This document shows, piece by piece, positions 1 through 64,000 of a stretch of 64,000 nt of DNA. Each line of letters opens with the position of its first letter. Position 1 is the stretch's first letter. The notes beneath the pieces were generated by a model. That model was not told the DNA's origin and did no database searches. It worked only from the letters and a program-made list of their open reading frames with translations. The DNA is from Terriglobus saanensis SP1PR4 (lineage in GTDB: Bacteria; Acidobacteriota; Terriglobia; Terriglobales; Acidobacteriaceae), in NCBI RefSeq assembly GCF_000179915.2, contig NC_014963.1, forward strand, positions 744,001 through 808,000, read 5' to 3'. The position numbers were made by a program, and so were the translations under genes.

Positions 1-1028
1 GCGCGCACGCTTGCCTGAAGCCGTTTTGCAACGGCTTGAAGGAGTTTGTCTCCAACGGCATGCCCTAAAGAATCGTTAATGGATTTGAAGTGGTCCAGGT
101 CCACGAACATCACGGCAAACTTCTGTTTGTGCCGTTGTGCCGTCGTAATCGCATGAGAGATTCTGTCGTTCAGCAAAAGACGATTCGGCAGCGCCGTAAC
201 CGCATCGTGGTGCGCCGCGTACGTCATCTCGATGGTCATCGCGCGTGCCACGCTCACATCGTGAAACACGATAACGGCTCCGATGACTGCGCCGGAACGA
301 TCGTGAATCGGCGCTGAGGAATCTTCAATCGTTGCTTCTCCACCGCCCCTGCGAAGGAGAAGAGAGTTGGACGCAATACTGACCGCTCGATTCTGTTCAA
401 TGGCCTTCTTGAGAGGATCGGCCGCGGGCTGTCTGGTTTCTCCGTCGATAATCACGAAGACTTCGGCTAAGGGTTTGCCCAGGGCTTCGTCGCGCTTCCA
501 GCCGGTCAGGGCTTCAGCCACAAGGTTCAAAAAAATAATCTTTCCCGAAAGATCCGTGCAGAGAACGGCGTCGCCAATAGAGTTCAGAGTGACAAGGGCG
601 CGGTCTTTTTCCACATATAAGGCATCTTCAATGGATTTGCGTTCGACCGCGTTGCGTAAGGCACGTGGAAGCGAGTAACGGTCGATGTGATTCGGAAGGA
701 GATAATCCTGTGCGCCGCACTCTACTGCTTCGACAGCAAGAGCTTCCTGATCTTCTTCGCCCAGAATGAGAATCGGCACGTTAGCGGCGACGTAGAGCAG
801 ACTCTTGACCGTTGCTATGCCCTGGCTATCCGGTAGAAACGGATTAAGCAGAATGGCTGCGACTTTAGCGTTGTCGCGACGCAATCGCTCAAGGCCTTCG
901 CTGAGTTGAGCAACCTCCTCAAGTTCAAATAAGTCATCTCCCGAACTCGCAAGGGCAGTTCTGACTTTTTCAGAGAGAGCTGAATTTTCATTCATCAAAA
1001 GAACTTTTGTAGGCGAGCTCAGTTTCAT
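1..1028 (-). CDS. Receiver-like/PAS/GGDEF signalling protein, 3' part outside the window
   Basis: Translation from the ATG at 1028 runs open off the left edge (about 342 codons). Residues 8-125 have a response-regulator receiver fold. Residues 150-255 form a PAS domain (DAVLCTDLSGKIIFLNLVAE). From about residue 275 a diguanylate cyclase domain begins, with VDLDHFKSINDSLGHAVGD visible; the GGDEF active site lies beyond the window. The receiver looks degenerate: the expected acidic pair reads N13-E14, and the phospho-acceptor position is Asn62 (ILLNPFLPDSQG) where Asp is normal. The likely role is cyclic-di-GMP synthesis, possibly with a downstream EAL domain, controlled by PAS rather than by phosphorylation. 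The domain calls are clear; activity cannot be judged. Confidence 0.88.
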   Translation of the reverse strand, partial: MKLSSPTKVLLMNENSALSEKVRTALASSGDDLFELEEVAQLSEGLERLRRDNAKVAAILLNPFLPDSQGIATVKSLLYVAANVPILILGEEDQEALAVEAVECGAQDYLLPNHIDRYSLPRALRNAVERKSIEDALYVEKDRALVTLNSIGDAVLCTDLSGKIIFLNLVAEALTGWKRDEALGKPLAEVFVIIDGETRQPAADPLKKAIEQNRAVSIASNSLLLRRGGGEATIEDSSAPIHDRSGAVIGAVIVFHDVSVARAMTIEMTYAAHHDAVTALPNRLLLNDRISHAITTAQRHKQKFAVMFVDLDHFKSINDSLGHAVGDKLLQAVAKRLQASVR

Positions 1029-1644
1029 GGGGCCTCGGTCTTAGAAATCACTACAGGCGCCTCGAGTAGTAGTGAGCTCATGATCTGATCGAAATAATAT
1101 TTTGCAATCTGCCCGTAGAGATGTCGGACTTAGGAGTCATGTGCGTAGGGTGAACAGTATCCCGCGCGCGACTAACAAAGGGAATAACGTACGGCGTGTC
1201 TTCTGTGGCGGAATCATCTCGCCGGACAGTTATTCGTAACCCATAGAAATATCCCAATCCATAATTTAAAGTGCCAGGCCTAGCGTACTTACTTGCCGAT
1301 CAAACTGCGAAACTCCGCTGGCGGCAGCGGTTTGCTCGAATAGGACAAACAAAGAAGATATTTTGGGTTTAATCAGATCTAGAAAATTTCATCAGATGGT
1401 GCGAAAACTCGATTGAGGACCTTCTATCCGCTCGCGGGTCTGCTGGACACACAGATCCGATAATCTCAGCCCCCGATCGGTAGAATCGACCCTCGTATCG
1501 GTCATTCATACAGGGCGATGGCGATCTAAAATGCGCGGACGTCGCCGAGCTGGGACCTTCCTGAAAATTCTGGTTTGTGCTCTTCTGCGGAACTCCACTC
1601 CGGCGAACAAAAAGCCGCGAAAGAATGGGGCACGTGGCGGCTTC
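1029..1644. other. Intergenic stretch without a recognisable gene
   Basis: About 0.6 kb lies between the divergently oriented signalling gene and the Fur-family gene. Short open frames on both strands have no recognisable protein features and overlap each other. The only structure I see is a degenerate copy of the TGGGGCAC hairpin repeat near its right end (1569-1632). Confidence 0.5.
1569..1632 (+). repeat. Degenerate copy of the TGGGGCAC hairpin repeat (family A)
   Basis: Shares the TCTGGTTTGTGC left part and the GCCGCGAAAGAATGGGGCAC right end with the copies at 30551, 39290, 48060 and 51699. Its left stem arm has diverged and no longer pairs well, so it is probably a decayed copy. Confidence 0.6.
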
Positions 1645-1681
1645 TTGACACCGCGGAAAGTGCACCAGGATACTATAAAGA
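1645..1681 (+). promoter_or_regulatory. Putative promoter of the Fur-family gene, leaderless
   Basis: A perfect TTGACA lies at 1645-1650. Candidate -10 elements are GATACT (1669-1674, 18-base spacer) and TACTAT (1671-1676). The TACTAT is followed after five bases by the GTG start at 1682, and no Shine-Dalgarno is present. The transcript therefore probably begins at or next to the start codon. Confidence 0.5.
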
Positions 1682-2164
1682 GTGCCTACTTCTGCCAATT
1701 CGTTTCGCCGACTTTGCACGGAGCGCGGCATCGCCGTGACGCAGCAGAGGCAGGTGCTCTACGAGACGATGCAGGCGATGGAGGGACATCCTTCTCCCGA
1801 AGAGGTTTACGCGCGGATGAAGCTGCGGATTCCTTCGGTTTCGCTGGCGACGGTCTATAAAAATATCCATCTTTTTGTGGCCAGCGGAGTCTTTCGCGAG
1901 ATGAGCATGCATCACGGCACGTTGCGCGTGGAGATGAACCGCGAGGAGCACCACCACATGGTCTGCTCCGTCTGCCGTTCGATCTGCGACCTGGACGACA
2001 AGGACCTGACCCTGGAGCTTCCGCGTGAGCCGAAGATGGCCGGTGGGTTCCTGGTGGAGCGGTATGCGGTCGATGTGATCGGGATCTGTGCGGCTTGCCA
2101 GAGTGCAAATTCTGGTGCTGTTTCCGGTGCGCCGATTGAGGGCCAGCAACGTCCAACGGTTTAG
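1682..2164 (+). CDS. Fur/PerR-family metal- or peroxide-responsive repressor
   Basis: 160-residue protein with the Fur layout. An N-terminal winged helix (TQQRQVLYETMQAM, then SLATVYKNIHLFVASG as recognition region) is followed by a dimerisation domain with the HHHMVCSVC histidine/cysteine cluster and a second CAAC pair, a structural zinc Cys4 site. Family members bind DNA as metal-loaded dimers and control iron, zinc or peroxide genes. The sequence looks more like PerR than Fur, but metal choice cannot be read from sequence alone. The start is GTG, supported by the promoter five to eight bases upstream and the absence of a ribosome site. The stop codon abuts the start of the next gene. Confidence 0.92.
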   Translation: MPTSANSFRRLCTERGIAVTQQRQVLYETMQAMEGHPSPEEVYARMKLRIPSVSLATVYKNIHLFVASGVFREMSMHHGTLRVEMNREEHHHMVCSVCRSICDLDDKDLTLELPREPKMAGGFLVERYAVDVIGICAACQSANSGAVSGAPIEGQQRPTV

Positions 2165-3292
2165 ATGAAAACCTCCAGGACGATCCTCCGAGTAGTGGCG
2201 CTCTGCATGGCGTGTGTTTCCGTTACGGCCCTGACGGGCTGCGATGGCTTCTTTTTCAAAGAGACGAGTACCAGCACTGGCACAAGCTCGGGAAACTACG
2301 TCTACGTAGCCAATCAGGGATCGACGACGCTGGCGGGTTTTCAGATCTCCACGGCGGGAGCGCTGACGGCGATCACGGGATCGCCCTTCTCCCTGCCTGC
2401 GGCCCCGATTACGGTGACGGTCTCCCGCGCGAATACTTATGTCTTTGTGGGTACGGCGCTGGGCATCTACGGCTATGCGATTGGGACGGGCGGCGTGTTG
2501 ACGGCGCTGAACTCGGGTTCTGCGCTCGTTTCGACGCTCAGCGGTGTGCAGTGGCTGGAGACTTCTCCCGATGGGCAGTGGCTGTTGTCCCTGAACCAGG
2601 ACGGTGTGACGATCAGTGAGTATTCGATTGCCGCGAGCACAGGGTTGCTGGCGCTGGCGCAGACGTATACGTATACGGGATTGAGTGGAATTGCATTGCC
2701 GAAGATGCTGCGCATCGCTCCCAATGGCGCGTCTGCGTTTGCGACGCTGGGGACGGGTGGGGAAGTGGCCTTCACGTTCAACACCTCCAACGGGCTTTTG
2801 ACCCAGACCGGGGTTCTGAATCCGCCAAACCAGTCGAGCGATGCCGCGATTGCGATCGATTCGAACAGCGCCTTTTTATACCTGGTCCGCACGGGTACTT
2901 CGCAGGGGCTGAGCGTCTATACGATGGGAGCCAATGCATCCCTGACCTCAGTGGGGGCGACGTATACGACTGGTTCGGTGCCTGCTTCGGTGGCGATCGA
3001 CCCAACGAACGCCTATGTGTACGTGGCGAACTCCGGCGATGGAACGATCAGCGGATATGGCTCGGCGACTCCGAGTCAGCTGTCGACGCTGAGCGGGTCT
3101 CCCTATAGTTCGGGGGGCGGCGTTTCGGCGATGGGCGTTGATTCCACTGGGAAGTGGCTGCTGGCGTCGGCGCAGTCGGGGTCGCCAGACCTCACACTGT
3201 ATGGCTTTGACGCGACGAACCTGGGACGGATCTTTTCGGTGAGTTCGACGGCCACGGGTACAACGGCGATTGCTCTGGCGCTCACGCACTAG
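2165..3292 (+). CDS. Beta-propeller (YVTN/lactonase-like) lipoprotein
   Basis: 375 residues. The signal sequence ends in a lipobox (ALTGC, Cys about residue 26), so this is a predicted lipoprotein. The rest is a series of beta-propeller blades with phrases such as YVYVANQGS and YVYVANSGDGTISGY, as in YncE/YVTN and 6-phosphogluconolactonase-fold proteins. Secreted propellers of this kind are common in acidobacteria; most have no known substrate, and their role is probably binding or scaffolding outside the cell. The ATG follows directly on the upstream stop, so translation may be coupled to the Fur-family gene. I would not call it an active lactonase. Confidence 0.85.
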   Translation: MKTSRTILRVVALCMACVSVTALTGCDGFFFKETSTSTGTSSGNYVYVANQGSTTLAGFQISTAGALTAITGSPFSLPAAPITVTVSRANTYVFVGTALGIYGYAIGTGGVLTALNSGSALVSTLSGVQWLETSPDGQWLLSLNQDGVTISEYSIAASTGLLALAQTYTYTGLSGIALPKMLRIAPNGASAFATLGTGGEVAFTFNTSNGLLTQTGVLNPPNQSSDAAIAIDSNSAFLYLVRTGTSQGLSVYTMGANASLTSVGATYTTGSVPASVAIDPTNAYVYVANSGDGTISGYGSATPSQLSTLSGSPYSSGGGVSAMGVDSTGKWLLASAQSGSPDLTLYGFDATNLGRIFSVSSTATGTTAIALALTH

Positions 3293-3328
3293 GATCTTCG
3301 GCCCTCCAGTCCAGGTGGCTTCAGTCGC

Positions 3329-3340
3329 TACAATGGACAG
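3329..3340 (+). promoter_or_regulatory. Candidate -10 element of mutL, leaderless
   Basis: TACAAT at 3329-3334 lies six bases before the mutL ATG at 3341. There is no Shine-Dalgarno and no clear -35. The spacing fits transcription starting at the ATG. Confidence 0.35.
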
Positions 3341-5308
3341 ATGGGGCGGATCCGTGTTCTTTCCGATCAAGTAGCGAACCAGATTGCCGCGGGCGAGGTC
3401 GTGGAACGGCCTGCGTCCGTCGTCAAAGAGCTGCTGGAAAATGCGGTGGACGCGGGCGCGACGCGCATCCGGGTGGACGTCGAAGCCGGTGGCCGCAAAC
3501 TAATTCGCATTGAAGACAATGGTTCCGGCATGGTGCGGGACGACGCGATGCTGGCCTTTGAGCGGCACGCGACCTCGAAGCTGCGGAACTCCGAGGATCT
3601 GCTGTCGATCTCCACGCTGGGGTTTCGCGGAGAAGCGCTGCCTTCCATCGCATCTGTAGCGCGTGTGGAGATGGAGACGCGGGCGGCGGAGGACGAGGTC
3701 GGCACGCGGATCGAAATCAGCGGCGGCAATATGCTGCGTGTAGAAGATATCGGGCGTCCGGTAGGGACGACGCTTGCGATTCGCGACCTGTTCTTCAATA
3801 CTCCCGCGCGCAAGAAGTTCATGAAGAGCGAATCGACGGAGCTAAGCCACGTGGCGGCGTTGGTGACACACTACGCTCTGGCGCATCCGGAGAAGCACTT
3901 CGAACTGCACACGACGACGCATGCTCTGCTGGTGGCCCCCGCGGTTCGGGATGCAGGCGAGCGGCTCTTTCAGATCTTCGGTGCGGAGACGCACAAGGCG
4001 ATGATTCCCGCTGTGGCGGAGGTGGATTTCTCGCGTGTCGGTGTACCGGAGCCCCCACCGTGGAAGCGGGGTGAGGACTATGAAGCGCCCGCGCCGGGAT
4101 TCCTGCGCGTGCACGGGTTTGTCTCGAAGCCGGAGCTGCAGAAGCTCAATCGCAACTCGATGTACTTCTTTGTGAATGGCCGCCAGGTGCGGGACAAGCT
4201 GATCCTGCACGCCATGGGTGAGGCCTATCGGAATGTGATCCCACCGACGAGCTTTCCCGTCGTTCTGCTCTTTCTGGAGATGCCTCCGCAGGAGGTGGAT
4301 GTCAACGTGCATCCTGCCAAGACCGAGGTGCGCTTTCGGCAGAGCGCGTTTGTCCATGATTTTGTACGAGATACGGTGCGGAATGCCGTGATGAAGGCGC
4401 GTCCGGTGGCAAGTTTTGCCATGGCGCTGGAGACGGCTCCGCGCGCGAGCGAGAGTCTGCTGCTGGATGTCGGCGCGATGAGCGTGGGCACCGTGCCGTG
4501 GAGCGAAGCGCTCCCGGTGAATGGCGACAGGCAAATTTCGCAGAGCGAAAGAATTAGGGCCGGAGATGCCGAAGAATTTTCGCTCCGCGAAATTCAACTC
4601 CCGGCGATGCCGGTCAGGCTGGATTTCTCCGCTTCGCCTGCGATCTCTCCCTCGATTGCAGGACTGAACGCGGAACAGGTCGCCGAAGAGATGCGCGCTG
4701 CGGAAGAGACGCCCGTTACGCTGAACGCGCTGGCGAACCTGCGGCCTCTCGGACAGTTAAAGGAGTCCTTCATCCTGGCGGTGAACGAAGAAGGGTTGTG
4801 GATCGTCGACCAGCATGTGGCGCACGAGCGCGTGCTCTTCGAAAAGATCTTGAAAGCGCGGCAGGTGGAGCATGTGCAGCGGCAGCGGTTGTTGATGCCA
4901 CTTCTGATCGATCTGCTGCCGGAACAGATGGCGGCGTTTGCAGTGATGGCCGAAGAGTTGGAGCGGAATGGCTTTGAAGCGGAGCCCTTCGGGCCGCGCA
5001 CGCTGGCGGTAAAGGCGGCACCGGTGGGTTTGGAGGGTCGGCATCTGGAGCTGACCCTGGGCGAAGTTCTGCAGGTGGACGAGCGCGAGCGGCAGGCGGA
5101 AAACACTGAGGCGCGGCGGATGCGCGTGGCGGCATCCATCGCCTGCCACGCTGCGATCAAAGTAAATATGCCCCTGGAACCGGAAAAGATCGCCTGGTTG
5201 CTCGAAGAATTGGGCAAAACGGAGAATCCTATGAGTTGCCCGCACGGCAGACCCATCGCCTTGAGGTATTCTCATAAGGACATCCAACGCGCGTTTCAGC
5301 GCATTTAA
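3341..5308 (+). CDS. mutL: DNA mismatch repair protein MutL
   Basis: 655 residues, normal length. The GHKL ATPase motifs are present: KELLENAVDAGA with Glu30 and Asn34, EDNGSGM, and GFRGEALPSIASV. The C-terminal dimerisation/endonuclease domain carries DQHVAHERVLFE from residue 490, which matches the metal-binding DQHA(x)2E(x)4E nuclease motif apart from Ala to Val. It also has ACHAAIKV and CPHGRP (633-638). This is therefore a nicking MutL of the type found where MutH is missing, acting after MutS in strand-specific repair. The linker between domains holds a palindromic DNA segment (4533-4594). Confidence 0.97.
   Translation: MGRIRVLSDQVANQIAAGEVVERPASVVKELLENAVDAGATRIRVDVEAGGRKLIRIEDNGSGMVRDDAMLAFERHATSKLRNSEDLLSISTLGFRGEALPSIASVARVEMETRAAEDEVGTRIEISGGNMLRVEDIGRPVGTTLAIRDLFFNTPARKKFMKSESTELSHVAALVTHYALAHPEKHFELHTTTHALLVAPAVRDAGERLFQIFGAETHKAMIPAVAEVDFSRVGVPEPPPWKRGEDYEAPAPGFLRVHGFVSKPELQKLNRNSMYFFVNGRQVRDKLILHAMGEAYRNVIPPTSFPVVLLFLEMPPQEVDVNVHPAKTEVRFRQSAFVHDFVRDTVRNAVMKARPVASFAMALETAPRASESLLLDVGAMSVGTVPWSEALPVNGDRQISQSERIRAGDAEEFSLREIQLPAMPVRLDFSASPAISPSIAGLNAEQVAEEMRAAEETPVTLNALANLRPLGQLKESFILAVNEEGLWIVDQHVAHERVLFEKILKARQVEHVQRQRLLMPLLIDLLPEQMAAFAVMAEELERNGFEAEPFGPRTLAVKAAPVGLEGRHLELTLGEVLQVDERERQAENTEARRMRVAASIACHAAIKVNMPLEPEKIAWLLEELGKTENPMSCPHGRPIALRYSHKDIQRAFQRI
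4533..4594. repeat. Palindromic element inside the MutL linker
   Basis: The left arm (4533-4555) and the right arm (4575-4594) are inverted repeats of about 20 bases with one mismatch and one gap, separated by about 19 bases. The core reads AATTTCGC..AGCGAAA. It encodes hydrophilic linker residues around 398-418 and keeps the frame open. It looks like a repeat that inserted into coding DNA. Confidence 0.5.
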
Positions 5309-5402
5309 ATACGAGCAGGCCCCAAAGCCTGCATCTCTGGCCGAAGTTCCGTTGCGGGTTGTCTCCGCGATGGCCGGCGAAGACCGAAGAAGGACACCCC
5401 CC

Positions 5403-7883
5403 ATGAGCACGAATGAGACGTTTACGCCGCGGCAATTATCAGCCGCGCGCAAAGCCCTGTGGCATCAGGACGGAACCGCACTGTTGACCCAGGTTTCCGC
5501 ACGCGAGTGGCTGGAACAGGCTGGCCTGGTTCCCTACATGCCCCACACGCAGCAGTTTCCCGGACCCTCGCCGAGCTTTGTCGAAGCGATCCTGGGACGC
5601 CCCGAGATCGGTCATCGCGTTCCCTATATCGATGAAAACGCAGAAGTAGCCGCTCCGTCCGAGGATGAAGCCCTGGCTGTCGAAGCCGAAGAGGCACAGG
5701 AAGACGAGCTGGAAGAGGGCGACACCTCCGCCACCGACTCCGAGATTATGGTCGTCGCAGAAGACGAGGCCGAAGAGGATGAGGGCGACGAGATTGCTGA
5801 AGTCGATGCGATCCACGCCGCGGCGGAAGAAGCCGCCGTTGAGCCTGTGAAGTCCGAGCCGGTGATGCAGATCGTCAGCGGATTTACGGCAGAGCAGAAA
5901 GAAGAAGCGCGCCGCATGCTGGCGAGACTCGTAGCTGAGGGCGCGGCAGTTCCGTTGAACCTGCTGGGCGGACCGGGCGAGCTGCCGGACTTTGTCTGCT
6001 CGGCGCAGGCGTTCTCGTTTGTCTACACGCTGCGTGGCGACAAGGGCTGGAAGCTGGCGCCTTCGACCTCGGGTGCTCTGCGGGTTTCGCAGCTGGCCCT
6101 GCATGCATGGGAGATTTTGAAGGAAAAGGGACCGCTGACGGCGATGGGGCTTGTGCCTGAGCTGGGACGTGAGGTCACAGAGGCTGCGGTTCTCCGCGCC
6201 ATGACCGAACTCTGGGCGATCCAGCGCGTCATTCCTCTACCGCAGACGGATGGTTCCGCAACGGTTTGGGAGCTGGTAACGGGCAAGTTCATTCGTCACC
6301 TCAAGGCTGGGTCGAACGCCGGTCAACCGACGGCGTTGAGCGCTCTGCTCTCGCTCTACTTGGGACAGGTGGTTGCGGCAACGACGGAAGAGATGGAAGT
6401 CTTCCTCTCTCCGCTGGCGGCGCGTTCGCGCATCCGCGAGATCGTCGGCGGCCTGGGTGCGACCCAGCAGCTCGACGAAATTGTTCTGGAAGGAAAGACC
6501 CTGCACTATATCGCGGGCGATCTTCCCGAGTTCCCCGACGTGATGGAGCCGGTCATGGCTCCGGCTGCACAGCAGTTCTCTCGCTACGAACCTCGGGAAA
6601 AGGTGGTCTACCCCGTACGCAAGCCTGCGGGTGCACGTGCCGCTACCGAGGGTAACTTCGCCAACAAGCGCAGCGGTCCACGCAGCGACTCCGAGCGTCG
6701 TCCGTTTGTCCGTCGCGATGGCGCAGAGGGTGACGCACCCAAGCGCGAGTACACGAAGCCCTGGAACGACGACCGTTCCGCCGCTCCGCGTAAACCCTGG
6801 ACACCGCGTGAAGGCGGAGATCGCAAGCCCTATGCACCTCGTCCTTCCTTCGGAGCAGGTGGTGGCGACCGTCCTGCGTTCAGCGACCGTAAGCCTTATG
6901 CACCCCGTGAGGGTGGCGAACGCCGTCCTTACTCGCCGCGTCCGTCCTTTGGCGGATCGAGCGATGGTGGCGAGCGCAAGTCCTTCGGTGACCGCAAGCC
7001 TTATGCGCCCCGTGAAGGCGGCGACCGCAAACCTTACGCACCTCGTCCCACCTTTGGTGGATCGAGCGATGGTGGCGAGCGTCGTCCTTACTCTCCTCGT
7101 CCTTCGTTTGGTGGATCGGGTGGCGGAGAGCGCAAGCCCTTTACGCCTCGCGACGGCGGCGAACGCCGTCCGTATTCCCCACGACCTTCGTTTGGCGGTT
7201 CCCGTGAAGGTGGCGAGCGTCCTGCGTTTGGCGACCGTAAGCCGTTTACACCACGGGAGGGCGGAGAGCGTCGTCCTTACACGCCTCGTCCTTCGTTCGG
7301 TGGATCGGGCGGCGGCGAGCGCAAGCCCTTTACTCCCCGCGATGGTGGCGAACGCCGTCCGTATTCGCCTCGCCCGTCGTTTGGCGGATCGAGCGATGGT
7401 GGCGAGCGCAAGCCTTACGGCGACCGCAAGCCGTTCACGCCGCGTGAGGGTGGAGACCGCAAGCCTTACTCCCCACGACCATCGTTCGGTGGATCGAGCG
7501 AGGGTGGCGAGCGTCGTCCCTACTCGCCTCGTCCTTCCTATGGCGGTTCGGGTGGTGGGGAGCGCAAGCCGTTCACTCCCCGCGAGGGTGGCGATCGTAA
7601 GCCTTACTCGCCGCGTCCTTCCTTCGGCGGATCGGGTGGCGGTGGAGAGCGTACGCCGTATGCTCGCAAGCCCTTTACACCCCGTGAAGGCGGAGGCGGC
7701 GGCGATTTCGAGAAGCGTTCCTTCGTGAAGAAGAGCTTCGGTGAGGGTCAGGACCGGTCTCCCAAGGCATTTGGCGAGCGCAAGTTCGCGGCGAAGAAGT
7801 TCGGCGGCAAGCCGGGCGGATTCGCGAAGAAGAGCGGATCGTTTGGAGCACGCAGCGGGGCACCGAAGAGGCGTCCTGAATGA
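5403..7883 (+). CDS. Winged-helix-like protein with a long Arg/Pro/Gly-rich repeat tail
   Basis: 826 residues from the ATG at 5403, which has an AGAAGGA site upstream; a TTG further upstream is less likely. Residues 1-75 resemble a small helical domain. Residues 80-160 are very acidic. Residues 165-390 are a globular part with the look of tandem winged helices, weakly reminiscent of AlkZ/YcaQ-like proteins. From about 400 to the end there are ten copies of a block containing PRPSFGGS or a close variant, alternating with ERKPFTPREGG-like segments, all strongly basic. Such tails usually bind RNA or DNA and may drive phase separation. It overlaps cmk by four bases (ATGA). Function unknown; a nucleic-acid role is inference. 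Confidence 0.85.
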   Translation: MSTNETFTPRQLSAARKALWHQDGTALLTQVSAREWLEQAGLVPYMPHTQQFPGPSPSFVEAILGRPEIGHRVPYIDENAEVAAPSEDEALAVEAEEAQEDELEEGDTSATDSEIMVVAEDEAEEDEGDEIAEVDAIHAAAEEAAVEPVKSEPVMQIVSGFTAEQKEEARRMLARLVAEGAAVPLNLLGGPGELPDFVCSAQAFSFVYTLRGDKGWKLAPSTSGALRVSQLALHAWEILKEKGPLTAMGLVPELGREVTEAAVLRAMTELWAIQRVIPLPQTDGSATVWELVTGKFIRHLKAGSNAGQPTALSALLSLYLGQVVAATTEEMEVFLSPLAARSRIREIVGGLGATQQLDEIVLEGKTLHYIAGDLPEFPDVMEPVMAPAAQQFSRYEPREKVVYPVRKPAGARAATEGNFANKRSGPRSDSERRPFVRRDGAEGDAPKREYTKPWNDDRSAAPRKPWTPREGGDRKPYAPRPSFGAGGGDRPAFSDRKPYAPREGGERRPYSPRPSFGGSSDGGERKSFGDRKPYAPREGGDRKPYAPRPTFGGSSDGGERRPYSPRPSFGGSGGGERKPFTPRDGGERRPYSPRPSFGGSREGGERPAFGDRKPFTPREGGERRPYTPRPSFGGSGGGERKPFTPRDGGERRPYSPRPSFGGSSDGGERKPYGDRKPFTPREGGDRKPYSPRPSFGGSSEGGERRPYSPRPSYGGSGGGERKPFTPREGGDRKPYSPRPSFGGSGGGGERTPYARKPFTPREGGGGGDFEKRSFVKKSFGEGQDRSPKAFGERKFAAKKFGGKPGGFAKKSGSFGARSGAPKRRPE
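6790..7690 (+). repeat. Degenerate tandem repeat encoding PRPSFGGS blocks
   Basis: Ten imperfect units vary between about 60 and 110 bases. Units differ mostly at third codon positions while the encoded residues stay the same, so the repeat is kept by selection on the protein. The DNA is a likely site of unit gain and loss by recombination. Confidence 0.8.
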
Positions 7884-8569
7884 GCTCTGGCGTTGAGCAG
7901 AAACGCGTAAAAGTAGTTGCTATCGATGGGCCCGCCGGTGCTGGAAAAAGCACCGTCGCGGCCCATCTGGCGCGTACGTTCGGTTTATTGAACCTGGAGA
8001 CAGGAGCGATGTATCGCGCCCTGGCGCTGAAGGTCTCCCGCAAGGGCGTGAATCCAGACGATGCTGCCGCAGTGACCGGCGTGACGACGGGTACGAAGAT
8101 CGTTCTAGAGCCGTCCGAGGCAGGGAATCGTGTCCTGCTGGACGGAGAAGATGTGACCACCCAGTTGCGTGCGCCGGAGGTGACGGCGTTGGCTTCGCGC
8201 GTCAGCGTTCACGCCGAGGTGCGGCGCTGGATGGTGGCGGAACAAAGGTCGATGGCTCTGGCTTCAGGCCGGGGAGTTGTGATGGAAGGCCGCGATATCG
8301 GGACAGAGGTCTTTCCCGATGCGATCGTGAAGATCTTTCTGGACGCTTCTGCGGAGATGCGCGGCGAGCGTCGGTTTGAGCAGAACCCTGTGGTCTCGCT
8401 GGACGAGACGGTTCGCGAAATGAAAAACCGCGACGCGCGCGATCGGAGCAGGACGGAATCTCCTCTGCGCCCGGCAGAGGATGCCGTGGTCGTCGATACG
8501 ACGGGGATGAAGCTGGACGAGGTCATGGCGCGGGTGGACGACTTGGTGCGTGTCGCTTTTAGCCGTTAG
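7880..8569 (+). CDS. cmk: Cytidylate kinase
   Basis: 229 residues. It phosphorylates CMP and dCMP with ATP for pyrimidine nucleotide supply. The P-loop GPAGAGKST is at residues 17-25, LETGAMYRALAL forms the CMP-binding region, and GRDIGTEVFPDA and the RRFEQNP...RDARDRSR lid follow, all typical of Cmk. The ATG overlaps the upstream stop as ATGA, so the two are co-transcribed and probably translationally coupled. Confidence 0.97.
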   Translation: MSSGVEQKRVKVVAIDGPAGAGKSTVAAHLARTFGLLNLETGAMYRALALKVSRKGVNPDDAAAVTGVTTGTKIVLEPSEAGNRVLLDGEDVTTQLRAPEVTALASRVSVHAEVRRWMVAEQRSMALASGRGVVMEGRDIGTEVFPDAIVKIFLDASAEMRGERRFEQNPVVSLDETVREMKNRDARDRSRTESPLRPAEDAVVVDTTGMKLDEVMARVDDLVRVAFSR

Positions 8570-8753
8570 CACAGGAATCGGTTCCAAATAGAGACGGCTG
8601 CGTCGAATTACGAAATAGGCCCAAGTTTTCCACGCATATTTTTTGAATCGTGCTAAGCTTACCGCAATCGATTGGAACAACTGGATTTTTTGCACAGTTT
8701 TTAGGTCAAAGCCATTTGTATTCAACGGCATACTCGCTCTGAAGGACTGCAAG
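8570..8753 (+). promoter_or_regulatory. Long 5' leader of the cold-shock gene
   Basis: About 180 bases without a credible gene precede the csp ATG, with AT-rich patches at 8637-8700 and a GAAGGA ribosome site at 8741-8746. A long structured leader is usual for cspA-type mRNAs. No specific cold box was identified. Confidence 0.4.
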
Positions 8754-8954
8754 ATGGAACAGGGAACAGTGAAGTGGTTCAACGACGCTAAAGGATTTGG
8801 ATTCGTCAGCCGGGCCAATGGTGAAGACGTTTTCGTGCATTATTCCGCGATCACCTCGAGTGGCTTCAAGAGCCTCCAGGAGGGTCAGGCAGTTCAATTC
8901 AACGTGGTCAAGGGTCCGAAGGGCTGGCAGGCTTCGGATGTACAGCCTCTGTAG
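8754..8954 (+). CDS. Cold-shock domain protein (CspA family)
   Basis: 66 residues, the standard length of a single cold-shock domain. It carries both RNA-binding motifs, GFGFV (RNP1) and VFVHYS (RNP2), after the typical [14 protein letters not shown] opening. Such proteins bind single-stranded RNA, melt mRNA structure and support translation, often in the cold. The longer open frame begins at 8643, but the ATG at 8754 has a GAAGGA site and matches the family start. A hairpin terminator follows at 9008-9033, so it is probably monocistronic. Confidence 0.97.
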
Positions 8955-9007
8955 ACACTTCCAACCTGTTCCTGCGCTTCTTTAGAAGCAAAGGGACTTT
9001 TTTGACT

Positions 9008-9040
9008 AAAGGGCGACCTCGAGGTCGTCCTTTGTCGTTG
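9008..9040 (+). terminator. Terminator-like hairpin after the cold-shock gene
   Basis: AAAGGGCGACCT (9008-9019) pairs with AGGTCGTCCTTT (9022-9033) with one G-U pair and almost no loop, followed by a T/G-rich stretch. It sits 54 bases after the csp stop. Confidence 0.65.
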
Positions 9041-9087
9041 TGGTTAAAGACGCCGCTCGCTGATTCGCTCGTTACACTGGTTCTTGC

Positions 9088-10809
9088 ATGACAGCCGGAG
9101 TTGACGTGGCCTTAAGATTTGTTCCGCGCCGGTGGGTGGCGTTTCTGATGGTCGTGGGGGCGGCGACGGTTTTTGTTGCGCCGTTCGCGCATGCACCCTC
9201 GCAGCAGGTCGCTTCGGTCAGCTATGTGGCAGGATGCGACAACCGGATCGCGTCCATGGGCCTGGCGCTGTTAAGCCTGACGGTGATGGCGCTGGTGTGG
9301 CGTCTTTTTACCCCGGCAGAAATCCCCGGCGAGGGCCGCAGGCTACCCCCGGCGCTGGTGTTCTGGTCGATGGCGTTCACCGTGGTCTTTACACTGACCC
9401 TGGGCTGGGCCATCCATCGATCGGACGTGCGCTTCGCGGAGTCGAACTACTTTCTGAACCGCATCCAGAACATCCTCGATTTCCGGATGAAGATCTATCG
9501 CGATCTTGAGTTCCCTTATGGACCCATGCTGCTGTATCCGTCGGTATGGATGTACCGTCTGTTTGCGCCGCTGGGGATGTCGGTCGTGACGGCTTACTTC
9601 GCAACGCTGGCCGTCATGAACGTGGCGGGCATAGCGATGGTGGCCTACCTGGTCAATCGGTTGCCCATGCTCTATCGGTGGCGCGTCCTTCTCTTTGCAG
9701 CCTGCGTTTTGCTGCAGACGAATACTCTGGCCGGGCCGAATTACTCACTGTACAAGTTTGCGCTACCCTTTGCGGGAATGGTGTGGGCGTCTCGCAGGGG
9801 AGGATATTGGACGCAGTTTGGCGCGTTTGTTCTGGCGGAGCTCAGTGTTCTGCTCGTGTCTCCCGAACTTGGCGTGGGCATGACGGTGGGCGTAATGACC
9901 TATGCTGCTGTGCGTTTCTTCCGAGGCCAGAGAAGGGCGGCGGTGTTGCTCCTCGCTCCTGTAGCAGCGGTGGTCTTATTTCTGGCAGGGTTCGGGCGCG
10001 CGTTTCTGGACCGGTTGGGGCAGGCCTCCAATGGAGCTCTAAATCTAATTCCAGAGCCGAGTCCGCATCTCTTTGTCTTCATCTTCGCCATTGTCTTTCT
10101 AGTGCCCGTGATGATCGGGTGGATGTTGCGCGGGCGGGCGGAGAGCGCCGCTCTGATGGCTGGAGTCTATCTACTGTCGATGGGCATGCTTCCTGGAGCT
10201 CTGGGACGATGCGATCCGTTGCATGTCTTCTTTTATGGATTTGGATTTTTCGTCTTGACCTTCGTAGCGATTGGGGCCTATAGCCGAAGAGCGCAGGCGG
10301 TTTGGGCAACTGTCTTCGTTCTCTTTGCGGTGCAGGTTCAGGCAACGAACCTGAAGGTGGCTCAGCCTTCGCTGCGCGCGTTATCGCATGGCCACGGAGC
10401 GGATGATTCCTCCGAAATCAGTGAACTGCGTGCCGTTACGGGGGGAACCCCGATCAGTACGCCGGAGATCTACGCTGTGCCGGTGCGGTTGGAAGAGCAG
10501 ATGCGCGCCGAGGGAATGTTCGTCCCGGACTACTACCCTGGCTTGGCGGAGGTATGGGATGCCGCGGGGGAGAAGCGGGCCATTGCTGCGATGCGGAGTG
10601 AGCGTTGGGCTCTGGTCGCAAACAACGATGGAACTTTCTCCGAGACCTTGCCGAATACGCCGATCAAGCTGGTGATGCGCTTTGGGTACCGGTACAAGGC
10701 AAGGCATACGCCGTTTGAACTGGGCACGTTGCTGCACGAAGAGCTGCGTACTCGATGGACTCCGGTGAAGACATTTGGTGGGTTGACGCTTTATCGCCAG
10801 CTGCCGTGA
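9088..10809 (+). CDS. Polytopic membrane protein, possible GT-C type glycosyltransferase
   Basis: 573 residues. About ten to twelve hydrophobic segments cover residues 15-435, followed by a soluble C-terminal part of about 140 residues. The first periplasmic loop after the third helix has RSDVRFAESNYFLN, with an acidic residue where GT-C glycosyltransferases keep a catalytic Asp or Glu. That layout suggests a lipid-linked sugar transferase or DUF2029/ArnT-like protein, but I do not recognise the family with certainty. No Shine-Dalgarno precedes the ATG; TACACT at 9073-9078 might be a -10. Its stop directly touches the stop of the convergent gene at 10810. Confidence 0.85.
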   Translation: MTAGVDVALRFVPRRWVAFLMVVGAATVFVAPFAHAPSQQVASVSYVAGCDNRIASMGLALLSLTVMALVWRLFTPAEIPGEGRRLPPALVFWSMAFTVVFTLTLGWAIHRSDVRFAESNYFLNRIQNILDFRMKIYRDLEFPYGPMLLYPSVWMYRLFAPLGMSVVTAYFATLAVMNVAGIAMVAYLVNRLPMLYRWRVLLFAACVLLQTNTLAGPNYSLYKFALPFAGMVWASRRGGYWTQFGAFVLAELSVLLVSPELGVGMTVGVMTYAAVRFFRGQRRAAVLLLAPVAAVVLFLAGFGRAFLDRLGQASNGALNLIPEPSPHLFVFIFAIVFLVPVMIGWMLRGRAESAALMAGVYLLSMGMLPGALGRCDPLHVFFYGFGFFVLTFVAIGAYSRRAQAVWATVFVLFAVQVQATNLKVAQPSLRALSHGHGADDSSEISELRAVTGGTPISTPEIYAVPVRLEEQMRAEGMFVPDYYPGLAEVWDAAGEKRAIAAMRSERWALVANNDGTFSETLPNTPIKLVMRFGYRYKARHTPFELGTLLHEELRTRWTPVKTFGGLTLYRQLP

Positions 10810-11760
10810 TCAGGGTTGCGGTGTGGGCGGGGGCGTCGCGGCGTCCGGTGCAGGGTCGGGAACCTCGGTCACGCCCGGAAGAATTTTGCCTGAGCTTTGG
10901 AATTTGCGGTAGTCGTAGAAGGTCGCGTGGCCGCGGCCTTCGTAATGCACCAGCAGAAGGACACGGACGGAGCCCTGGCCGCTGATCTTTGCGGGCAGCC
11001 AGACTTCGTTGTTTACGAAGGTTGTCTCGTAGCTGAAGCTGGAGTCTTTGCGGACGTTGGCGACCAGACCGCCACCGACTTTGAAGTTGTCGAGAAAGTG
11101 GCCTTCGGCGCGGACGAGGTTGCGCGTCTTTTCATCGACCCATACGGTGCCGACGAGATCCTTGAAGACGGCTTCGAAGGAGGTACGGGACTTGGCTTTC
11201 TTGTCGCCCGCGTAGTCGACTACGATCGTCGGGCGATCTCGGTAGATCTGGCGACGCGGGTTGGAGAAGGTGCCGAGTTCGAGGATGCGTGCCGCGGAGA
11301 GCATCTCGTCGCCGCGTGCGTTCGTGGCCTTGCCTTCGGAGGCGGCTTTGGCACGCTTCTCCTTTTCTTTGGTAATTTCTTTTTCTACGCGTTCGTCTTC
11401 CTTCTCTTTTTCCTTGTCGGTGAGCGGCTTGCCGTTTTTCTCGATCATGCGTTCGACGAGGGCTCCCTGGGTGAAGAGGATTTCGCGCACGGAGGACTCT
11501 GTCTTCTTCACACGACCGTTGCTGTCGGTCTCTTCTGTGACAGAGGCTGCGCGATAGGTATATTTCTTCCGCAGTTCATCGGAAGCGCGCTGATTTTTTT
11601 CCACATCGTGCATGAGGGTGGAGATGTCTGGCAGCGGTGCGCTAAGGTCGACTGCCTCTGTGGCTTCTACCTGCTTTTTTTCTTCGGGCACGGACGAGGG
11701 CTGCTGCGCGCACAGAATGCAGGACAGGGCAAGCAGAGCAGCGGCTGTGGAACGCATCAT
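10810..11760 (-). CDS. Secreted protein of unknown function, possibly LolA/LppX-like fold
   Basis: 316 residues with a signal peptide (residues 1-19, cleavage near CAQQ). A very charged Lys/Glu coiled-coil segment (about 115-145) interrupts the mature part. The C-terminal half (TSFEAVFKDLVGTVWVDEKTRNLVRAEGHFLDNFKVGGGLVANV) looks like an outer-membrane lipoprotein-sorting or MucB-type half-barrel, ending in a Pro-rich tail. This type is frequent in acidobacteria and uncharacterised. Gene borders are clear; the fold is an impression, not established. Confidence 0.8.
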   Translation of the reverse strand: MMRSTAAALLALSCILCAQQPSSVPEEKKQVEATEAVDLSAPLPDISTLMHDVEKNQRASDELRKKYTYRAASVTEETDSNGRVKKTESSVREILFTQGALVERMIEKNGKPLTDKEKEKEDERVEKEITKEKEKRAKAASEGKATNARGDEMLSAARILELGTFSNPRRQIYRDRPTIVVDYAGDKKAKSRTSFEAVFKDLVGTVWVDEKTRNLVRAEGHFLDNFKVGGGLVANVRKDSSFSYETTFVNNEVWLPAKISGQGSVRVLLLVHYEGRGHATFYDYRKFQSSGKILPGVTEVPDPAPDAATPPPTPQP

Positions 11761-11837
11761 ACGGTCAACTATATAGAGGGTGTTTTTACAGAGGCGACAG
11801 CAGCTATGCTGGAGCTACCGAAAAAAGAGGAGGATGG

Positions 11838-12164
11838 ATGCATTTTCTGATTGGTTTGCTGGTGAGCGCCATCGGTCTGCTGGTGGCGGCGTATCTTCTG
11901 CCTGGGATCGAAGTAGCGGATTTCACGTCGGCGTTGTGGGCCGCGTTTGTCATCGCAGTGCTGAATGTAACGCTGGGATGGTTGTTGAGCCTCGTGGTCT
12001 TTCCGTTGACGTGGCTGCTGCCAAACCTGATTTATTTTCTGATCGACGCGCTGATGATTTATTTCGTAGGTCGAATCCTCAAGGGCTTCAGGGTGAAGGA
12101 CTATACGTCGGCACTGCTGGCTGCGCTGGTGTTGACGGTATTACATTTCCTGCTCGGCGCGTAA
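11838..12164 (+). CDS. Small four-helix membrane protein, phage-holin superfamily IV/DUF360 (YvlD-like)
   Basis: 108 residues with four hydrophobic segments and the motif LNVTLGWLLSLVVFPLTWL, typical of the YvlD/DUF360 family. The family is often labelled phage holin, but there is no phage context here. A strong AGAGGAGG site lies just before the ATG. In other bacteria relatives belong to envelope-stress operons; the role is unknown. The MFS gene follows after 36 bases and may share a transcript. Confidence 0.9.
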   Translation: MHFLIGLLVSAIGLLVAAYLLPGIEVADFTSALWAAFVIAVLNVTLGWLLSLVVFPLTWLLPNLIYFLIDALMIYFVGRILKGFRVKDYTSALLAALVLTVLHFLLGA

Positions 12165-12200
12165 ATCGTGCGTCGATTGATTGTGCATCCAAGGTAGTTC

Positions 12201-13880
12201 ATGAACCCTGAAGTTGGAGCGGAAACGCCGGTCGAGCCGGTGAAGATCGGGCCGATCGGTGCGATCGCGGCAGACCGGAGCGGATTTGCGCCACTGCGCC
12301 TGCCGCTGTTTCGCAATCGGTGGATTGCGTCGACGGTAAGCGGCATCGGCACGTGGATGCAGGACACCGCAGGCACGTGGCTGATGACGGCCCTCACGGG
12401 GTCTCCGTTGCTGATCGCGCTGATGCAGACGGCGGCGAGCGCGCCGGTATTAATATTGGGACTCTTCGCGGGCGCAACTGCGGACATCTTCGAGCGTCGT
12501 CGGCTGCTGATCTTCTGGCAGATGTGGCAGCTCGTGGTGGTAGCCCTGCTGGCGGTGCTGGCGCTGTTCGGTGTGATCGGACCGTACATGCTGTTGGGGC
12601 TGACGTTCCTGATGAACATCGGTTCGGCGATGAACAATCCCGCGTGGCAGGCCATTGTTCCGGAGCTTGTGCCGCGCGAGCAACTGCCTGATGCCGTGGC
12701 GCTGGCGAGCGCGAGTAATAATCTGGCGCGCGCCGTGGGACCTGCCCTGGGCGGCTTGATGGTGGCGGGGTTCGTGAAGGCCTCCACCGGTGCGGGATGG
12801 GTGTTTGCACTGAACGCCGGATCCTTCATCGCGGTGGTGTGGGTGCTGTACATCTGGAAGCGTACGCCGCTCTTCAAGAGCGCTCTTCCGGCTGAACGGA
12901 TCAAAGGCTCGGTGGAGACGGGGCTGCGCTATCTGCGGTACTCGCCGCCATTACAGGCGGTGTTTGCGCGGGCGTTTATCTTCACGTTTTTCGTGAGTGC
13001 AGTGTGGAGTCTGCTGGCGATTGTTGCGGCGCGCGATCTGAAGCAGGGGCCGATGGGATACGGCATCCTGAATGGTTCGCTGGGTTTTGGTGCGGTGGTG
13101 GCGGCGGTGTTGCTGGCCAAGGTACGCGCGCGTTGGAAGGCCGATCAGATTCTGATTGCGTCCAGCGTGATGTACGTGGGAACACTTGCGGTCCTGGCGT
13201 TTGCGCATCACGCGTGGCTGGTGATCGTGTTCCTGATGGCAGGCGGATTTGCATGGACATGCACGATGTCCACGTTGAATACTTCGGTTCAGCTGCTTGC
13301 TCCCGGATGGGTGAGCGCGCGCGCGCTGGGCATGTACCAGATGGTTTTTCAGGGTGGGCTCGCCCTGGGAAGCATCCTGTGGGGCGCGGTGGCGGAGCAT
13401 AGTTCGACCACCGCGGCGCTGGCGGCGAGTGCTCTGGGCCTGGCGATTTCGATTCCTTTCACCACGCGGCTGCACGTGATGCGTGGAAAGATTCCAGACC
13501 ATACGCCGTATCACTGGCGCAGCCCCGTGCCGCATCTGCAGAATGAGCCGGAGCCGGAGGACGGCCCGGTCCGTGTGCTTATCGATTATCGTGTGCCAGT
13601 GGACAAGTACGAGGAGTTTGTCGTGGCCATTCATAAGCTCCGCGCGGCGCGGCTCAGGTCGGGAGCGATTCGTTGGGGTGTCTTCCGCGATGCAAACGAT
13701 CCGGAGAAGCTGGAAGAGACCTTTGTGATGGAGTCGTGGCTGGAGTATCTGCGTTCGCGCGAGCGTATGACGGAGGGCGATTTCACGCTGGTGCAGAAAG
13801 CTGTGTCGTTCCATGCAGGAAAAGAATCGCCGCATGTGACGCATCAGGTGTATGCGAAAGAACGTGCGCATACTGTGTAG
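12201..13880 (+). CDS. MFS exporter with C-terminal ABM-like domain (MFS_3/EntS type)
   Basis: 559 residues. The first 420 hold about twelve membrane helices with the MFS signature FAGATADIFERRRLL between helices 2 and 3 and NNLARAVGPALGG in helix 5, as in EntS-like secretion effectors. Residues 450-550 are soluble (VRVLIDYRVPVDKYEEFVVAIHKL...ESWLEYLRSRERMT) and resemble antibiotic-biosynthesis-monooxygenase/dimeric alpha-beta-barrel domains. This fusion is recurrent in the MFS_3 family. The likely job is efflux of a small hydrophobic compound or siderophore; the substrate cannot be told. Confidence 0.92.
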   Translation: MNPEVGAETPVEPVKIGPIGAIAADRSGFAPLRLPLFRNRWIASTVSGIGTWMQDTAGTWLMTALTGSPLLIALMQTAASAPVLILGLFAGATADIFERRRLLIFWQMWQLVVVALLAVLALFGVIGPYMLLGLTFLMNIGSAMNNPAWQAIVPELVPREQLPDAVALASASNNLARAVGPALGGLMVAGFVKASTGAGWVFALNAGSFIAVVWVLYIWKRTPLFKSALPAERIKGSVETGLRYLRYSPPLQAVFARAFIFTFFVSAVWSLLAIVAARDLKQGPMGYGILNGSLGFGAVVAAVLLAKVRARWKADQILIASSVMYVGTLAVLAFAHHAWLVIVFLMAGGFAWTCTMSTLNTSVQLLAPGWVSARALGMYQMVFQGGLALGSILWGAVAEHSSTTAALAASALGLAISIPFTTRLHVMRGKIPDHTPYHWRSPVPHLQNEPEPEDGPVRVLIDYRVPVDKYEEFVVAIHKLRAARLRSGAIRWGVFRDANDPEKLEETFVMESWLEYLRSRERMTEGDFTLVQKAVSFHAGKESPHVTHQVYAKERAHTV

Positions 13881-13929
13881 CTCTGTTCTACGATTGCTAA
13901 CGTCTAAGGGGTGGAGAGAAACTATCCTC

Positions 13930-14385
13930 ATGGATTTACGCAATGACCGTGTTTTTTATGACCTGCTCGCAGAGAGTTTTGAACGGCTCACCCATCAGCC
14001 GTTAGTACTGCAAGAGATCAGTCCAGACGATGCGCCGCGGTGGCTTTATGAGGACGCTCCGTTCGGTATTCTCGCGCACAATACCGCGGCGGACCCTGTC
14101 TTTGTTTACGGCAATAAGACGGCCCAGAAGCGCTTCGAGTATTCGTGGGAAGAGTTGACGGCTCTGCCTTCGCGTTTGTCTGCCGAAGCTCCCGAGCGCA
14201 GCGAGCGACAGAGGTTTCTTGAGGAAGTGCAGCAACATGGATTTGTTGCGAACTATCGGGGCATTCGTATTGCAAAGTCCGGCAAGCGATTCTGGATTGA
14301 AGATGCGATCGTCTGGCAGCTCACGGATGCCGACGGGGTTTATCGAGGACAGGCAGCGTTTTTGCCGCGCACGTTGGACGTGTAA
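13930..14385 (+). CDS. MEKHLA-domain (PAS-related) protein
   Basis: 151 residues from the ATG at 13930, which has GGAGAG upstream; the open frame extends further but lacks a site. The whole protein matches the MEKHLA/PAS-like fold: LLAESFERLTHQPL at the N-terminus, then PFGILAHNTAADPVFVYGNKTAQKRFEYSWEELTALPSRLSAE, and RIAKSGKRFWIEDAIVWQL near the end. MEKHLA domains occur in plant HD-ZIP III factors and as free-standing bacterial proteins of unknown function, probably small-molecule sensors. It follows the MFS gene by 49 bases and may be co-transcribed. Confidence 0.88.
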   Translation: MDLRNDRVFYDLLAESFERLTHQPLVLQEISPDDAPRWLYEDAPFGILAHNTAADPVFVYGNKTAQKRFEYSWEELTALPSRLSAEAPERSERQRFLEEVQQHGFVANYRGIRIAKSGKRFWIEDAIVWQLTDADGVYRGQAAFLPRTLDV

Positions 14386-14391
14386 GGCAAA

Positions 14392-15420
14392 CTACCAGCC
14401 CTCAAGAACCGTCTTTCCAATCGATCTGCCAGACTCCTGTTTCGTGTGGGCCTTCTTGAGGTTCTCCGCGTTGATGGTGCCGAGGTTTTCGGTCATCGTG
14501 GTCTTCAGCGTGCCAAGGTCGATCAGACGCGCGACCTCCGTGAGAATGTCGTGCTGGCGGAGGATGTCGGGCGTCTCCCAGTAGGAACGGGCGAACATGA
14601 ACTCCCAGTGCATGGAGCCGCATTTGCGCTTGAGGGGGCGGATATCGACGGGGTTCTTCGGGTCGTCGATGAGACCGATCTTCCCCTGCGGTGCGAGCAC
14701 CTCCACGATGGCGGGATACTGCTGGTCGGTGCCGGTGAGCAGAGCGATGTTGGTGACCTCCGGGATCTGCAGCTCTTCCATCTGCTGCTTGATCGGCCAG
14801 TTGTGATCGATGACGTAGTGCGCGCCGAGCTTGCGGCACCACTCCTGCGTCTCGGGCCGCGATGCGGTCGCGATGACGCCGAGCGGTGTGAGACGACGCG
14901 CCAGCTGGATCAGCATGGATCCGACTCCGCCTGCGCCACCGAGGATGAGGAGATCGCCACGGCAGGGCTCGCCGTAGGCTTTGCGGGGATCGACGTTCCA
15001 GCGGTCGAAAAGAAGTTCGTATGCGGTAAGCGCTGTGAGCGGAACGGCGGCGGCCTCCGCGAAGGAGAGCGTCTTCGGTTTGTGCGCGACGATGCGCTCA
15101 TCGACCGTATGAAACTCCGCATTGGCGCCCTGGCGCGCGATGCAACCGGCGTAGAAGACTTCGTCGCCGACTTTGAACATGGAGACGAGCGGACCAATGG
15201 CGGTGACGATTCCAGCCGCGTCCCAGCCGAGGACTTTGAACTCTTTGCCTTCGTCTGGTTTGCTCTTGGCGCGGACCTTGGTGTCCACGGGATTGACGCT
15301 GATGGCTTTGACCTGCACGAGGATGTCGCGGTCGCGCGGCGTAGGCTTCTCGATCTCAAGGTCTTCGAGGGAGAGCGGCTCTTCGATGGGCAGGGGTTCG
15401 CGGTAGCCAACAGCTTTCAT
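14392..15420 (-). CDS. Zinc-type alcohol dehydrogenase-like/quinone oxidoreductase (MDR)
   Basis: 342 residues from the ATG at 15420. Medium-chain dehydrogenase/reductase: GroES-like N-terminus (VKAISVNPVDTKVRAKSKPDE, LGWDAAGIVTAIG), then a Rossmann fold with ILGGAGGVGSMLIQLARRL near residue 160. The catalytic zinc ligands of true alcohol dehydrogenases are missing, as in the zinc-independent quinone-reductase branch. Expected activity is NADPH-dependent reduction of quinones or enones; the physiological substrate is unknown. A TACCAT seven bases before the ATG and no ribosome site suggest a leaderless start. Its 3' end is six bases from the convergent MEKHLA gene. Confidence 0.92.
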   Translation of the reverse strand: MKAVGYREPLPIEEPLSLEDLEIEKPTPRDRDILVQVKAISVNPVDTKVRAKSKPDEGKEFKVLGWDAAGIVTAIGPLVSMFKVGDEVFYAGCIARQGANAEFHTVDERIVAHKPKTLSFAEAAAVPLTALTAYELLFDRWNVDPRKAYGEPCRGDLLILGGAGGVGSMLIQLARRLTPLGVIATASRPETQEWCRKLGAHYVIDHNWPIKQQMEELQIPEVTNIALLTGTDQQYPAIVEVLAPQGKIGLIDDPKNPVDIRPLKRKCGSMHWEFMFARSYWETPDILRQHDILTEVARLIDLGTLKTTMTENLGTINAENLKKAHTKQESGRSIGKTVLEGW

Positions 15421-15549
15421 GTCTTGGATGGTAAACGACAGAAGGCGGAGGTGTTTGATCTTTGGTTTGTGTGTGCTGGCGGAAAGGGTGAATGGCGAGG
15501 AGCCTGGTGTATTGCGCAAGCCCCTCGCCGAGGGAGACGGAGAGGGGTT

Positions 15550-16428
15550 TTAGAACTTGTACGAGACGGCGAAGGCGGGTCGCGCGCGCGCCTGCAGATC
15601 GACACCAGACGCAATACGACCGGGGCCCTGGAGCATGCCGAAGTCGACATTCAAACGGAGCTTGGCGCTCGGGAGGACGCGTACGGCGTAGACCAGGGTG
15701 GTTGGCGTCACCGCTCCAGGAAGGTCCTGGAGATGATTGGGCTGCTGTGAGGCCTCGGCTGCAAGAATGACCGTGCTCTTTGCGGGACCGTGCAAGACGA
15801 AGGCCACGGAGCCGAATCCGAGTGCGGCCCACTCCGGAGCGTTGCCGGCGAGACCGAAGAGCTGTGCGTTGCTGCCGCGGATGCCGCCGGTGATGAGGAT
15901 GGGAACTGGTTTGAACTGGGTGATGGTTTTGCTGGCCGCCAAGTAGATGTCGCCGTTGGTCGTGTCCTTTTTCAGGAGCGCACCGCCGACGTTCCGAACC
16001 TGTGAGCGGACGTTGAAGCCCAGCGAAACGGCCGGTACCCATTTTTTCTTCCAGCTGTTCTCCTTGAGGAGTGCTCCCTTTCCGTGAAAGGTATTGAAGC
16101 CATCGGTCCAGAGAGGACTGAGTGCAGCATTGCTTCCTGCAGCGTGGATGGTGCGTGTGTATCCAAACTCCACGCGGTTGGCGAAGCCACTGGTGATCGA
16201 GATCTGGCTGAAGGTGCCGAGCACGCTGCCGCCGTTGAGGTAGTGATAGGCGACGGTCGGCAGAGCGACCTTTCGCTCCGGGGAAGCCGCAGTGTAGGCG
16301 AGGGGCGTAACAAAGACGCCGGTGCTGCCTTCCCAACCGAGTTGCTGGGCACGACCGATGGAAGTGCCTGCAAGGATGAGGGCAAAGATTGCTAAGGAGA
16401 TGGTTCTTGCTCGTGTGGATCTCATCAT
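15550..16428 (-). CDS. Secreted DUF3034-like outer-membrane protein
   Basis: 292 residues with a signal peptide (cleavage near GRAQQ). The mature start LGWEGSTGVFVTPLAY and the alternating hydrophobic strands ending in AFAVSYKF, with a terminal aromatic residue, match DUF3034, a putative beta-barrel envelope family. Function unknown. The ORF has tandem ATG codons at 16428 and 16425. Upstream (16429-16732) no gene is seen. Confidence 0.85.
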   Translation of the reverse strand: MMRSTRARTISLAIFALILAGTSIGRAQQLGWEGSTGVFVTPLAYTAASPERKVALPTVAYHYLNGGSVLGTFSQISITSGFANRVEFGYTRTIHAAGSNAALSPLWTDGFNTFHGKGALLKENSWKKKWVPAVSLGFNVRSQVRNVGGALLKKDTTNGDIYLAASKTITQFKPVPILITGGIRGSNAQLFGLAGNAPEWAALGFGSVAFVLHGPAKSTVILAAEASQQPNHLQDLPGAVTPTTLVYAVRVLPSAKLRLNVDFGMLQGPGRIASGVDLQARARPAFAVSYKF

Positions 16429-16732
16429 GATGTGCTCCCATTGTTGGAGATGAGCAGACGCAGCGGCCAGCTTACGAACTTCAAGCTGCGCGTCAGCGAT
16501 TGACGCGTTCCGTGCGCTCTCCAGAGGAGCGCCTCTTGTTCCAACAGGCCGTCAGGGTGCATCCCTGGAAAGTGATTGCGAACTGCTCAACACTCTTTGT
16601 GAATTCAAAAATCGCTCTATTAAGAGCAACGCTAATTCATGGCTCGGGTGTGTTCGGTGACGGTGGTCACGGGTCACGCGAGAGCAAGTGTTCTGTCCGT
16701 CATTCGACTAGGCGGAAGGTACAGAGCAAGCA
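16429..16732. other. Intergenic region without a gene
   Basis: 304 bases between the DUF3034-like start and the stop of the GH78-like gene. A small hairpin (GCTCT-ATTA-AGAGC, 16614-16627) and AT-rich patches probably form the promoter of the DUF3034-like gene. Nothing else was recognised. Confidence 0.4.
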
Positions 16733-18490
16733 TCATCGCTCTTCGATCATGACGCTTCCCGATAGGTCCTTTTCGAGAATCCACCATCGACCCTCGCGGT
16801 GCGCCTTCATTGGAGTGCCACCGACTCGCACTTCGCTCGAACCTTCCAGCGCAGGCAACTCTACCTTGGCAGTCATCCCACTTGGCAGGGTGAGTGCGAG
16901 GGTGAAGTGCTTGTCTCGCTTCCATCTCACTGACATCTCGCCGTGCGGGGTTGGCATGCGGCCTTCAGCGCTGGTCAGAGTTCCCGGATGTGGTTGAATC
17001 AGCGCTCTGCCCCACCCTGGCGTCAATGGCCGTGCGCCCAGCACGAAGCGTGGCAAAAGGTTCGCCGGAGCCGCTCCCCAGGCATGGTTCGTGTCCTGAT
17101 TCGGTTTGTACTTCAAGTCCCAGGCTTCCCACGTAATCGTCGCGTCGCTGTCTACCATGTGACGCCAACTGCGATCTCCCGGGGCTGTGATCAAGGCAAG
17201 CGCGTCCGCGTCTTCGCCATTTTCGAAGAGAGCTTCCAGCAGATATTGTGCCGCGTAGACCGACCCCGCCATGCCGCGCGCGACAAGCCACTGAGCCACC
17301 TTCGGTCGCTCGTTGGAGGGTACGAGCCCAAAGGCCAGGGGAAAAAGATTTGCATGGAGCGAAGCATGCTCTGTTCCGACTCCATCACGATAGAGTCCCT
17401 GCACTGGATCAAAGAGCTTCTCTTGAAAGGTAGACTGCGCCGTTCTCTTTTGCTCCAGAAACTTCGCTGCCTCCTTTGCCTTTCCCTGCGCTTCGGCCAG
17501 TTGGCTCATCTCTTCCAGGGCGCGTAGATGGAAGGCGTTGACCACCGTATTGACGCTGGTAAAGACGTAGCCGTCGCGCTCGTGGATCGGCCAGTCTACG
17601 ATATCTGCGTGACTGATCAACTGCGGCGTGCTCATCACCAATCCATCGGTGCTGACACGCTCCTCAAGCAGCTTGGTCTTGAGTTCCTCATAATGCGCTG
17701 CCAGCCAGACTGTGTCGCCCGTTTGCATCCAGTCGGCGTAGGCCATGAAGATCATCTGCGGGGCCCACTCGGAGGGCCATGTCGGAAACTTCATCAGGCG
17801 TTCGAAGGTGGCTCGCGCCATGCGTGGATCGGCGTCTCCGGCGTAGTAGCTTAGCTGCGTCAGATAGGCGTCCGCTTCATAGGCCAGCCGCTCCCGATCC
17901 CCATCCACAAAGACCCCGGCAAAGGTCGTCGCCTTGATGGAGTAGTGGCAGAGGTCCCAGACCCTATCCAGCATGGGGTCAGAGGAGTGAAACGTTGCAG
18001 CATCGTCGACCCATGTACTGTCGAAGACGGCACGGCGGCTGATCTCATCCGCGCGCAGTTCTCGCGGCCAGCCCAGCACCTCCACCCAGCGAAAGGGCAT
18101 CAGCACTCCCCAGGATGGCGGAGTCAACACTGCAGGAGCCGTTGTATTCCGCGCATCCACTGGAGGGGCGACAATCATCGTCGTAGCCTGGTGCGTCGCA
18201 ACTTTCACCTCGGCATAACGCACGGAGCCGGGCGGGTGCGTATCCACGCGACCATCTTTCAACGCCTCGCCAAAGCGGACCTCAACAGCCTTTGAGACAG
18301 TCGAATGCACGGGCGTGAGCGAAAGGTTTCCAAACGCGACACGGCCAAAGTCCACCAGGAACACTCCCGGCGCGATTTTGCGGATTGCTACCGGTGTCTG
18401 CTCTACCAGATGGGTCGGCGCAACATCCTGCCCCACCGCCGAGAGCAGGGTCACCCCAAACATCACCGCGCTTCGATACCACTTCCCCAT
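16733..18490 (-). CDS. Secreted six-hairpin glycosidase, alpha-L-rhamnosidase-like (GH78)
   Basis: 585 residues with a signal peptide (about 1-20). After a beta-sandwich region (residues 35-160) comes an (alpha/alpha)6 barrel: STWVDDAATFHSSDPMLDRVWDLCHYSIKATTFAGVFVDGDRERLAYEADAY has the arrangement of the GH78 acid region, here DGDRERL instead of the usual DCPQRDERLGW. ATITWEAWDLKYKPNQDTNHAWGAAPAN is the typical late GH78 segment. A C-terminal beta domain follows. It probably releases rhamnose or a related sugar from plant or microbial polysaccharide outside the cytoplasm. It is shorter than most GH78 enzymes (about 900 residues), so substrate assignment is open. Confidence 0.85.
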   Translation of the reverse strand: MGKWYRSAVMFGVTLLSAVGQDVAPTHLVEQTPVAIRKIAPGVFLVDFGRVAFGNLSLTPVHSTVSKAVEVRFGEALKDGRVDTHPPGSVRYAEVKVATHQATTMIVAPPVDARNTTAPAVLTPPSWGVLMPFRWVEVLGWPRELRADEISRRAVFDSTWVDDAATFHSSDPMLDRVWDLCHYSIKATTFAGVFVDGDRERLAYEADAYLTQLSYYAGDADPRMARATFERLMKFPTWPSEWAPQMIFMAYADWMQTGDTVWLAAHYEELKTKLLEERVSTDGLVMSTPQLISHADIVDWPIHERDGYVFTSVNTVVNAFHLRALEEMSQLAEAQGKAKEAAKFLEQKRTAQSTFQEKLFDPVQGLYRDGVGTEHASLHANLFPLAFGLVPSNERPKVAQWLVARGMAGSVYAAQYLLEALFENGEDADALALITAPGDRSWRHMVDSDATITWEAWDLKYKPNQDTNHAWGAAPANLLPRFVLGARPLTPGWGRALIQPHPGTLTSAEGRMPTPHGEMSVRWKRDKHFTLALTLPSGMTAKVELPALEGSSEVRVGGTPMKAHREGRWWILEKDLSGSVMIEER

Positions 18491-18649
18491 ACTTGCTCCC
18501 TGAATTCTGCGCTGTGACTAAGAAGCAAGAAACGCCCTATACGGTCATCTTCAAAAGGGGAGAACAAAGGGGCAAGTTAATTTACTGGAAGGTCACAGCT
18601 CTCTTTACTGTAAGAACGCGCGATCGACCAAAGTAAGCCTCGGTTATCG

Positions 18650-18690
18650 TATGCGTACCTGCGGATCCAAAGGAGCCGCAGGTACGCATA
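18650..18690. other. 15-bp perfect inverted repeat after the SDR gene
   Basis: The arms 18650-18664 and 18676-18690 (TATGCGTACCTGCGG) pair perfectly around an 11-base loop, three bases beyond the SDR stop codon. There is no T-tract, so it may protect or end the transcript in a factor-dependent way. Confidence 0.5.
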
Positions 18691-18693
18691 CCT

Positions 18694-19587
18694 TCAAGCA
18701 GGGAAGTACTCCATCTTTTCGAGATCGGAGATCAGTCCGGGACCCGTCGGATGCCAGTCCAGTCGTTCCTGGGTCAGCGCGCTGGACGCTGGCATGTCGA
18801 AAGCGGCGAACTGCGCCAGCCAACCGAAGTGAGCTGGAGCTTCCTCCGGAGACAGGCTGACCACCGGCACCTTCAGGCCTCGGCCAATGACCTCGGCGAT
18901 GTCCCGATTCGCTACTCCTTCTTCGGCGACCGCGTGATACCGGCTACCTGCCTGGCGCTTCTCGAACGCCAGCCTGTAAAGACGGGCAGCATCGAGAATG
19001 TGCACCGCTGGCCAGCGATTCAGACCGTCACCGATATACGCTGATACACCCTTTTCGCGGGCTATCGCGACCGAATAGGTAATGAGGCCCTGTTTCACCG
19101 GGTCGTGGACCTGAGGGAGACGCACCACTGAAACGTTGACTCCGCGTTCCAGCATCGACGCGCCTGCGAGTTCGGAAGCTTTACGAGGATTCGGGTGGTT
19201 GGGGTTGAAGTGGTCTTCGGTCGCGGGTTGGCCGGGAGCCTCGTTTCCCATGCCGGTCCCGGAGGTGATGACCAGAGGGCGGTCGGAGCCAAGAAGCACG
19301 GAGCCCATCGCCTCAATCGCGCGCTGGTCATTCTCGCAGTTCTCCATGAACTTCGAGAAGTCGTGATTGAAGCCGCAGTGGATGACGCCGTCGGAGTTGG
19401 CCGCTCCGCTGCGCAGGCTTTCCAGGTCTTCGAGATTGCCGCGATGCACCTCGGCTCCGGCAGCGAGGAGAGCCTGAGCACCCGCCTCCGAACGTGTGAG
19501 ACCGAGTACCTGATGGCCCGCCTGGAGGAGCTCCGGAATGAGGGCGGAACCGATAAAGCCGGTGGCGCCGGTGAGAAAGATACGCAT
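18694..19587 (-). CDS. SDR-family NAD-dependent epimerase/dehydratase-like protein
   Basis: 297 residues from the ATG at 19587, chosen because AAGGAGA lies eight bases upstream. The N-terminal TGATGFIG (residues 6-13) is the NAD(P)-binding motif of extended/atypical SDRs, followed by AGAQALLAAGAEVHRGNLEDLESLRSGAANSDGVIHCG. Proteins like this act as small-molecule reductases or NmrA-like redox sensors. The AraC-type gene is divergent 155 bases away, which suggests that it controls this gene in response to a xenobiotic or aldehyde. The substrate is unknown. Confidence 0.92.
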   Translation of the reverse strand: MRIFLTGATGFIGSALIPELLQAGHQVLGLTRSEAGAQALLAAGAEVHRGNLEDLESLRSGAANSDGVIHCGFNHDFSKFMENCENDQRAIEAMGSVLLGSDRPLVITSGTGMGNEAPGQPATEDHFNPNHPNPRKASELAGASMLERGVNVSVVRLPQVHDPVKQGLITYSVAIAREKGVSAYIGDGLNRWPAVHILDAARLYRLAFEKRQAGSRYHAVAEEGVANRDIAEVIGRGLKVPVVSLSPEEAPAHFGWLAQFAAFDMPASSALTQERLDWHPTGPGLISDLEKMEYFPA

Positions 19588-19742
19588 GATGAATTCTCCT
19601 TTTACTTCAGTTGAGGTCTGGATCGTTTTCTCTTTGCCGATGAGAGGTCGCACTCGCGCCCTGTGCTTAGGTAGATGGAATCCGGCCGGCATACGATCTA
19701 CACTGAAAGTCCGCATTTCTGGTTCGATCGTCCGGAGGGTTT

Positions 19743-20750
19743 ATGGATCCACTCTCAGATGTGTTGTCGTTGTTGAAGCCGCAGAGTTATGGCGCGGGTG
19801 GCTTCGCGGTGGATGGAGACATGTCCATCCAATGGCCGAAACACACGGGCATCAAGTGCTATGCCGTGGTCTCCGGCCAGTGCTGGCTCTCCGTGGAAGG
19901 CGTTCCCGAACCTGTGCTCCTGAAGGCCGGGGACTGTTTCCTTCTGCCGCGTGGCTTGCCCTTCTGCCTTACGACCGATCTGTCCCTCACGCCGATGGAC
20001 TTTCACACGTTTCTCGCGGAGCGGAAATTTGAGAGCACAGTCCCCTGCAGGGAAGGGAGTGAGTGGTACATCGTCGGCGGCTACTTCGTCCTCACCGGCA
20101 GCCACGCCGACATCCTGCTAAAGTTTCTGCCACCCATCGTGCATATCCGGAAAGAGTCGGACAAGGCGACGATGCGTTGGTCACTGGAACGCATGAAGGA
20201 GGAAGTGCGCAATCCGCAGCCAGGCAGCTCTTTGATGGCACAGCAACTTGCCTACATGATGCTGGTGCAAGCTCTGCGGCTGCACCTGGCTGAGGGGGCA
20301 AAAGGTGGCGTCGGCTGGCTCTTCGCTCTGGCAGATCAACAGATGCGCACGGCCATCACCTGCATGCACGACGATCCGGGGCATCCGTGGACACTGCAGA
20401 ACTTGGCGGAGCGTGTCGGCATGTCGCGTTCGGTCTTCGCTTTGCGGTTCAAAGCGACGGTCGGGACCACACCGATGGAGTACCTGACCCGTTGGCGGAT
20501 GTTGCTGGCTGGCGACAAGTTAAAGCATTCCGACGATGCTATCTCCGTGATTGCCTCGTCCCTTGGCTACGAATCCGACAGTGCCTTTGGGAAAGCCTTC
20601 CGAAGGATCATGGGCTGTTCGCCAAGGCAACACAGCCGGGGAAGCATACCCCCAACGCACACTTCCAGCACGATAGAAACCAGCTACCGCGATCCCAGGG
20701 AACTGGCCGCTATTGGGGGCCCTTTCGAGCGGCATACAAATAACTCATAA
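19743..20750 (+). CDS. AraC-family transcriptional regulator with cupin domain
   Basis: 335 residues, with GGAGGG six bases before the ATG. The N-terminal half is a cupin sensor (VSGQCWLSVEGVPEPVLLKAGDCFLLPRGLPF). The C-terminal hundred residues hold two helix-turn-helix units (WTLQNLAERVGMSRSVFALRFKATVG and ISVIASSLGYESDSAFGKAFRRIMGCSP). This is the cupin_6 AraC subgroup, usually placed next to one SDR or reductase gene and activating it. The divergent SDR gene fits. Inducer unknown. Confidence 0.94.
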   Translation: MDPLSDVLSLLKPQSYGAGGFAVDGDMSIQWPKHTGIKCYAVVSGQCWLSVEGVPEPVLLKAGDCFLLPRGLPFCLTTDLSLTPMDFHTFLAERKFESTVPCREGSEWYIVGGYFVLTGSHADILLKFLPPIVHIRKESDKATMRWSLERMKEEVRNPQPGSSLMAQQLAYMMLVQALRLHLAEGAKGGVGWLFALADQQMRTAITCMHDDPGHPWTLQNLAERVGMSRSVFALRFKATVGTTPMEYLTRWRMLLAGDKLKHSDDAISVIASSLGYESDSAFGKAFRRIMGCSPRQHSRGSIPPTHTSSTIETSYRDPRELAAIGGPFERHTNNS

Positions 20751-20895
20751 CAGAGCAATTCCAATTTGGGCGCACTCTACTGCGGAGAAATCGCGGGACG
20801 AGGGAATAAATCGCAGCCGTGGCTGTCGTTATCACACAGAGGCACGGTTGCTTGATTCTGCCTCATTCCCAAGTTTCAAGGAAACAGGAGGCGTT

Positions 20896-22548
20896 ATGCG
20901 CGCGATCAAATATCTGAGCCCTTCCCTAAGAGTGTTAGCCGCAGCGATTGCTTTTTGCGGAATTCCTTCATGCTCTTATGCCCAAACATCGATACCCTGG
21001 ACGGTCACCTATAGCAACGCTTTAGAAGATAATGGCCCCCTGACCTCAGACTTCGATAACTTCAACCAGCAGACTTTACGCCAGTTGTTTCGCACCAATA
21101 TCGGTGGCACCGCCGTCCGCGTTGAACTCTCGAATCTTTTTGGCAGTCAGCCCTTTGTCGTGGCCGATGTCCACGTAGCCATAGGGATTCTGAATGCAGA
21201 TGGCTCGCCTTCGTCATCCACCGTTCCAGGCACGGACCATACCTTGACCTTCAGCGGTGCAAGCACGGTAACGATTCCCGCCGGCCAATCGGTCTTGAGC
21301 GACGGAGTCGCCTTTAATTTGCCTGCGAACGCTGAGGTGATGACCAGCATTTATTTTCCCCAGGGCATTCCCGCGGGGATAGACTTGGCATTCAACAATG
21401 ATGGCAGGGGACCTCTGTTGTTTCTGGCCCACGGAGACGTGAGCGCGGACACTAGCATCTCTCCCTATTTTCAGAGCACCAATCCCTTTATTCTTACAAG
21501 CATCCAGGTCCAAAATGCACAATCCCTGGGAACCGTGGTTGCTTTTGGCGCTTCCATCACGGCGGGTGACCAGGCCACCTACGATCACGGGTGGGTGCTC
21601 GATCTTGCCCAACGCCTGAGCGCCGCTGGACTGCCGGTCGGCTTGGCGAATAAAGGCATCAGCGGCAATGGCGTAATCGGTGGGGCTGGACCTCAAGCTG
21701 GCGACCGCTTTATGCGTGACGTTCTGCAGGTGCCGAATGCCAAAGCGGTCATCTTTTCTGATGACATCATCAATAGCCTTGGTGGCCCGAATCCTCCCAC
21801 CTTCGATGCAATTATTGCTACCGTCACGCCCCTGATCCAACAGGCACATGCAAAGGGCCTTAAATTTTGGTGCTCTACTCTTACACCGAATGGAGGACGT
21901 CCTGCCACGGATTGGACTCCCGCAGCGGAAGCGGTTCGCGAGCAGGTGAATGCCTTCTATCTGAATCCTGCCAATGGTTGTGACGCTATTATCGACCAGG
22001 CAAAGGCCACGCAGGATCCTGCGATGCCCTTGCGGTACTTCCCAGCATTCGATTTCGGAGACCATCTGCATCCCAACGATGCAGGGCACGTAGCCATTGC
22101 CAACGCGGTCAACCTCGGCCTCTTTACTCCCACGGGCGTTCCGCCCATCACCCCGCCGTCCACGTGCGGAAAATTTCTTTCGGGGGAAGGGATGATCCAC
22201 GATCAGCCACTTTTTTCCTGCAATGGTCAGAACGAACTCTATTTTCAAGGTGACTCAAACCTCATTTTGTATAACAACAACACTGAGGTTTTCTCCACCA
22301 GGACGGAGGGCCACAACCCAGGCGTGGCTACCTTGTTGGCGGACGGCAATTTCGTCGTCACGGACGCGGCCGGCAAAATCCTCTTTTCTACGAACACTGC
22401 GGGGGGTGCGGCGGGCGGACAGGCGCTTGTCGTAGAGGATGACGGGAATCTGAACCTTTACTCGAATGCGGCGGGTACAGGCACACCGATCTGGTCTTCC
22501 AACACTGGAGCTTCTGCTAAAGCTCCGAGAAAGCTCCTTACGTATTGA
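20896..22548 (+). CDS. Secreted SGNH/GDSL hydrolase with C-terminal bulb-type lectin domain
   Basis: 550 residues from the ATG at 20896, with AGGAGG upstream. Signal peptide about residues 1-30 (SYAQ). A beta-rich N-terminal domain (30-210) precedes the SGNH core: block I AFGASITAGD keeps the Ser but has Ala for the usual Asp, block II is GISGNGV, and block V GDHLHPND supplies Asp and His. Block III reads FSDDIINS, without the usual GxND Asn. From about residue 430 a B-lectin (mannose-binding bulb) repeat begins: QGDSNLILYNNNTEVFST, LLADGNFVVTDAAGKILFST, VEDDGNLNLY. Likely an extracellular carbohydrate esterase tethered to glycans, though the altered blocks leave activity uncertain. Confidence 0.9.
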   Translation: MRAIKYLSPSLRVLAAAIAFCGIPSCSYAQTSIPWTVTYSNALEDNGPLTSDFDNFNQQTLRQLFRTNIGGTAVRVELSNLFGSQPFVVADVHVAIGILNADGSPSSSTVPGTDHTLTFSGASTVTIPAGQSVLSDGVAFNLPANAEVMTSIYFPQGIPAGIDLAFNNDGRGPLLFLAHGDVSADTSISPYFQSTNPFILTSIQVQNAQSLGTVVAFGASITAGDQATYDHGWVLDLAQRLSAAGLPVGLANKGISGNGVIGGAGPQAGDRFMRDVLQVPNAKAVIFSDDIINSLGGPNPPTFDAIIATVTPLIQQAHAKGLKFWCSTLTPNGGRPATDWTPAAEAVREQVNAFYLNPANGCDAIIDQAKATQDPAMPLRYFPAFDFGDHLHPNDAGHVAIANAVNLGLFTPTGVPPITPPSTCGKFLSGEGMIHDQPLFSCNGQNELYFQGDSNLILYNNNTEVFSTRTEGHNPGVATLLADGNFVVTDAAGKILFSTNTAGGAAGGQALVVEDDGNLNLYSNAAGTGTPIWSSNTGASAKAPRKLLTY

Positions 22549-22641
22549 ATGGACCGCGAACCTGGTTTGAGTTCGGTCCTCTGCTGTAGGTCAACGAGAC
22601 CGAGCTTGTAACTAGGCATTACGGATCTGTCTCCGGAAGTG

Positions 22642-22965
22642 TTATCGCCAGAGAGAAACGATCAACCCGCCAGTCACGATCAGTGTGCCTCCCACCAAAA
22701 CAGGAAGCGTAGGAGTGGCGCGGAAGAAGAGGTAGTTCGTTACCTGGAAGACGACGAATAGCGTTGCGATGTACATCCCCGTGACGGCTGCGAACTCAAC
22801 GGGAGCCAGATTGAGAGAAGTGCCGTAGGCCGTGAGCAGTGCGCCTCCAAAGACGAAGAGAGCAATGCGTATCGGCAGCGAGGGATGATGCAATGCAACG
22901 CGCAGAACGGCATCCCCGGTTGCTTCGAGGATGGTTGCGGCGAGTACGAAGAGGAAGATCTTCAT
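22642..22965 (-). CDS. Small four-helix membrane protein, EamA/DMT-like
   Basis: 107 residues with four hydrophobic helices: LFVLAATILEATGDAVLRVAL, then IALFVFGGALLTAYGTSLNL, then VEFAAVTGMYIATLFVVFQVTNYLFF and LPVLVGGTLIVTGGLIVSLW. Length and layout are those of small multidrug resistance/half-EamA proteins, which work as dimers. It follows sucA on the same strand with a hairpin between them, so it may be expressed separately. Substrate unknown. Confidence 0.85.
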   Translation of the reverse strand: MKIFLFVLAATILEATGDAVLRVALHHPSLPIRIALFVFGGALLTAYGTSLNLAPVEFAAVTGMYIATLFVVFQVTNYLFFRATPTLPVLVGGTLIVTGGLIVSLWR

Positions 22966-22984
22966 GGTAGGGCTCTCTTCTTAA

Positions 22985-23020
22985 AGTAGAAACCCTCGGC
23001 AGTTTCTGCCGAGGGTTTCC
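22985..23020 (-). terminator. Hairpin terminator of sucA
   Basis: Arms AACCCTCGGCAG (22991-23002) and CTGCCGAGGGTT (23006-23017) pair perfectly around a three-base loop, 17 bases after the sucA stop. On the minus strand TTTCTACTTT follows. Confidence 0.75.
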
Positions 23021-23033
23021 AGGCAGTGACTGG

Positions 23034-25565
23034 TTATTTGCTCGATGCACCGAGGGCGAGTTCGATGAGCGCTCGCTCTTCAAGCTCGTGCGCCTTTGCG
23101 GAGCCGGTTGCTGGTGAAGCAGCGGCGGAGCGCTTGATGGATAGGACGCGGCGGTTGCCAGCATCTTTTTTCAACAGGGGCAGAGCATAGGTGAGCGGAC
23201 CCATATTGGCTGGCTCTTCCTGAACCCAGACGATCTCTTCCGCATTGGGGTACTGCTCGAGCGCGGCGGAGATCTCTTTTTCCGGCCAGGGGTAGAGCTG
23301 CTCGACGAAGACGATGGCGGTCGAGTAGTCTCCGCGCTTGGCACGTTCAACGCGGAGGTTGTGACCGATCTTGCCGGAGCAGACCAGGATGCGCTTCGGG
23401 TCTTTCGCTTCGTTGTCCGCGAGCACGTTCTGGAACTGCGGAGCGGCGAAGTCTGCGATGGGCGAAACAGCATCCGGGTGGCGCAGCATGCTCTTCGGTG
23501 TGAAGACGATGAGTGGTTTGCGGAACGGGGACAGCGCCTGGCGGCGAAGCAGGTGGAAGTACTGCGCGGCGTTCGAAGGCTGCGCGACGATCATGTTGTC
23601 TGTGGCACAGAGCTGCAGGTAGCGTTCGATGCGTGCGGAGGAGTGCTCCGGTCCCTGGCCCTCGTAGCCATGCGGCAAAAGCATGACGAGACCGGAGAGG
23701 AGATGCCACTTGGCTTCGCCTGCCGCGATGAACTGATCGATGATAATCTGTGCGCCGTTGGCGAAGTCGCCGAACTGCGCTTCCCAGAGGGTGAGCGTTT
23801 CGGGATAGTCGCGCGCGTAGCCGTACTCGAAGCCCAGGACTGCGGCTTCCGAGAGCATGGAGTTGTAGACCTCGAAGCGGCCCTGGCCCTCGTTGAGGTG
23901 CTGCAGCGGCGAGTAACGCAGCTCGGTCTCGGTGTCGACGAAGACGGAGTGGCGCTGATTGAAGGTGCCGCGCTGCGAGTCCTGACCGGAGAGGCGGACG
24001 GGCGTACCGGTCTTGAGTACCGAAGCGTAAGCGACGAGCTCGGCCATGCCGTAGTCGAAGGAGCGCGTTCCCGCGCCCATCTCTTCACGCTGCTTGAGGA
24101 GCGCCTTCACCTTGGGATGGATATGGAAGTCTGCGGGATAGCTGGTGAGCTGCTGCACGAGCGCTTTTACTGCAGAAGCATCGAGGCCAGTCTGCACGTT
24201 GTTGGATTCGTCGAGATAACCCCCCTTGTACGGCTCCCAGTAGGTCGGCAACTCGGAGAGATGCGGGATCTGCTCGGCTTCCTTGCCGCGGCGCTGGTCT
24301 TCGAGGAAGGAGTCCTGGATCTGCTTGATCTCGGCAGAAGCGTCGGTGCCGATGGTCTTCGCGTAGCTCTGGTAGAGCGGCGCGGTCTCCTTGATGCGGG
24401 CGTAGCGGCGCGGCTGCGTGACCGTGGGATCATCCACTTCAGAGTGGCCATGACGGCGGTACCCGACGAGATCGACGACGACGTCGGAGGCAAACTTCGC
24501 GCGATACTTCGCGGCGATCTCGGCAACGCGAACGACAGCGTCGGGATCTTCCGCGTTGACGTGGAAGATCGGGATGGGAAGGCGCTTGGCGATGTCGGTG
24601 GAGAAGCGCGAGGAGTTGGACTCCTGCGGCTCTGCGGTGAAGCCGAGGAGGTTGTTCACCACAACCTGGATCGTTCCGCCGACCTGGTAGCCGTAGATGG
24701 TGGCGAGATCGAGCGTCTCTGCCCAGATGCCCTGTCCGGCGAAGGCCGCATCGCCGTGGATGATGAGGGGAAGGATCTTACAGGTGCCTTCGTCGCCAAT
24801 GCGCATCTGCTTGGCGCGCGCGCGTCCCATCACGACGGGATCGACGGCTTCAAGGTGCGAGGGGTTCGAGGCGAGATGCAGGCCGACCGTTTTGCCCGTG
24901 GGCGAGGTGTACGTGCCGGTCGCGCCCATGTGGTACTTCACGTCACCGCCGCCGAGGGTGCTGCGGGGATCGACGTCTTCGAACTTGGTGAAGATCTCCG
25001 CGGCGCTGCGGCCGACGGTGTTGACCATCACGTTGAGGCGACCGCGATGCGACATGGCAAAAGTAGAGCGCTCGACGCCGAATTCGGCGGAGACTTCAAA
25101 GGTGCGATCGAGATACGGGATAAGCGCCGTCAGGCCTTCGAGCGAGAAGCGCTTGGTGCCGAGGTAGCGCTGCTGAATCACCTGTTCGAAGAGGTCGGCC
25201 TTGATGAGCTGCGTAAGCGTATGCGCCTGCTGCTCTTTGGTCGCTGCGGTGGGCTGCTCCATCTGTTCCTGCAGCCATTGGCGCTTCTCAGGGGAAGCGA
25301 TGTGCGAGAACTCCAGGGCGATGTTGCCGCAGTAATAGCCGCGCGCTTCCTGTGCGAGCTGGGTGGCTTCGTCGCCTTCGGGAACGTCGATGGGAAAAGG
25401 CTCAGCGGGGAGATATTGCTGGAGTGGATCGAGCGTGGCCTGAAGGTAGCCCCAGCGGCGGAAGATCTCGAAGACGGTCTCGCGCGTGGAGCCGGAGGGG
25501 GCCAGGGTTGCAGCTTTGGTTGTGGTTTTTGCGGACGGCTTCTGCGGCGGGGTTTTGATGGCCAT
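23034..25565 (-). CDS. sucA: 2-oxoglutarate dehydrogenase E1 component
   Basis: 843 residues. Thiamine-diphosphate enzyme of the TCA cycle that decarboxylates 2-oxoglutarate and passes the succinyl group to E2. Visible features: YYCGNIALEFSHIASPEKRQWLQEQME, MSHRGRLNVMVNTVGRSAAEIFTKFE, GDVKYHMGATGTY, the ThDP/Mg region IIHGDAAFAGQGIWAETLDLA...VNNLLGFT, and SGQDSQRGTFNQRHSV. It is a plain E1: the N-terminal acyltransferase part of actinobacterial Kgd proteins is missing. GAGGAAG precedes the ATG. No E2/E3 gene is adjacent, so the complex is encoded in more than one place. Confidence 0.97.
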   Translation of the reverse strand: MAIKTPPQKPSAKTTTKAATLAPSGSTRETVFEIFRRWGYLQATLDPLQQYLPAEPFPIDVPEGDEATQLAQEARGYYCGNIALEFSHIASPEKRQWLQEQMEQPTAATKEQQAHTLTQLIKADLFEQVIQQRYLGTKRFSLEGLTALIPYLDRTFEVSAEFGVERSTFAMSHRGRLNVMVNTVGRSAAEIFTKFEDVDPRSTLGGGDVKYHMGATGTYTSPTGKTVGLHLASNPSHLEAVDPVVMGRARAKQMRIGDEGTCKILPLIIHGDAAFAGQGIWAETLDLATIYGYQVGGTIQVVVNNLLGFTAEPQESNSSRFSTDIAKRLPIPIFHVNAEDPDAVVRVAEIAAKYRAKFASDVVVDLVGYRRHGHSEVDDPTVTQPRRYARIKETAPLYQSYAKTIGTDASAEIKQIQDSFLEDQRRGKEAEQIPHLSELPTYWEPYKGGYLDESNNVQTGLDASAVKALVQQLTSYPADFHIHPKVKALLKQREEMGAGTRSFDYGMAELVAYASVLKTGTPVRLSGQDSQRGTFNQRHSVFVDTETELRYSPLQHLNEGQGRFEVYNSMLSEAAVLGFEYGYARDYPETLTLWEAQFGDFANGAQIIIDQFIAAGEAKWHLLSGLVMLLPHGYEGQGPEHSSARIERYLQLCATDNMIVAQPSNAAQYFHLLRRQALSPFRKPLIVFTPKSMLRHPDAVSPIADFAAPQFQNVLADNEAKDPKRILVCSGKIGHNLRVERAKRGDYSTAIVFVEQLYPWPEKEISAALEQYPNAEEIVWVQEEPANMGPLTYALPLLKKDAGNRRVLSIKRSAAASPATGSAKAHELEERALIELALGASSK

Positions 25566-25661
25566 ACTTCCTCATCGGCATGATGCGGGAGGCCTGCAGG
25601 GAGGGCTCCGCTTGAGGGTCGATGCCGTTCTTCTATGGTAGCCGATTGAGAGCCGGGGCGT

Positions 25662-25695
25662 GGCGGTTAACGCACAGGGTGGGCGGTTAGCGCAC
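25662..25695. repeat. Two direct repeats 20 bp apart in the sucA/glycosyltransferase intergenic region
   Basis: GGCGGTTAACGCAC (25662-25675) and GGCGGTTAGCGCAC (25682-25695) are spaced two helical turns apart, centre to centre, between two divergent genes. This is typical of a regulator binding site. Confidence 0.5.
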
Positions 25696-25784
25696 GAGAA
25701 GCAGCGAGTCAGCGGCCAGCTGGTCAAACTCTCGCCTTGTCGCAATGTAGCAGGCGGCCATGGGAATATGCACTCGTTGCTCGG

Positions 25785-25795
25785 TATTAACCATC
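25785..25795 (+). promoter_or_regulatory. Candidate -10 of the glycosyltransferase gene, leaderless
   Basis: TATTAA at 25785-25790 lies five bases before the ATG at 25796, and no ribosome site is visible. Confidence 0.3.
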
Positions 25796-27076
25796 ATGAT
25801 GCGTATTCTTATGGCCGCTCACCCGTCTCCCGCCCACGTCAACGCCCTCGTCCGTATAGCGAAGTACCTCCGTAACCAGGGGCACGAAGTAACCTTTTTG
25901 ACCTCATCGGTTTTTGAGGACCTGCTTGCCGGAAGCGGCGTCCGCTTCCTTCCCTTATCGGGGATCGCCAACCACGACTATCGCGAGCGGACCAAGCTGT
26001 TTCCGGAGCTTGCCGCGGAGCAGAGCTATCCACTTTCACTGAATGGTTATATGAAATTTGTAAGCAGCCTCATGCCGGAGGAGTATGAGAGTCTCAAACA
26101 AATTCTCCAGAATGATCCCATGGATCTCATCTTCGTCGATCCGATCTTCTTTGGCGCGCTTCCCTTATTGCTGGATTCCGGGTCCAGACGGCCATCTCTG
26201 ATCTCCATCGGGATGGTGGCCCCACTCCTCAGTCTCCGGGAAAGTTCTCCTTTTACCGGTTATGACGCGTCTCCCGACGGGCTTCGCCGAAATGAAACCG
26301 AGAGACGGAAGTTTAACGATCTGACAGCGCCTGGACGGGCGCATATCGACAGCGCGCTGGCAGCGCTTGGATTGGAGGTGCCCGGAGGGTTTACCTTGAA
26401 TCTTCTGTACACACTACCCGATGCGTTTCTTCAACTCGGTACAGCGGAGTTTGACTTTCCCTCCTCTGACTATCCTCGGAACTTTCGATTCATCGGCCCA
26501 CTTCCTTCTGAGGAGGGCGGGACGTATACGCCGCCGGGTTGGCTGAGCCAACTGGAGGGCCAGAAACCTGTGGTGTTTGTATCGCAGGGAGGCATCGCTA
26601 ATCTCGATCCTGACCAGTTGATCAGACCTGCCCTGGAGGCGTTGCAGCACGAAGAACTCGATCTTGTGGTGACCCAAGGCGGAAGGAATGGTCATTCTCT
26701 TCCGAATGGACCGAATATTCATATTGAGCGATATCTGCCTTACGAATCCATTCTGCCCAAAACGGATGTTTTTCTGACGAATGGTGGATTCAATGGTGTG
26801 CAGCAGGCCCTGGCGTTTGGCGTTCCCGTTATTGTGGCCGGTATAACGGAAGAAAAGCTAATCGTCGGACATCGTGTCGCTCAGTCCGGGGCGGGGCTCA
26901 ATCTCGCCACAAGTAGCCCCTCGAAGGAGCAGATTCACGAGGCGGTGTTTACCGTTCTGAAAGAGAAGGCATTTCGGCAGAAAGCGCGAGAGCTGCAGGC
27001 GAGTTTCGCCCACTACGACGCTCTGCGGACGATCGGGGAAGTCGCGGAAAGCCTGGTAGCAAATTCAAAGAGGTAG
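25796..27076 (+). CDS. UDP-sugar glycosyltransferase, MGT/YjiC type (GT1)
   Basis: 426 residues. GT-B fold: acceptor-binding N-terminus MMRILMAAHPSPAHVNALVRIAKYLRNQGHEVTFLT and donor-binding C-terminus with KPVVFVSQGGIANLDPDQLIRPALEAL and VFLTNGGFNGVQQALAFGVPVIVAGITEEK, the macrolide/flavonoid glycosyltransferase signature. It should transfer a sugar from a nucleotide donor to a small hydrophobic acceptor. The start at 25796 or the next ATG (25799) fits the family N-terminus and the leaderless promoter. A terminator hairpin follows. Such genes often look horizontally acquired; no mobile element is seen here. Confidence 0.92.
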   Translation: MMRILMAAHPSPAHVNALVRIAKYLRNQGHEVTFLTSSVFEDLLAGSGVRFLPLSGIANHDYRERTKLFPELAAEQSYPLSLNGYMKFVSSLMPEEYESLKQILQNDPMDLIFVDPIFFGALPLLLDSGSRRPSLISIGMVAPLLSLRESSPFTGYDASPDGLRRNETERRKFNDLTAPGRAHIDSALAALGLEVPGGFTLNLLYTLPDAFLQLGTAEFDFPSSDYPRNFRFIGPLPSEEGGTYTPPGWLSQLEGQKPVVFVSQGGIANLDPDQLIRPALEALQHEELDLVVTQGGRNGHSLPNGPNIHIERYLPYESILPKTDVFLTNGGFNGVQQALAFGVPVIVAGITEEKLIVGHRVAQSGAGLNLATSSPSKEQIHEAVFTVLKEKAFRQKARELQASFAHYDALRTIGEVAESLVANSKR

Positions 27077-27089
27077 TCTCGCGAGGTGC

Positions 27090-27135
27090 AAAAGAAAAAC
27101 CCCATGTGCCGGTGAGGCCCATGGGGTTTTCCCTT
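27090..27135. terminator. Bidirectional terminator between the glycosyltransferase and TonB receptor genes
   Basis: AAAACCCCAT (27096-27105) pairs with ATGGGGTTTT (27121-27130), flanked by A-rich and T-rich ends, between two convergent genes. Confidence 0.8.
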
Positions 27136-27147
27136 TGCTTTAGAGAA

Positions 27148-30100
27148 CTAAAACAGGAGTTTGAGGCTGAGCTGCAGTTGGCGGCTGGTGGTAGAGGTGG
27201 CTGTAATGACGCCAGCGGTGGGGGAGGTGGCTGCGATGACCTGTGCGGCGGTCGGCTGGGCCGTGGAGGCGGCGTAAGTTGGCGCGGAGGCCAGGATGAC
27301 GGCGTTCGGTGTGGCGAAGTTGGAGTGGTTGAGGAGGTTGAACGCCTCTACGCGGAACTGGGCGCGGAGACGCTCGCCGATCGGTGTGGTGCGGGCCAGT
27401 GAAAGATCCACCGTCGTCAGGCCGGGGCCGATGAGTGAGTCGCGGCTTGCGTTGCCGACGGCGCCCGCGGTGACGGTCGTTCCCGAAAGCTTCGAGAATG
27501 GTGCGATGTAGGCGGTGGGGTCGAACCACTGCGTGACGGAGTGCGGGTAGAGATTGCCGTGGAAGTTCGGGTTCACGTTGGGGCGGACGGGGTTACGCGA
27601 GTCTCCTGAGCCGGTGGGGTTGTAGCCAAGCTGTGGCGAGAAAGGGAAACCGGTCTGTGCCGTGATGATGGTGGAGACCGTCCAGCCGCCGAGCGTCGTG
27701 GAGGCGAGGCGGTTGGAGTTGGCGAAGCGGCGGCCTTTGCCGAAGGGCAGATCGTAGCTGCCGTTGATCGCGGCGAGGTTGCGCACATCGGCGGCGGAGG
27801 GACCCCAGTCGAGGCGGCTGACGTTGGGCACGCTCACGAAGGCCGGGGTGTTGGAAGAGACTGACGTATTCCACGCCGAGCCGTTGTCGAGGTTCTTCGA
27901 CCACGTGTAGACACCACGAAGCTGGAGACCGTTGGCGAAGCGGCGGTGCAGATCCACGGTGAGCGCGTTGTAGAGAATGTTGCCACCGGAGAACCAGCTG
28001 GTTGTGTTGGCTACGTTCGGGTTTGCGAAGACATTGGTCGGGTAATAAATGGTTCCGTTGGCGAGACCCGAGGGGCAGGCGCTGGACGGGCAGAGGACGT
28101 TCGCGGGTTCGTTGGTGTCTCCCGAGAGGATCTGGTGATTGCCGCGTGAGCCGACGTAGCCGATTGTGAGCGACGTTGTGGGCGTCAGTTGCTGCTCAAG
28201 GTGCAGCGTCCAGCTCAGGAGCGTTGGTGTCTTGAGGTCGGGCTGAGTGTTGGAGGGCGAGATCTTGCTGCCAGCAGGTGCGGGCGTGTTGGGCGAGATG
28301 GCGAGCGAAGAGACGGCGACGTTTTTCAACTGCACGGTGGTGTTGAAGGGGGCGGCCTGATCGAAGCGGTAGTTGAGCGTGTCGAGCAGCGAGCGGTAGA
28401 CACCGATGCCTCCGCGCAACGCGGTGTGCCCATTGCCGAAGACGTCATAGGAGAAGCCGACACGCGGGCTGGGCAGGAACTTTGCGTTGTTGGTGGTGAG
28501 GCCGCTGGAGGAGACGGTGGGGTTGGTGTCGATCACGCCATTTGTGAAGAGATAGTTCGCGGCGCGGCCATGGGCTTCGTTCCAGCCGTTGGTGCTTTCG
28601 ACGCGTACGCCGCTGCGCAGCTCGAAGCGGCGCGTGAGCTTCCATGTGTCTTCGACGTAGCCCGCGCCCTGCCACGAGCGCCAGTTGAGACGCGTCGGCG
28701 ATGGCACGACGGAGAAGGTGGCGACGGTACCTTGCAGGAAGGTCGTTAAGTTGGTGAAAGCGGCTTGTCCGGCCTGGTTCTGCGCGAGGTTGTCGTTGGA
28801 CTGCACCCACTGGACGAGGCCGCCGACTTCTATCTGGTGCCGACCGCGCGAGTAGAAGACATGGTCGTCGAAGGTATAGAGGTTGCGCGCGGTGGCGTTG
28901 TTGCTGCCGACGTTCGCGCCAGCCTGCGTGACCTGCGATTGTCCGTTGGAGGCGGTCGAGCCTGCGATGACGATGGCCCCAACCTGTTTTCCGATGACGA
29001 AGGGCGTCGGATTGCTGTTGTCATTCGTCGTGACGATGCCGTTGAAGAAGAAGGAAGCGCGCGAGAAGCCGAGGCGTGCGGTATTGAGGAAGTTCGGCGT
29101 GATGACGTGCTGCTGCTGCACGGAGACCACCTGTTCGCGGATCGTCTCGTAGATGGAGGAGAGCGGGTTTGCCGAAGGCGTAGTGGCGTCGGAGTCGTCG
29201 ACCGTGTAGACGGCAAAGAGGAGATCGCGCGGAGACTGGTTCCAGTCGAAGCGCGTTGTGCCGAAGTTTTCGCGAATGTTTTGAATGGGCGAGGAGAAGG
29301 CCTTGGCGATACCGGAGCCGATGGAGGGACCGTTGGGTGTGGGCCAGAGGGCAAGCAGGGGAGCGACGGCGGGATTCACACCGACGAAGGTCTCTCCACC
29401 AGTGCCGTTGGGAAGAAAGCCCTGGCGTGCACGCGCGTCGGGAACGAGGGTGACATCGGAGAGGCCGAGGTTCTGGCGATAGCTTTCATAGTTCGCGAAG
29501 AGAAGGAGTTTGTCGCGCAGGATGGGACCGCCGAGCGAAGCGCCGAAGTTGTTGCGCTGGAAGGTGGGCAGGCGCTTGGTGGCATTGGGCTGGTCGAAGT
29601 AGTTGCGGGCATCGAGGACGGAGTTGCGGAAGAACTCGTAGGCCGAACCGTGCAGCTTATTGGTGCCGGAGAGGGTGACGATGGAGATCTGCGCGCCTTG
29701 GCGCTTGCCGTAGTTTGCACCGTAGTCGTCGGCGACGACGTTGAACTCGCGCACGGCTTCGACGCCGAGGAGTTGGCCGCTGGTGCCGCCAGGGGTGACG
29801 TTGATGAGCGAGGCCCCGGTGTACTCGATGCCGTTGAGGAGGAAGAGATTGTCCTGCGGACGATGACCGGAGACGGAGAACATATTACCCACGGAGGAGT
29901 TCGAGGTGCCGATGGAGCCAGCGCGCTGGCCGCTGTAGTTCACCGTGGCGGGGTTGAGCGTCATGAGCTGGTCGTAGCTGCGACCGTTGAGGGGAAGCTG
30001 CTTGATCTGGCGTTCGTCGACGAGACCCGAGGTCTGCTGCGTGCTGAGGTTGACGGCGGGAGGCGTGTCCGTCACATCGACCTGCTGCGCGACTTCGCCG

Positions 30101-30423
30101 GCGGCAAGCGAGAGATCGACGGTGATGCTCTGGCCGATGACCAGGCCGATCCCGGATCTGTGCGCCGTCTGGAAGCCCTGCTTTTCTACCGTAATGGTGT
30201 ATGTCCCGACGGGGACGGAGGGCGCGTTGAAGTGGCCGTCGGCCCGTGTGGTGAGGTCGCGCTGGTTGCCGGTTTCTGTGTTGCGCACGTTGACGTGCGC
30301 GTCGGAGACGGTGGCTCCTGAGGCGTCGGTGACGGTTCCTTCTACGGAGCCGCCAACGACCTGGGCGTGGAGGCTGAGGGTGGTGACGAGTGCTGCGAGT
30401 GCGATTCTGGCTAAGGCTTTCAT
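27148..30423 (-). CDS. Oar-like TonB-dependent receptor with carboxypeptidase-regulatory domain
   Basis: 1,091 residues with a signal peptide (cleavage near LHAQ). Residues 25-105 form a CarboxypepD_reg/TTQ-like beta-sandwich (GSVEGTVTDASGATVSDAHVNV). A plug domain follows (QIKQLPLNGRSYDQLMTLNP, DNLFLLNGIEYTG, AVREFNVVADDYGANYGKRQGAQISIVT), then a long beta-barrel with aromatic-rich strands, ending in LQLSLKLLF. This architecture is expanded in acidobacteria and takes up or binds large substrates such as glycans or siderophores. No partner (SusD-like, sigma/anti-sigma) lies next to it. The ATG has AGGAAC upstream. Confidence 0.95.
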   Translation of the reverse strand: MKALARIALAALVTTLSLHAQVVGGSVEGTVTDASGATVSDAHVNVRNTETGNQRDLTTRADGHFNAPSVPVGTYTITVEKQGFQTAHRSGIGLVIGQSITVDLSLAAGEVAQQVDVTDTPPAVNLSTQQTSGLVDERQIKQLPLNGRSYDQLMTLNPATVNYSGQRAGSIGTSNSSVGNMFSVSGHRPQDNLFLLNGIEYTGASLINVTPGGTSGQLLGVEAVREFNVVADDYGANYGKRQGAQISIVTLSGTNKLHGSAYEFFRNSVLDARNYFDQPNATKRLPTFQRNNFGASLGGPILRDKLLLFANYESYRQNLGLSDVTLVPDARARQGFLPNGTGGETFVGVNPAVAPLLALWPTPNGPSIGSGIAKAFSSPIQNIRENFGTTRFDWNQSPRDLLFAVYTVDDSDATTPSANPLSSIYETIREQVVSVQQQHVITPNFLNTARLGFSRASFFFNGIVTTNDNSNPTPFVIGKQVGAIVIAGSTASNGQSQVTQAGANVGSNNATARNLYTFDDHVFYSRGRHQIEVGGLVQWVQSNDNLAQNQAGQAAFTNLTTFLQGTVATFSVVPSPTRLNWRSWQGAGYVEDTWKLTRRFELRSGVRVESTNGWNEAHGRAANYLFTNGVIDTNPTVSSSGLTTNNAKFLPSPRVGFSYDVFGNGHTALRGGIGVYRSLLDTLNYRFDQAAPFNTTVQLKNVAVSSLAISPNTPAPAGSKISPSNTQPDLKTPTLLSWTLHLEQQLTPTTSLTIGYVGSRGNHQILSGDTNEPANVLCPSSACPSGLANGTIYYPTNVFANPNVANTTSWFSGGNILYNALTVDLHRRFANGLQLRGVYTWSKNLDNGSAWNTSVSSNTPAFVSVPNVSRLDWGPSAADVRNLAAINGSYDLPFGKGRRFANSNRLASTTLGGWTVSTIITAQTGFPFSPQLGYNPTGSGDSRNPVRPNVNPNFHGNLYPHSVTQWFDPTAYIAPFSKLSGTTVTAGAVGNASRDSLIGPGLTTVDLSLARTTPIGERLRAQFRVEAFNLLNHSNFATPNAVILASAPTYAASTAQPTAAQVIAATSPTAGVITATSTTSRQLQLSLKLLF

Positions 30424-30550
30424 GGTGTTCCTATACGCGGGATGGTGCGCGCGGGTGTGCGCTTTTGAGGGCTTCTATTTTTTGTTTGTTGAGGAGTTGC
30501 GGGTTTTACTTAGCGACAACAGGGCGTCGTCGGGTGACAACAGGCATCCG

Positions 30551-30608
30551 TTTGTGCGCTCCGCGCGACCCCATTCTTTCGCGATACTGCCGCGAAAGAA
30601 TGGGGCAC
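30551..30608. repeat. TGGGGCAC hairpin repeat (family A), copy 2
   Basis: CCCCATTCTTTCGCG (30569-30583) pairs perfectly with its complement at 30591-30605 around a seven-base loop, then GCAC. It is preceded by TTTGTGCGCTCCGCGCGA as in the other copies. It lies between the TonB receptor gene start and the UPF0324 gene end. Confidence 0.85.
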
Positions 30609-30644
30609 GGGGTTACGCAGGTTTTTCGTGGCGTCTTGGGAAGG

Positions 30645-30684
30645 AAAAGCAGATCCCTTCGCTTCGCTACGGGATGACAAAAAG
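30645..30684. repeat. GATCCCTTCGCTTCGC repeat (family B), copy 1
   Basis: Matches the copy at 39210 over GATCCCTTCGCTTCGCTACGG and the following GATGACAAAA. It lies just beyond the stop of the UPF0324 gene and 36 bases from a family A copy. Confidence 0.8.
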
Positions 30685-30691
30685 GTGGTCC

Positions 30692-31801
30692 TCATCGGCC
30701 AGCTCCGAGGGAGTGGTATGCCCAGAAGACGAGACCGAGGGTGATCAGCGCGATGGCGATCTCGCCCAGGACGCCGACGACGATGGGACGCCAGCCCTGT
30801 CCGACGAGGTCGCGTAGCTGGGTGCGCAGGCCGACACCGGCGAAGGCGGGAAGGAAGGCCCAGCGTGAGAGGTTCGAAAGGCTGGTGAGCTGCCCTTTGG
30901 TGAAGAAGCCTGCTGTGGCGAGGACCGAGATCGCGAGGAAGCCGAGGATGAACTTGGGGAACTTCTGCCAGAGAAAGAGCGCCTTGTTTTTAACGTTCGG
31001 TGCCTTGCCCTTGGACGACCAGTAGACCGCGTAGCCAAGGACGACGAAGCCGATGAAGGCCGAGCGGGCAGTCTTGGCGAGAACGGCAAAGCGTCCGGCC
31101 TCTTCGCCGTAGAGCGCGCCGGTGACGGTGGCTTCGGCGGTATTGTCCACGGCGAGGCCGGTCCACATGCCATAGGCCTGCTGGGTCATATGGAGCGCGT
31201 GGCCGATGAGCGGAAAGGTGAAGAGGGCGATGGCGCCGAGCATCAAGATGGCGGCGATGGCGGTGGAGGTGTCTTCTTCGTCCGGCTCGATCGCGCCCTG
31301 TGCGGCCATGATGGCGGTAACGCCGCAGATGGAGCTGCCGATGGCGAGGAGCGAGGTGAGTTTAGGCGGAAGACCGAAGATTTTGCCCAGCAGCGTCATG
31401 AAGCTCAGCGAGAGCGCCAGCTCAATGAAGACCAGGAAGAGCGAGAGGCCGCCCAGATGCAGGATGTCGTTGAAGAGAAACTTAGCGCCGACGAGGACGA
31501 TGCCGAGCTTGAGCCAGAGTTCGTAGGTGGCAACGCCGGGGGCGAAGATCTTTGAAACACCGATGGTATTGGAGATCAGAAGGCCCAGGATGATGGCCCA
31601 GAGAACGTACTCCATGTGCGGGAAGTAGATATTGCGGGCCTGTAGATTGCGGCCGAGCGTCTCCATCAGTTTGCCGAGAAGACCGATCCCAAAGAGCAGA
31701 GCCATGCCGGGCAGAAGGCGAAGAAAGCCGCTCCCGCCCTCAGAGACATCCTGCGTAGCGTGGCCGTGTTGATTGCGCTCTAGTGTGGCGGAAGGGGACA
31801 T
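30692..31801 (-). CDS. UPF0324/YeiH-family transporter (putative sulfate or sulfite exporter)
   Basis: 369 residues with about ten hydrophobic helices and no signal peptide. Conserved family segments: YVLWAIILGLLISNTIGV, LGIVLVGAKFLFNDIL, LLAIGSSICGVTAIMAAQGAI and WAFLPAFAGVGLRTQL. The family (Cons_hypoth698) is annotated as sulfate exporter from its links to taurine and sulfite metabolism (TauZ, YeiH); transport has rarely been shown directly. The gene follows a 62-residue membrane protein by 24 bases, with CAGGAG overlapping the upstream stop region. Both lie downstream of a cysteine-rich leader peptide and attenuator, which supports a sulfur-related role. Confidence 0.92.
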   Translation of the reverse strand: MSPSATLERNQHGHATQDVSEGGSGFLRLLPGMALLFGIGLLGKLMETLGRNLQARNIYFPHMEYVLWAIILGLLISNTIGVSKIFAPGVATYELWLKLGIVLVGAKFLFNDILHLGGLSLFLVFIELALSLSFMTLLGKIFGLPPKLTSLLAIGSSICGVTAIMAAQGAIEPDEEDTSTAIAAILMLGAIALFTFPLIGHALHMTQQAYGMWTGLAVDNTAEATVTGALYGEEAGRFAVLAKTARSAFIGFVVLGYAVYWSSKGKAPNVKNKALFLWQKFPKFILGFLAISVLATAGFFTKGQLTSLSNLSRWAFLPAFAGVGLRTQLRDLVGQGWRPIVVGVLGEIAIALITLGLVFWAYHSLGAGR

Positions 31802-31825
31802 GGTGGAGGAGCGAGTGTGCTCCTG

Positions 31826-32014
31826 TTAGAACCCGATGCTCGGGATGATGTTGAGGCGAATGAGGATCGCGAGGGTAAGCGCGATGCCGATCGCCAGCAT
31901 GTCGATCTGCGCGGAACCGTACTTGTGGCCGATTGTGGCGACCTTGGGCTGGCTGACAGCGTCAAAACGCGAAACGCGTGCTGCGGTGAGATCGGCTGTG
32001 GTGGTGTAGGGCAT
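31826..32014 (-). CDS. 62-residue single-helix membrane protein upstream of the UPF0324 transporter
   Basis: Starts at the ATG at 32014, with AGGAG eight bases upstream; the open frame extends upstream but only this start has a ribosome site. The N-terminal 35 residues are soluble (MPYTTTADLTAARVSRF...), followed by one hydrophobic helix (MLAIGIALTLAILIRLNI) and a short tail. I know no named family. Its position as first structural gene after the attenuator and just before the transporter suggests an accessory subunit or stabiliser of the transporter. Easily missed by gene finders. Confidence 0.75.
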   Translation of the reverse strand: MPYTTTADLTAARVSRFDAVSQPKVATIGHKYGSAQIDMLAIGIALTLAILIRLNIIPSIGF

Positions 32015-32080
32015 TGCTGACTCCTGAATCCGAATGGGTGAGGCCTGTAACTGTGTGGCCTGCGGTGGGGAGGGTTCCAG

Positions 32081-32120
32081 AAAGAGAAAACCCACGCTGC
32101 CGTTTGGCTCTGTGCGTGGG
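32081..32120 (-). terminator. Intrinsic terminator (attenuator) between leader peptide and transporter genes
   Basis: On the minus strand CCCACGC (32120-32114) pairs with GCGTGGG (32097-32091). An inner GCC/GGC pair of arms closes a four-base loop. TTTTCTCTTT follows directly (32090-32081). It lies 45 bases after the leader peptide stop and 67 bases before the next start codon, so full-length transcription must read through it. Confidence 0.8.
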
Positions 32121-32164
32121 TGGGATGCTCTTATGTCTGGGGCGAGTGTGTGAGGCTCGACTTA

Positions 32165-32248
32165 CTACAGACAACAACAACCGACGCGACAGAGTGTCCC
32201 CGTACAACAGGGGCAACAGCTACAGATCGCGATGGAGTTGGTCAACAC
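32165..32248 (-). CDS. Cysteine-rich leader peptide (27 residues, 9 Cys), leaderless
   Basis: GTG at 32248 opens 27 codons ending in TAG at 32165. Cys stands at residues 9, 11, 12, 14, 15, 20, 24, 25 and 26; eight of the nine codons are TGT and one is TGC. The promoter's -10 ends seven bases before the GTG, so the ribosome would begin on the 5' end of the transcript without a Shine-Dalgarno. An intrinsic terminator and two membrane-protein genes follow. The design fits a translation-coupled sensor of charged Cys-tRNA. Similar leaderless polycysteine peptides regulate sulfur genes in mycobacteria; a link in this organism is inference. A metal-binding peptide is a less likely alternative. Confidence 0.7.
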   Translation of the reverse strand: MLTNSIAICSCCPCCTGTLCRVGCCCL

Positions 32249-32284
32249 TGTAATAAAAATACCTTTGTGGAGTAGATGCGTCAA
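32249..32284 (-). promoter_or_regulatory. Promoter of the cysteine leader/transporter operon
   Basis: Read on the minus strand: TTGACG (32284-32279), a 17-base spacer, then TATTTT (32261-32256). The predicted start point (about 32249) is at the leader peptide's GTG. Confidence 0.6.
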
Positions 32285-32360
32285 GATTGGGGAAGATTCC
32301 GGCGTGGGCGATTTTTCTTTCACAGGGCCGTGAAAGTGCGCGAACGGCAGCGCTGGCGGT

Positions 32361-34004
32361 TTAACCCGCCAGTGCTGCGTCCACGAGAGCCTTGGCTTCC
32401 GTCTGGATCTGTTTCAGGTGGTCTTCGCCCTTGAAGCTCTCGGCGTAGATCTTGTAGACGTCTTCCGTGCCGGAGGGGCGGGCGGCGAACCAGCCGCTCT
32501 CCGTGGCGACCTTCAGGCCGCCGATGGCCGCGCCGTTTCCGGGGGCGTTGGTGAGGACCTGGGTGATCGGTTCTCCGGCCAAGTCCTTTACCTTGACCTG
32601 TTCCGGCGAGAGCTTGCTGAGCTTGGCTTTCTCTTCGCGTGTGGCTGCGGCGTCGATGCGCTGGTAGACGGGCTCGCCGTACTTCGCGGTGAGGTCGGCG
32701 TAGAGCTGGCCAGGGTCTTTGCCCGTGCGTGCGGTCATCTCGGCGGAGAGCAGGCCCATAATGGGACCGTCCTTGTCGGTGGACCAGGGGCCGCCGTCCT
32801 TGCGGAGGAAGCTGGCGCCTGCGGATTCTTCTCCACCGAAGCCTAAGGAACCGTCCATGAGGCCATCCACAAACCACTTGAAGCCCACGGGAACTTCCAG
32901 GAGCTTGCGACCGATGCCAGCGGCGACGCGGTCGATCATCGAGGAAGAGACGAGGGTCTTGCCGATGGCGGCGTCCTTGCCCCATCCCGAGCGGTTGGTG
33001 AAGAGGTACTGGATAGCCACGGCGAGGTAGTGGTTGGGGTTCAGCAGGCCGACGGAGCGAGCGACGATGCCGTGGCGGTCGTGGTCTGTGTCGCAGGCAA
33101 AGGCGACGTCGAACTTGTCCTTCTTCGCGATCATGCTGGCCATGGCGTAGGGCGAGGAGCAGTCCATGCGGATCTTGCCGTCCCAGTCGAGGGTCATGAA
33201 GCGGAAGGTCTGGTCGACCTCGGTGGAGAGGACGGTGAGGGGAAGCTTGTACTGCTCGGCGATGCGCGGCCAGTAGTCCACGCCCGCGCCGCCGAGGGGA
33301 TCCACGGCGAAGGAGAGACCGGAGGAGCGGATGATGTCGAGGTCGAGCACGTCTTCCAGATGGCCGACATACTCGGAGAGGAAGTCGTGCTTCTGCGTGG
33401 TGGAGGCGTTGATCGCCTTCTGGAAGGTGATGCGCTTTACGCCTTCGAGGTGGGCGCGGAGGAGATCGTTCGCGCGATTTTCGACCCACTTGGTGACGTT
33501 GGTGTCCGCAGGGCCGCCGTTGGGCGGGTTGTACTTGAAGCCGCCATCGACGGGAGGATTATGCGAGGGCGTGATGACGATGCCGTCAGAGAGGCCTGTC
33601 GCCCTGCCGTGGTTGTAGGTAAGGATGGCGTGCGAGAGGGCGGGCGTGGGGGTGTAGCGACGCTCGCTGTCGATGAGGGTGGTGACGCCGTTGGCTGCGA
33701 GGACTTCGAGAGCGGAGATGAAGGCAGGCTCGGAGAGGGCGTGCGTATCCATGGCGAGGAAGAGGGGACCGTCGATCTTTTCGCCCGCGCGGTGCTCGCA
33801 GATAGCTTGAGTAATCGCAAGAATGTGCTGCTCGTTGAAGCTGCCAAGGAGGGCCGAACCGCGATGGCCCGAGGTGCCGAAGGCGACGCGCTGCGCTGGC
33901 TGTTCCACATCGGGAAGGATGGCGAAGTACTCCGAGGTGAGGCGAGGAAGGTTCGCGAGCGATGCCGGTGAGGGCAATTTCCCGGCGTTAGGGTTCAGGC
34001 TCAT
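32361..34004 (-). CDS. pgm: Phosphoglucomutase (alpha-D-glucose phosphate-specific)
   Basis: 547 residues from the ATG at 34004, with GGAG nine bases upstream; E. coli Pgm has 546. It interconverts glucose-1-phosphate and glucose-6-phosphate, linking glycolysis to UDP-glucose and glycogen. Visible motifs: [17 protein letters not shown] at the N-terminus, the phosphoserine loop [27 protein letters not shown], the metal loop [14 protein letters not shown], sugar-binding [15 protein letters not shown], and phosphate-binding [17 protein letters not shown]. All residues expected for activity are present. It appears monocistronic. Confidence 0.97.
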
Positions 34005-34199
34005 GTTTCGTGTCTCCGTTTGCTTGGAAAGAATACGGCAAAGGACGGGCAAGCGGGACGGGCTGACTGTGATGGAAGATCGTTTTCGCGTAGTTGGGCT
34101 AATTTTTGCAATTACACTGCTGGAAGCAAAATCCGTCCATGGCACAGGACGGCGGCGTGCATCTCTGAGTAGCGATCGTTGATCAGGTAGGCCAAACTT

Positions 34200-37100
34200 T
34201 TGAAAGTAGCTGTCTCCAGGTGTTTGATCCTGGTGTCTCTGATAGGGTGCGCTCTGCGCGGAGTCGCTCAGCAGGCGACGCTGATTGCGGACGCAGAGGT
34301 CACGAGCGTTCACTCCACTACAAATTATGGCGCCCTCTCCAACCTGTATGTGGGTGGCGGAGCGACGAGTCTGCTCCAGTTCGATCTTGGTGCTCTTCCG
34401 AGTGGAACGGGAGCGGCACAGATTGCGCGGGCGACCCTGCGTTTGTATGCGAATCGCGTGGACGTTGCGGGGACGATCACCGTGCAGGCGGTCAGTGGGA
34501 TGTGGACAGAGAGCGACGTGACCTTCGCTTCGATTCCTTCATTGAACTCTGTGGTTGAGTCTTTTCCGGTCGCGCAGCCGGAGCAGTTTGTGACCGCGGA
34601 TGTCACGGCGCTGGTGCAGCAGTGGGTGGCCGCGCCTGCGAAGAACTTTGGGCTGGCGCTCTCCGCGGGTAGCGCGAGCGCGGTCTTCGACAGCAAGGAG
34701 AACGACGACACGGCGCATCCGGCGGTGCTGGAGATCGCCCTGGTGAACAGTGGGGCGACTGGCCCCAAGGGCGATCAGGGCGCGACCGGAGCGCAGGGGC
34801 CGCAGGGCATCCAGGGGCCTCGGGGTCTGGATGGACAGCAGGGTTTGATGGGGCCGCAGGGCCTTACGGGAGCGCCGGGTGCATCTGGGCCGGTTGGAGT
34901 GCAAGGGCCTGCCGGACCCATGGGGCTGCAAGGGGGTAAAGGAGATGCGGGGGCAAAGTTTCGTGGGGCGTATGACTCGGCCCAGAACTATGCCGTGAAC
35001 GATGTGGTCACTTGGCTCAACTCCGCATGGATCTCGACGGTGGATTCGAACCATGGCAATACGCCTAGTTTTTCACCGTCGCAGTGGGCCGTGCTGGTTC
35101 CAGCGGCGGTCGGGGAACAGGGAGTTCCGGGCGCGACCGGACCTCAGGGCCTGCAAGGCCCGCAAGGATTTCGGGGAGAGACGGGTGCCACGGGCCTCCA
35201 GGGGCCGCAGGGTCTGACGGGTGCCACGGGGAGGCCGGGCTTTGTGTACCAAGGGACGTATCAGTCCACGACGAACTACACGGCGGGCGATGTGGTGCTT
35301 TGGGAGGGGGAGAGCTGGGCTTCGTTGACTGAGGCCAATCATGGCAACACGCCGAATTTATCCCCAGAGTTCTGGGGGATGCTGACGTCGACTGGACCGC
35401 AGGGTGTGCCGGGAGTGGCTGGAGCGACGGGTCCGCAGGGTCCTCAGGGCATTCAGGGGCAATTCGGTGCGCAGGGAGAGCGTGGTCTGCCCGGCCAAAC
35501 GGGACCTCCGGGGGCGCAAGGGCCGCAGGGGATTCCGGGAGCAGAGGGAGCCCTGGGGGCGACGGGAGCAAAAGGAGACAGGGGCGAGCCGGGGCCGGTC
35601 GGGTTGACCTGGCGCGGAGCGTACGTGTCCGGCACGAATTATGCCTTGAACGATGCTGTGGCCTGGCAGGGGCAGAGCTGGTTGTCCATTGCGGCCAGTA
35701 ACGCTGGCAATCCGCCGGATGCGAGTCCGCTGTGGTGGACGCTGCTGGCCGCGCAGGGAGCGCAGGGGCAGGTGGGCGAGATTGGCGCTGTCGGGCCGCA
35801 GGGGCCGCGCGGTCTGCAGGGCGAGGCCGGGTTGACCGGGTTGACTGGGCCGCAAGGGCTCACAGGCTCGCAGGGCGAGGCGGGGGCGAGGTTTATCGGG
35901 ACATATGACGCGACGGTGAACTATGCGCTGCACGATGTGGTGACCTTTGGCGGCTCGAGTTGGATATCGCTGTTCGCCAGCAACCAAGGGAATACGCCGG
36001 GAGCGTCTGGTGCCACACAGTGGTCGTTGATGGCGGCGAAGGGAGATGCGGGAGTGGCTGGTCCGCAGGGACTTCAGGGAGTTGCTGGGGCGATCGGGGC
36101 TGTGGGAGCGACTGGGCCGCAGGGCGTTCGAGGAGATCCGGGACCACAAGGCATTGCCGGTCCTACCGGGGCAACGGGCGCGACCGGCCAGCAGGGGCCA
36201 CAGGGCGCAAAAGGGGATGCTGGCGCAACCGGAGCGGTGGGCGCGCGCGGGCTTCAGTGGATGGGAACGTATGTCTCCGGGACGAACTATGCCCTGGGGG
36301 ATGCAGTTGCTTTGGATGGTTCGAGCTATGTCTCGCTGGTGGATGGCAACGTCGGCAATACGCCTGGTTTTTCCGGCGTGACGCAGTGGGCTTTGCTTTC
36401 TGCGAAAGGGGATGTCGGGGCTGCGGGAACTGCGGGCGTCAACGGGTTGAATGGAAGCAACGGAACGGCAGCAACGGTGCAGGTGGGGAGTGTGAACACG
36501 GGGGCTGCGGGAACGCCAGTCTCTGTGCAGAATATGGGGACGGCGAGTGCCGCTGTGTTGAACTTTGCTATTCCGCAGGGAGCACGCGGAGCTACCGGTG
36601 ATGCAGGTCTGAATTACAAGGGAGCGTGGAATGCTGCTACGGGATATGCGCTGCATGATGCGGTGAGCTTTGGCGGTTCGAGCTATCTTGCAGTCGCTGC
36701 GAATAGTGAAACGAATCCAGCCGACGATGTAGCTGCGGGCGGGTCGAACTGGGCGGTATTGGCTCAACAGGGAACTCCAGGAGAAGCGGGGGCTGCGACA
36801 GTGCAGATTGGAAGCGTGACGAGCGGTGCTGCCGCAAGCGTTACGAACTCGGGAACACAGAATGCCGCTGTGTTGAACTTCACTCTCCCCGCTGGCCCTG
36901 CTGGATCTGCGGGCGCAACGGGCGCGGTGGGCATGACCTATCGCGGAGCGTGGAGCGGTGCAAACCAGTATTCGGCGAGCGATGCTGTGACCCTCAATGG
37001 GACGTCGTATCTTGCACTGACGTCGAACACGAACGTGAATCCGGCGAGCGATGTGTCTGCTTCCGCGGGGCACTGGGCGGTGCTTGCGGCTGAGGGAACT

Positions 37101-37637
37101 TCAGGTGCCACAGGAGATGTGGGACCAGCGGGGCCGAGCGGAAGTGCGGCGACTGTATCGATCGGAAGCGTGACGACCGGAACAGCGGCGGTGACGAACT
37201 CAGGAACGTCTTCGGCGGCAGTGTTGAACTTCGTTCTTCCAGCAGGCGGCGGCGCGAGCGCAGGAGGTGCGGCGTACTCCTCGATCCATACGGTTACGGG
37301 CGGTGTGGGAGCCAATGTCTTCTACTCACCTATGGCAGATCTGAAGGCGAGTACCGAGACCTCGACCGTGCTGGGGTATCTCGGGCAGGCATGCACGGTG
37401 AACGCGGTGGATATCTACAACTCCGCAACAACGAGTGCCAGCGTAGACATCCGTACAGGCACTGCGCCGGGAGCCATGGCGCTCGCTTCAGGGGTGACGA
37501 CCTGTACTGCGCTGGCCGGAAAGACGACGGCTTGTCCGGGACCGGGTGCGCTGCCTGCGGGGAGCTTTATCGACCTCAAGATTGTTCCGGGAACGAGTAC
37601 CTCTACATTTGTGTGGAGCTCCTTTGTCTGCCAGTAG
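34200..37637 (+). CDS. Secreted collagen-like protein with DNRLRE domain and repeated CBM-like modules
   Basis: 1,145 residues from a TTG at 34200 (AGGTAGG upstream), with a signal peptide ending near GVAQ. Residues 25-180 form a DNRLRE-type beta domain ([22 protein letters not shown]). From 185 on, Gly-X-Y collagen stretches alternate with seven modules of about 50 residues (near 253, 347, 468, 562, 683, 802 and 910) of the form GxYxxxxNYxxxDVVxxxGxxWxSxxxxNxGNTPxxSxxxWxxL, resembling small chitin-binding CBM5/12 modules. The last third also has VQVGSVNTG...AAVLNF(A/T)IPQG repeats, and a C-terminal domain of about 110 residues. Probably an extracellular fibre for adhesion or glycan binding. 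The terminal domain is not recognised. Confidence 0.9.
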
Positions 37638-37681
37638 TTGGCAGAACGGCTATGCTGTTGGGAAAGTACAGGAGCAATGGA

Positions 37682-39190
37682 ATGAAGGTATTGCGCACGG
37701 TGGCCTTGGGTGTTTTGTGTGGTGTGAGTGTTTGTGGAGTGGCGCAGACGGCCGAGGCGCCGGGGTCGGTGGCCGCGCAGGCCTTGATGCTGGATGGCGT
37801 GATTGCGGAGTGGCATGCTACTGCGGATGGTCGCGACTTCAAACTGGTGAAGCAGGCGGTGGACAAGCATCTGACGGCGGACGGCGTGCTGGATGTTACG
37901 GGTGCGGATGCCGTAGCGATGGGCGTTCCGGTGGTGACGCTTTATCGCGTGACGCTGGAGGCGAAGTACTGGAAGGCCGCGACGGCGATTCATGAGGGGC
38001 TTGCCGGGGCGAAGCCGGCGTCTCCGGAAGAGATGTATTTTGCGGCGACTTTTCTGGCGGCGTACACGGCCACGGCGCATGAGAATTATGCCGAGGTAAA
38101 GCAGGCTTTTGCGTCGGCTGACACCTCTGCGTGGCGGCTGGCTGCGCTGGTGGATGGGATCGACTTTCTACCTGCGAATGCGGCAGAGCGCGCGGATTTA
38201 ATCTCCGCATTGCAGCGTGCTGCGGAGAAGACTTCTGCGTCCGGCGTCGTCGGCGAACGTCTGCGGAGCTATGCGCTGTTGAAGGCGGTAAGGATGGGGC
38301 TGCTGCCGCAGAAGATCGAGGCGGCTACATTGAAGTCGGCCACGAAGCTGCGCGGCGATGCGGGTGTGGATGCGAAGGGGCAGGACCTGCGCGAGGCGGG
38401 AGCGGCGATGCTGCTTTCGAGCGAGCTTGACCAGAGTGCGACCGCGCTCACGGAGCAGGGCAAGACGGTTGGGATCGATGCGTGGTTCAACTCGCAGATG
38501 CGCAAGGGACCGAATGGAGCGGACGGGTCGTTTCACTATAAGTGGGATGATGACGCGAACAGCGGCTTCTCGTTCTTTGGCCGCGCGTTTGAGCGTTATG
38601 GCGCGCAGCTGACGACCGTGGGTAAACCGACGGCCGAGAGTCTGAAGGGCGTGAAGGTCTACATCATCGCGTCCCCGGATATTCCTTCCAAGAATCCGAA
38701 GCCGAACTATGCGGATAGCGCCGATGCCGAGGCGGTTGCCGGATGGGTGAATGCGGGTGGCGTGTTGCTGGTGATGCAGAACGATGGCACCAATGCGGAG
38801 TTCGAGCACTTCAACGGGATTACGGAGCGCTTCGGGATTCATCTGAACGCTGTGCTTCGGAATACGGTCGAGGGCAGCAAGTACGAGCAGGGCAAGGTTG
38901 TGATTCCTGCGGGAACGACGGGTGTCTTTCGCGATGCGCACAACGCGTATATGAAGGAGATCTGCACAATCTCCACGCAGGCCCCGGCGGTGCCTGTGCT
39001 GCGCGACATGCTGCATAACTCTGGCGAGGTTTATATGGCGGTCGCCAAGTACGGCAAGGGAACGGTGTATGCCGTGGTCGATCCGTGGCTCTATAACGAG
39101 TACACGGATGGACGGAAGTTGCCTGCGGAGTGGGACCAGTTTGCTGCGGCCAAGGATCTTGCGCGGTGGGCTTTGGAGCAGAGTAAGTAG
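37682..39190 (+). CDS. Secreted protein of unknown function (GH105/DUF4350-like features)
   Basis: 502 residues from the ATG at 37682, with AGGAG upstream and 44 bases after the collagen-like gene. Signal peptide about residues 1-22. The N-terminal 180 residues are helical and hint at an unsaturated-glucuronyl-hydrolase-type barrel too short to be complete. From about 255 (FNSQMRKGPNGADGSFHYKWDDDANSGFSFFGRAFERYGAQL) the sequence moves into a DUF4350/glutamine-amidotransferase-like region: VKVYIIASPDIPSKNPKPNY, AEAVAGWVNAGGVLLVMQND, and GKGTVYAVVDPWLYNEY. The family link is a judgement from pattern; an envelope or polysaccharide role would fit. Confidence 0.8.
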   Translation: MKVLRTVALGVLCGVSVCGVAQTAEAPGSVAAQALMLDGVIAEWHATADGRDFKLVKQAVDKHLTADGVLDVTGADAVAMGVPVVTLYRVTLEAKYWKAATAIHEGLAGAKPASPEEMYFAATFLAAYTATAHENYAEVKQAFASADTSAWRLAALVDGIDFLPANAAERADLISALQRAAEKTSASGVVGERLRSYALLKAVRMGLLPQKIEAATLKSATKLRGDAGVDAKGQDLREAGAAMLLSSELDQSATALTEQGKTVGIDAWFNSQMRKGPNGADGSFHYKWDDDANSGFSFFGRAFERYGAQLTTVGKPTAESLKGVKVYIIASPDIPSKNPKPNYADSADAEAVAGWVNAGGVLLVMQNDGTNAEFEHFNGITERFGIHLNAVLRNTVEGSKYEQGKVVIPAGTTGVFRDAHNAYMKEICTISTQAPAVPVLRDMLHNSGEVYMAVAKYGKGTVYAVVDPWLYNEYTDGRKLPAEWDQFAAAKDLARWALEQSK

Positions 39191-39209
39191 GCTTGGCACG
39201 GGTAAACAA

Positions 39210-39286
39210 CAGATCCCTTCGCTTCGCTACGGGATGACAAAAAAGGCGATTTTGTCATCCCGCAGCGTTAGCGAAGGGATCTGCTT
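39210..39286. repeat. Inverted pair of family B repeats
   Basis: Copy 2 (39210-39243) and copy 3 in opposite orientation (39251-39286) share GATCCCTTCGC and GGGATGACAAAA ends and face each other, so the pair can fold into one long hairpin. It follows the stop at 39190 and directly precedes a family A copy. Confidence 0.8.
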
Positions 39287-39289
39287 TCT

Positions 39290-39363
39290 TTCCTGACGAA
39301 TCTGGTTTGTGCGCTCTGCGCGACCCCACCCTTTCGCGATAAAGCCGCGAAAGAATGGGGCAC
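39290..39363. repeat. TGGGGCAC hairpin repeat (family A), copy 3
   Basis: TTCCTGACGAATCTGG, then TTTGTGCGCTCTGCGCGA, then arms CCCCACCCTTTCGCG (39324-39338) and CGCGAAAGAATGGGG (39346-39360), ending in CAC. It sits between two convergent genes. Confidence 0.85.
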
Positions 39364-39369
39364 AGATCG

Positions 39370-39717
39370 TTAGTCTTCGAGGGCGGTGGCGAGGGAGGAT
39401 TTCAGGGCGTCTACGTCTTTGCGGAGACGTTCGGGTTGGGGAAGGCCGGGGTTTTCCAGATCGAGTTCGATGCGGCGTGCGATCGCGGTGGCTTCCAGAT
39501 AACCGAACATGCCGAGCGAGCCAGCGAGTTTGTGCGAGATCGAGGTCACCTCGGAGCGCAGGTCAGGATCGAGAGTGCGGGTCTCGGTGAGTTCTTCGGC
39601 CGCGCGATCGAGAAGGTCGAGGCGTTCGCGGAAGGAGGAGCGGTTTTCCTTCCAGATCGCGGCGATTTTTTGCGCGGCGAGCTTTTCTTTTTCGGTTTGG
39701 ATTAGATTGCGGGTCAT
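39370..39717 (-). CDS. HPt (histidine phosphotransfer) domain protein
   Basis: 115 residues, all alpha. The phospho-accepting His is in SISHKLAGSLGMFGYLEATAIARRIE, the typical HPt motif HKLxGxxxxxG. It should shuttle phosphate between the receiver domains of the upstream hybrid kinase and a response regulator. It is the last gene of a three-gene group (kinase, receiver, HPt), 17 bases after the receiver gene. Confidence 0.93.
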   Translation of the reverse strand: MTRNLIQTEKEKLAAQKIAAIWKENRSSFRERLDLLDRAAEELTETRTLDPDLRSEVTSISHKLAGSLGMFGYLEATAIARRIELDLENPGLPQPERLRKDVDALKSSLATALED

Positions 39718-39734
39718 AGCGTCTGCCTTGGAGT

Positions 39735-40112
39735 TCAGTCGATCTTCCAGCCGAGGGTATCTGCGATCTGCTGGGCCAGGGTGAGAGGGTCAAAGGGTTT
39801 GAAGAGGACCGCAGCGACGCCAAGGTCTGCAAAGCGGCGCTGGTCCACTCCCTGTACCTTCGCGGTGAGCAGAATGACGGGGATGGAGGCCGTGGCGGGG
39901 TCCTTCGCGAGTTCGCGGAAAGTGGTGGGGCCGTCCATGCCGGGCATCATGACATCCATGAGAATCGCGTCGGGCTGTTCGGCGAGGGCTTTCCGGATAC
40001 CCTCGGCGCCGGAGCTTGCGGTGGTGATCTTCCAATCCGCGGTTGTTTCGAGGCTGAGAGACGCCACCTCGCGGATGTCGTCTTCGTCGTCAATGATGAG
40101 TACGTGAGGCAT
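39735..40112 (-). CDS. Single-domain response regulator (CheY-like)
   Basis: 125 residues, one receiver domain and no output domain. The acidic pair is DDED (8-11), the phospho-acceptor Asp lies in AILMDVMMPGMDG, a Thr is in LLTAKVQG, and the conserved Lys is in LFKPFDP. It lies 26 bases downstream of the hybrid kinase gene and 17 bases upstream of the HPt gene, so it is probably the relay intermediate or final effector of that system. Confidence 0.94.
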   Translation of the reverse strand: MPHVLIIDDEDDIREVASLSLETTADWKITTASSGAEGIRKALAEQPDAILMDVMMPGMDGPTTFRELAKDPATASIPVILLTAKVQGVDQRRFADLGVAAVLFKPFDPLTLAQQIADTLGWKID

Positions 40113-40138
40113 CGGGGTCTTTCTAAGGCTTGAGATGC

Positions 40139-41836
40139 CTAAAGGGATTCAGGAGTCAGCGGGGGTTGTTGGGAAAGTGTCTGACGGCCCACCATGGCGA
40201 GCACAAGGGACTGGACCTCGTGGGGATGGACCCCGGCCTTGGTGAGGAAGTGGGTGGGGGCGAGGTGTGTGCCGGATTTTTCCTGGTCCGTAAAGTCGCG
40301 GCCGGAGTAGACGACGATGGGAAGGAAGCGCAGGTCGTCGTTTTCGCGGAGGGTGCGAATGAGGGAGAACCCATCGCCATCGGGAAGGGAGAGATCGAGC
40401 AAAAGCACGTGCGGGCGGCTCAGGGCACAGTATTCCACCGCTTCCTGAAGGGTGGAGACGTGGTGAACGTTGACGCCGGTGTTCTGAAATCCGATGCGGA
40501 CGACTTCGGCGAAGTCCAGATCGTCCTCCACGAGGAGGATGCAGGGCACAGCGCTGGTGTTCTCTAAGACGCGGGAGAGTTCGCTGAGGAGAAACTCTTC
40601 ATGAAAGGGCTTCTGGATCCAGCCCTGCGTAGGCGGGTCCATGGGGGAACGGGTCTCCGGGGGGGTCACGGTGAGGATGACGACGGGGATATGGGAGGTG
40701 GCGGGCGTGTTGCGCAGTTTCTGCAGGGTCTCCCAACCGGAGAGACCGGGCATGTGCAGATCGAGGAGGATCGCGCTGACGGGATGCTGCGCGGCGAAGG
40801 CGACCGCCTGTTCGCCACGCGCGGCTTCCACCACGATGTAGTCGTGCAGTTCGAGTTGCAGGCGAACAATTGCGCGAACGCTGGCGTCGTCATCGCAGAC
40901 GAGCACCATGGCGCGACCGTCGGAGGTGGGCGGCATGGCGAGAGGTGTCGACTCGAAGACCGGCGGAGCGCTCTTGGATCTGGGAAGCTCAACGAAGAAG
41001 GTGACTCCCGGGCCTTCGTTCTGCTCTGCCCAGATGCGACCGCCGTGCTGCTGGACGATGCCGCGCGAGATCGTCAGGCCGAGACCGGTACCGCCTTTTT
41101 GCCTGGAGTCGGAGGGTTCCACCTGCTGAAAGCGGTCGAAGATAAGGTCGAGTTTGCCCTCGGGGATGCCGCGTCCGGCGTCGATCACACGCAGCAGAAT
41201 GGTGGTCGCATGAATCTCGGTTTTGATGCGGATGGAGGAACCGGGATCGGAGAACTTGATGGCATTGGAGAGAAGGTTGGTGACCACCTGACCGATGCGG
41301 TCCGGATCGGCCTGGATGCCGCTGGAGAGATCTGCAGGGGCACTCAACTCGATGTGGACATGGGCCTCGGTGGCAAGAGGCATCAGATCATCCACCGAAC
41401 GTTCCAGGATGGTCGAAAGAGAGCAGGCCGAGGTACGCAGCGGAGACCGTCCGGACTGAATGCGTTCCAGGTCGAGGATGTCGTTAATGAGACGAATAAG
41501 GCGGTCGGTGTTGGTAAGCGCAATGCGCAGTAGATTCTGGGCTTTTGGGTCATTGTTCCCAAGAAGACCGGCGGAGAGCAGGCCGAGCGCGCCGCGGATA
41601 CTGGTCAGTGGCGTGCGCAGTTCGTGGGAGACAGTCGAGATGAACTCGTTCTTGACGTCGTCAAGATGCGTTCGGGAGGACATCTGTTCGATGTGCTCGT
41701 GTTTGGCGAGGTCGAAGGCTTCGAGCGTGGCACGGTGTCTCTTCTTTTCCCGCGACAACAGGAAGAGCAGGACCGCCGCTAAGGCAGCCAGGGTGACGAT
41801 CGCGAAGAGGAGGCCAGCCCGCATAGATAGGAGCAT
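40139..41836 (-). CDS. Membrane hybrid sensor histidine kinase with two C-terminal receivers
   Basis: 565 residues from the ATG at 41836; a GTG at 41884 is possible but less natural. One membrane helix (5-27) with almost no periplasmic part leads to a HisKA domain with His71 (STVSHELRTPLTS) and a HATPase domain (QVVTNLLSNAIKFSD, IDAGRGIPEGKLDLIFDRF, GTGLGLTISRGIVQQHGG). Receiver 1 (about 325-435; AILLDLHMPGLSGW) and receiver 2 (about 440-555; VLLLDLSLPDGDGF) follow. No extracellular sensor is present, so the signal must be inside the membrane or come from a partner. It heads a phosphorelay operon and is divergent from nupC. Confidence 0.94.
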   Translation of the reverse strand: MLLSMRAGLLFAIVTLAALAAVLLFLLSREKKRHRATLEAFDLAKHEHIEQMSSRTHLDDVKNEFISTVSHELRTPLTSIRGALGLLSAGLLGNNDPKAQNLLRIALTNTDRLIRLINDILDLERIQSGRSPLRTSACSLSTILERSVDDLMPLATEAHVHIELSAPADLSSGIQADPDRIGQVVTNLLSNAIKFSDPGSSIRIKTEIHATTILLRVIDAGRGIPEGKLDLIFDRFQQVEPSDSRQKGGTGLGLTISRGIVQQHGGRIWAEQNEGPGVTFFVELPRSKSAPPVFESTPLAMPPTSDGRAMVLVCDDDASVRAIVRLQLELHDYIVVEAARGEQAVAFAAQHPVSAILLDLHMPGLSGWETLQKLRNTPATSHIPVVILTVTPPETRSPMDPPTQGWIQKPFHEEFLLSELSRVLENTSAVPCILLVEDDLDFAEVVRIGFQNTGVNVHHVSTLQEAVEYCALSRPHVLLLDLSLPDGDGFSLIRTLRENDDLRFLPIVVYSGRDFTDQEKSGTHLAPTHFLTKAGVHPHEVQSLVLAMVGRQTLSQQPPLTPESL

Positions 41837-41914
41837 GGTACCCCAGGTAGTTTGAAAGGGGAGGCACCGATATACACTTGCCACGTTCCCGAAATTATTT
41901 ATGGAGGCGGCAAC

Positions 41915-43153
41915 TTGGCCCGTTTTACCGGATTGATCGGACTTGCTGTCCTGTTGGCGGTTGCTTACCTGCTGTCGACCAACCGGCGCGCGATCAAGTG
42001 GCGGACCGTCCTCTGGGGACTGGGATTACAGGTTTTCTTTGCGATTCTGGTGATCAAGTTCCCTTTTGGGCAGTTAGTGCTGCAAAAGGGATCGGCGATC
42101 ATCACGTCGCTGTTGGGGCATTCGGTAGACGGATCGAGGGTCGTCTTCGGCTACATGGGCGCACCGGGGCCGATGAGCGTGTTTGCGTTTGAGGTTCTGC
42201 CTACAATTATTTTTGTATCTGCTTTTTTTGCAGTGCTTTACCACATCGGCTTGATGCAGATCATCATTCGCTGGGTGGCGTGGCTGATGCAGTGGACGAT
42301 GGGGACGTCGGGCGCTGAGTCCACGAATGTAGCCGCTTCGATCTTTATGGGACAGACGGAAGCGCCGCTGACGATCCGGCCTTTTCTGGATGGAGCGACG
42401 CGCTCTGAGCTGATGACGATCATGACCAGCGGTATGGCGCATGTCTCAGGCGGCATTATGGCGGCGTATATCTTCTACGGCATTCGCGCGCAGGACCTGT
42501 TGAGCGCCGTGATCATGACGGCCCCTGGAACGATCCTTCTGAGCAAGATGCTGGTGCCGGAGACGGAGGTTCCTGCCACGGCGGGAACGGTGACGATTCC
42601 GAAGAACGAAGAGCATAAGGAAGACAACTTTATCGGCGCCATTGCGCGAGGCACGATCGATGGTGGTCAGCTGGCGTTCAACGTGGCGATCATGCTGTTG
42701 AGCTTTCTGGCGCTGGTGGGTTTGCTCAACGGCATCATGCTGGGGATCAGCAACTTCAGCTGGGCGCATGGGGTGCGGTTTCCCCATTCGATCAATGCAG
42801 TGCTCGGATTTTTCTGCGCACCGGTGGCGTGGATGATCGGGATTCCGTGGAAAGATGCGCCGATGGTCGGCAACCTGATCGGCACACGCGCGGTCTTGAA
42901 TGAGTTCATCGCGTATCAGCAGCTTGGAGCGATGGCGAAGGCGGGCGCGGTGAGCACGCGGACGTTAGCGATTGCCACGTTTGCGTTATGTGGGTTTGCA
43001 AACATTGGTTCGGTGGGCATGCAGATCGGCGGCATTGGAGCGCTGATTCCGCGACGCCGCAATGAACTGGCGAAACTGGGATTGCGCGCTCTGCTGGCGG
43101 GAACGATGGCGAACCTGATGTCGGCGAGCATTGTGAGTCTTCTGCTGAAATAG
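41915..43153 (+). CDS. nupC: NupC-family nucleoside transporter (concentrative nucleoside/cation symporter)
   Basis: 412 residues from a TTG at 41915, chosen because TGGAGG lies seven to eight bases upstream and the protein then begins directly with its first helix (ARFTGLIGLAVLLAVAYLLSTN). CNT family features: FAFEVLPTIIFVSAFFAVLYHIG, SGAESTNVAASIFMGQTEAPLTIRPF, MASGMAHVSGG-like TSGMAHVSGGIMAAY, and EFIAYQQLG; all known substrate-site residues seem present. It imports nucleosides with H+ or Na+. It is followed by PNP and uridine kinase genes on the same strand, forming a salvage operon. Confidence 0.95.
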   Translation: MARFTGLIGLAVLLAVAYLLSTNRRAIKWRTVLWGLGLQVFFAILVIKFPFGQLVLQKGSAIITSLLGHSVDGSRVVFGYMGAPGPMSVFAFEVLPTIIFVSAFFAVLYHIGLMQIIIRWVAWLMQWTMGTSGAESTNVAASIFMGQTEAPLTIRPFLDGATRSELMTIMTSGMAHVSGGIMAAYIFYGIRAQDLLSAVIMTAPGTILLSKMLVPETEVPATAGTVTIPKNEEHKEDNFIGAIARGTIDGGQLAFNVAIMLLSFLALVGLLNGIMLGISNFSWAHGVRFPHSINAVLGFFCAPVAWMIGIPWKDAPMVGNLIGTRAVLNEFIAYQQLGAMAKAGAVSTRTLAIATFALCGFANIGSVGMQIGGIGALIPRRRNELAKLGLRALLAGTMANLMSASIVSLLLK

Positions 43154-43154
43154 C

Positions 43155-43180
43155 GAATCAGCTAGTCAGCGGGTCAGCGA
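43155..43180. repeat. Short TCAGCGGG octamer repeat
   Basis: Three 8-base units between nupC and the PNP gene. AGTCAGCGGGTCAGCG (43164-43179) is identical to a 16-base stretch inside the Lhr helicase gene (54342-54357). Confidence 0.55.
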
Positions 43181-43200
43181 TCAATATTGGATGGTGAGTG

Positions 43201-44040
43201 ATGAGTTTGTATGAACGTGCGGTCGAAGCCGCGGAGTTTTTGAAGTCGAAGACGGCGGTGCGACCGCGTGTGGGCATCATCCTTGGGTCGGGGCTGGGGG
43301 AGTTTGCGGAGCAGGTGACGGACGTGGTTGCCATTCCGTATGCGGAGATCCCGAACTTTCCGCAGTCAACCGTGCAGGGGCATAGCGGGCGGATGGTGAT
43401 TGGTTCGCTATGCGGTGTCGACGTGGCCGTGATGCAGGGGCGCGTGCATGCGTATGAGGGTTATCGCATGGAGGAGGTCACATTTCCTACGCGCGTGCTG
43501 AAGCTATTCGGTGTGGAGCAGCTGGTGGTGACGAACGCCGCGGGCGGCATCGACCCTCGCTACGGGCAGGGCACGATTGTGGGGATCTGCGACCACATTA
43601 ATCTGACCGGCACGAATGCCTGCGTGGGACCGAATGAAGCCCGCTTTGGGCCGCGGTTCCATGACATGAGCGAGGCCTACTCTGAGCGGTTGCTGGAGAT
43701 CGCGCAGGAGGAAGCGCAGAAGCAGGCATGGATGTTGAAGACGGGCGTGTATCTGGCTGTGCTGGGGCCGAGTTATGAGACGCCTGCGGAGATACGTGCC
43801 TTTCGTACGCTGGGCGCGGACCTTGTGGGTATGTCCACGGTGCACGAGGTGATCGTGGCGCGGCACATGGGCATGGAAGTGCTGGGGCTGTCGCTGGTGA
43901 CGAACATGGCGGCGGGCGTGCTGGATCAGGTGATCGATCACGAAGAGGTAATGGAGATAGGACGCAAGGTGGCGGCCCAGTTCTCCTCTCTGCTGAGCGT
44001 AGTGGTGCCGCGCATGGCGGCGCTTGAGGCTGCGAAGTAA
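43201..44040 (+). CDS. Purine nucleoside phosphorylase (PNP-I, trimeric type)
   Basis: 279 residues. It splits purine nucleosides with phosphate to base and ribose-1-phosphate. Motifs: IILGSGLGEFAEQV, VQGHSGRMVIG, VVTNAAGGIDPRYGQG, GPSYETPAEIRAFRTLGADLVGMSTVHEVIVARHMG and LSLVTNMAAG. These are the low-molecular-mass trimeric PNP signature (PunA/XapA type). ATG at 43201 was chosen over a GTG one codon earlier. Its TAA overlaps the udk ATG (TAATG), so translation is coupled. Between nupC and this gene is a short octamer repeat. Confidence 0.95.
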   Translation: MSLYERAVEAAEFLKSKTAVRPRVGIILGSGLGEFAEQVTDVVAIPYAEIPNFPQSTVQGHSGRMVIGSLCGVDVAVMQGRVHAYEGYRMEEVTFPTRVLKLFGVEQLVVTNAAGGIDPRYGQGTIVGICDHINLTGTNACVGPNEARFGPRFHDMSEAYSERLLEIAQEEAQKQAWMLKTGVYLAVLGPSYETPAEIRAFRTLGADLVGMSTVHEVIVARHMGMEVLGLSLVTNMAAGVLDQVIDHEEVMEIGRKVAAQFSSLLSVVVPRMAALEAAK

Positions 44041-44678
44041 TGGAGCAGTTGACGCTGGGTGGAATCGTTCGGCCGGTCATTGTGGGGATCGCGGGGTGTT
44101 CGGGTTCGGGAAAGACGACGCTGGCGCGTGAGCTTGCGCTGGAGCTTGAGGCGACGCTGTTTCCCTTCGATTACTACTATCGCGACCTTGCGCATCTTCC
44201 CTTGGAAGAGAGGGCGCACAGCAATTTCGACCATCCGGATTCTCTAGAGAGCGAGTTGTTGCTGGAGCATCTGGAGATGCTGGCGATGTCCAAGCCCATT
44301 TCGCGACCGATCTATGACTTTGCCACGCATACGCGGGTGCCTGGCAAGACGGAGAGGGTGGAGCCTGCTCAGGTGATCCTGGTGGAGGGGATCCTGGCGC
44401 TGCATTATGTGGAGCTGCGCGGGCTCTTTGATTTTTCTATTTATGTGGACGCGCCGCACGAGGTCTGCCTGATGCGGCGCATCCATCGCGATGTACGAGA
44501 GCGCGGACGGACAGAGGCTTCCGTGAAGGAGCAGTTCGAGGCGACGGCGCTTCCGATGGCGGAGAGGTACGTTTTACCGTCGCGCGAGTTCGCTACGCTG
44601 ACGGTACAAGGAACCGATTCGCTGGACTGGTCCGTGGAGCAGGTGCTGAGCCGTCTGCATGCACGCGGCCTGCGCTAG
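44040..44678 (+). CDS. udk: Uridine kinase
   Basis: 212 residues. It phosphorylates uridine and cytidine to UMP and CMP. P-loop GIAGCSGSGKTTLAREL, then PFDYYYRDLAHLPLEERAHSNFDHPDSLESELLLEHL and the lid region RRIHRDVRERGRT are standard for Udk. It completes the nupC-PNP-udk salvage operon; its start overlaps the PNP stop by one base. Its last 86 bases overlap the 3' end of the convergent acyltransferase gene. Confidence 0.96.
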   Translation: MEQLTLGGIVRPVIVGIAGCSGSGKTTLARELALELEATLFPFDYYYRDLAHLPLEERAHSNFDHPDSLESELLLEHLEMLAMSKPISRPIYDFATHTRVPGKTERVEPAQVILVEGILALHYVELRGLFDFSIYVDAPHEVCLMRRIHRDVRERGRTEASVKEQFEATALPMAERYVLPSREFATLTVQGTDSLDWSVEQVLSRLHARGLR

Positions 44679-45447
44679 GCTTTTCTTCGCTCGGCCTTTC
44701 CTTGTACGTTTGACGATACGCGTCGCGGTGCATGGCTTCGACGATCTCGTGGCAGCGGTGGGCTGCGACCTTGCGGTCGTGCGCGAGGACAGGCTGCTGG
44801 CTGTAGCGCAGGGTGCAGGAGACGTCGCGAAGCTGCAGCATGCCCATCAGGTGCGGGACGATATTCATGTCGCCCCAATAGCAGATTTTATTCTGGACTA
44901 TCCAGTTGCTTCCTGGAGACGACGGCAGGCCGTAGGAGAGATGGGCTGGCCAGATGGGAACCGCGGCTTGGATGAGCGGTTGAAAGAGGGGCGAGCGGAA
45001 GGGCAGAACTTCTCTGCTGTCGCCGCTTGTGCCTTCGGGGAAGAAGAGAAGAAAGACCCCGGAGCGGACGGCTTCCGCCATCTGTTCGGCGGCGATGGCG
45101 GTAGAGGTTGAGCGCTCTCGTTCGACGTAGATGGTGCCGGCCCCGGCGGTGATCGTGCCGATGAGGGGCCAGCGACGGACCTCCGACTTCGCGACCATGA
45201 CCGTGGGGCGCTGTGCGCCGAGGACGAGGATGTCCAGGTAGCTGAGGTGGTTGCAGACCATCGCTCCGCTCGCGGGCGCGGGGTGAGGGACGTCGACCTT
45301 CACCCCGACGTAACGCAGGAAGCGGATGCTCCACTTCTGCATCCAGGCCGCGCGCTGGGCGATCGAACGCGGCCTGCGGATCAGAAGATCGAAAATGACT
45401 ACGCACAGGAAGAGCACAAAGCCGATGGTGCGGAAGAAACCTCGCAT
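44593..45447 (-). CDS. olsA: Lysophospholipid/lyso-ornithine-lipid acyltransferase (PlsC/OlsA type)
   Basis: 284 residues. An N-terminal membrane helix (IGFVLFLCVVIFDLLI) precedes the acyltransferase motifs NHLSYLD (the HxxxxD variant usual in this branch) and FFPEGTSGDSREVLPFRS. It should transfer an acyl chain to a lysolipid. It begins seven bases after a GNAT acyltransferase (OlsB-like), the order of the olsBA operon, which supports the lyso-ornithine-lipid substrate; plain PlsC remains possible. The last 40 or so residues are disordered and overlap the convergent udk end by 86 bases. Confidence 0.88.
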   Translation of the reverse strand: MRGFFRTIGFVLFLCVVIFDLLIRRPRSIAQRAAWMQKWSIRFLRYVGVKVDVPHPAPASGAMVCNHLSYLDILVLGAQRPTVMVAKSEVRRWPLIGTITAGAGTIYVERERSTSTAIAAEQMAEAVRSGVFLLFFPEGTSGDSREVLPFRSPLFQPLIQAAVPIWPAHLSYGLPSSPGSNWIVQNKICYWGDMNIVPHLMGMLQLRDVSCTLRYSQQPVLAHDRKVAAHRCHEIVEAMHRDAYRQTYKERPSEEKPSAGRVHADGSAPAPRTSPANRFLVPSA

Positions 45448-45453
45448 GACGCC

Positions 45454-46278
45454 CTAGAGAAAGCGACGCGCAATGCGCGGGTTGAGTGTTTCGAGATCGA
45501 TCATGGTGAGCAGGTCGATGGTGCCGAAGGCCCGATCGATGGCCGGTGCGCCGCAGATCTTCGCGCCGATGGCAAGATAGGCGCGAAGAAGTTTTGGCGG
45601 AGGGACGGCGACGGCCTCACCCTCCGGGGCGGGCAGGGCATAAGCGGGCGTTGGTGAGGTGATGAGGCTGTCTTCGACCATGTAGTTCCGCAGGCCGAGG
45701 AAGACGCCAGCGCCTTCGTTGGCGTCCTGCGTGGTGACGGAGCAGCAGCCGACGAGGTAACGTCCGCCGCGTGCGAGGGCGTAGCGCATGATGCCGCGCC
45801 AGAGCAGGTTAAGTACTTCTGCCGAGCGATGCTCTTTAAGGATGCAAGCGCGTCCGAGTTCGATCACGGAGTCGCGAAGGTGTTCGTACGGCGCGAAGCA
45901 GAACTCTTGCTCGGAGTAGTAGCCGAGGTGGCGGGCGGCGTTCGGGCCGGTTTGCAGGCGATAGGTGCCTACGACGATCCCTGTGGCCTTTTCTTCTACG
46001 ATGAGCTGGTCGCAGACCGGATCGTACGCGTCGGTATCGAGGCCAGTAGTAAACGCTGACTCCAAACCTTCGTGCATCTCCAGATTAAAAACGAGGAAGC
46101 GAAGCCTGTAAGCAGCCAGACGATCTTCCTCCGACTGAGCCAGGCGAGCCTGGTAAGGGCCGAATTCAGCCAGAATCTTCTGCGGCTCTGGGTAGAATTG
46201 AGGGTTTTCCCCGGTGGAGGGGGGGAAATAAAGCGGCAGAGCGACGGTGGAGCGTGGTTCCGTCAGCAGAGAAGCCAT
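45454..46278 (-). CDS. olsB: OlsB-like GNAT acyltransferase (ornithine lipid synthesis)
   Basis: 274 residues from the ATG at 46278, which has GGAGG eight bases upstream; the open frame extends 16 codons further. It belongs to the acyl-ACP-dependent GNAT group (hemolysin-like/OlsB): LAQSEEDRLAAYRLRFLVFNLEM, DAYDPVCDQLIVEEKATGIVVGTYRLQT, VIELGRACILKEHRSAEVLNLLWRGIMRYA, and GGRYLVGCCSV. OlsB joins a 3-hydroxyacyl chain to ornithine to give lyso-ornithine lipid. The next gene is an OlsA-type acyltransferase. Ornithine lipids are phosphate-free membrane lipids. The amino-acid substrate could be glycine or another amino acid. Confidence 0.88.
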   Translation of the reverse strand: MASLLTEPRSTVALPLYFPPSTGENPQFYPEPQKILAEFGPYQARLAQSEEDRLAAYRLRFLVFNLEMHEGLESAFTTGLDTDAYDPVCDQLIVEEKATGIVVGTYRLQTGPNAARHLGYYSEQEFCFAPYEHLRDSVIELGRACILKEHRSAEVLNLLWRGIMRYALARGGRYLVGCCSVTTQDANEGAGVFLGLRNYMVEDSLITSPTPAYALPAPEGEAVAVPPPKLLRAYLAIGAKICGAPAIDRAFGTIDLLTMIDLETLNPRIARRFL

Positions 46279-46310
46279 GTGCCTCCAGGTAGTGAGAAAA
46301 GAGCTACCTT

Positions 46311-46344
46311 GCCGCAAATATAACAAGGAAATTTAATTTGTAAA
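46311..46344 (-). promoter_or_regulatory. Putative promoter of the olsBA operon
   Basis: On the minus strand TTTACA (46344-46339), 16 bases, then TATATT (46322-46317), in an AT-rich stretch unlike the surrounding DNA. The predicted leader is about 30 bases and holds the GGAGG site. Confidence 0.5.
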
Positions 46345-46460
46345 GTAATAACGTTAAATAGTTATGAATGTGAATTTCTTTTCACAATTGACCGTTTCGG
46401 AACCAGATCGTGACCAGCTTCTGACGTAGCCTTCTGGGATTTCGCGTAAGGTAGACGACG

Positions 46461-46955
46461 ATGCAAGTGAAGCTGGAGCAGGACAGATCGTGGGTCTGGC
46501 GGAAGATTTTTCTTCCCGTACTGGGACTTCTGCGGATGGGCGTAACCCCGGAGCGGCTGGCGTGGAGTATTTCGCTGGGGATCGCGATCGGCATCAATCC
46601 GCTGATTGGAAGTACTACGGTGCTTTCCCTGCTGATGGCCTTCGTCTTGCGGCTTAGCGTTCCGGCATCGCAAGTGGGGACGCACTCGGCCTATCCGGTG
46701 CAGTTACTGCTGTTTCTGCCCCTCGTCCATGTTGGGGCGGTGCTGTTTGGGACAAAGCCCATCCCGCTCTCGCGTGCGGAGATTGTGCCGCTAGCGCGGC
46801 ATCCATGGGAACTGACGAAGATGCTCTGGATGTGGGAGTGGCATGCCCTGGTGGTCTGGGCCGTGGTGGCTGTGATCTTTACACCAGCGTTGGCGCTTCT
46901 GCTGGGGCGCGTCCTGCGTCAGGCGATGCCCGCGGCGCACCCCAGCGAGGCTTAG
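46461..46955 (+). CDS. DUF2062 membrane protein
   Basis: 164 residues with three to four hydrophobic segments. DUF2062 features: LLRMGVTPERLAWSISLGIAIGINPLIGSTT, then HSAYPVQLLLFLPLVHVGAVLFG. The family is widespread, often next to lipid or glycosyltransferase genes, and has no proven function. It is convergent with the nuclease gene (three-base gap). Head-to-head with olsB, it may share a bidirectional promoter region. Confidence 0.92.
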   Translation: MQVKLEQDRSWVWRKIFLPVLGLLRMGVTPERLAWSISLGIAIGINPLIGSTTVLSLLMAFVLRLSVPASQVGTHSAYPVQLLLFLPLVHVGAVLFGTKPIPLSRAEIVPLARHPWELTKMLWMWEWHALVVWAVVAVIFTPALALLLGRVLRQAMPAAHPSEA

Positions 46956-46958
46956 TTT

Positions 46959-47870
46959 TTAGTCGCCCTTGTAAGGCGGCTCCGGCGTTGCGCTCTGCTC
47001 CCAGGCAAAGACGATGAGGTCGCGGAGTTCGGTGGCCCCGGCGGCGACACGCTCCACGGCGAAGGCCTTGCCTGAGGGAGTGCCTGCGCCGTCGAAGGCG
47101 TGTTCTTTATCGAGCTGATAGACCTTCTCAACAAACGTGTGCGTGTAGGTGATGTACGCCTCAAAGTCGGCGAAGATCTCCTTTTGCGGTGTGGGAGTTG
47201 CAGGAACGAGCGCGGCGACTTCTTTCTCTGTGATGTTGTGCGCGACGAACTCGCCTTCGAACTTGGCGTGGATCTTGTGGTCGTTGGAGTAGCCGTTGGG
47301 GTTGTCGCCCTCCCAGCCGTTGTAGCGGTAGGTGGTGTGCAGAGGTTGCGAACCGTCGGCGACGTAGTGCCCGAGCCAGCCGGCGTAGAAGATCACGAGG
47401 GCTTCGGCGGCGCGTGTGTTCTTGTGGTCCTTTTGGAGGGCGCGATAGTTGCGCATGGATGCCTTCAGACGCTGCCAGATCTCGGTGGTCGCGTAGGGAA
47501 GCAGACCGATGCCTTCGGCGCGGATCTTCGGGTTCTTCTGGATAACGGACTGTGCATCGACCTGACGCAGGAAGTCATAGCGCTGACGGATGAGCGGTTT
47601 GCCGTAGAGCCAGGCGTATTCGAGATCAATGAAGTGTTCGGGCGACTGTGCGACGACGAGTTCCGGTTCGCCCTTGAAGTATCTCCAGCGATCGGGCTCG
47701 GGGCCCATGTACTGGATCTGCTCGATAGCCTGTTTGGTGTGGAGGAATTTGGGCATGTCGGCGGGAAGTTTTTCCGCGGCGATTTTGTTGATCATCTCGT
47801 GGCCGGTGTGTCCCCAGGCGAACGCAGTGAGAGGTGTGAGGAGGAGAGCGGCGGCGAGGAGTTTGCGCAT
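46959..47870 (-). CDS. Secreted S1/P1-type nuclease
   Basis: 303 residues from the ATG at 47870. After the signal peptide (cleavage after AFA, residue 18) the mature protein begins with Trp-Gly-His (WGHTGHEMINKIAAEKL). In S1/P1 nucleases the free N-terminal Trp is itself a zinc ligand. Further ligand motifs: SPEHFIDLE, LGHYVADGSQPLHTT and GD(N)PNGYSNDHKIHAKFEGEFV. The trinuclear zinc site therefore looks complete. The family cleaves single-stranded DNA and RNA or acts as phospholipase C-like esterase; here probably phosphate or nucleoside scavenging in the periplasm, fitting the salvage genes nearby. Confidence 0.93.
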   Translation of the reverse strand: MRKLLAAALLLTPLTAFAWGHTGHEMINKIAAEKLPADMPKFLHTKQAIEQIQYMGPEPDRWRYFKGEPELVVAQSPEHFIDLEYAWLYGKPLIRQRYDFLRQVDAQSVIQKNPKIRAEGIGLLPYATTEIWQRLKASMRNYRALQKDHKNTRAAEALVIFYAGWLGHYVADGSQPLHTTYRYNGWEGDNPNGYSNDHKIHAKFEGEFVAHNITEKEVAALVPATPTPQKEIFADFEAYITYTHTFVEKVYQLDKEHAFDGAGTPSGKAFAVERVAAGATELRDLIVFAWEQSATPEPPYKGD

Positions 47871-48009
47871 GGGGCAAGTATAAGGGGTGATGGTTACGGT
47901 CATGTCACACATGAGTTTCGTGAAAGCCGATACTCTGGGTGCCCTGTACATCGCGTTTTTGCGCTGTGCGGGTGGGATGTTTGTGTGGCTTTACGTCGTC
48001 GCGCGAACA

Positions 48010-48050
48010 CCCACACATGAACGATAAAGCTGTTCATGTATGGGGCACCC
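48010..48050. repeat. Hairpin variant ending in TGGGGCACCC
   Basis: ACATGAAC (48015-48022) and GTTCATGT (48031-48038) pair around an eight-base loop, and TGGGGCACCC follows. It shares only the outer ends with family A and lies directly before a full family A copy. Confidence 0.55.
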
Positions 48051-48059
48051 ATTCTGGGC

Positions 48060-48132
48060 TTCCTGACGAATCCGGTTTGTGCGCTCTGCGCGACCCCACC
48101 CTTTCGCAAGAAGCCGCGAAAGAATGGGGCAC
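48060..48132. repeat. TGGGGCAC hairpin repeat (family A), copy 4
   Basis: TTCCTGACGAATCCGG, TTTGTGCGCTCTGCGCGA, then arms CCCCACCCTTTCGC and GCGAAAGAATGGGG, ending in CAC. It lies ten bases beyond the stop of the nicotinate phosphoribosyltransferase gene. Confidence 0.85.
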
Positions 48133-48142
48133 GGAGTTGTGA

Positions 48143-49528
48143 TTAGACGAGGACGGGGATGTTGGCTACGCCGGCGATGCCGAAGACTTTGCGGTAGTGG
48201 GCGATGAGGGGCTTCGGGCCGGAGGCTTTCAGGTAGTTGTCCGAGAGTTTGACGGCGGGGTGGCCTTCGGCGCTCGTGAGTTTGCAGACGAGCGAGATGG
48301 GTTCGAGGCCGTCTTCGTTGCGCGGGTGGCAGTCGCGGAAGTCGTTTGTAAGCAGTGTCCCCCAGCCAGCGGAGAAGCGGATGCGGCGTTCCGGACGCCA
48401 CTTGCGTTCGTCGGTGAAGTCAGCGGCGTTGCGGAAGTCGCGAGCGGAGATGCCGGGGAGGATATGTCCGCTGAAGTAGGCGTGGAGCGAAAGGATCTCC
48501 TGCACGTCGAGACCGTCGGAGGCGATGAGGAGTTTGCTCTTCGGATCTCTGCCGCGCGACTCCAGCCACAGGATGTATTCGTCCCCGGCGAGGAAGGGAT
48601 CTTTGGAGTCCACGCGCTGGCCGGTCCAGTCGGCGACCCAGGCTGGTGCGCCTTGCAGGAACTGCGTGGTGCCGTAGGTGTCTGGCAGCATGACCTGCAG
48701 AGCGCCGCCGTAGGTCTGCGCCCAGAGGTCGAGCATCTTGTACTGCGAGGCCTTGAGCTCTTCGTCGGAGTTCGACATCGCCGCCATGGCCATGGGGATC
48801 TCGTGCGCGTTGGTGCCGATGGCTTCGAGATCGTGTTTGTAGGCGAGGAAGGTGTTCGAGGTGCCGGAGAAGTTTTTGCCCAGCTCGGCGTGCATGGCTT
48901 CGACGGCAAACTCCTGCCAGAGGAAGCTGTGACGGCGGCGCGTGCCGAAGTCGGCGACGGCGAGCGAAGGGACGTCGCGCAGCTTTTCGATCTTGCCCCA
49001 GAGCCGCGTCTTCGCGTGCGCGTAGAGGATGTCGAGTTCGAACTCGTCCATCGTCTTGAGCGCGGCGCGGGTCTTGAGTTCGTTGAGGATGGAGAGCGCG
49101 TAGATCTCCCACATGGTGACGGCTACCCAGGGACCTTCGAAGCTGAGGCGGAACTGGCCGTCCTCTTCGGAGAGCTGGTACTCGGAGAGGGCGAAGTCGT
49201 TTTCGAGCCACTCAAGAAAAGCGGATTCGAAGATGCCACGTGTGCCATAGAAGGTATTACCTGCGAGCCAGATGAGTTCGGATTTGCGGAACTTCAGTTT
49301 GCGCACGTGCTCGAACTGGGCGATGACCTCTTCGCGGTGGACCATCTCGCAGAGGCGGAACTTCAGGTTGCGATTGTGCAGGCCGAAGGAGACGCGCGTG
49401 GTGCGGAAGTGCTTCCAGATGAACTGCAGCATGAGGAGCTTGTAGAAGTCGGTGTCCAGGAGCGAGCGCACGATGGGATCGAGCTCCCAGTTGTGGTTGT
49501 GTGCGCGGTCTGCGAAGTTGACGATCAT
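48143..49528 (-). CDS. pncB: Nicotinate phosphoribosyltransferase
   Basis: 461 residues from the ATG at 49528. It makes nicotinate mononucleotide from nicotinate and PRPP in NAD salvage. Motifs: SLLDTDFYKLLMLQFIWKHF at the N-terminus, ADFGTRRRHSFLWQEFAVEAM, GTSNTFLAYKHDLEAIGTNAHEIPMAM, RVDSKDPFLAGDEYILWLES and FSAGWGTLLTNDF. All match the PncB branch. No strong ribosome site is seen, but the MIVNFADR start fits the family better than upstream codons. It is divergent from the membrane protein/XRE pair. Confidence 0.95.
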   Translation of the reverse strand: MIVNFADRAHNHNWELDPIVRSLLDTDFYKLLMLQFIWKHFRTTRVSFGLHNRNLKFRLCEMVHREEVIAQFEHVRKLKFRKSELIWLAGNTFYGTRGIFESAFLEWLENDFALSEYQLSEEDGQFRLSFEGPWVAVTMWEIYALSILNELKTRAALKTMDEFELDILYAHAKTRLWGKIEKLRDVPSLAVADFGTRRRHSFLWQEFAVEAMHAELGKNFSGTSNTFLAYKHDLEAIGTNAHEIPMAMAAMSNSDEELKASQYKMLDLWAQTYGGALQVMLPDTYGTTQFLQGAPAWVADWTGQRVDSKDPFLAGDEYILWLESRGRDPKSKLLIASDGLDVQEILSLHAYFSGHILPGISARDFRNAADFTDERKWRPERRIRFSAGWGTLLTNDFRDCHPRNEDGLEPISLVCKLTSAEGHPAVKLSDNYLKASGPKPLIAHYRKVFGIAGVANIPVLV

Positions 49529-49584
49529 AGGAAGTTCAAGGGTAGCGAAGGTGGAGAGATGCTCCAAATGCTGCCTAAATCTTT

Positions 49585-49637
49585 TTGACAAGAAAGCTTG
49601 ACATGACAAGTTTCCTTGTCGTAAGGTTTCCTTGTCA
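49585..49637 (+). promoter_or_regulatory. Promoter with four TTGACAAG-type half-sites upstream of the membrane protein/XRE pair
   Basis: TTGACAAG (49585), TGACAAG (49604-49610), then inverted CTTGTCG (49615-49621) and CTTGTCA (49631-49637). The central two form a near-palindrome with a four-base spacer. A TTGACA at 49599-49604 with a weak TAAGGT 17 bases on could be the promoter, so the half-sites would cover it. A likely operator for the XRE protein encoded two genes on. Confidence 0.5.
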
Positions 49638-49660
49638 CTGAGGTGCGAGGAGGAGAGAAT

Positions 49661-50083
49661 ATGGAACTCTGCATACAGAAGAGCCAGGCCGAGAAGCAGT
49701 ATCTGAAGGACACGGTCATCGTGATGATCAGCTACCTGCTGGTCGTCTTTGGTACGACGCACTACGCACGGGCTTATCGTCCGCAGGGGTTACGACTGTA
49801 TCTGTTGGCCTGCCTACCCATGTTTCCGGTGCTTGCGCTGCTGGCGACGCTGGCGCGTTATCTTCGGAATGAAAAGGACGAGTTCGAGCGCAATCTTAGA
49901 GTGCGCGCGATGCTCTGGGGAATGGCCGCGACGCTGGCTGTTTCGAGCTTTGAGAGTTTTCTGCGGAGCTTCGGATGGGGGCGTACGCTGCCTCCGTTTA
50001 CGGAGTTCATCGTGTTTTTTCTCACGATGGGGTTCGCGAAGATGCTCTATGGCGTTGCGAACCGGGTTGTTGACCATGACTAA
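49661..50083 (+). CDS. Four-helix membrane protein paired with a small XRE regulator
   Basis: 140 residues from the ATG at 49661, with GAGGAGG upstream. Hydrophobic segments near 22-38, 50-70, 85-102 and 115-132; no signal peptide and no recognised motif. Its last eight bases overlap the start of the XRE gene. Pairs of a small multi-helix membrane protein and a 60-70-residue XRE repressor are widespread and uncharacterised. The membrane protein may sense envelope state or hold the regulator. Confidence 0.85.
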   Translation: MELCIQKSQAEKQYLKDTVIVMISYLLVVFGTTHYARAYRPQGLRLYLLACLPMFPVLALLATLARYLRNEKDEFERNLRVRAMLWGMAATLAVSSFESFLRSFGWGRTLPPFTEFIVFFLTMGFAKMLYGVANRVVDHD

Positions 50084-50264
50084 CCGTATGCGCGAGTTGC
50101 GAGCGGAGCTAGGCTGGTCGCAGGCGGTTCTTGCGGAGCGCCTGGAGGTCTCGCGCCAGAGTGTGAATGCGATTGAGACAGGGAAGTACGATCCTTCGCT
50201 GCCGCTGGCCTTTCGGATCGCGAAGATCTTCGGAAAGAGGATCGAGGAGATCTTTTCGGAGTGA
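50076..50264 (+). CDS. Small XRE-family DNA-binding protein (YozG-like)
   Basis: 62 residues, just one helix-turn-helix: MRELRAELGWSQAVLAERLEVSRQSVNAIETGKYDPSLPLAF, then FGKRIEEIFSE. This single-domain XRE class (YozG-type) binds palindromic operators as a dimer. It overlaps the upstream membrane protein gene by eight bases, so the two are translationally coupled. The TTGACAAG half-sites at 49585-49637 upstream of the pair are a plausible autoregulatory operator. Confidence 0.93.
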   Translation: MTNRMRELRAELGWSQAVLAERLEVSRQSVNAIETGKYDPSLPLAFRIAKIFGKRIEEIFSE

Positions 50265-50438
50265 TTGAGGCCCGGTCTGGAAATAGGTCTCGATGAACAC
50301 TGGATGAATTTTGATGCAGTGCGAAAGAGCTCCGAAAGTAGACGACTGATTCTAAAAGGCCGCGGGGAATCGAGAACCGGCGGTGGATTTCTTCCTTGAG
50401 AAAGGCGAAGAAACCCGCGTCCTTACAGGCGAGAACGT

Positions 50439-50456
50439 TATAAACTAGCGGACGAC
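50439..50456 (+). promoter_or_regulatory. Candidate -10 of the deoxyhypusine-synthase-like gene
   Basis: TATAAA at 50439-50444, 12 bases before the ATG at 50457; no ribosome site and no clear -35. The leader would be about six bases or none. Confidence 0.35.
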
Positions 50457-51521
50457 ATGCCTACGAAAAATGAACTTCTCAAAGACCCTATCCAGCACAT
50501 CGACATCAAGCAGCACAACGTTGTCGCGCTGGTCGATGCCATGCAGCACATGGCCTACTCTTCGCGCGATCTAGCACGCGCGGCCACGATCTACGACATG
50601 ATGCTGCGCGACACGGAGTGCGGCGTGATTCTGTGCCTGGCGGGATCGCTGATCTCTGCAGGTCTGCAGAAGGTCATCGTTGACCTCGTTCGGAACAACA
50701 TGGTGGATGCCATTGTTTCGACCGGCGCGAACATCGTCGATCAGGATTTCTTCGAAGCGCTCGGCTTCAAGCACTACATCGCGGGTGACGAGTACAAGTA
50801 CGGCGGCGGCGATGCCGACCTTCGCGAGTTGATGATCGATCGTATCTACGACACGTTCATCGATGAGGAAGAGCTTCGTATCTGCGACGAGACTACGGAG
50901 AAGATCACGAACTCGCTCGAGACTCGTCCTTACTCTTCGCGTGAGTTCATCCTGGAGATGGGACGTTACCTCTCGGAGAACGGCCGCACACCGAAGGATG
51001 GACAGGCTGACTCGATCGTGCTCGCCTGCTATGAGAAGAACGTGCCGATCTTCTGCCCGGCGTTCTCGGACTGCTCGGCTGGCTTTGGCCTGGTGGCGCA
51101 TCAGCATGCGCGCCGCGGCAAGGCTGTGGTTTCGATCGACTCTGCGAAGGACTTCTATGAATTGACGCAGTTGAAGATTGCGAATCCGACGACGGGTCTT
51201 TTGATGATCGGCGGTGGCGTACCCAAGAACTTCGCGCAGGACATCGTGGTGGCTGCGGACATTCTTGGCGTCGAGGCTTCGATGCACAAGTATGCGATCC
51301 AGATCACGGTGGCTGATGCGCGCGACGGTGCTCTTTCTGGATCGACACTGAAGGAAGCTTCGAGCTGGGGCAAGGTCGATCTGACGTATGAGCAGATGGT
51401 CTTCGCTGAGGCGACGATTGCATTCCCGCTGATCGCGGGCTATGCATATCACAAGGATGCTTACAAGGAGCGCACGGGTAAGCAGTTTGCCCAGGTGCTG
51501 GAGCAGCCGGTTACTGTTTAG
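50457..51521 (+). CDS. Deoxyhypusine synthase homologue (polyamine-type aminobutyl transferase)
   Basis: 354 residues. Deoxyhypusine-synthase fold: DAMQHMAYSSRDLARAATIYDMML, LAGSLISAGLQKVIVDLVRNNMVDAIVSTGANIVDQDF, NVPIFCPAFSDCSAGFGLV, SIDSAKDFYEL, LMIGGGVPKNF, and EASSWGKVDLTYEQ, whose Lys matches the catalytic lysine of the human enzyme. Bacteria lack eIF5A, so the acceptor cannot be the eukaryotic one; some bacterial homologues make homospermidine or aminobutylate agmatine. Here the substrate is open. It stands alone, ended by a strong terminator. Confidence 0.93.
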   Translation: MPTKNELLKDPIQHIDIKQHNVVALVDAMQHMAYSSRDLARAATIYDMMLRDTECGVILCLAGSLISAGLQKVIVDLVRNNMVDAIVSTGANIVDQDFFEALGFKHYIAGDEYKYGGGDADLRELMIDRIYDTFIDEEELRICDETTEKITNSLETRPYSSREFILEMGRYLSENGRTPKDGQADSIVLACYEKNVPIFCPAFSDCSAGFGLVAHQHARRGKAVVSIDSAKDFYELTQLKIANPTTGLLMIGGGVPKNFAQDIVVAADILGVEASMHKYAIQITVADARDGALSGSTLKEASSWGKVDLTYEQMVFAEATIAFPLIAGYAYHKDAYKERTGKQFAQVLEQPVTV

Positions 51522-51540
51522 GTTTTGGACGTTGGTTTGG

Positions 51541-51575
51541 AAGAGGCCGCCTGCGATTGCAGGCGGCCTCTTTAT
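51541..51575 (+). terminator. Strong intrinsic terminator after the deoxyhypusine-synthase-like gene
   Basis: AAGAGGCCGCCTGC (51541-51554) pairs perfectly with GCAGGCGGCCTCTT (51559-51572) around GATT, followed by TATT. Confidence 0.9.
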
Positions 51576-51593
51576 TGAAGTAAGGCACTATCG

Positions 51594-51625
51594 TTTTGTC
51601 ATCCCGTAGCGTAGCGCAGGATCGC
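51594..51625. repeat. Family B repeat, copy 4 (inverted orientation)
   Basis: TTTGTCATCCCGTAGCG at its left matches the other copies in reverse orientation; the right part has diverged. A family A copy follows. Confidence 0.65.
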
Positions 51626-51656
51626 TCTTCGAGCGAAAGATGCGCTTTGCGCATAA

Positions 51657-51687
51657 CCCATGTCCCAAAAGCGGGACATGGGGCACC
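51657..51687. repeat. Hairpin variant ending in TGGGGCACCC
   Basis: CCCATGTCCC (51657-51666) and GGGACATGGG (51673-51682) pair perfectly around six bases, then GCACCC. It has the same outer ends as family A with a different stem. Confidence 0.65.
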
Positions 51688-51698
51688 CGGTTTTGGTT

Positions 51699-51774
51699 TT
51701 CCTGAGGAATCTGGTTTGTGCGCTCTGCGCGACCCCATTCTTTGCGCAACAGAGCTGCGCAAAGAATGGGGCAC
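51699..51774. repeat. TGGGGCAC hairpin repeat (family A), copy 5
   Basis: TTCCTGAGGAATCTGG, TTTGTGCGCTCTGCGCGA, then CCCCATTCTTTGCGCA (51733-51748) and TGCGCAAAGAATGGGG, ending in CAC. The inner stem is TTTGCGCA where other copies have TTTCGCG, with the matching change on the other arm. Confidence 0.85.
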
Positions 51775-51781
51775 GAGAGCG

Positions 51782-53107
51782 TTAGAGGGATTGTTTCGTG
51801 AAGATTTTTCGGATGAGGGGTTGGAGTGTTGGTTTCTCCGAAGAGATTTTCATGGTGTTGTGCAACATCGATTCGGCCGTGGCGAGTTGTTCTTCGCTGT
51901 CGCCGAAGAGGGTGACGAGTGGATCGCCTGTTTCGAGCGAGTCGCCCAGCTTGGCGTGCATCTCAATGCCTGCGTGGGCAGAGACTGGGTCATCAGGGAC
52001 TTCGCGGCCTGCGCCGAGTCGTTGAATGGCCCAGCCGACTTCGGTGCAGTCCATGCTGCTGAGATAGCCGGATCGTGATGCTGTGAGAGTGAGTGTCACT
52101 GCGGGTTGGTGAAAGGCCGCGGGGTCTGCGAAGGGAGTAGCGTCTCCGCCTTGCAGCTTCACCATCTCCAGCCATTTCTTATAGACGCTGCCGTCGTGCA
52201 GGAGTTCGAGCGCGCGCTCGCGGCCTGCTTCGGGCGTGGGTGTGATACCGCCGAGTTGAAGCATCCAACCGGCGAGCGTGACGGAGAGTTCGATGACATC
52301 GGTATAGAGCGGGTGTGCGATGCAGCGCATGATCTCCACGCACTCCCAGACCTCGACCCAGTTGCCGGAGAAGCGGCCGAGGGGCTGGTCCATCGTCGTG
52401 AGGAGAGCGACGGTACGCGTGCCTGCACGCTCGCCTGTACCAACGAGGAGGCCAGCGAGGTGTTCGGACTCTTCGAAGGATTTGAGGAAGGCGCCAGAGC
52501 CGGTTTTGACGTCCAGCACAAGACCCTGCAGGCCGGAGGCGAGCTTCTTGCTCATGATGGAAGCCGTGATGAGATTGGGCGATTCGACGGTGCCGGTGTG
52601 GTCGCGGAGGGCGTAGAGTATGCGGTCTGCGGGGACGAGGTTCTCAGTCTGCCCGATCATGGAGAAGCCGCACTGCGCGGTGACTTCGCCAAACTCCTGC
52701 ATGGAGAGCTGTGTGCGAAAGCCGGGGATGGTTTCAAGCTTGTCGAGTGTGCCGCCGGTGTGGCCGAGAGAGCGGCCGCTGATCATGGGATCGGCGAGGC
52801 CTGCTGCGGCGACGATAGGGGCGATCAGAAGAGAGGTCTTGTCGCCGACGCCGCCGGTGGAGTGCTTGTCGACGGTGAACTTGTTGAGGAAGGTGGAGTC
52901 GAAGGTCTCTCCGCTGTAGCGCATGGCCTGTGTCAGCGTTGCAAGCTCATGCGCGGTGAGACCGCGGAGGAAGATGGCCATGAGCAGCGCGGCGATGCGC
53001 GCGTCGGTGACCTCCCCTGCTACGACCTGCTGAATGAAGGTCTGGATCTCGGTGTCGGAGAGTTCATGACCGTCACGTTTACGGAGGATGATGTCGAGTG
53101 CGTGCAT
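51782..53107 (-). CDS. Thymidine/pyrimidine-nucleoside phosphorylase
   Basis: 441 residues from the ATG at 53107. It splits pyrimidine (deoxy)nucleosides with phosphate. Motifs: DIILRKRDGHELSDTEIQTFIQQVV, DKHSTGGVGDKTSLLIAPIVAA, and the signature SGRSLGHTGGTLDKLETIPG. All active-site features are present; DeoA versus Pdp cannot be settled by eye. The start lies two bases after the cytidine deaminase stop, so the two are one operon and translation is probably coupled. Together they recycle cytidine and thymidine. Confidence 0.94.
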   Translation of the reverse strand: MHALDIILRKRDGHELSDTEIQTFIQQVVAGEVTDARIAALLMAIFLRGLTAHELATLTQAMRYSGETFDSTFLNKFTVDKHSTGGVGDKTSLLIAPIVAAAGLADPMISGRSLGHTGGTLDKLETIPGFRTQLSMQEFGEVTAQCGFSMIGQTENLVPADRILYALRDHTGTVESPNLITASIMSKKLASGLQGLVLDVKTGSGAFLKSFEESEHLAGLLVGTGERAGTRTVALLTTMDQPLGRFSGNWVEVWECVEIMRCIAHPLYTDVIELSVTLAGWMLQLGGITPTPEAGRERALELLHDGSVYKKWLEMVKLQGGDATPFADPAAFHQPAVTLTLTASRSGYLSSMDCTEVGWAIQRLGAGREVPDDPVSAHAGIEMHAKLGDSLETGDPLVTLFGDSEEQLATAESMLHNTMKISSEKPTLQPLIRKIFTKQSL

Positions 53108-53109
53108 GT

Positions 53110-53526
53110 TTATTTTTTGAAGTGGAACGATGCAGGGAGTAGTTGGTCTAGCGTGGCATTGGTGGCCACGCCGTTCTCGCCAGGGTAGAAGATCTGGCAT
53201 GTTTCCGCAGCGAACTCCAGAATGGTCTGGCGACAGGCTCCACAGGGCATGCACGCCACGGTGGGATCGGTGTTGGCGATGGCGACCGCTGCAATCTTGA
53301 TCTGCGGACCGAGTTGCGCGACGGCGTGTACGATGGCGGTCTGTTCGGCGCAGGTCGTCAGACGATACGAGGCGTTTTCCACGTTGCAGCCGGTGACGGT
53401 TTCGCCCGTAGTGAGCAGGATGGCCGCGCCTACGTGGAAGTTAGAGTAGGGTGCGTAGGCGTAGTCTGCGGCGGCCTTTGCGGCGGCGAGCAGGGCTGCG
53501 GTCTGGTCTGGAGACAAAGCACTCAT
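53110..53526 (-). CDS. cdd: Cytidine deaminase
   Basis: 138 residues, homotetramer type. It deaminates cytidine and deoxycytidine. Zinc site: NASYRLTTCAEQTAIVHAV (Cys and catalytic Glu) and MPCGACRQTILEF (two Cys). The usual Arg after CAE is Gln here; the catalytic Glu is intact. Substrate loop YAPYSNFHVGAAILL is standard. First gene of an operon with the phosphorylase, divergent from the Lhr gene with 87 bases between. Confidence 0.96.
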   Translation of the reverse strand: MSALSPDQTAALLAAAKAAADYAYAPYSNFHVGAAILLTTGETVTGCNVENASYRLTTCAEQTAIVHAVAQLGPQIKIAAVAIANTDPTVACMPCGACRQTILEFAAETCQIFYPGENGVATNATLDQLLPASFHFKK

Positions 53527-53613
53527 GAATAGGTGAGGTTAGTCGTGTTCCGGCGCGGATGCAAGGTGCTGGGTGGGCTTTTCCGGCATCCTATGACGGA
53601 GGGACGAGGCTCA

Positions 53614-56600
53614 ATGGCGGCGAAGAGATCCGGCGGGTCGAAAACGGTGGTGGCTGCGCCCGTTGCGGATGCGCTGGAGCTGTTTCATCCGATCACGGCG
53701 GAGTGGTTTCGGGCGGTCTTCGAGGCTCCGACTGTGCCGCAGACGGAGGGTTGGCCCGCGATTGCGAAGGGTGAGTCGACACTCATCCTGGCCCCCACGG
53801 GAACGGGCAAGACACTGACGGCGTTTCTCTGGTGCCTGGACAGATTAATGCTCTCCGCACCTCCGAAGGAAGAAGGCTGCCGCGTGGTGTACCTGTCACC
53901 GCTGAAGGCGCTGGCGGTGGATGTGGAGCGCAATCTGCGGTCTCCGCTGGCAGGCATCGCGAACATGGCGCAGAGGGCGGGTGTGCCGTTTCATATGCCG
54001 ACGATCAGTGTGCGCACGGGCGATACACCGGCGGCGGACCGGGCGCGGTTTGTGCGGCATCCCGGAGACATCCTGATCACGACGCCGGAGTCGCTGTACC
54101 TGATGCTGACTTCGAATGCGGGAGAAGCGTTGCGTTCGGTGGAGACGGTGATCATCGACGAGATCCATGCGCTGGTGCCGACGAAGCGCGGGGCGCACAT
54201 GGCGCTTTCGTTGGAGCGGCTGGAGGCTTTGACAGCCCGCCTGTTGCAGCGGATCGGGTTGAGCGCAACGCAGAGGCCGCTGGAGGAGGTGGCGCGGTTT
54301 CTGGGTGGAGCGGAAGGGCTCAGCGAGTCCGGAGTCCAGCGAGTCAGCGGGTCAGCGGGTCAGCAAGTCAGCGAAGCCGCTTTGACCGATGCACGCGATG
54401 CTGCAGAGGAGAAGCCTGAAGCAGGTGTGGCGGGGATTCAGTTTCGGCCTGTGACGATTGTGAATGCGGGTGCACGGAAGGTGCTGCAACTGACGGTCGA
54501 GGTGCCGGTGGAGGACATGGCACGGCTCGGCGAGATTCAGGAGACGCCGAGCGGACCGGCTTCGCAGGGGCCGAAGAGGACTTCCATCTGGCAGTCGATT
54601 CATCCGCGTCTGTTGGAGATTATTCGTGAGCACCAGTCGACGATTCTGTTTGTGAATGCGCGACGGATTGCCGAGCGGATCGCGGGCGCGATCAACGAGC
54701 TTGCAGGCGAAGAGATTGCGCGGGCGCATCATGGGTCACTTGCGGCTTCGCAGCGCAGTGAGATTGAGGAGATGCTGAAGGCGGGTACGATTCGCGCGCT
54801 GGTGGCGACATCTTCGCTGGAGCTTGGCATCGATATGGGAGCGGTCGATCTGGTGATTCAGATTGAAGCGCCGCCTTCGGTTGCAAGTGGCATGCAGAGG
54901 ATCGGGCGCGCGGGGCACCAGGTGGGCGCGCCCTCGAAGGGAATTATTTTTCCGAAGTATCGTGCGGACCTGATTGCATGCGCTGCGGTGACGCAGGCGA
55001 TGCACGAGGGGCATGTGGAGTCGACGCGCTTCCTGCGTAACGCGCTCGATGTGCTGGCGCAGCAGATGGTCGCGACGATTGCGCATCCTCCGCTCAACGT
55101 GGAGCAGGCGGAGCGGAGAGCGAAGAAGCATCGCAGTGAAGAGGATGAGTCGCCCGGTATTTCTTATGACGCGTTGCTGCGTCTGGTGCGGAGTTGCGCG
55201 GGCTATGCGGGGATAAGTACGTCGGTCTTCGATGGTGTGCTGGACATGCTGGCGGGACGCTATCCATCGGATGAGTTTGGAGAGTTGCGGCCGCGTGTGA
55301 CGTGGGACCGCAATCGGCAGTGGCTTACGCCGCGTCAGGGTGTGAAGAAGATTGCCGTCTTGAATGGTGGAACGATTCCGGACCGTGGTTTGTACGGCGT
55401 CTTTCTTTCGGGGGAACGTTCGAAGCCGATTCGAGTGGGCGAACTGGATGAGGAGATGGTCTTTGAAGCGCGTACGGGAGAGACGTTTATCCTTGGCGCT
55501 TCCACGTGGCGCATCGATGAGATTACGCACGACCGCGTGCTGGTGAGTCCTGCACCGGGTGAGCCGGGCAAGATGCCGTTCTGGCGAGGCGATCAGGCGG
55601 GAAGACCGTTGGAGTTTGGGCGGCGTATTGGGGCGTTGATTCGCGAGTTGCGGGACATGCCGCGGAGTGTTGCGTTGACAAGACTCACGCGCGAACACGA
55701 TCTGGATGCGCTGGCGGCGGAGAATCTATTGCGCTACCTCGCCGATCAGGAAGTGGCGACGGGGCAGGTGCCCGACGATCGCACGATTGTCGTGGAGCGT
55801 GTGCGGGATGAGCTGGGTGACTGGCGTGTATGCGTGCTGACGCCGTTTGGATCGCGCGTGCATGCGCCGTGGGCGATGGCGGTCATGGGTCGGATTCGCG
55901 CAGCGGGTGGCGCGGAGGTGGAGGCGATGTGGAGCGAAGATGGATTTGTGCTTCGCTTTCCTGAGACCGATGCCGCGCCTGAAGTGGAGCAGTTTTTTCC
56001 TGAAGCTGCGGAGGCTGCGGATTTCGTGCAGCGGCAGTTGGGATCGACAGCGTTATTTGCGGCAAAGTTTCGTGAGTCCGCAGCGCGCGCGTTGTTGCTG
56101 CCTCGCCGCAGAGCGGATGGGCGCACACCGCTGTGGCAGCAACGGAAACGCGCGTATGACCTGCTGAGTGTAGCGTCACGCTATCCGCAGTTTCCGATGT
56201 TGCTGGAGGCGTACCGCGAGTGTCTGCGCGATGTCTTCGATATGCCCGCGCTGATGGAGATTCTGCGCGGCGTGGGGCAGCGCCAGATTCGTGTGCATAC
56301 GGTGGATTCGCGAACGCCTTCACCGTTCGCTTCAGCGCTGTTGTTTTCGTACGTGGCAAATTACATCTACGACGGCGATGCGCCGCTGGCCGAGCGCCGC
56401 GCGCAGGCGTTGTCCATCGATCAGGACCAGTTGCGTGAGTTGCTGGGCGATGCCGACCTGCGTGAGTTGCTGGATCCGGCGGCGATTGAAGAGACCGAGG
56501 AGCAGTTACAGAATCTCGCGCCGGATTACAAGGCGCGGTCGATGGATGCGGTGCATGATCTGCTTCTGCGGTTGGGAGATCTGCGGCGTGATGAACTGCT

Positions 56601-58416
56601 GGCGCGCGTGACTTCACCTGAGGTGGCGCTGACGGTGGATCGTCTGATCAAGGCGCGGCGTGTGCTGGAGCTTTTGATCGGTAGAGAGAAGCGGTTGATC
56701 GCGGTGGAGGATGTGGCGCGGTATCGCGATGCCCTGGGGATACCGCTTCCGCCTGGATTGCCGACGGCTCTGCTGGAGGCCGCGCCGGATGCGGCGTTGG
56801 ACCTGGTCAGACGATTTGCGCGAACGCATGGGCCGTTTATCACGCAGCAGGTGGTCGATCGATTCGGTCTGCCTGCAACTCAGGTAGAAGCGTTGTTGCA
56901 GCGTTTGATCCAAAGTGGACGCGTGATGGAGGGCGGCTTCCGTCCGGGTGGAGTCCATCGCGAGTGGGTGGACGTTGAGGTGTTGCGCACAATTCGCCGA
57001 AGGTCCCTGGCGAAGCTGCGCAAGGAGATTGAGCCGGTGGAGCAGCAGACGCTGGCGCGTTTGTTTACGCATTGGCAGGGCGTGATCTCGCCTCGTCGCG
57101 GCTTGGATGCTTTGCTGGACACAATTGAAAATCTTCAGGGTGCGCCGTTGCCTGCGTCGCTACTGGAGGCGGAGATTTTGCCTGCGAGAATCGCGGGATA
57201 CAAATCTTCGGATCTGGATACGCTGATCGCGGCGGGTGAGGTGCAGTGGGCTGGCTTTGATCCGATTGGCGAGAAGGATGGTCGCGTTGGTCTGTATCTT
57301 GCGGAGAAGCTGCCTGCGCTTTGGCCGATTGCGCCTTCTGTTGTGAGTGCTGCGATTGCGGAGGCTTCGCCGTTGAAGGAGCGCGAGGACGCGGTCGTGG
57401 AGTATCTACGCGGACATGGTGCGACGTTCTTTCAGAATCTGCATGATGGTGTGGGCGGCGGATATCCGAATGACACGCTCGATGCGCTGTGGAATCTTGT
57501 GTGGCGCGGTGCGGTGACGAACGATGCGTTCCAGGCGCTGAGGGCCTACACGCAACGCGGCGCGGCGAAGGTGAATGGAAGACAGCCACGACGCGTGCAC
57601 CAGCAGGGTGGGGGATTTCGTTCGCGTAGAACTACGCCGCCGACGGGGCAGGGGCGATGGGCCCTGCATCCAGCGTTGCATCTCGCACCGCGCAATCCTA
57701 CGGAGTGGAGTCATGCGGAGGCGCATCAGTTACTCGCGCGCTACGGTGTGGTGTTTCGAGAGACGGCGCATGCGGAGAATCTGGCGGGTGGCTTCTCTGC
57801 GATCTATGACGTGATGAAGGCGCTGGAGGAGAGTGGAAAGATTCGGCGCGGCTACTTCGCTGCGGACTTAGGTGCGACGCAGTTTGCTCTGCCTGTTGCC
57901 GTGGATCTGTTGCGCTCTTTGCGCATGACACGCACAGAGGCGGATGAGGAGATGGTCGTGCTGGCGGCGACGGACCCAGCGAATCCTTACGGAGCGCTGT
58001 TGAAGTGGCCTGCTCCGCCCGATGCCACAAGTTCGCTGACGCGGAGCGTGGGTGCGCGTGTGGTGCTGGCGGATGGTGCATTGTCGGCCTACCTGCGCCG
58101 AGGCAATCCGAATCTGCAGGTGTTTCTGCCGGAAGAAGAGCCTGCGCGTGGAAAGAGAATGCAGGCGCTGGCGCGGTACTTCGTGATCATGGCGCAGCGT
58201 GGGTATGGGCATGAGAACGACGATGCGATGCAGGGCGAGCAGTCGCGCACGGGGATGTTGATTCAGAGTGTGAATGGCGTAGCCGTGGCGGAACATCCGA
58301 TGGCGCGGGTTCTGCTGGATGCGGGATTCCAGGCGGCTCCGATGGGGTTTAATCTGCGTCGGAATCTGCCGCCGTTAATGACATCGGGTACACGCATGGA
58401 GCCGCCACGTGCCTGA
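53614..58416 (+). CDS. lhr: Large ATP-dependent helicase Lhr
   Basis: 1,600 residues from the ATG at 53614 (GAGG upstream); an ATG at 53593 is possible. Superfamily 2 helicase: P-loop APTGTGKT (60-67), DEIH box (182-185), GLSATQRPLEEVARFLG, then RecA2 with ILFVNARRIAERIAGAIN, LVATSSLELGIDMGAVDLVIQIE and QRIGRAGHQVG. A winged helix, the Lhr beta-barrel and the long Lhr C-terminal part follow (length is normal for bacterial Lhr-L). It translocates 3'-5' on single-stranded DNA and unwinds RNA:DNA hybrids, a role in repair. A tandem octamer repeat encodes a linker at about 236-254. It overlaps the Nei-type glycosylase gene by eight bases. Confidence 0.96.
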   Translation: MAAKRSGGSKTVVAAPVADALELFHPITAEWFRAVFEAPTVPQTEGWPAIAKGESTLILAPTGTGKTLTAFLWCLDRLMLSAPPKEEGCRVVYLSPLKALAVDVERNLRSPLAGIANMAQRAGVPFHMPTISVRTGDTPAADRARFVRHPGDILITTPESLYLMLTSNAGEALRSVETVIIDEIHALVPTKRGAHMALSLERLEALTARLLQRIGLSATQRPLEEVARFLGGAEGLSESGVQRVSGSAGQQVSEAALTDARDAAEEKPEAGVAGIQFRPVTIVNAGARKVLQLTVEVPVEDMARLGEIQETPSGPASQGPKRTSIWQSIHPRLLEIIREHQSTILFVNARRIAERIAGAINELAGEEIARAHHGSLAASQRSEIEEMLKAGTIRALVATSSLELGIDMGAVDLVIQIEAPPSVASGMQRIGRAGHQVGAPSKGIIFPKYRADLIACAAVTQAMHEGHVESTRFLRNALDVLAQQMVATIAHPPLNVEQAERRAKKHRSEEDESPGISYDALLRLVRSCAGYAGISTSVFDGVLDMLAGRYPSDEFGELRPRVTWDRNRQWLTPRQGVKKIAVLNGGTIPDRGLYGVFLSGERSKPIRVGELDEEMVFEARTGETFILGASTWRIDEITHDRVLVSPAPGEPGKMPFWRGDQAGRPLEFGRRIGALIRELRDMPRSVALTRLTREHDLDALAAENLLRYLADQEVATGQVPDDRTIVVERVRDELGDWRVCVLTPFGSRVHAPWAMAVMGRIRAAGGAEVEAMWSEDGFVLRFPETDAAPEVEQFFPEAAEAADFVQRQLGSTALFAAKFRESAARALLLPRRRADGRTPLWQQRKRAYDLLSVASRYPQFPMLLEAYRECLRDVFDMPALMEILRGVGQRQIRVHTVDSRTPSPFASALLFSYVANYIYDGDAPLAERRAQALSIDQDQLRELLGDADLRELLDPAAIEETEEQLQNLAPDYKARSMDAVHDLLLRLGDLRRDELLARVTSPEVALTVDRLIKARRVLELLIGREKRLIAVEDVARYRDALGIPLPPGLPTALLEAAPDAALDLVRRFARTHGPFITQQVVDRFGLPATQVEALLQRLIQSGRVMEGGFRPGGVHREWVDVEVLRTIRRRSLAKLRKEIEPVEQQTLARLFTHWQGVISPRRGLDALLDTIENLQGAPLPASLLEAEILPARIAGYKSSDLDTLIAAGEVQWAGFDPIGEKDGRVGLYLAEKLPALWPIAPSVVSAAIAEASPLKEREDAVVEYLRGHGATFFQNLHDGVGGGYPNDTLDALWNLVWRGAVTNDAFQALRAYTQRGAAKVNGRQPRRVHQQGGGFRSRRTTPPTGQGRWALHPALHLAPRNPTEWSHAEAHQLLARYGVVFRETAHAENLAGGFSAIYDVMKALEESGKIRRGYFAADLGATQFALPVAVDLLRSLRMTRTEADEEMVVLAATDPANPYGALLKWPAPPDATSSLTRSVGARVVLADGALSAYLRRGNPNLQVFLPEEEPARGKRMQALARYFVIMAQRGYGHENDDAMQGEQSRTGMLIQSVNGVAVAEHPMARVLLDAGFQAAPMGFNLRRNLPPLMTSGTRMEPPRA
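54318..54375 (+). repeat. Octamer repeat inside the Lhr coding sequence
   Basis: Four to five 8-base units of the type GTCAGCGG stand between RecA1 and RecA2 of Lhr. 16 bases are identical to the intergenic repeat at 43164-43179. Because 8 is not a multiple of 3, gain or loss of one unit would shift the frame. Confidence 0.55.
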
Positions 58417-59314
58417 GGGGGATACCTTATTTCGTGCGGCGCGGGCTCTGGCAAAAGTCCTTGAAGGCAGAACGGTGACTGCTTTTGAGACGGCGTATGC
58501 GAAGCTGGCGAGCGTGAATGATGATCGGCCAGTGCTGGGGCGTGTGATCGAAAAGGTAGAGGCGCGGGGCAAGTGGCTGCTAATACACTTCTCGGGCGAT
58601 CTGATCCTGGTGACGCACATGTTGATGAGCGGCTCGTGGCATATCTATCGCACGGGGGAGAAGTGGTGGTCTCCGCGCAGCGCCATGCGTGTGCGCGTGG
58701 CGGTGGAGGGGGTCGAAGCGGTGGCGTTTAACGTGCCTGTGGCGGAGTTTCATACGACGGCTTCGTTGAAGCGCGATGCGATGGTGGAGAAGCTGGGGCC
58801 GGATGTTTTGTCCGCGAGTTATTCGGGCGATGTGGGATTGGTCGCGTTGCAGAAGCGTATGGTTTCGCATCCTGACGATGAGATTGCGAATGTGTTGCTG
58901 AATCAGCGCGTGCTGGCTGGGTTGGGAAATGTCTACAAGAGCGAGGTGTGTTTTGCGGCGCGGGTGCATCCGTTTCGTGCAATGCGGACGTTGACGGTCG
59001 ACGAGATGCAGCAGATGGCGGATGTCTCGCAGCGGTACATGCAGGCGAATGTGCTGGATGGTGCAGGGGATGGGATTGTGACGTACTCGGGCAACCGGCG
59101 AACGACACGTTCGGCCAATGCTGCGGACAGGTTATGGGTGTATGGGCGGCGCGGTCTTGAGTGCCGGCGGTGTGGTGGGATTGTGGAGATGCGGAAGCAG
59201 GGGGTGGGCGCTCGGAGTACGTATTGGTGTCCTGATTGCCAGCCCTGGGTGGGTGAGGGGGAGGCGATGAAGGGATGGAATACGCCGATTCGGCGGACGC
59301 GGATGAGTTGCTAG
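58409..59314 (+). CDS. nei: Fpg/Nei-family DNA glycosylase (endonuclease VIII-like)
   Basis: 301 residues from a GTG at 58409 that overlaps the lhr stop by eight bases. The N-terminus Pro-Glu-Gly-Asp (MPEGDTLFRAARAL), with Pro2 as nucleophile and Glu3, is the Nei type. Lys in VEARGKWLLIHF is the beta-turn lysine; GLGNVYKSEVCFAARVHP holds the helix-two-turn-helix, and the zinc finger is CRRCGG...CPDCQPW. It removes oxidised pyrimidines and cuts the backbone. Coupled expression with Lhr suggests a shared repair task; the same gene pairing is known in other phyla. Confidence 0.95.
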   Translation: MPEGDTLFRAARALAKVLEGRTVTAFETAYAKLASVNDDRPVLGRVIEKVEARGKWLLIHFSGDLILVTHMLMSGSWHIYRTGEKWWSPRSAMRVRVAVEGVEAVAFNVPVAEFHTTASLKRDAMVEKLGPDVLSASYSGDVGLVALQKRMVSHPDDEIANVLLNQRVLAGLGNVYKSEVCFAARVHPFRAMRTLTVDEMQQMADVSQRYMQANVLDGAGDGIVTYSGNRRTTRSANAADRLWVYGRRGLECRRCGGIVEMRKQGVGARSTYWCPDCQPWVGEGEAMKGWNTPIRRTRMSC

Positions 59315-59335
59315 CAGTTTTACTCCGTCATGCAG

Positions 59336-60529
59336 TTAAAACTCTTCGTCGGCTTGGCTCGGACGAAGGATCTCCTGCGAGGCTGGAATCAATCTGGTCT
59401 TTCGTTGTGTGGCGCGGTGCTCAAGATGAGCGATGACTTTGCGTCCCAGGCGGATCCCTGGTTCTTCCAGGAAGAACCAGGTGAGATAGCTCAGAGGAAG
59501 CGCGGTTAGAAGCAGAGTCACGACGACGGTGAAAAAACTGGAAAGAGGCGTCGTCAACCAACGCGAGTAGTGCCCATGAGTGGCCCAGTCAAACCAGCGG
59601 AGACGATCAATTCTGGCAACGATCACAAAGACGTGCCACAGGTAAAGACTGAACGATAAGCGCCCGAGCGCTCGAGTGATTGCATTGACGAAGAAAGACC
59701 AGGGGTTGAGGGCCAGGGCCAGAATAAACAAAAAGAAAATAAGCGAGGAGAGATAGAGGCGCCGATCCTCAAAGGGGATATTCAGATCGAAGAGCGCGGC
59801 TGCGATGAGCAGAAGAAGGAAAGAGATCTGCCGTGCAGCTTTGGTAGAAGTCAATCGTGACGGCACGACGTAGTCTTTGACAATGTAGTAGGCCACGATG
59901 CCCATGCCAAAGATACCGAGCTCCACTGGAATTCCAACGGATCGCAGATAGACGATGGTTGTGCCACTGGCTGATGGTAGATGTCGTAAGAGAAGAAGCG
60001 ATCCGAATCCGAAGACAATTGCCGTGGTACAGGTGAATGCGATCGCTTTGTTCAGGGTGTTGATCCACCTGTGAAGGAGGGGCAACAACATGTAGAAAGC
60101 GAATTCTGTTCCGATCGTCCAGCCGGCGAGCGGGCCTGCAAAAATGGCTGGCGGATAGAGGCCGTTCAAAAAGAGCGCGGCGAGGACTATTTGCAAAGCC
60201 GGGGTTGGAACCGGGTGATAGGCCACGTACCGCAAGAGGAACATGAAGTAGAAGAGCGGCGCGATTCGAAAGACGCGGCGCAAATAGAAGTTCAGTGTTG
60301 GATGCTGCTCTACCTTTCGGTGATCGAGTGAAAGGTAAAGCGTGAAGGCGCTCACCATGAAAAAGAGCTGAACCCCGCGCCGTCCCCAAAAGGTAAGATC
60401 CCACTGCCAGTTTCCTGGAGGGTATGCGGTGCTTCCAACGTGCACGAGGATAACGGCAGCAACGGCCCATCCGCGGAGAGCGTCCAGATACCCTAAGTGC
60501 CACCGTTCGCGTTTCGCCATGGGATCCAT
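59336..60529 (-). CDS. Acyltransferase family 3 membrane protein (OafA/YrhL-like)
   Basis: 397 residues with about ten membrane helices. Opening motif LGYLDALRGWAVAAVILVHVG has the conserved Arg and His of the acyltransferase-3 family; FFMVSAFTLYLSL and LRRVFRIAPLFYFMFL follow. These enzymes O-acylate surface polysaccharides, peptidoglycan or antibiotics. A soluble SGNH tail is missing. ATG at 60529 or 60520; convergent with the Nei gene and near the PBP gene end (23-base gap), on the same strand as the latter. Confidence 0.92.
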   Translation of the reverse strand: MDPMAKRERWHLGYLDALRGWAVAAVILVHVGSTAYPPGNWQWDLTFWGRRGVQLFFMVSAFTLYLSLDHRKVEQHPTLNFYLRRVFRIAPLFYFMFLLRYVAYHPVPTPALQIVLAALFLNGLYPPAIFAGPLAGWTIGTEFAFYMLLPLLHRWINTLNKAIAFTCTTAIVFGFGSLLLLRHLPSASGTTIVYLRSVGIPVELGIFGMGIVAYYIVKDYVVPSRLTSTKAARQISFLLLLIAAALFDLNIPFEDRRLYLSSLIFFLFILALALNPWSFFVNAITRALGRLSFSLYLWHVFVIVARIDRLRWFDWATHGHYSRWLTTPLSSFFTVVVTLLLTALPLSYLTWFFLEEPGIRLGRKVIAHLEHRATQRKTRLIPASQEILRPSQADEEF

Positions 60530-60552
60530 TTCCGGTGATCGATGAATCCGTA

Positions 60553-63084
60553 TCAGGGTTGTGGATTGGGCTGAGCTTCTGGTTTGTCCTTGCCAGCGCC
60601 AAAAAGTTTCTGGAAGAAGTTCCGTTTCTTCGGCTGTGGTTCGGCGGGGGTGCCGTCGGGATTCATCGTGGGGATGGCGGGCTCTTTGGGAGCCTCATTG
60701 TTACTGCTGCCTGCGCCGAAGATCTTGCTCAGGATGCCGCCCTCGTTATCGCCCATACGTGAGCAGGTGTTTTGCGGCTGGGTGCCGTTGAGGAAGGCGG
60801 CGGAGTAGTCGTTGGGACAGGTCTCGTCCGCGAGTTGGTTGGTGCCCTTGTCGATGCGGTAGACGCTGACGCCGTTGGGTGGCGTGAAGGGCTTCATGTC
60901 CGAGTACTGCGGGAGCTTGATGGCGCGGTTCATGAACTCGGCCCAGATGGGCGCGGCGGCGAGCGCACCGGAGAGCTTGATATCCGTATAGTCGTCGTTG
61001 CCGACCCAGACGATGCAGATGAGGTTCGACGTGTAGGCCGCGAACCAGACATCGTGACTGGTACCGGTCTTACCCGCTGCGGGAGCGGTGAATCCACGCT
61101 TCCGGACCTCGTAGCCGTAGCCGAAGTTCATCACGCCTTCCATGAGCGAAGAGGTGAGGTAGGCGGCGCGGGGATCCATGACCTGACGCGCTTCCGGCGT
61201 GAAGTCGGCGACGACTTCACCGCGATCGTTGCGGACAGAGGAGAGCATCCAAGGGTTCAGGTGCACGCCGTTGTTGGCAAAGACGGTGTAGGCACCTGCC
61301 ATGTCGAGCGGTGTGGCATCGTAGGCTCCGAGTGAGACAGCAGGAGTGCCGCGCGCGGCGGTGATGCCGGAGGCGCGTGCCAGTGCGGCGACGTTCTCAA
61401 ACCCGACCTGCTGGCCGAGCGAGATGGTCGCGTTGTTGAGCGACTGCGCGAGGGCCACGATGGCGGGAACGCTGCCGTGGAAGTGATCCTTGTAGTTGCG
61501 CGGGTTGTAGGTCTGGCGGCCGTTGTCGAAGGTGAAGGTCGTCGGTTCGTCGTTGAGGATGGTGGTCGCCGTGAAGACGTTGCCGTCAGAGAGTGGAGTT
61601 CCATTGACGGCCTGCACGTTGGCGGCGGCGTAGACGAAGGGCTTGAAGATCGATCCCGTAGGGCGTTTGGCAACGGCGTGATTCAGTTGCGAGGTTCCGT
61701 AGTTGCGACCGCCTACGAGTGCGAGCACCTGGCCGGTGTGGGGATTCAACGCGATCAGCGAGACCTGCGGATACGTGATTGCGCTATCGCCGTGATGGAG
61801 TTTGCGGACCTGCTCGTCCACGTTCTGCATACCGATGGCGACAGCGGCGGAGGCGGCCTTCTGCAGGTCGGGGTCAAGCGAGGTGTAGATACGCAGAGCG
61901 CCGCGCGCATTGTCCGAGTCGCCGAGTCGCTGCACGAGCTGGTCGTGCACGAGATCGACGAAGTAAGGAGCTTCGCTGGCGTCTACGTTGGGCGAAGCGA
62001 GGTGGATGGGCTCGGCCTTGGCGCGTTCTGCTTGCGCGGGGGTGAGCGCTTCGGTCTCCACCATGGACGAGAGTACGAGGTTGCGGCGTTCGAGCACGCG
62101 GTCCATGTGCTTATAGGGGTTGAAGTAGCTAGGCCGCTGGATGATGCCCGCAAGCATGGCGCACTCGGAGGTGTCGAGCTGCTTGAGGTCTTTGCCGAAG
62201 TAGGCCTGGGCGGCTTCGGAGAAGCCGGCGACGGCGAAGGAGCCACGCTGTCCCATGGGGATCTGGTTGGCGTACATCTCGAAGATCTGCTGCTTGGTGA
62301 AGCGCGCTTCGAGCTGGAAGGAGATCATGATCTCGATCAGCTTGCGCTTGAATTTCTTCTCCGGAGAGAGAAAGAAGCCGCGCGCGAGCTGCTGCGTGAT
62401 CGTCGAGCCGCCGCAGTTCTTTTTGCCGGAGAGGAGATCGCCGACGGCGCAGCGGATGGTGCGGCCCACGTTGATGCCGGAGTGGTCGAAGAAGCGGCGA
62501 TCTTCAATCGCGGTGACGGCTTGCACCATGCGCGGAGGGATGTCTTTGTACGTGACAAGTCGTCGCTTGGTGCGGTTCTTGTCTTCGGAGAGGCCGGTGA
62601 TGAGCTGTGGTTCGAGCTCGTAGGCGCTGAGAGCGACGCCGTTTTCTGCGGTGATGGCGGTGACCTGACCGTCGGGCGTGGTGATGGTCGCGCCGTCCGT
62701 GGAATGGAAGCTCTGCGGACCGGGCTTGATCATGATGCTGTCGCCGTTGAGCTGGAAGCTGCCGAGCTGATCGTTGGAGTTGTAGCCAGCGCGGCGCAGC
62801 TCGGAACCGATCAGCTCAGCGGTCATCTTCTGGCCGACACGGACTTCACGCGGCCCCGCGTAGATCTGCGAGGTGCTGGCGAAGAGCGGGCCGTTGTTCA
62901 GGCGATCGTCTACGACGTGCTGATACTTGTAGTAATAGAAGCCAAAGACGGCCGCACCGACGACGAGGCAGGCGAGACCGACGACGAGGAAGAAGCGAAG
63001 CGCGCGGTGCAGAAAGGGATCTCTTCCGCCACGGACCGCACTGTTGGAGTCGTACTGTCCTTTGTACTTGACCTTCACTGCCAC
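60553..63084 (-). CDS. Class A penicillin-binding protein (PBP1-type, bifunctional)
   Basis: 843 residues from the GTG at 63084 (a GTG two codons later is equally possible; a longer TTG frame would overlap proS by 80 bases). One N-terminal membrane helix, a UB2H-like/PBP1b region, then the glycosyltransferase GT51 motifs EDRRFFDHSGINVG, GGSTITQQLARGFFL and QIPMGQRGSFAVAGFSEAAQAYFGK. The transpeptidase follows with RPTGSIFKPFVYA (SxxK), SLNNATISLG (SxN) and AGKTGTSHDVWFAAY (KTGT). It polymerises and crosslinks peptidoglycan. A low-complexity Pro/Lys-rich tail follows. It starts 28 bases after the proS stop. Confidence 0.95.
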   Translation of the reverse strand: MAVKVKYKGQYDSNSAVRGGRDPFLHRALRFFLVVGLACLVVGAAVFGFYYYKYQHVVDDRLNNGPLFASTSQIYAGPREVRVGQKMTAELIGSELRRAGYNSNDQLGSFQLNGDSIMIKPGPQSFHSTDGATITTPDGQVTAITAENGVALSAYELEPQLITGLSEDKNRTKRRLVTYKDIPPRMVQAVTAIEDRRFFDHSGINVGRTIRCAVGDLLSGKKNCGGSTITQQLARGFFLSPEKKFKRKLIEIMISFQLEARFTKQQIFEMYANQIPMGQRGSFAVAGFSEAAQAYFGKDLKQLDTSECAMLAGIIQRPSYFNPYKHMDRVLERRNLVLSSMVETEALTPAQAERAKAEPIHLASPNVDASEAPYFVDLVHDQLVQRLGDSDNARGALRIYTSLDPDLQKAASAAVAIGMQNVDEQVRKLHHGDSAITYPQVSLIALNPHTGQVLALVGGRNYGTSQLNHAVAKRPTGSIFKPFVYAAANVQAVNGTPLSDGNVFTATTILNDEPTTFTFDNGRQTYNPRNYKDHFHGSVPAIVALAQSLNNATISLGQQVGFENVAALARASGITAARGTPAVSLGAYDATPLDMAGAYTVFANNGVHLNPWMLSSVRNDRGEVVADFTPEARQVMDPRAAYLTSSLMEGVMNFGYGYEVRKRGFTAPAAGKTGTSHDVWFAAYTSNLICIVWVGNDDYTDIKLSGALAAAPIWAEFMNRAIKLPQYSDMKPFTPPNGVSVYRIDKGTNQLADETCPNDYSAAFLNGTQPQNTCSRMGDNEGGILSKIFGAGSSNNEAPKEPAIPTMNPDGTPAEPQPKKRNFFQKLFGAGKDKPEAQPNPQP

Positions 63085-63112
63085 GGTGTCACCTGGTCTT
63101 CCTTGGAGCTGC

Positions 63113-64000
63113 TTACTGCTTGATCGCTGCCTGAAGCTGGGGAACGACTTCGTTGACCGCGCACTCGATGGTGTTGCCTGTGAGTCGGTCAACGAGTTCT
63201 ACGAGGCCGTCGACAAGTTTCTTGCCGACGTTGACACGGTACGGCACGCCGATCAGGTCGGCGTCTTTGAATTTGACGCCTGCAGACTGGTCACGGTCAT
63301 CCAGCAAAACATCAAAACCTGCAGAGTCGAGCGCTTTGGCGATGGTTTCGCCTGCTTCCGCCAGCGTCGCGTCGCTCTGTTTGGTGACGGTGACGATGAC
63401 CTGGAAGGGAGCGATGGAGGCGGGCAGGGCGTAGCGAATGTCGCCGCGATCGCTCAGGCCCATCGATGCCGCGGAGCGTTCCATGGCAGCGGTGAGGATG
63501 CGCTCGATCCCGATGCCGTAGCAGCCCATGATCGGCATGGTTTCTTTGCCGTTCTGGTCGAGGACGCGCGCGCCCATGCTCTCGGTGTATTTGTAGCCGA
63601 GCTTGAAGATATGACCAATCTCGACGGCCTTCCCGAGACGCAAGGGTTGGCCGGTGATGGGGTCGGGCTCGCCTTCGTTGATGTTGCGGATGTCGGCGAT
63701 GACTGTTGGTTTGAAGTCGCGGCCCGGCGTCACATTGCGGAGGTGATGCTCTTCCTTGTTCGCTCCGGCGATGAGGTTAGCGCGGCCTTCGAGGGCTTTA
63801 TCGAGGACGACGAGCGTCTTCTCGCTGTCGAGGCCGATGGGGCCGAGGTATCCAGCAGGCGCATTGAAGGTGGCGAAGATCTCCTCCGCAACCATGGGGC
63901 GTAGTTCCGCACCGGCGACGAGCGAACCGAGCTTGGCTTCGTTGAGCTGGTGGTCGCCGCGCAGGAAGGCCACGACGGCCTTGGTCTTCACAACACCCTT
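63113..64000 (-). CDS. proS: Prolyl-tRNA synthetase, C-terminal part (5' end outside the window)
   Basis: 295 residues visible, open at the right edge. It shows the end of the bacterial-type insertion domain (VVAFLRGDHQLNEAKLGSLVAGAELRPM), then EEHHLRNVTPGRDF, the class II motif 3 GCYGIGIERILTAAMER, and the anticodon-binding domain (PFQVIVTVTKQSDATLAEAGETIAKALDSAGFDVLLDDRDQSAGVKFKDADLIGVPYRVNVG). It charges tRNA-Pro. The class A PBP gene follows on the same strand. Confidence 0.96.
   Translation of the reverse strand, partial: KGVVKTKAVVAFLRGDHQLNEAKLGSLVAGAELRPMVAEEIFATFNAPAGYLGPIGLDSEKTLVVLDKALEGRANLIAGANKEEHHLRNVTPGRDFKPTVIADIRNINEGEPDPITGQPLRLGKAVEIGHIFKLGYKYTESMGARVLDQNGKETMPIMGCYGIGIERILTAAMERSAASMGLSDRGDIRYALPASIAPFQVIVTVTKQSDATLAEAGETIAKALDSAGFDVLLDDRDQSAGVKFKDADLIGVPYRVNVGKKLVDGLVELVDRLTGNTIECAVNEVVPQLQAAIKQ

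Follow-up and report, generated by a model that had tools for sequence, protein, structure and literature searches.

The closest described counterparts of the element analysed here are the cysteine-codon upstream ORFs (uORFs) of mycobacteria, reportedly called attenuators by Canestrari in 2020. Leaderless Cys uORFs were reported ahead of cysA2, Rv0485 and nirA (PMC4633059, Shell 2015). Six Cys-rich short ORFs (sORFs) of M. tuberculosis were treated as conserved regulators (PMC9094748), and the M. smegmatis case is termed translation attenuation (PMC13236596). For the Acidobacteria, a 2010 survey of premature terminators describes predicted attenuators, almost none with an associated function (PMC2965389), and Table 2 of PMC3160421 gives a mean predicted share of 13.3% leaderless genes for three acidobacterial genomes.

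An earlier note had read one short ORF upstream of a UPF0324 gene as a cysteine attenuator. It concerned a 64,000-nucleotide stretch of DNA, referred to below in its entirety as the window. The comparative evidence presented here, all of it derived from sequence, supports that interpretation. The element is very probably a cysteine-codon transcription attenuator sensing charged tRNA-Cys in a sulfur regulon. By sequence comparison, the single case is a member of a set that also covers sulfite reductase, sulfatase and tRNA-Cys genes.

The leader locus in the window

The locus comprises the following features:

32256..32284, minus strand: sigma-70-type promoter, TTGACG-N17-TATTTT, matching 9 of 12 consensus positions
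32165..32248, minus strand: leader ORF, probably leaderless, consisting of GTG, 27 codons with nine Cys, and TAG
32179..32188, minus strand: candidate antiterminator arm (region 2), CGCGTCGGTT, in the last leader codons and located as in relatives
32090..32121, minus strand: terminator hairpin from the minimum free energy (MFE) fold, with arms ACCCACGC/GCGTGGGT and a loop of 16 (N16)
32081..32089, minus strand: T-rich tail of the terminator, from the sequence
31826..32014, minus strand: 62-aa protein with one hydrophobic stretch; by eye, a similar one precedes UPF0324 in relatives
30692..31801, minus strand: UPF0324/YeiH family transporter, the presumed controlled gene (PF03601, E 1.4e-74)
27148..30423, minus strand: CarboxypepD_reg + OMP_b-brl_4 outer-membrane receptor (Pfam), possibly the last operon gene

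On re-reading, the promoter and the GTG at 32248 of the earlier note held at their coordinates, and the 27 codons, nine Cys, TAG, 62-residue protein and UPF0324 gene were all found again. The GTG lies 7 nt past the -10 element, the TAG ends at 32165, and the leader product is (M)LTNSIAICSCCPCCTGTLCRVGCCCL. A simple promoter scan of 31800-32500 (701 bases) returned this promoter as the single promoter-like site, against a shuffle mean of 0.1. The terminator had been placed at 32120-32081; the hairpin and its T-rich tail are present, but the hairpin starts one base earlier, at 32121. The hairpin stretch has an energy of -17.2 kcal/mol. A terminator scan of 31800-32500 reported none, the loop limit of the scan being 8 versus the hairpin loop of 16.

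The leader RNA was folded, as the earlier note had suggested. The terminator hairpin is present in the MFE fold, but in the window copy the antiterminator pairing was no better than in shuffles (z 0.01) and the whole-leader fold was unremarkable (z -0.49). In relatives, pairing at the equivalent site of region 2 is often stronger than in the window copy. Rfam covariance models, including riboswitch and T-box models, gave no match at the leader when run over positions 26000-38000 with E up to 1; the only match in that range was a snoRNA, below its gathering score and away from the leader.

Among 76,980 overlapping stop-free 27-codon stretches of the window, taken from both strands and all frames, two contained nine Cys, and both were this leader, offset by one codon. 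Chance origin of the leader was rejected because of this rarity and because of the conservation described below. The gene upstream of the leader encodes phosphoglucomutase. Adjoining that gene, at 34200-37637, is a 1145-aa ORF with long collagen-like G-x-y repeats.

Leaders and their target genes in Acidobacteriaceae

The UPF0324 protein was searched in 100 Acidobacteriaceae genomes and in the genome_contigs collection. This comparison, proposed in the earlier note, came out in favour of its reading: most close relatives have a Cys-rich short ORF ahead of UPF0324, the promoter spacing is the same, and a terminator usually follows. In genome_contigs, a Cys leader was found in 25 of 27 loci, a number that includes near-duplicates (L042/L043 and L041/L044/L047); these leaders contain 4-11 Cys and lie 616 to 239 nt upstream of the match. 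UPF0324 loci with the leader include those of Granulicella mallensis (L040), Terriglobus albidus (L047) and Bryocella elongata (L034). The two exceptions are L050, without a leader, and L056, with too little upstream DNA. L056 is a relative of 60% identity on a contig labelled Anaerolineae, for which a binning error or transfer is possible.

The 100-genome search yielded 20 close orthologs (L002-L021) of at least 60% identity, with distant or partial homologs (L022-L031) kept outside the counts. Nine of the 20 have a clear leader of their own (L002-L006, L010, L014, L020 and L021), three have a weaker one (L008, L013 and L018), and five (L007, L009, L016, L017 and L019) belong to sulfite reductase operons that open with a leader. 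L015 has too little upstream DNA to judge. Upstream of UPF0324 in L011 and L012, which come from two genomes of the window's own genus (G031 and G095), no Cys leader was found. Relatives that keep the transporter and lack the Cys codons were the contrary case named by the earlier note: such a case exists in these two genomes, so the element can be absent, but most close relatives carry the leader.

Promoters were tabulated for 31 UPF0324 leaders (29 distinct peptides; the weaker L008, L013 and L018 excluded). TTGAC occurs in 31/31, a 17-nt spacer in 29/31 and a TAnnnT -10 element in 30/31. The start codon is 6-11 nt past the -10 element in all 31, exact distances carrying the chooser's bias because start codons were picked by eye near the promoter. 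Leader length is 24-34 codons. In an alignment of the 29 peptides (A1), Met1 and two Cys are invariant, a third Cys position is conserved at 90% or more, and little else is common. A hairpin with a T-rich tail follows 28 of the 30 leaders examined; L014, L018 and L039 have no terminator by the hairpin criteria.

Sequence patterns on their own were poor detectors. The pattern CCxCC matched 54 times in the window genome versus 42 times in a reversed control, and nearly all open frames around the matches looked like chance, so the pattern alone does not detect leaders. With a profile built from the 29 leaders, 12 of 100 genomes had a hit at E <=0.05. Six were strong and corresponded to UPF0324 leaders already inside the profile. 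Of the six weak ones, five lacked a convincing leader, and that in G081 was traced to a tRNA-Cys gene (see below). As the profile missed its own members G064, G050 and G054, a miss says little.

Leaders are also frequent ahead of sulfite reductase. Using the G032 enzyme as query, matches were found in 60 of 100 genomes. Sixty-two matches had E <1e-180, and 61 upstream regions were examined, with G053 (contig end) left out; ten weaker paralog matches (E 1e-86 to 1e-73) are outside the set. G014, with 223 nt of upstream DNA, is outside the 60 genes counted, and a leader and hairpin are visible in those 223 nt. The automatic criteria were an ORF of 10-45 codons containing one CC among at least three Cys, and a hairpin with a T-rich tail. 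By these criteria an ORF was present in 53/60 loci (including the doubtful G087, whose frame is unlikely), an ORF with terminator in 47/60, and the latter with at least four Cys in 42/60. The same criteria applied to 244 ORFs of at least 200 aa in 42 loci gave 22 hits: 18 ahead of UPF0324 or sulfite reductase, one at the G081 tRNA-Cys leader, one ahead of a sulfatase and two ahead of outer-membrane receptors. Leader plus terminator was thus found at 47/60 sulfite reductase loci versus 4/226 other ORFs, the control being the 244 minus the 18 hits, among which a few such genes may remain.

The 13 sulfite reductase loci without leader plus terminator by these criteria, G087 among them, vary. Five have a Cys ORF and no hairpin by the criteria used (G050, G012, G085, G079 and the second copy of G099). 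In two others (G016 and G089), a leader with three Cys but no CC is present, together with a hairpin recognised by eye. The G062 gene sits behind a PAPS-reductase-like gene and the G054 copy behind UPF0324, both without leader plus terminator, and the upstream DNA of the genes in G095 and G031, from the window's own genus, contains no Cys leader. At L208 (G043), a short ORF with promoter-like spacing and a hairpin precedes sulfite reductase; it has one Cys codon and is a candidate for a decayed or re-specified leader. Among 54 tabulated leaders, whose starts were chosen by script for best promoter score, TTGAC was present in 43 and the 17-nt spacer in 41. In a phylum-wide search (E <=1e-120), 15 of 149 genomes had the gene, and 14 of these belong to Acidobacteriaceae. 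Six further genomes from this search, all of genus g34, have leader plus hairpin (6/6). The upstream DNA in G107, the lone sulfite reductase genome outside Acidobacteriaceae, is without a Cys leader.

The window genome contains two further leaders: MNFYAEVMGATNVRCCCVCLGFARSFERVWN, ahead of its sulfite reductase and following TTGACC-N17-TAACCT, and MKKLYQLAPKLCCCHSVQERGANMLCLEDCS, with a hairpin, ahead of a sulfatase (PF00884). In 150 genomes, three other sulfatase orthologs were found, one of which (G154) has a leader. In the PAPS-reductase region of the window genome (L162), the coding strand shows no Cys leader behind a promoter. The same genome encodes an sORF, MMTDRQIFSVRDTDTLPGRLAYLCSGCCLCCN, ending in CSGCCLCCN, between a sulfatase and an outer-membrane receptor (L079, reverse strand, ~1593-1495; C1 near 1909424). 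A clear promoter or terminator was not found for this sORF, which is perhaps an internal attenuator.

Gene neighbourhoods in other genomes tie the UPF0324 transporter to sulfur assimilation. In G072, G067, G096, G026 and G032, the small protein and UPF0324 come after a ferredoxin nitrite/sulfite reductase and siroheme-synthesis genes, identified by family matches in G032, G072 and G026 and by eye in G067 and G096. All five operons, ending in UPF0324, open with a Cys leader and terminator. The G026 row includes a tRNA-Cys gene (L017, 1177-1252), flanked by the genes for the methyltransferase and the small protein. UPF0324 is immediately 3' of APS kinase in L050 and, with its own leader, immediately 5' of sulfite reductase in G054. 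A receptor-like long ORF follows UPF0324 in six of seven relatives examined (L034, L037, L040, L047, L057 and L051; not L054), and in the first five Pfam identified the CarboxypepD_reg/OMP_b-brl_4 type. Salmonella YeiH protects from sulfite (PMC12880088). Since the Salmonella protein confers sulfite resistance, the transporter may either export excess sulfite or import a sulfur source, and we infer from the adjoining outer-membrane receptor that uptake is favoured.

Finally, leaders were found ahead of tRNA-Cys. In G081, the leader MKTNYTIAVMCCMCCCEYSRVRECVSV is followed by a terminator and then by tRNA-Cys(GCA). tRNA-Cys was searched in Acidobacteriaceae with two queries, from which genes too unlike them would escape; 30 of 100 and 42 of 300 genomes had a match, and the tRNA was anchored in all but two (L147 and L253) of the 65 loci, leaving 63. 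A Cys ORF with a terminator between ORF and tRNA was present in 8/63 loci, terminator presence being part of the counting criterion. The eight genomes (G081, G083, G029, G094, G289, G096, G343 and G387) represent six genera according to their taxonomic labels. Seven other loci have a Cys ORF without terminator, probably a chance frame, and 48 have no Cys ORF. Compared with 4/226 control ORFs, the p value is 0.0008; the tRNA-Cys loci, like the 60 sulfite reductase loci, come from related genomes, and p values are guides only. In G081, G083 and G387, TTGACA lies 74-84 nt before the start, so these leaders would have a 5' UTR. The DNA upstream of the window genome's own tRNA-Cys contains no leader. 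In G081, downstream of the tRNA-Cys locus (L121, reverse strand), another Cys ORF, MKFNFSIAMCCCRRGRGLVCATGGLYRCCTP, with a hairpin and T-run precedes an outer-membrane receptor; AAAGGA upstream of it is a possible Shine-Dalgarno sequence.

Pairing, codon choice and the proposed switch

The terminator's 5' arm is complementary to the last leader codons, over a leader stretch that usually starts 24-30 nt upstream of the stop codon's final base. Relative to shuffled leaders, the pairing was modestly stronger, with a mean z of -0.85 for 28 UPF0324 leaders (13 below -1) and -1.02 for 52 sulfite reductase leaders (27 below -1). Own partners also paired better than swapped ones. For 27 UPF0324 leaders, the pairing energy was -12.60 kcal/mol with own versus -10.93 kcal/mol with swapped partners (0/5000 permutations); for 52 sulfite reductase leaders, it was -12.98 versus -11.70 kcal/mol (1/5000). 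The gap was smaller in 20 leaders with an SGAG-like end (own -17.62, swapped -16.61; 50/5000). The eight tRNA-Cys leaders pair with their terminator arms at -14.8 to -24.4 kcal/mol, values without a shuffle control; for example, GCTCTGGCATGGGG pairs with CCCACTGCCAGAGC in G289, versus GCGCTGGCATGGGG with CCCACTGCCAGTGC in G096. In 21 leaders with a CTGG core, three flanking positions were paired in 36 of 63 cells (shuffled mean 27.4; 49/5000 reach this value), suggesting that the flanking pair positions co-vary modestly. Complementarity and this modest co-variation point to an alternative antiterminator that competes with the terminator in the group as a whole; the window copy alone does not exceed shuffles.

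Codon choice in the leaders differs from that in the genes. Cys codons were TGT 137/TGC 87 in UPF0324 leaders versus 1/31 in the genes (Fisher p 6.5e-11, from related sequences), and TGT 201/TGC 104 in sulfite reductase leaders versus 42/297 (Fisher p 9e-47, likewise from related sequences). The share of TGT is thus 137/224 and 201/305 in leaders, and 1/32 and 42/339 in the downstream genes. In 31/31 UPF0324 leaders, the first CC pair opens with TGT. As the anticodon of tRNA-Cys is GCA, TGT is decoded by wobble, and this may heighten the sensitivity of the leader.

What is conserved at the sequence level is the frame, the Cys codons, the promoter, the terminator and the target genes, together with group-wide complementarity; the leaderless start, the stalling of the ribosome and the direction of the switch we infer. 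Judging by the promoter spacing, RNA polymerase would start on the GTG or no more than a few bases away from it, and a ribosome would load on the 5' end. With charged tRNA-Cys plentiful, the ribosome would reach the stop codon and cover region 2, the terminator hairpin would form, and transcription would end before the transporter. With charged tRNA-Cys scarce, it would stall in the Cys run upstream of region 2, which, left free, would pair with the terminator 5' arm as an antiterminator, so that polymerase would read into the genes for the 62-aa protein, UPF0324 and perhaps the outer-membrane receptor. Because the first Cys run is upstream of the arm, a stalled ribosome should leave the arm free and a ribosome at the stop codon should cover it. 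The same device would act ahead of ferredoxin-type sulfite reductase, sulfatase and, in several genera, the tRNA-Cys gene. It is likely that in these genera the tRNA-Cys gene is under an attenuator that reads its own codon, and that this device also switches the sulfur transporter, sulfite reduction and sulfatase. A shortage of tRNA-Cys would then halt ribosomes at Cys codons, and polymerase could go on to transcribe more of the tRNA. By analogy with Salmonella, one point counts against the attenuator reading: a role of YeiH in sulfite resistance would have no obvious need during cysteine starvation.

Translational attenuation or coupling, in which a stalled ribosome exposes a downstream ribosome-binding site and the hairpin with its T-tail is of little weight, is improbable. 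The mycobacterial leaderless Cys uORFs ahead of nirA, cysA2 and Rv0485 (PMC4633059) and the term used for M. smegmatis in PMC13236596 offer precedents, and some Acidobacteriaceae loci are without a hairpin by the criteria used. Against this, a GC-rich hairpin with a T-rich tail is present in 47/60 sulfite reductase loci and after 28/30 UPF0324 leaders, and eight leaders precede a tRNA gene, which is untranslated.

Even less probable is that the Cys-rich nascent peptide is itself the sensor, binding metal or reacting with an oxidant or sulfite and arresting the ribosome, a model for which is provided by copper-responsive uORFs of the CruR type. Clustered Cys (CC, CxCC) could bind soft metals, but the 29 aligned UPF0324 leaders share nearly nothing beyond Met1 and the Cys core, and leaders with CCC only, CMCMC or a C-terminal CCC exist. 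In many sulfite reductase leaders, the segment pairing with the terminator arm is the SGAGR-like end. The leaders serve sulfur genes and tRNA-Cys, and favouring the rare codon TGT would be needless for a peptide sensor. A stand-alone, metallothionein-like Cys-rich protein with the hairpin as its ordinary terminator and an unrelated transporter is scarcely credible: the rather constant length of 31 leaders (24-34 codons) would suit it, but the same genes lie downstream in many genomes, the leader is complementary to the terminator, and the window peptide gave no match in Pfam or NCBIfam searches.

Comparison with known systems

The attenuator reading of the acidobacterial leaders can be set beside several described systems. 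Like the trp, his and ilv attenuators, the leaders combine an ORF rich in the control codon, a terminator and a leader end complementary to its arm; they differ in that the control codon is Cys, the mRNA looks mostly leaderless, and one target is a tRNA gene. To our knowledge, there is no other case in which translating the codons that a tRNA serves controls the gene of that tRNA. If true, a tRNA-Cys gene read via its own codons would amount to direct feedback on tRNA supply, and one kind of RNA element would balance the supply of cysteine and the tRNA that consumes it.

The UPF0324 proteins of Acidobacteriaceae are hereby tied to cysteine and sulfur supply. Salmonella YeiH, the namesake of TIGR00698, protects from sulfite and is controlled by the sulfite-binding LysR-type regulator YeiE, not by an attenuator (PMC12880088); the window protein matches TIGR00698 below its cut-off. 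The available part of the 2010 survey (PMC2965389) predicts attenuators in Acidobacteria and does not name a Cys leader. A likely function can now be proposed for attenuators in a phylum in which that survey assigned almost none. Among the literature matches listed, there was neither an acidobacterial Cys leader nor a leader-peptide attenuator ahead of a tRNA gene.

The mycobacterial poly-Cys uORFs are similar in having clustered Cys codons in a short ORF with sulfur genes downstream; they are leaderless, and most Acidobacteriaceae leaders are probably so too. By name, mycobacterial nirA is the counterpart of the sulfite reductase target, so that Cys-codon leaders precede the same target in Acidobacteriaceae and mycobacteria; judged by target name, this suggests convergence. 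The Acidobacteriaceae leaders belong to another phylum and, unlike the mycobacterial uORFs, have UPF0324, sulfatase and tRNA-Cys among their targets. They also differ in being followed by an intrinsic terminator with a complementary leader end, for which reason the switch is most likely at transcription. Relative to the mycobacterial uORFs, what seems novel is the occurrence in this phylum, the mechanism through a terminator and tRNA-Cys as a target.
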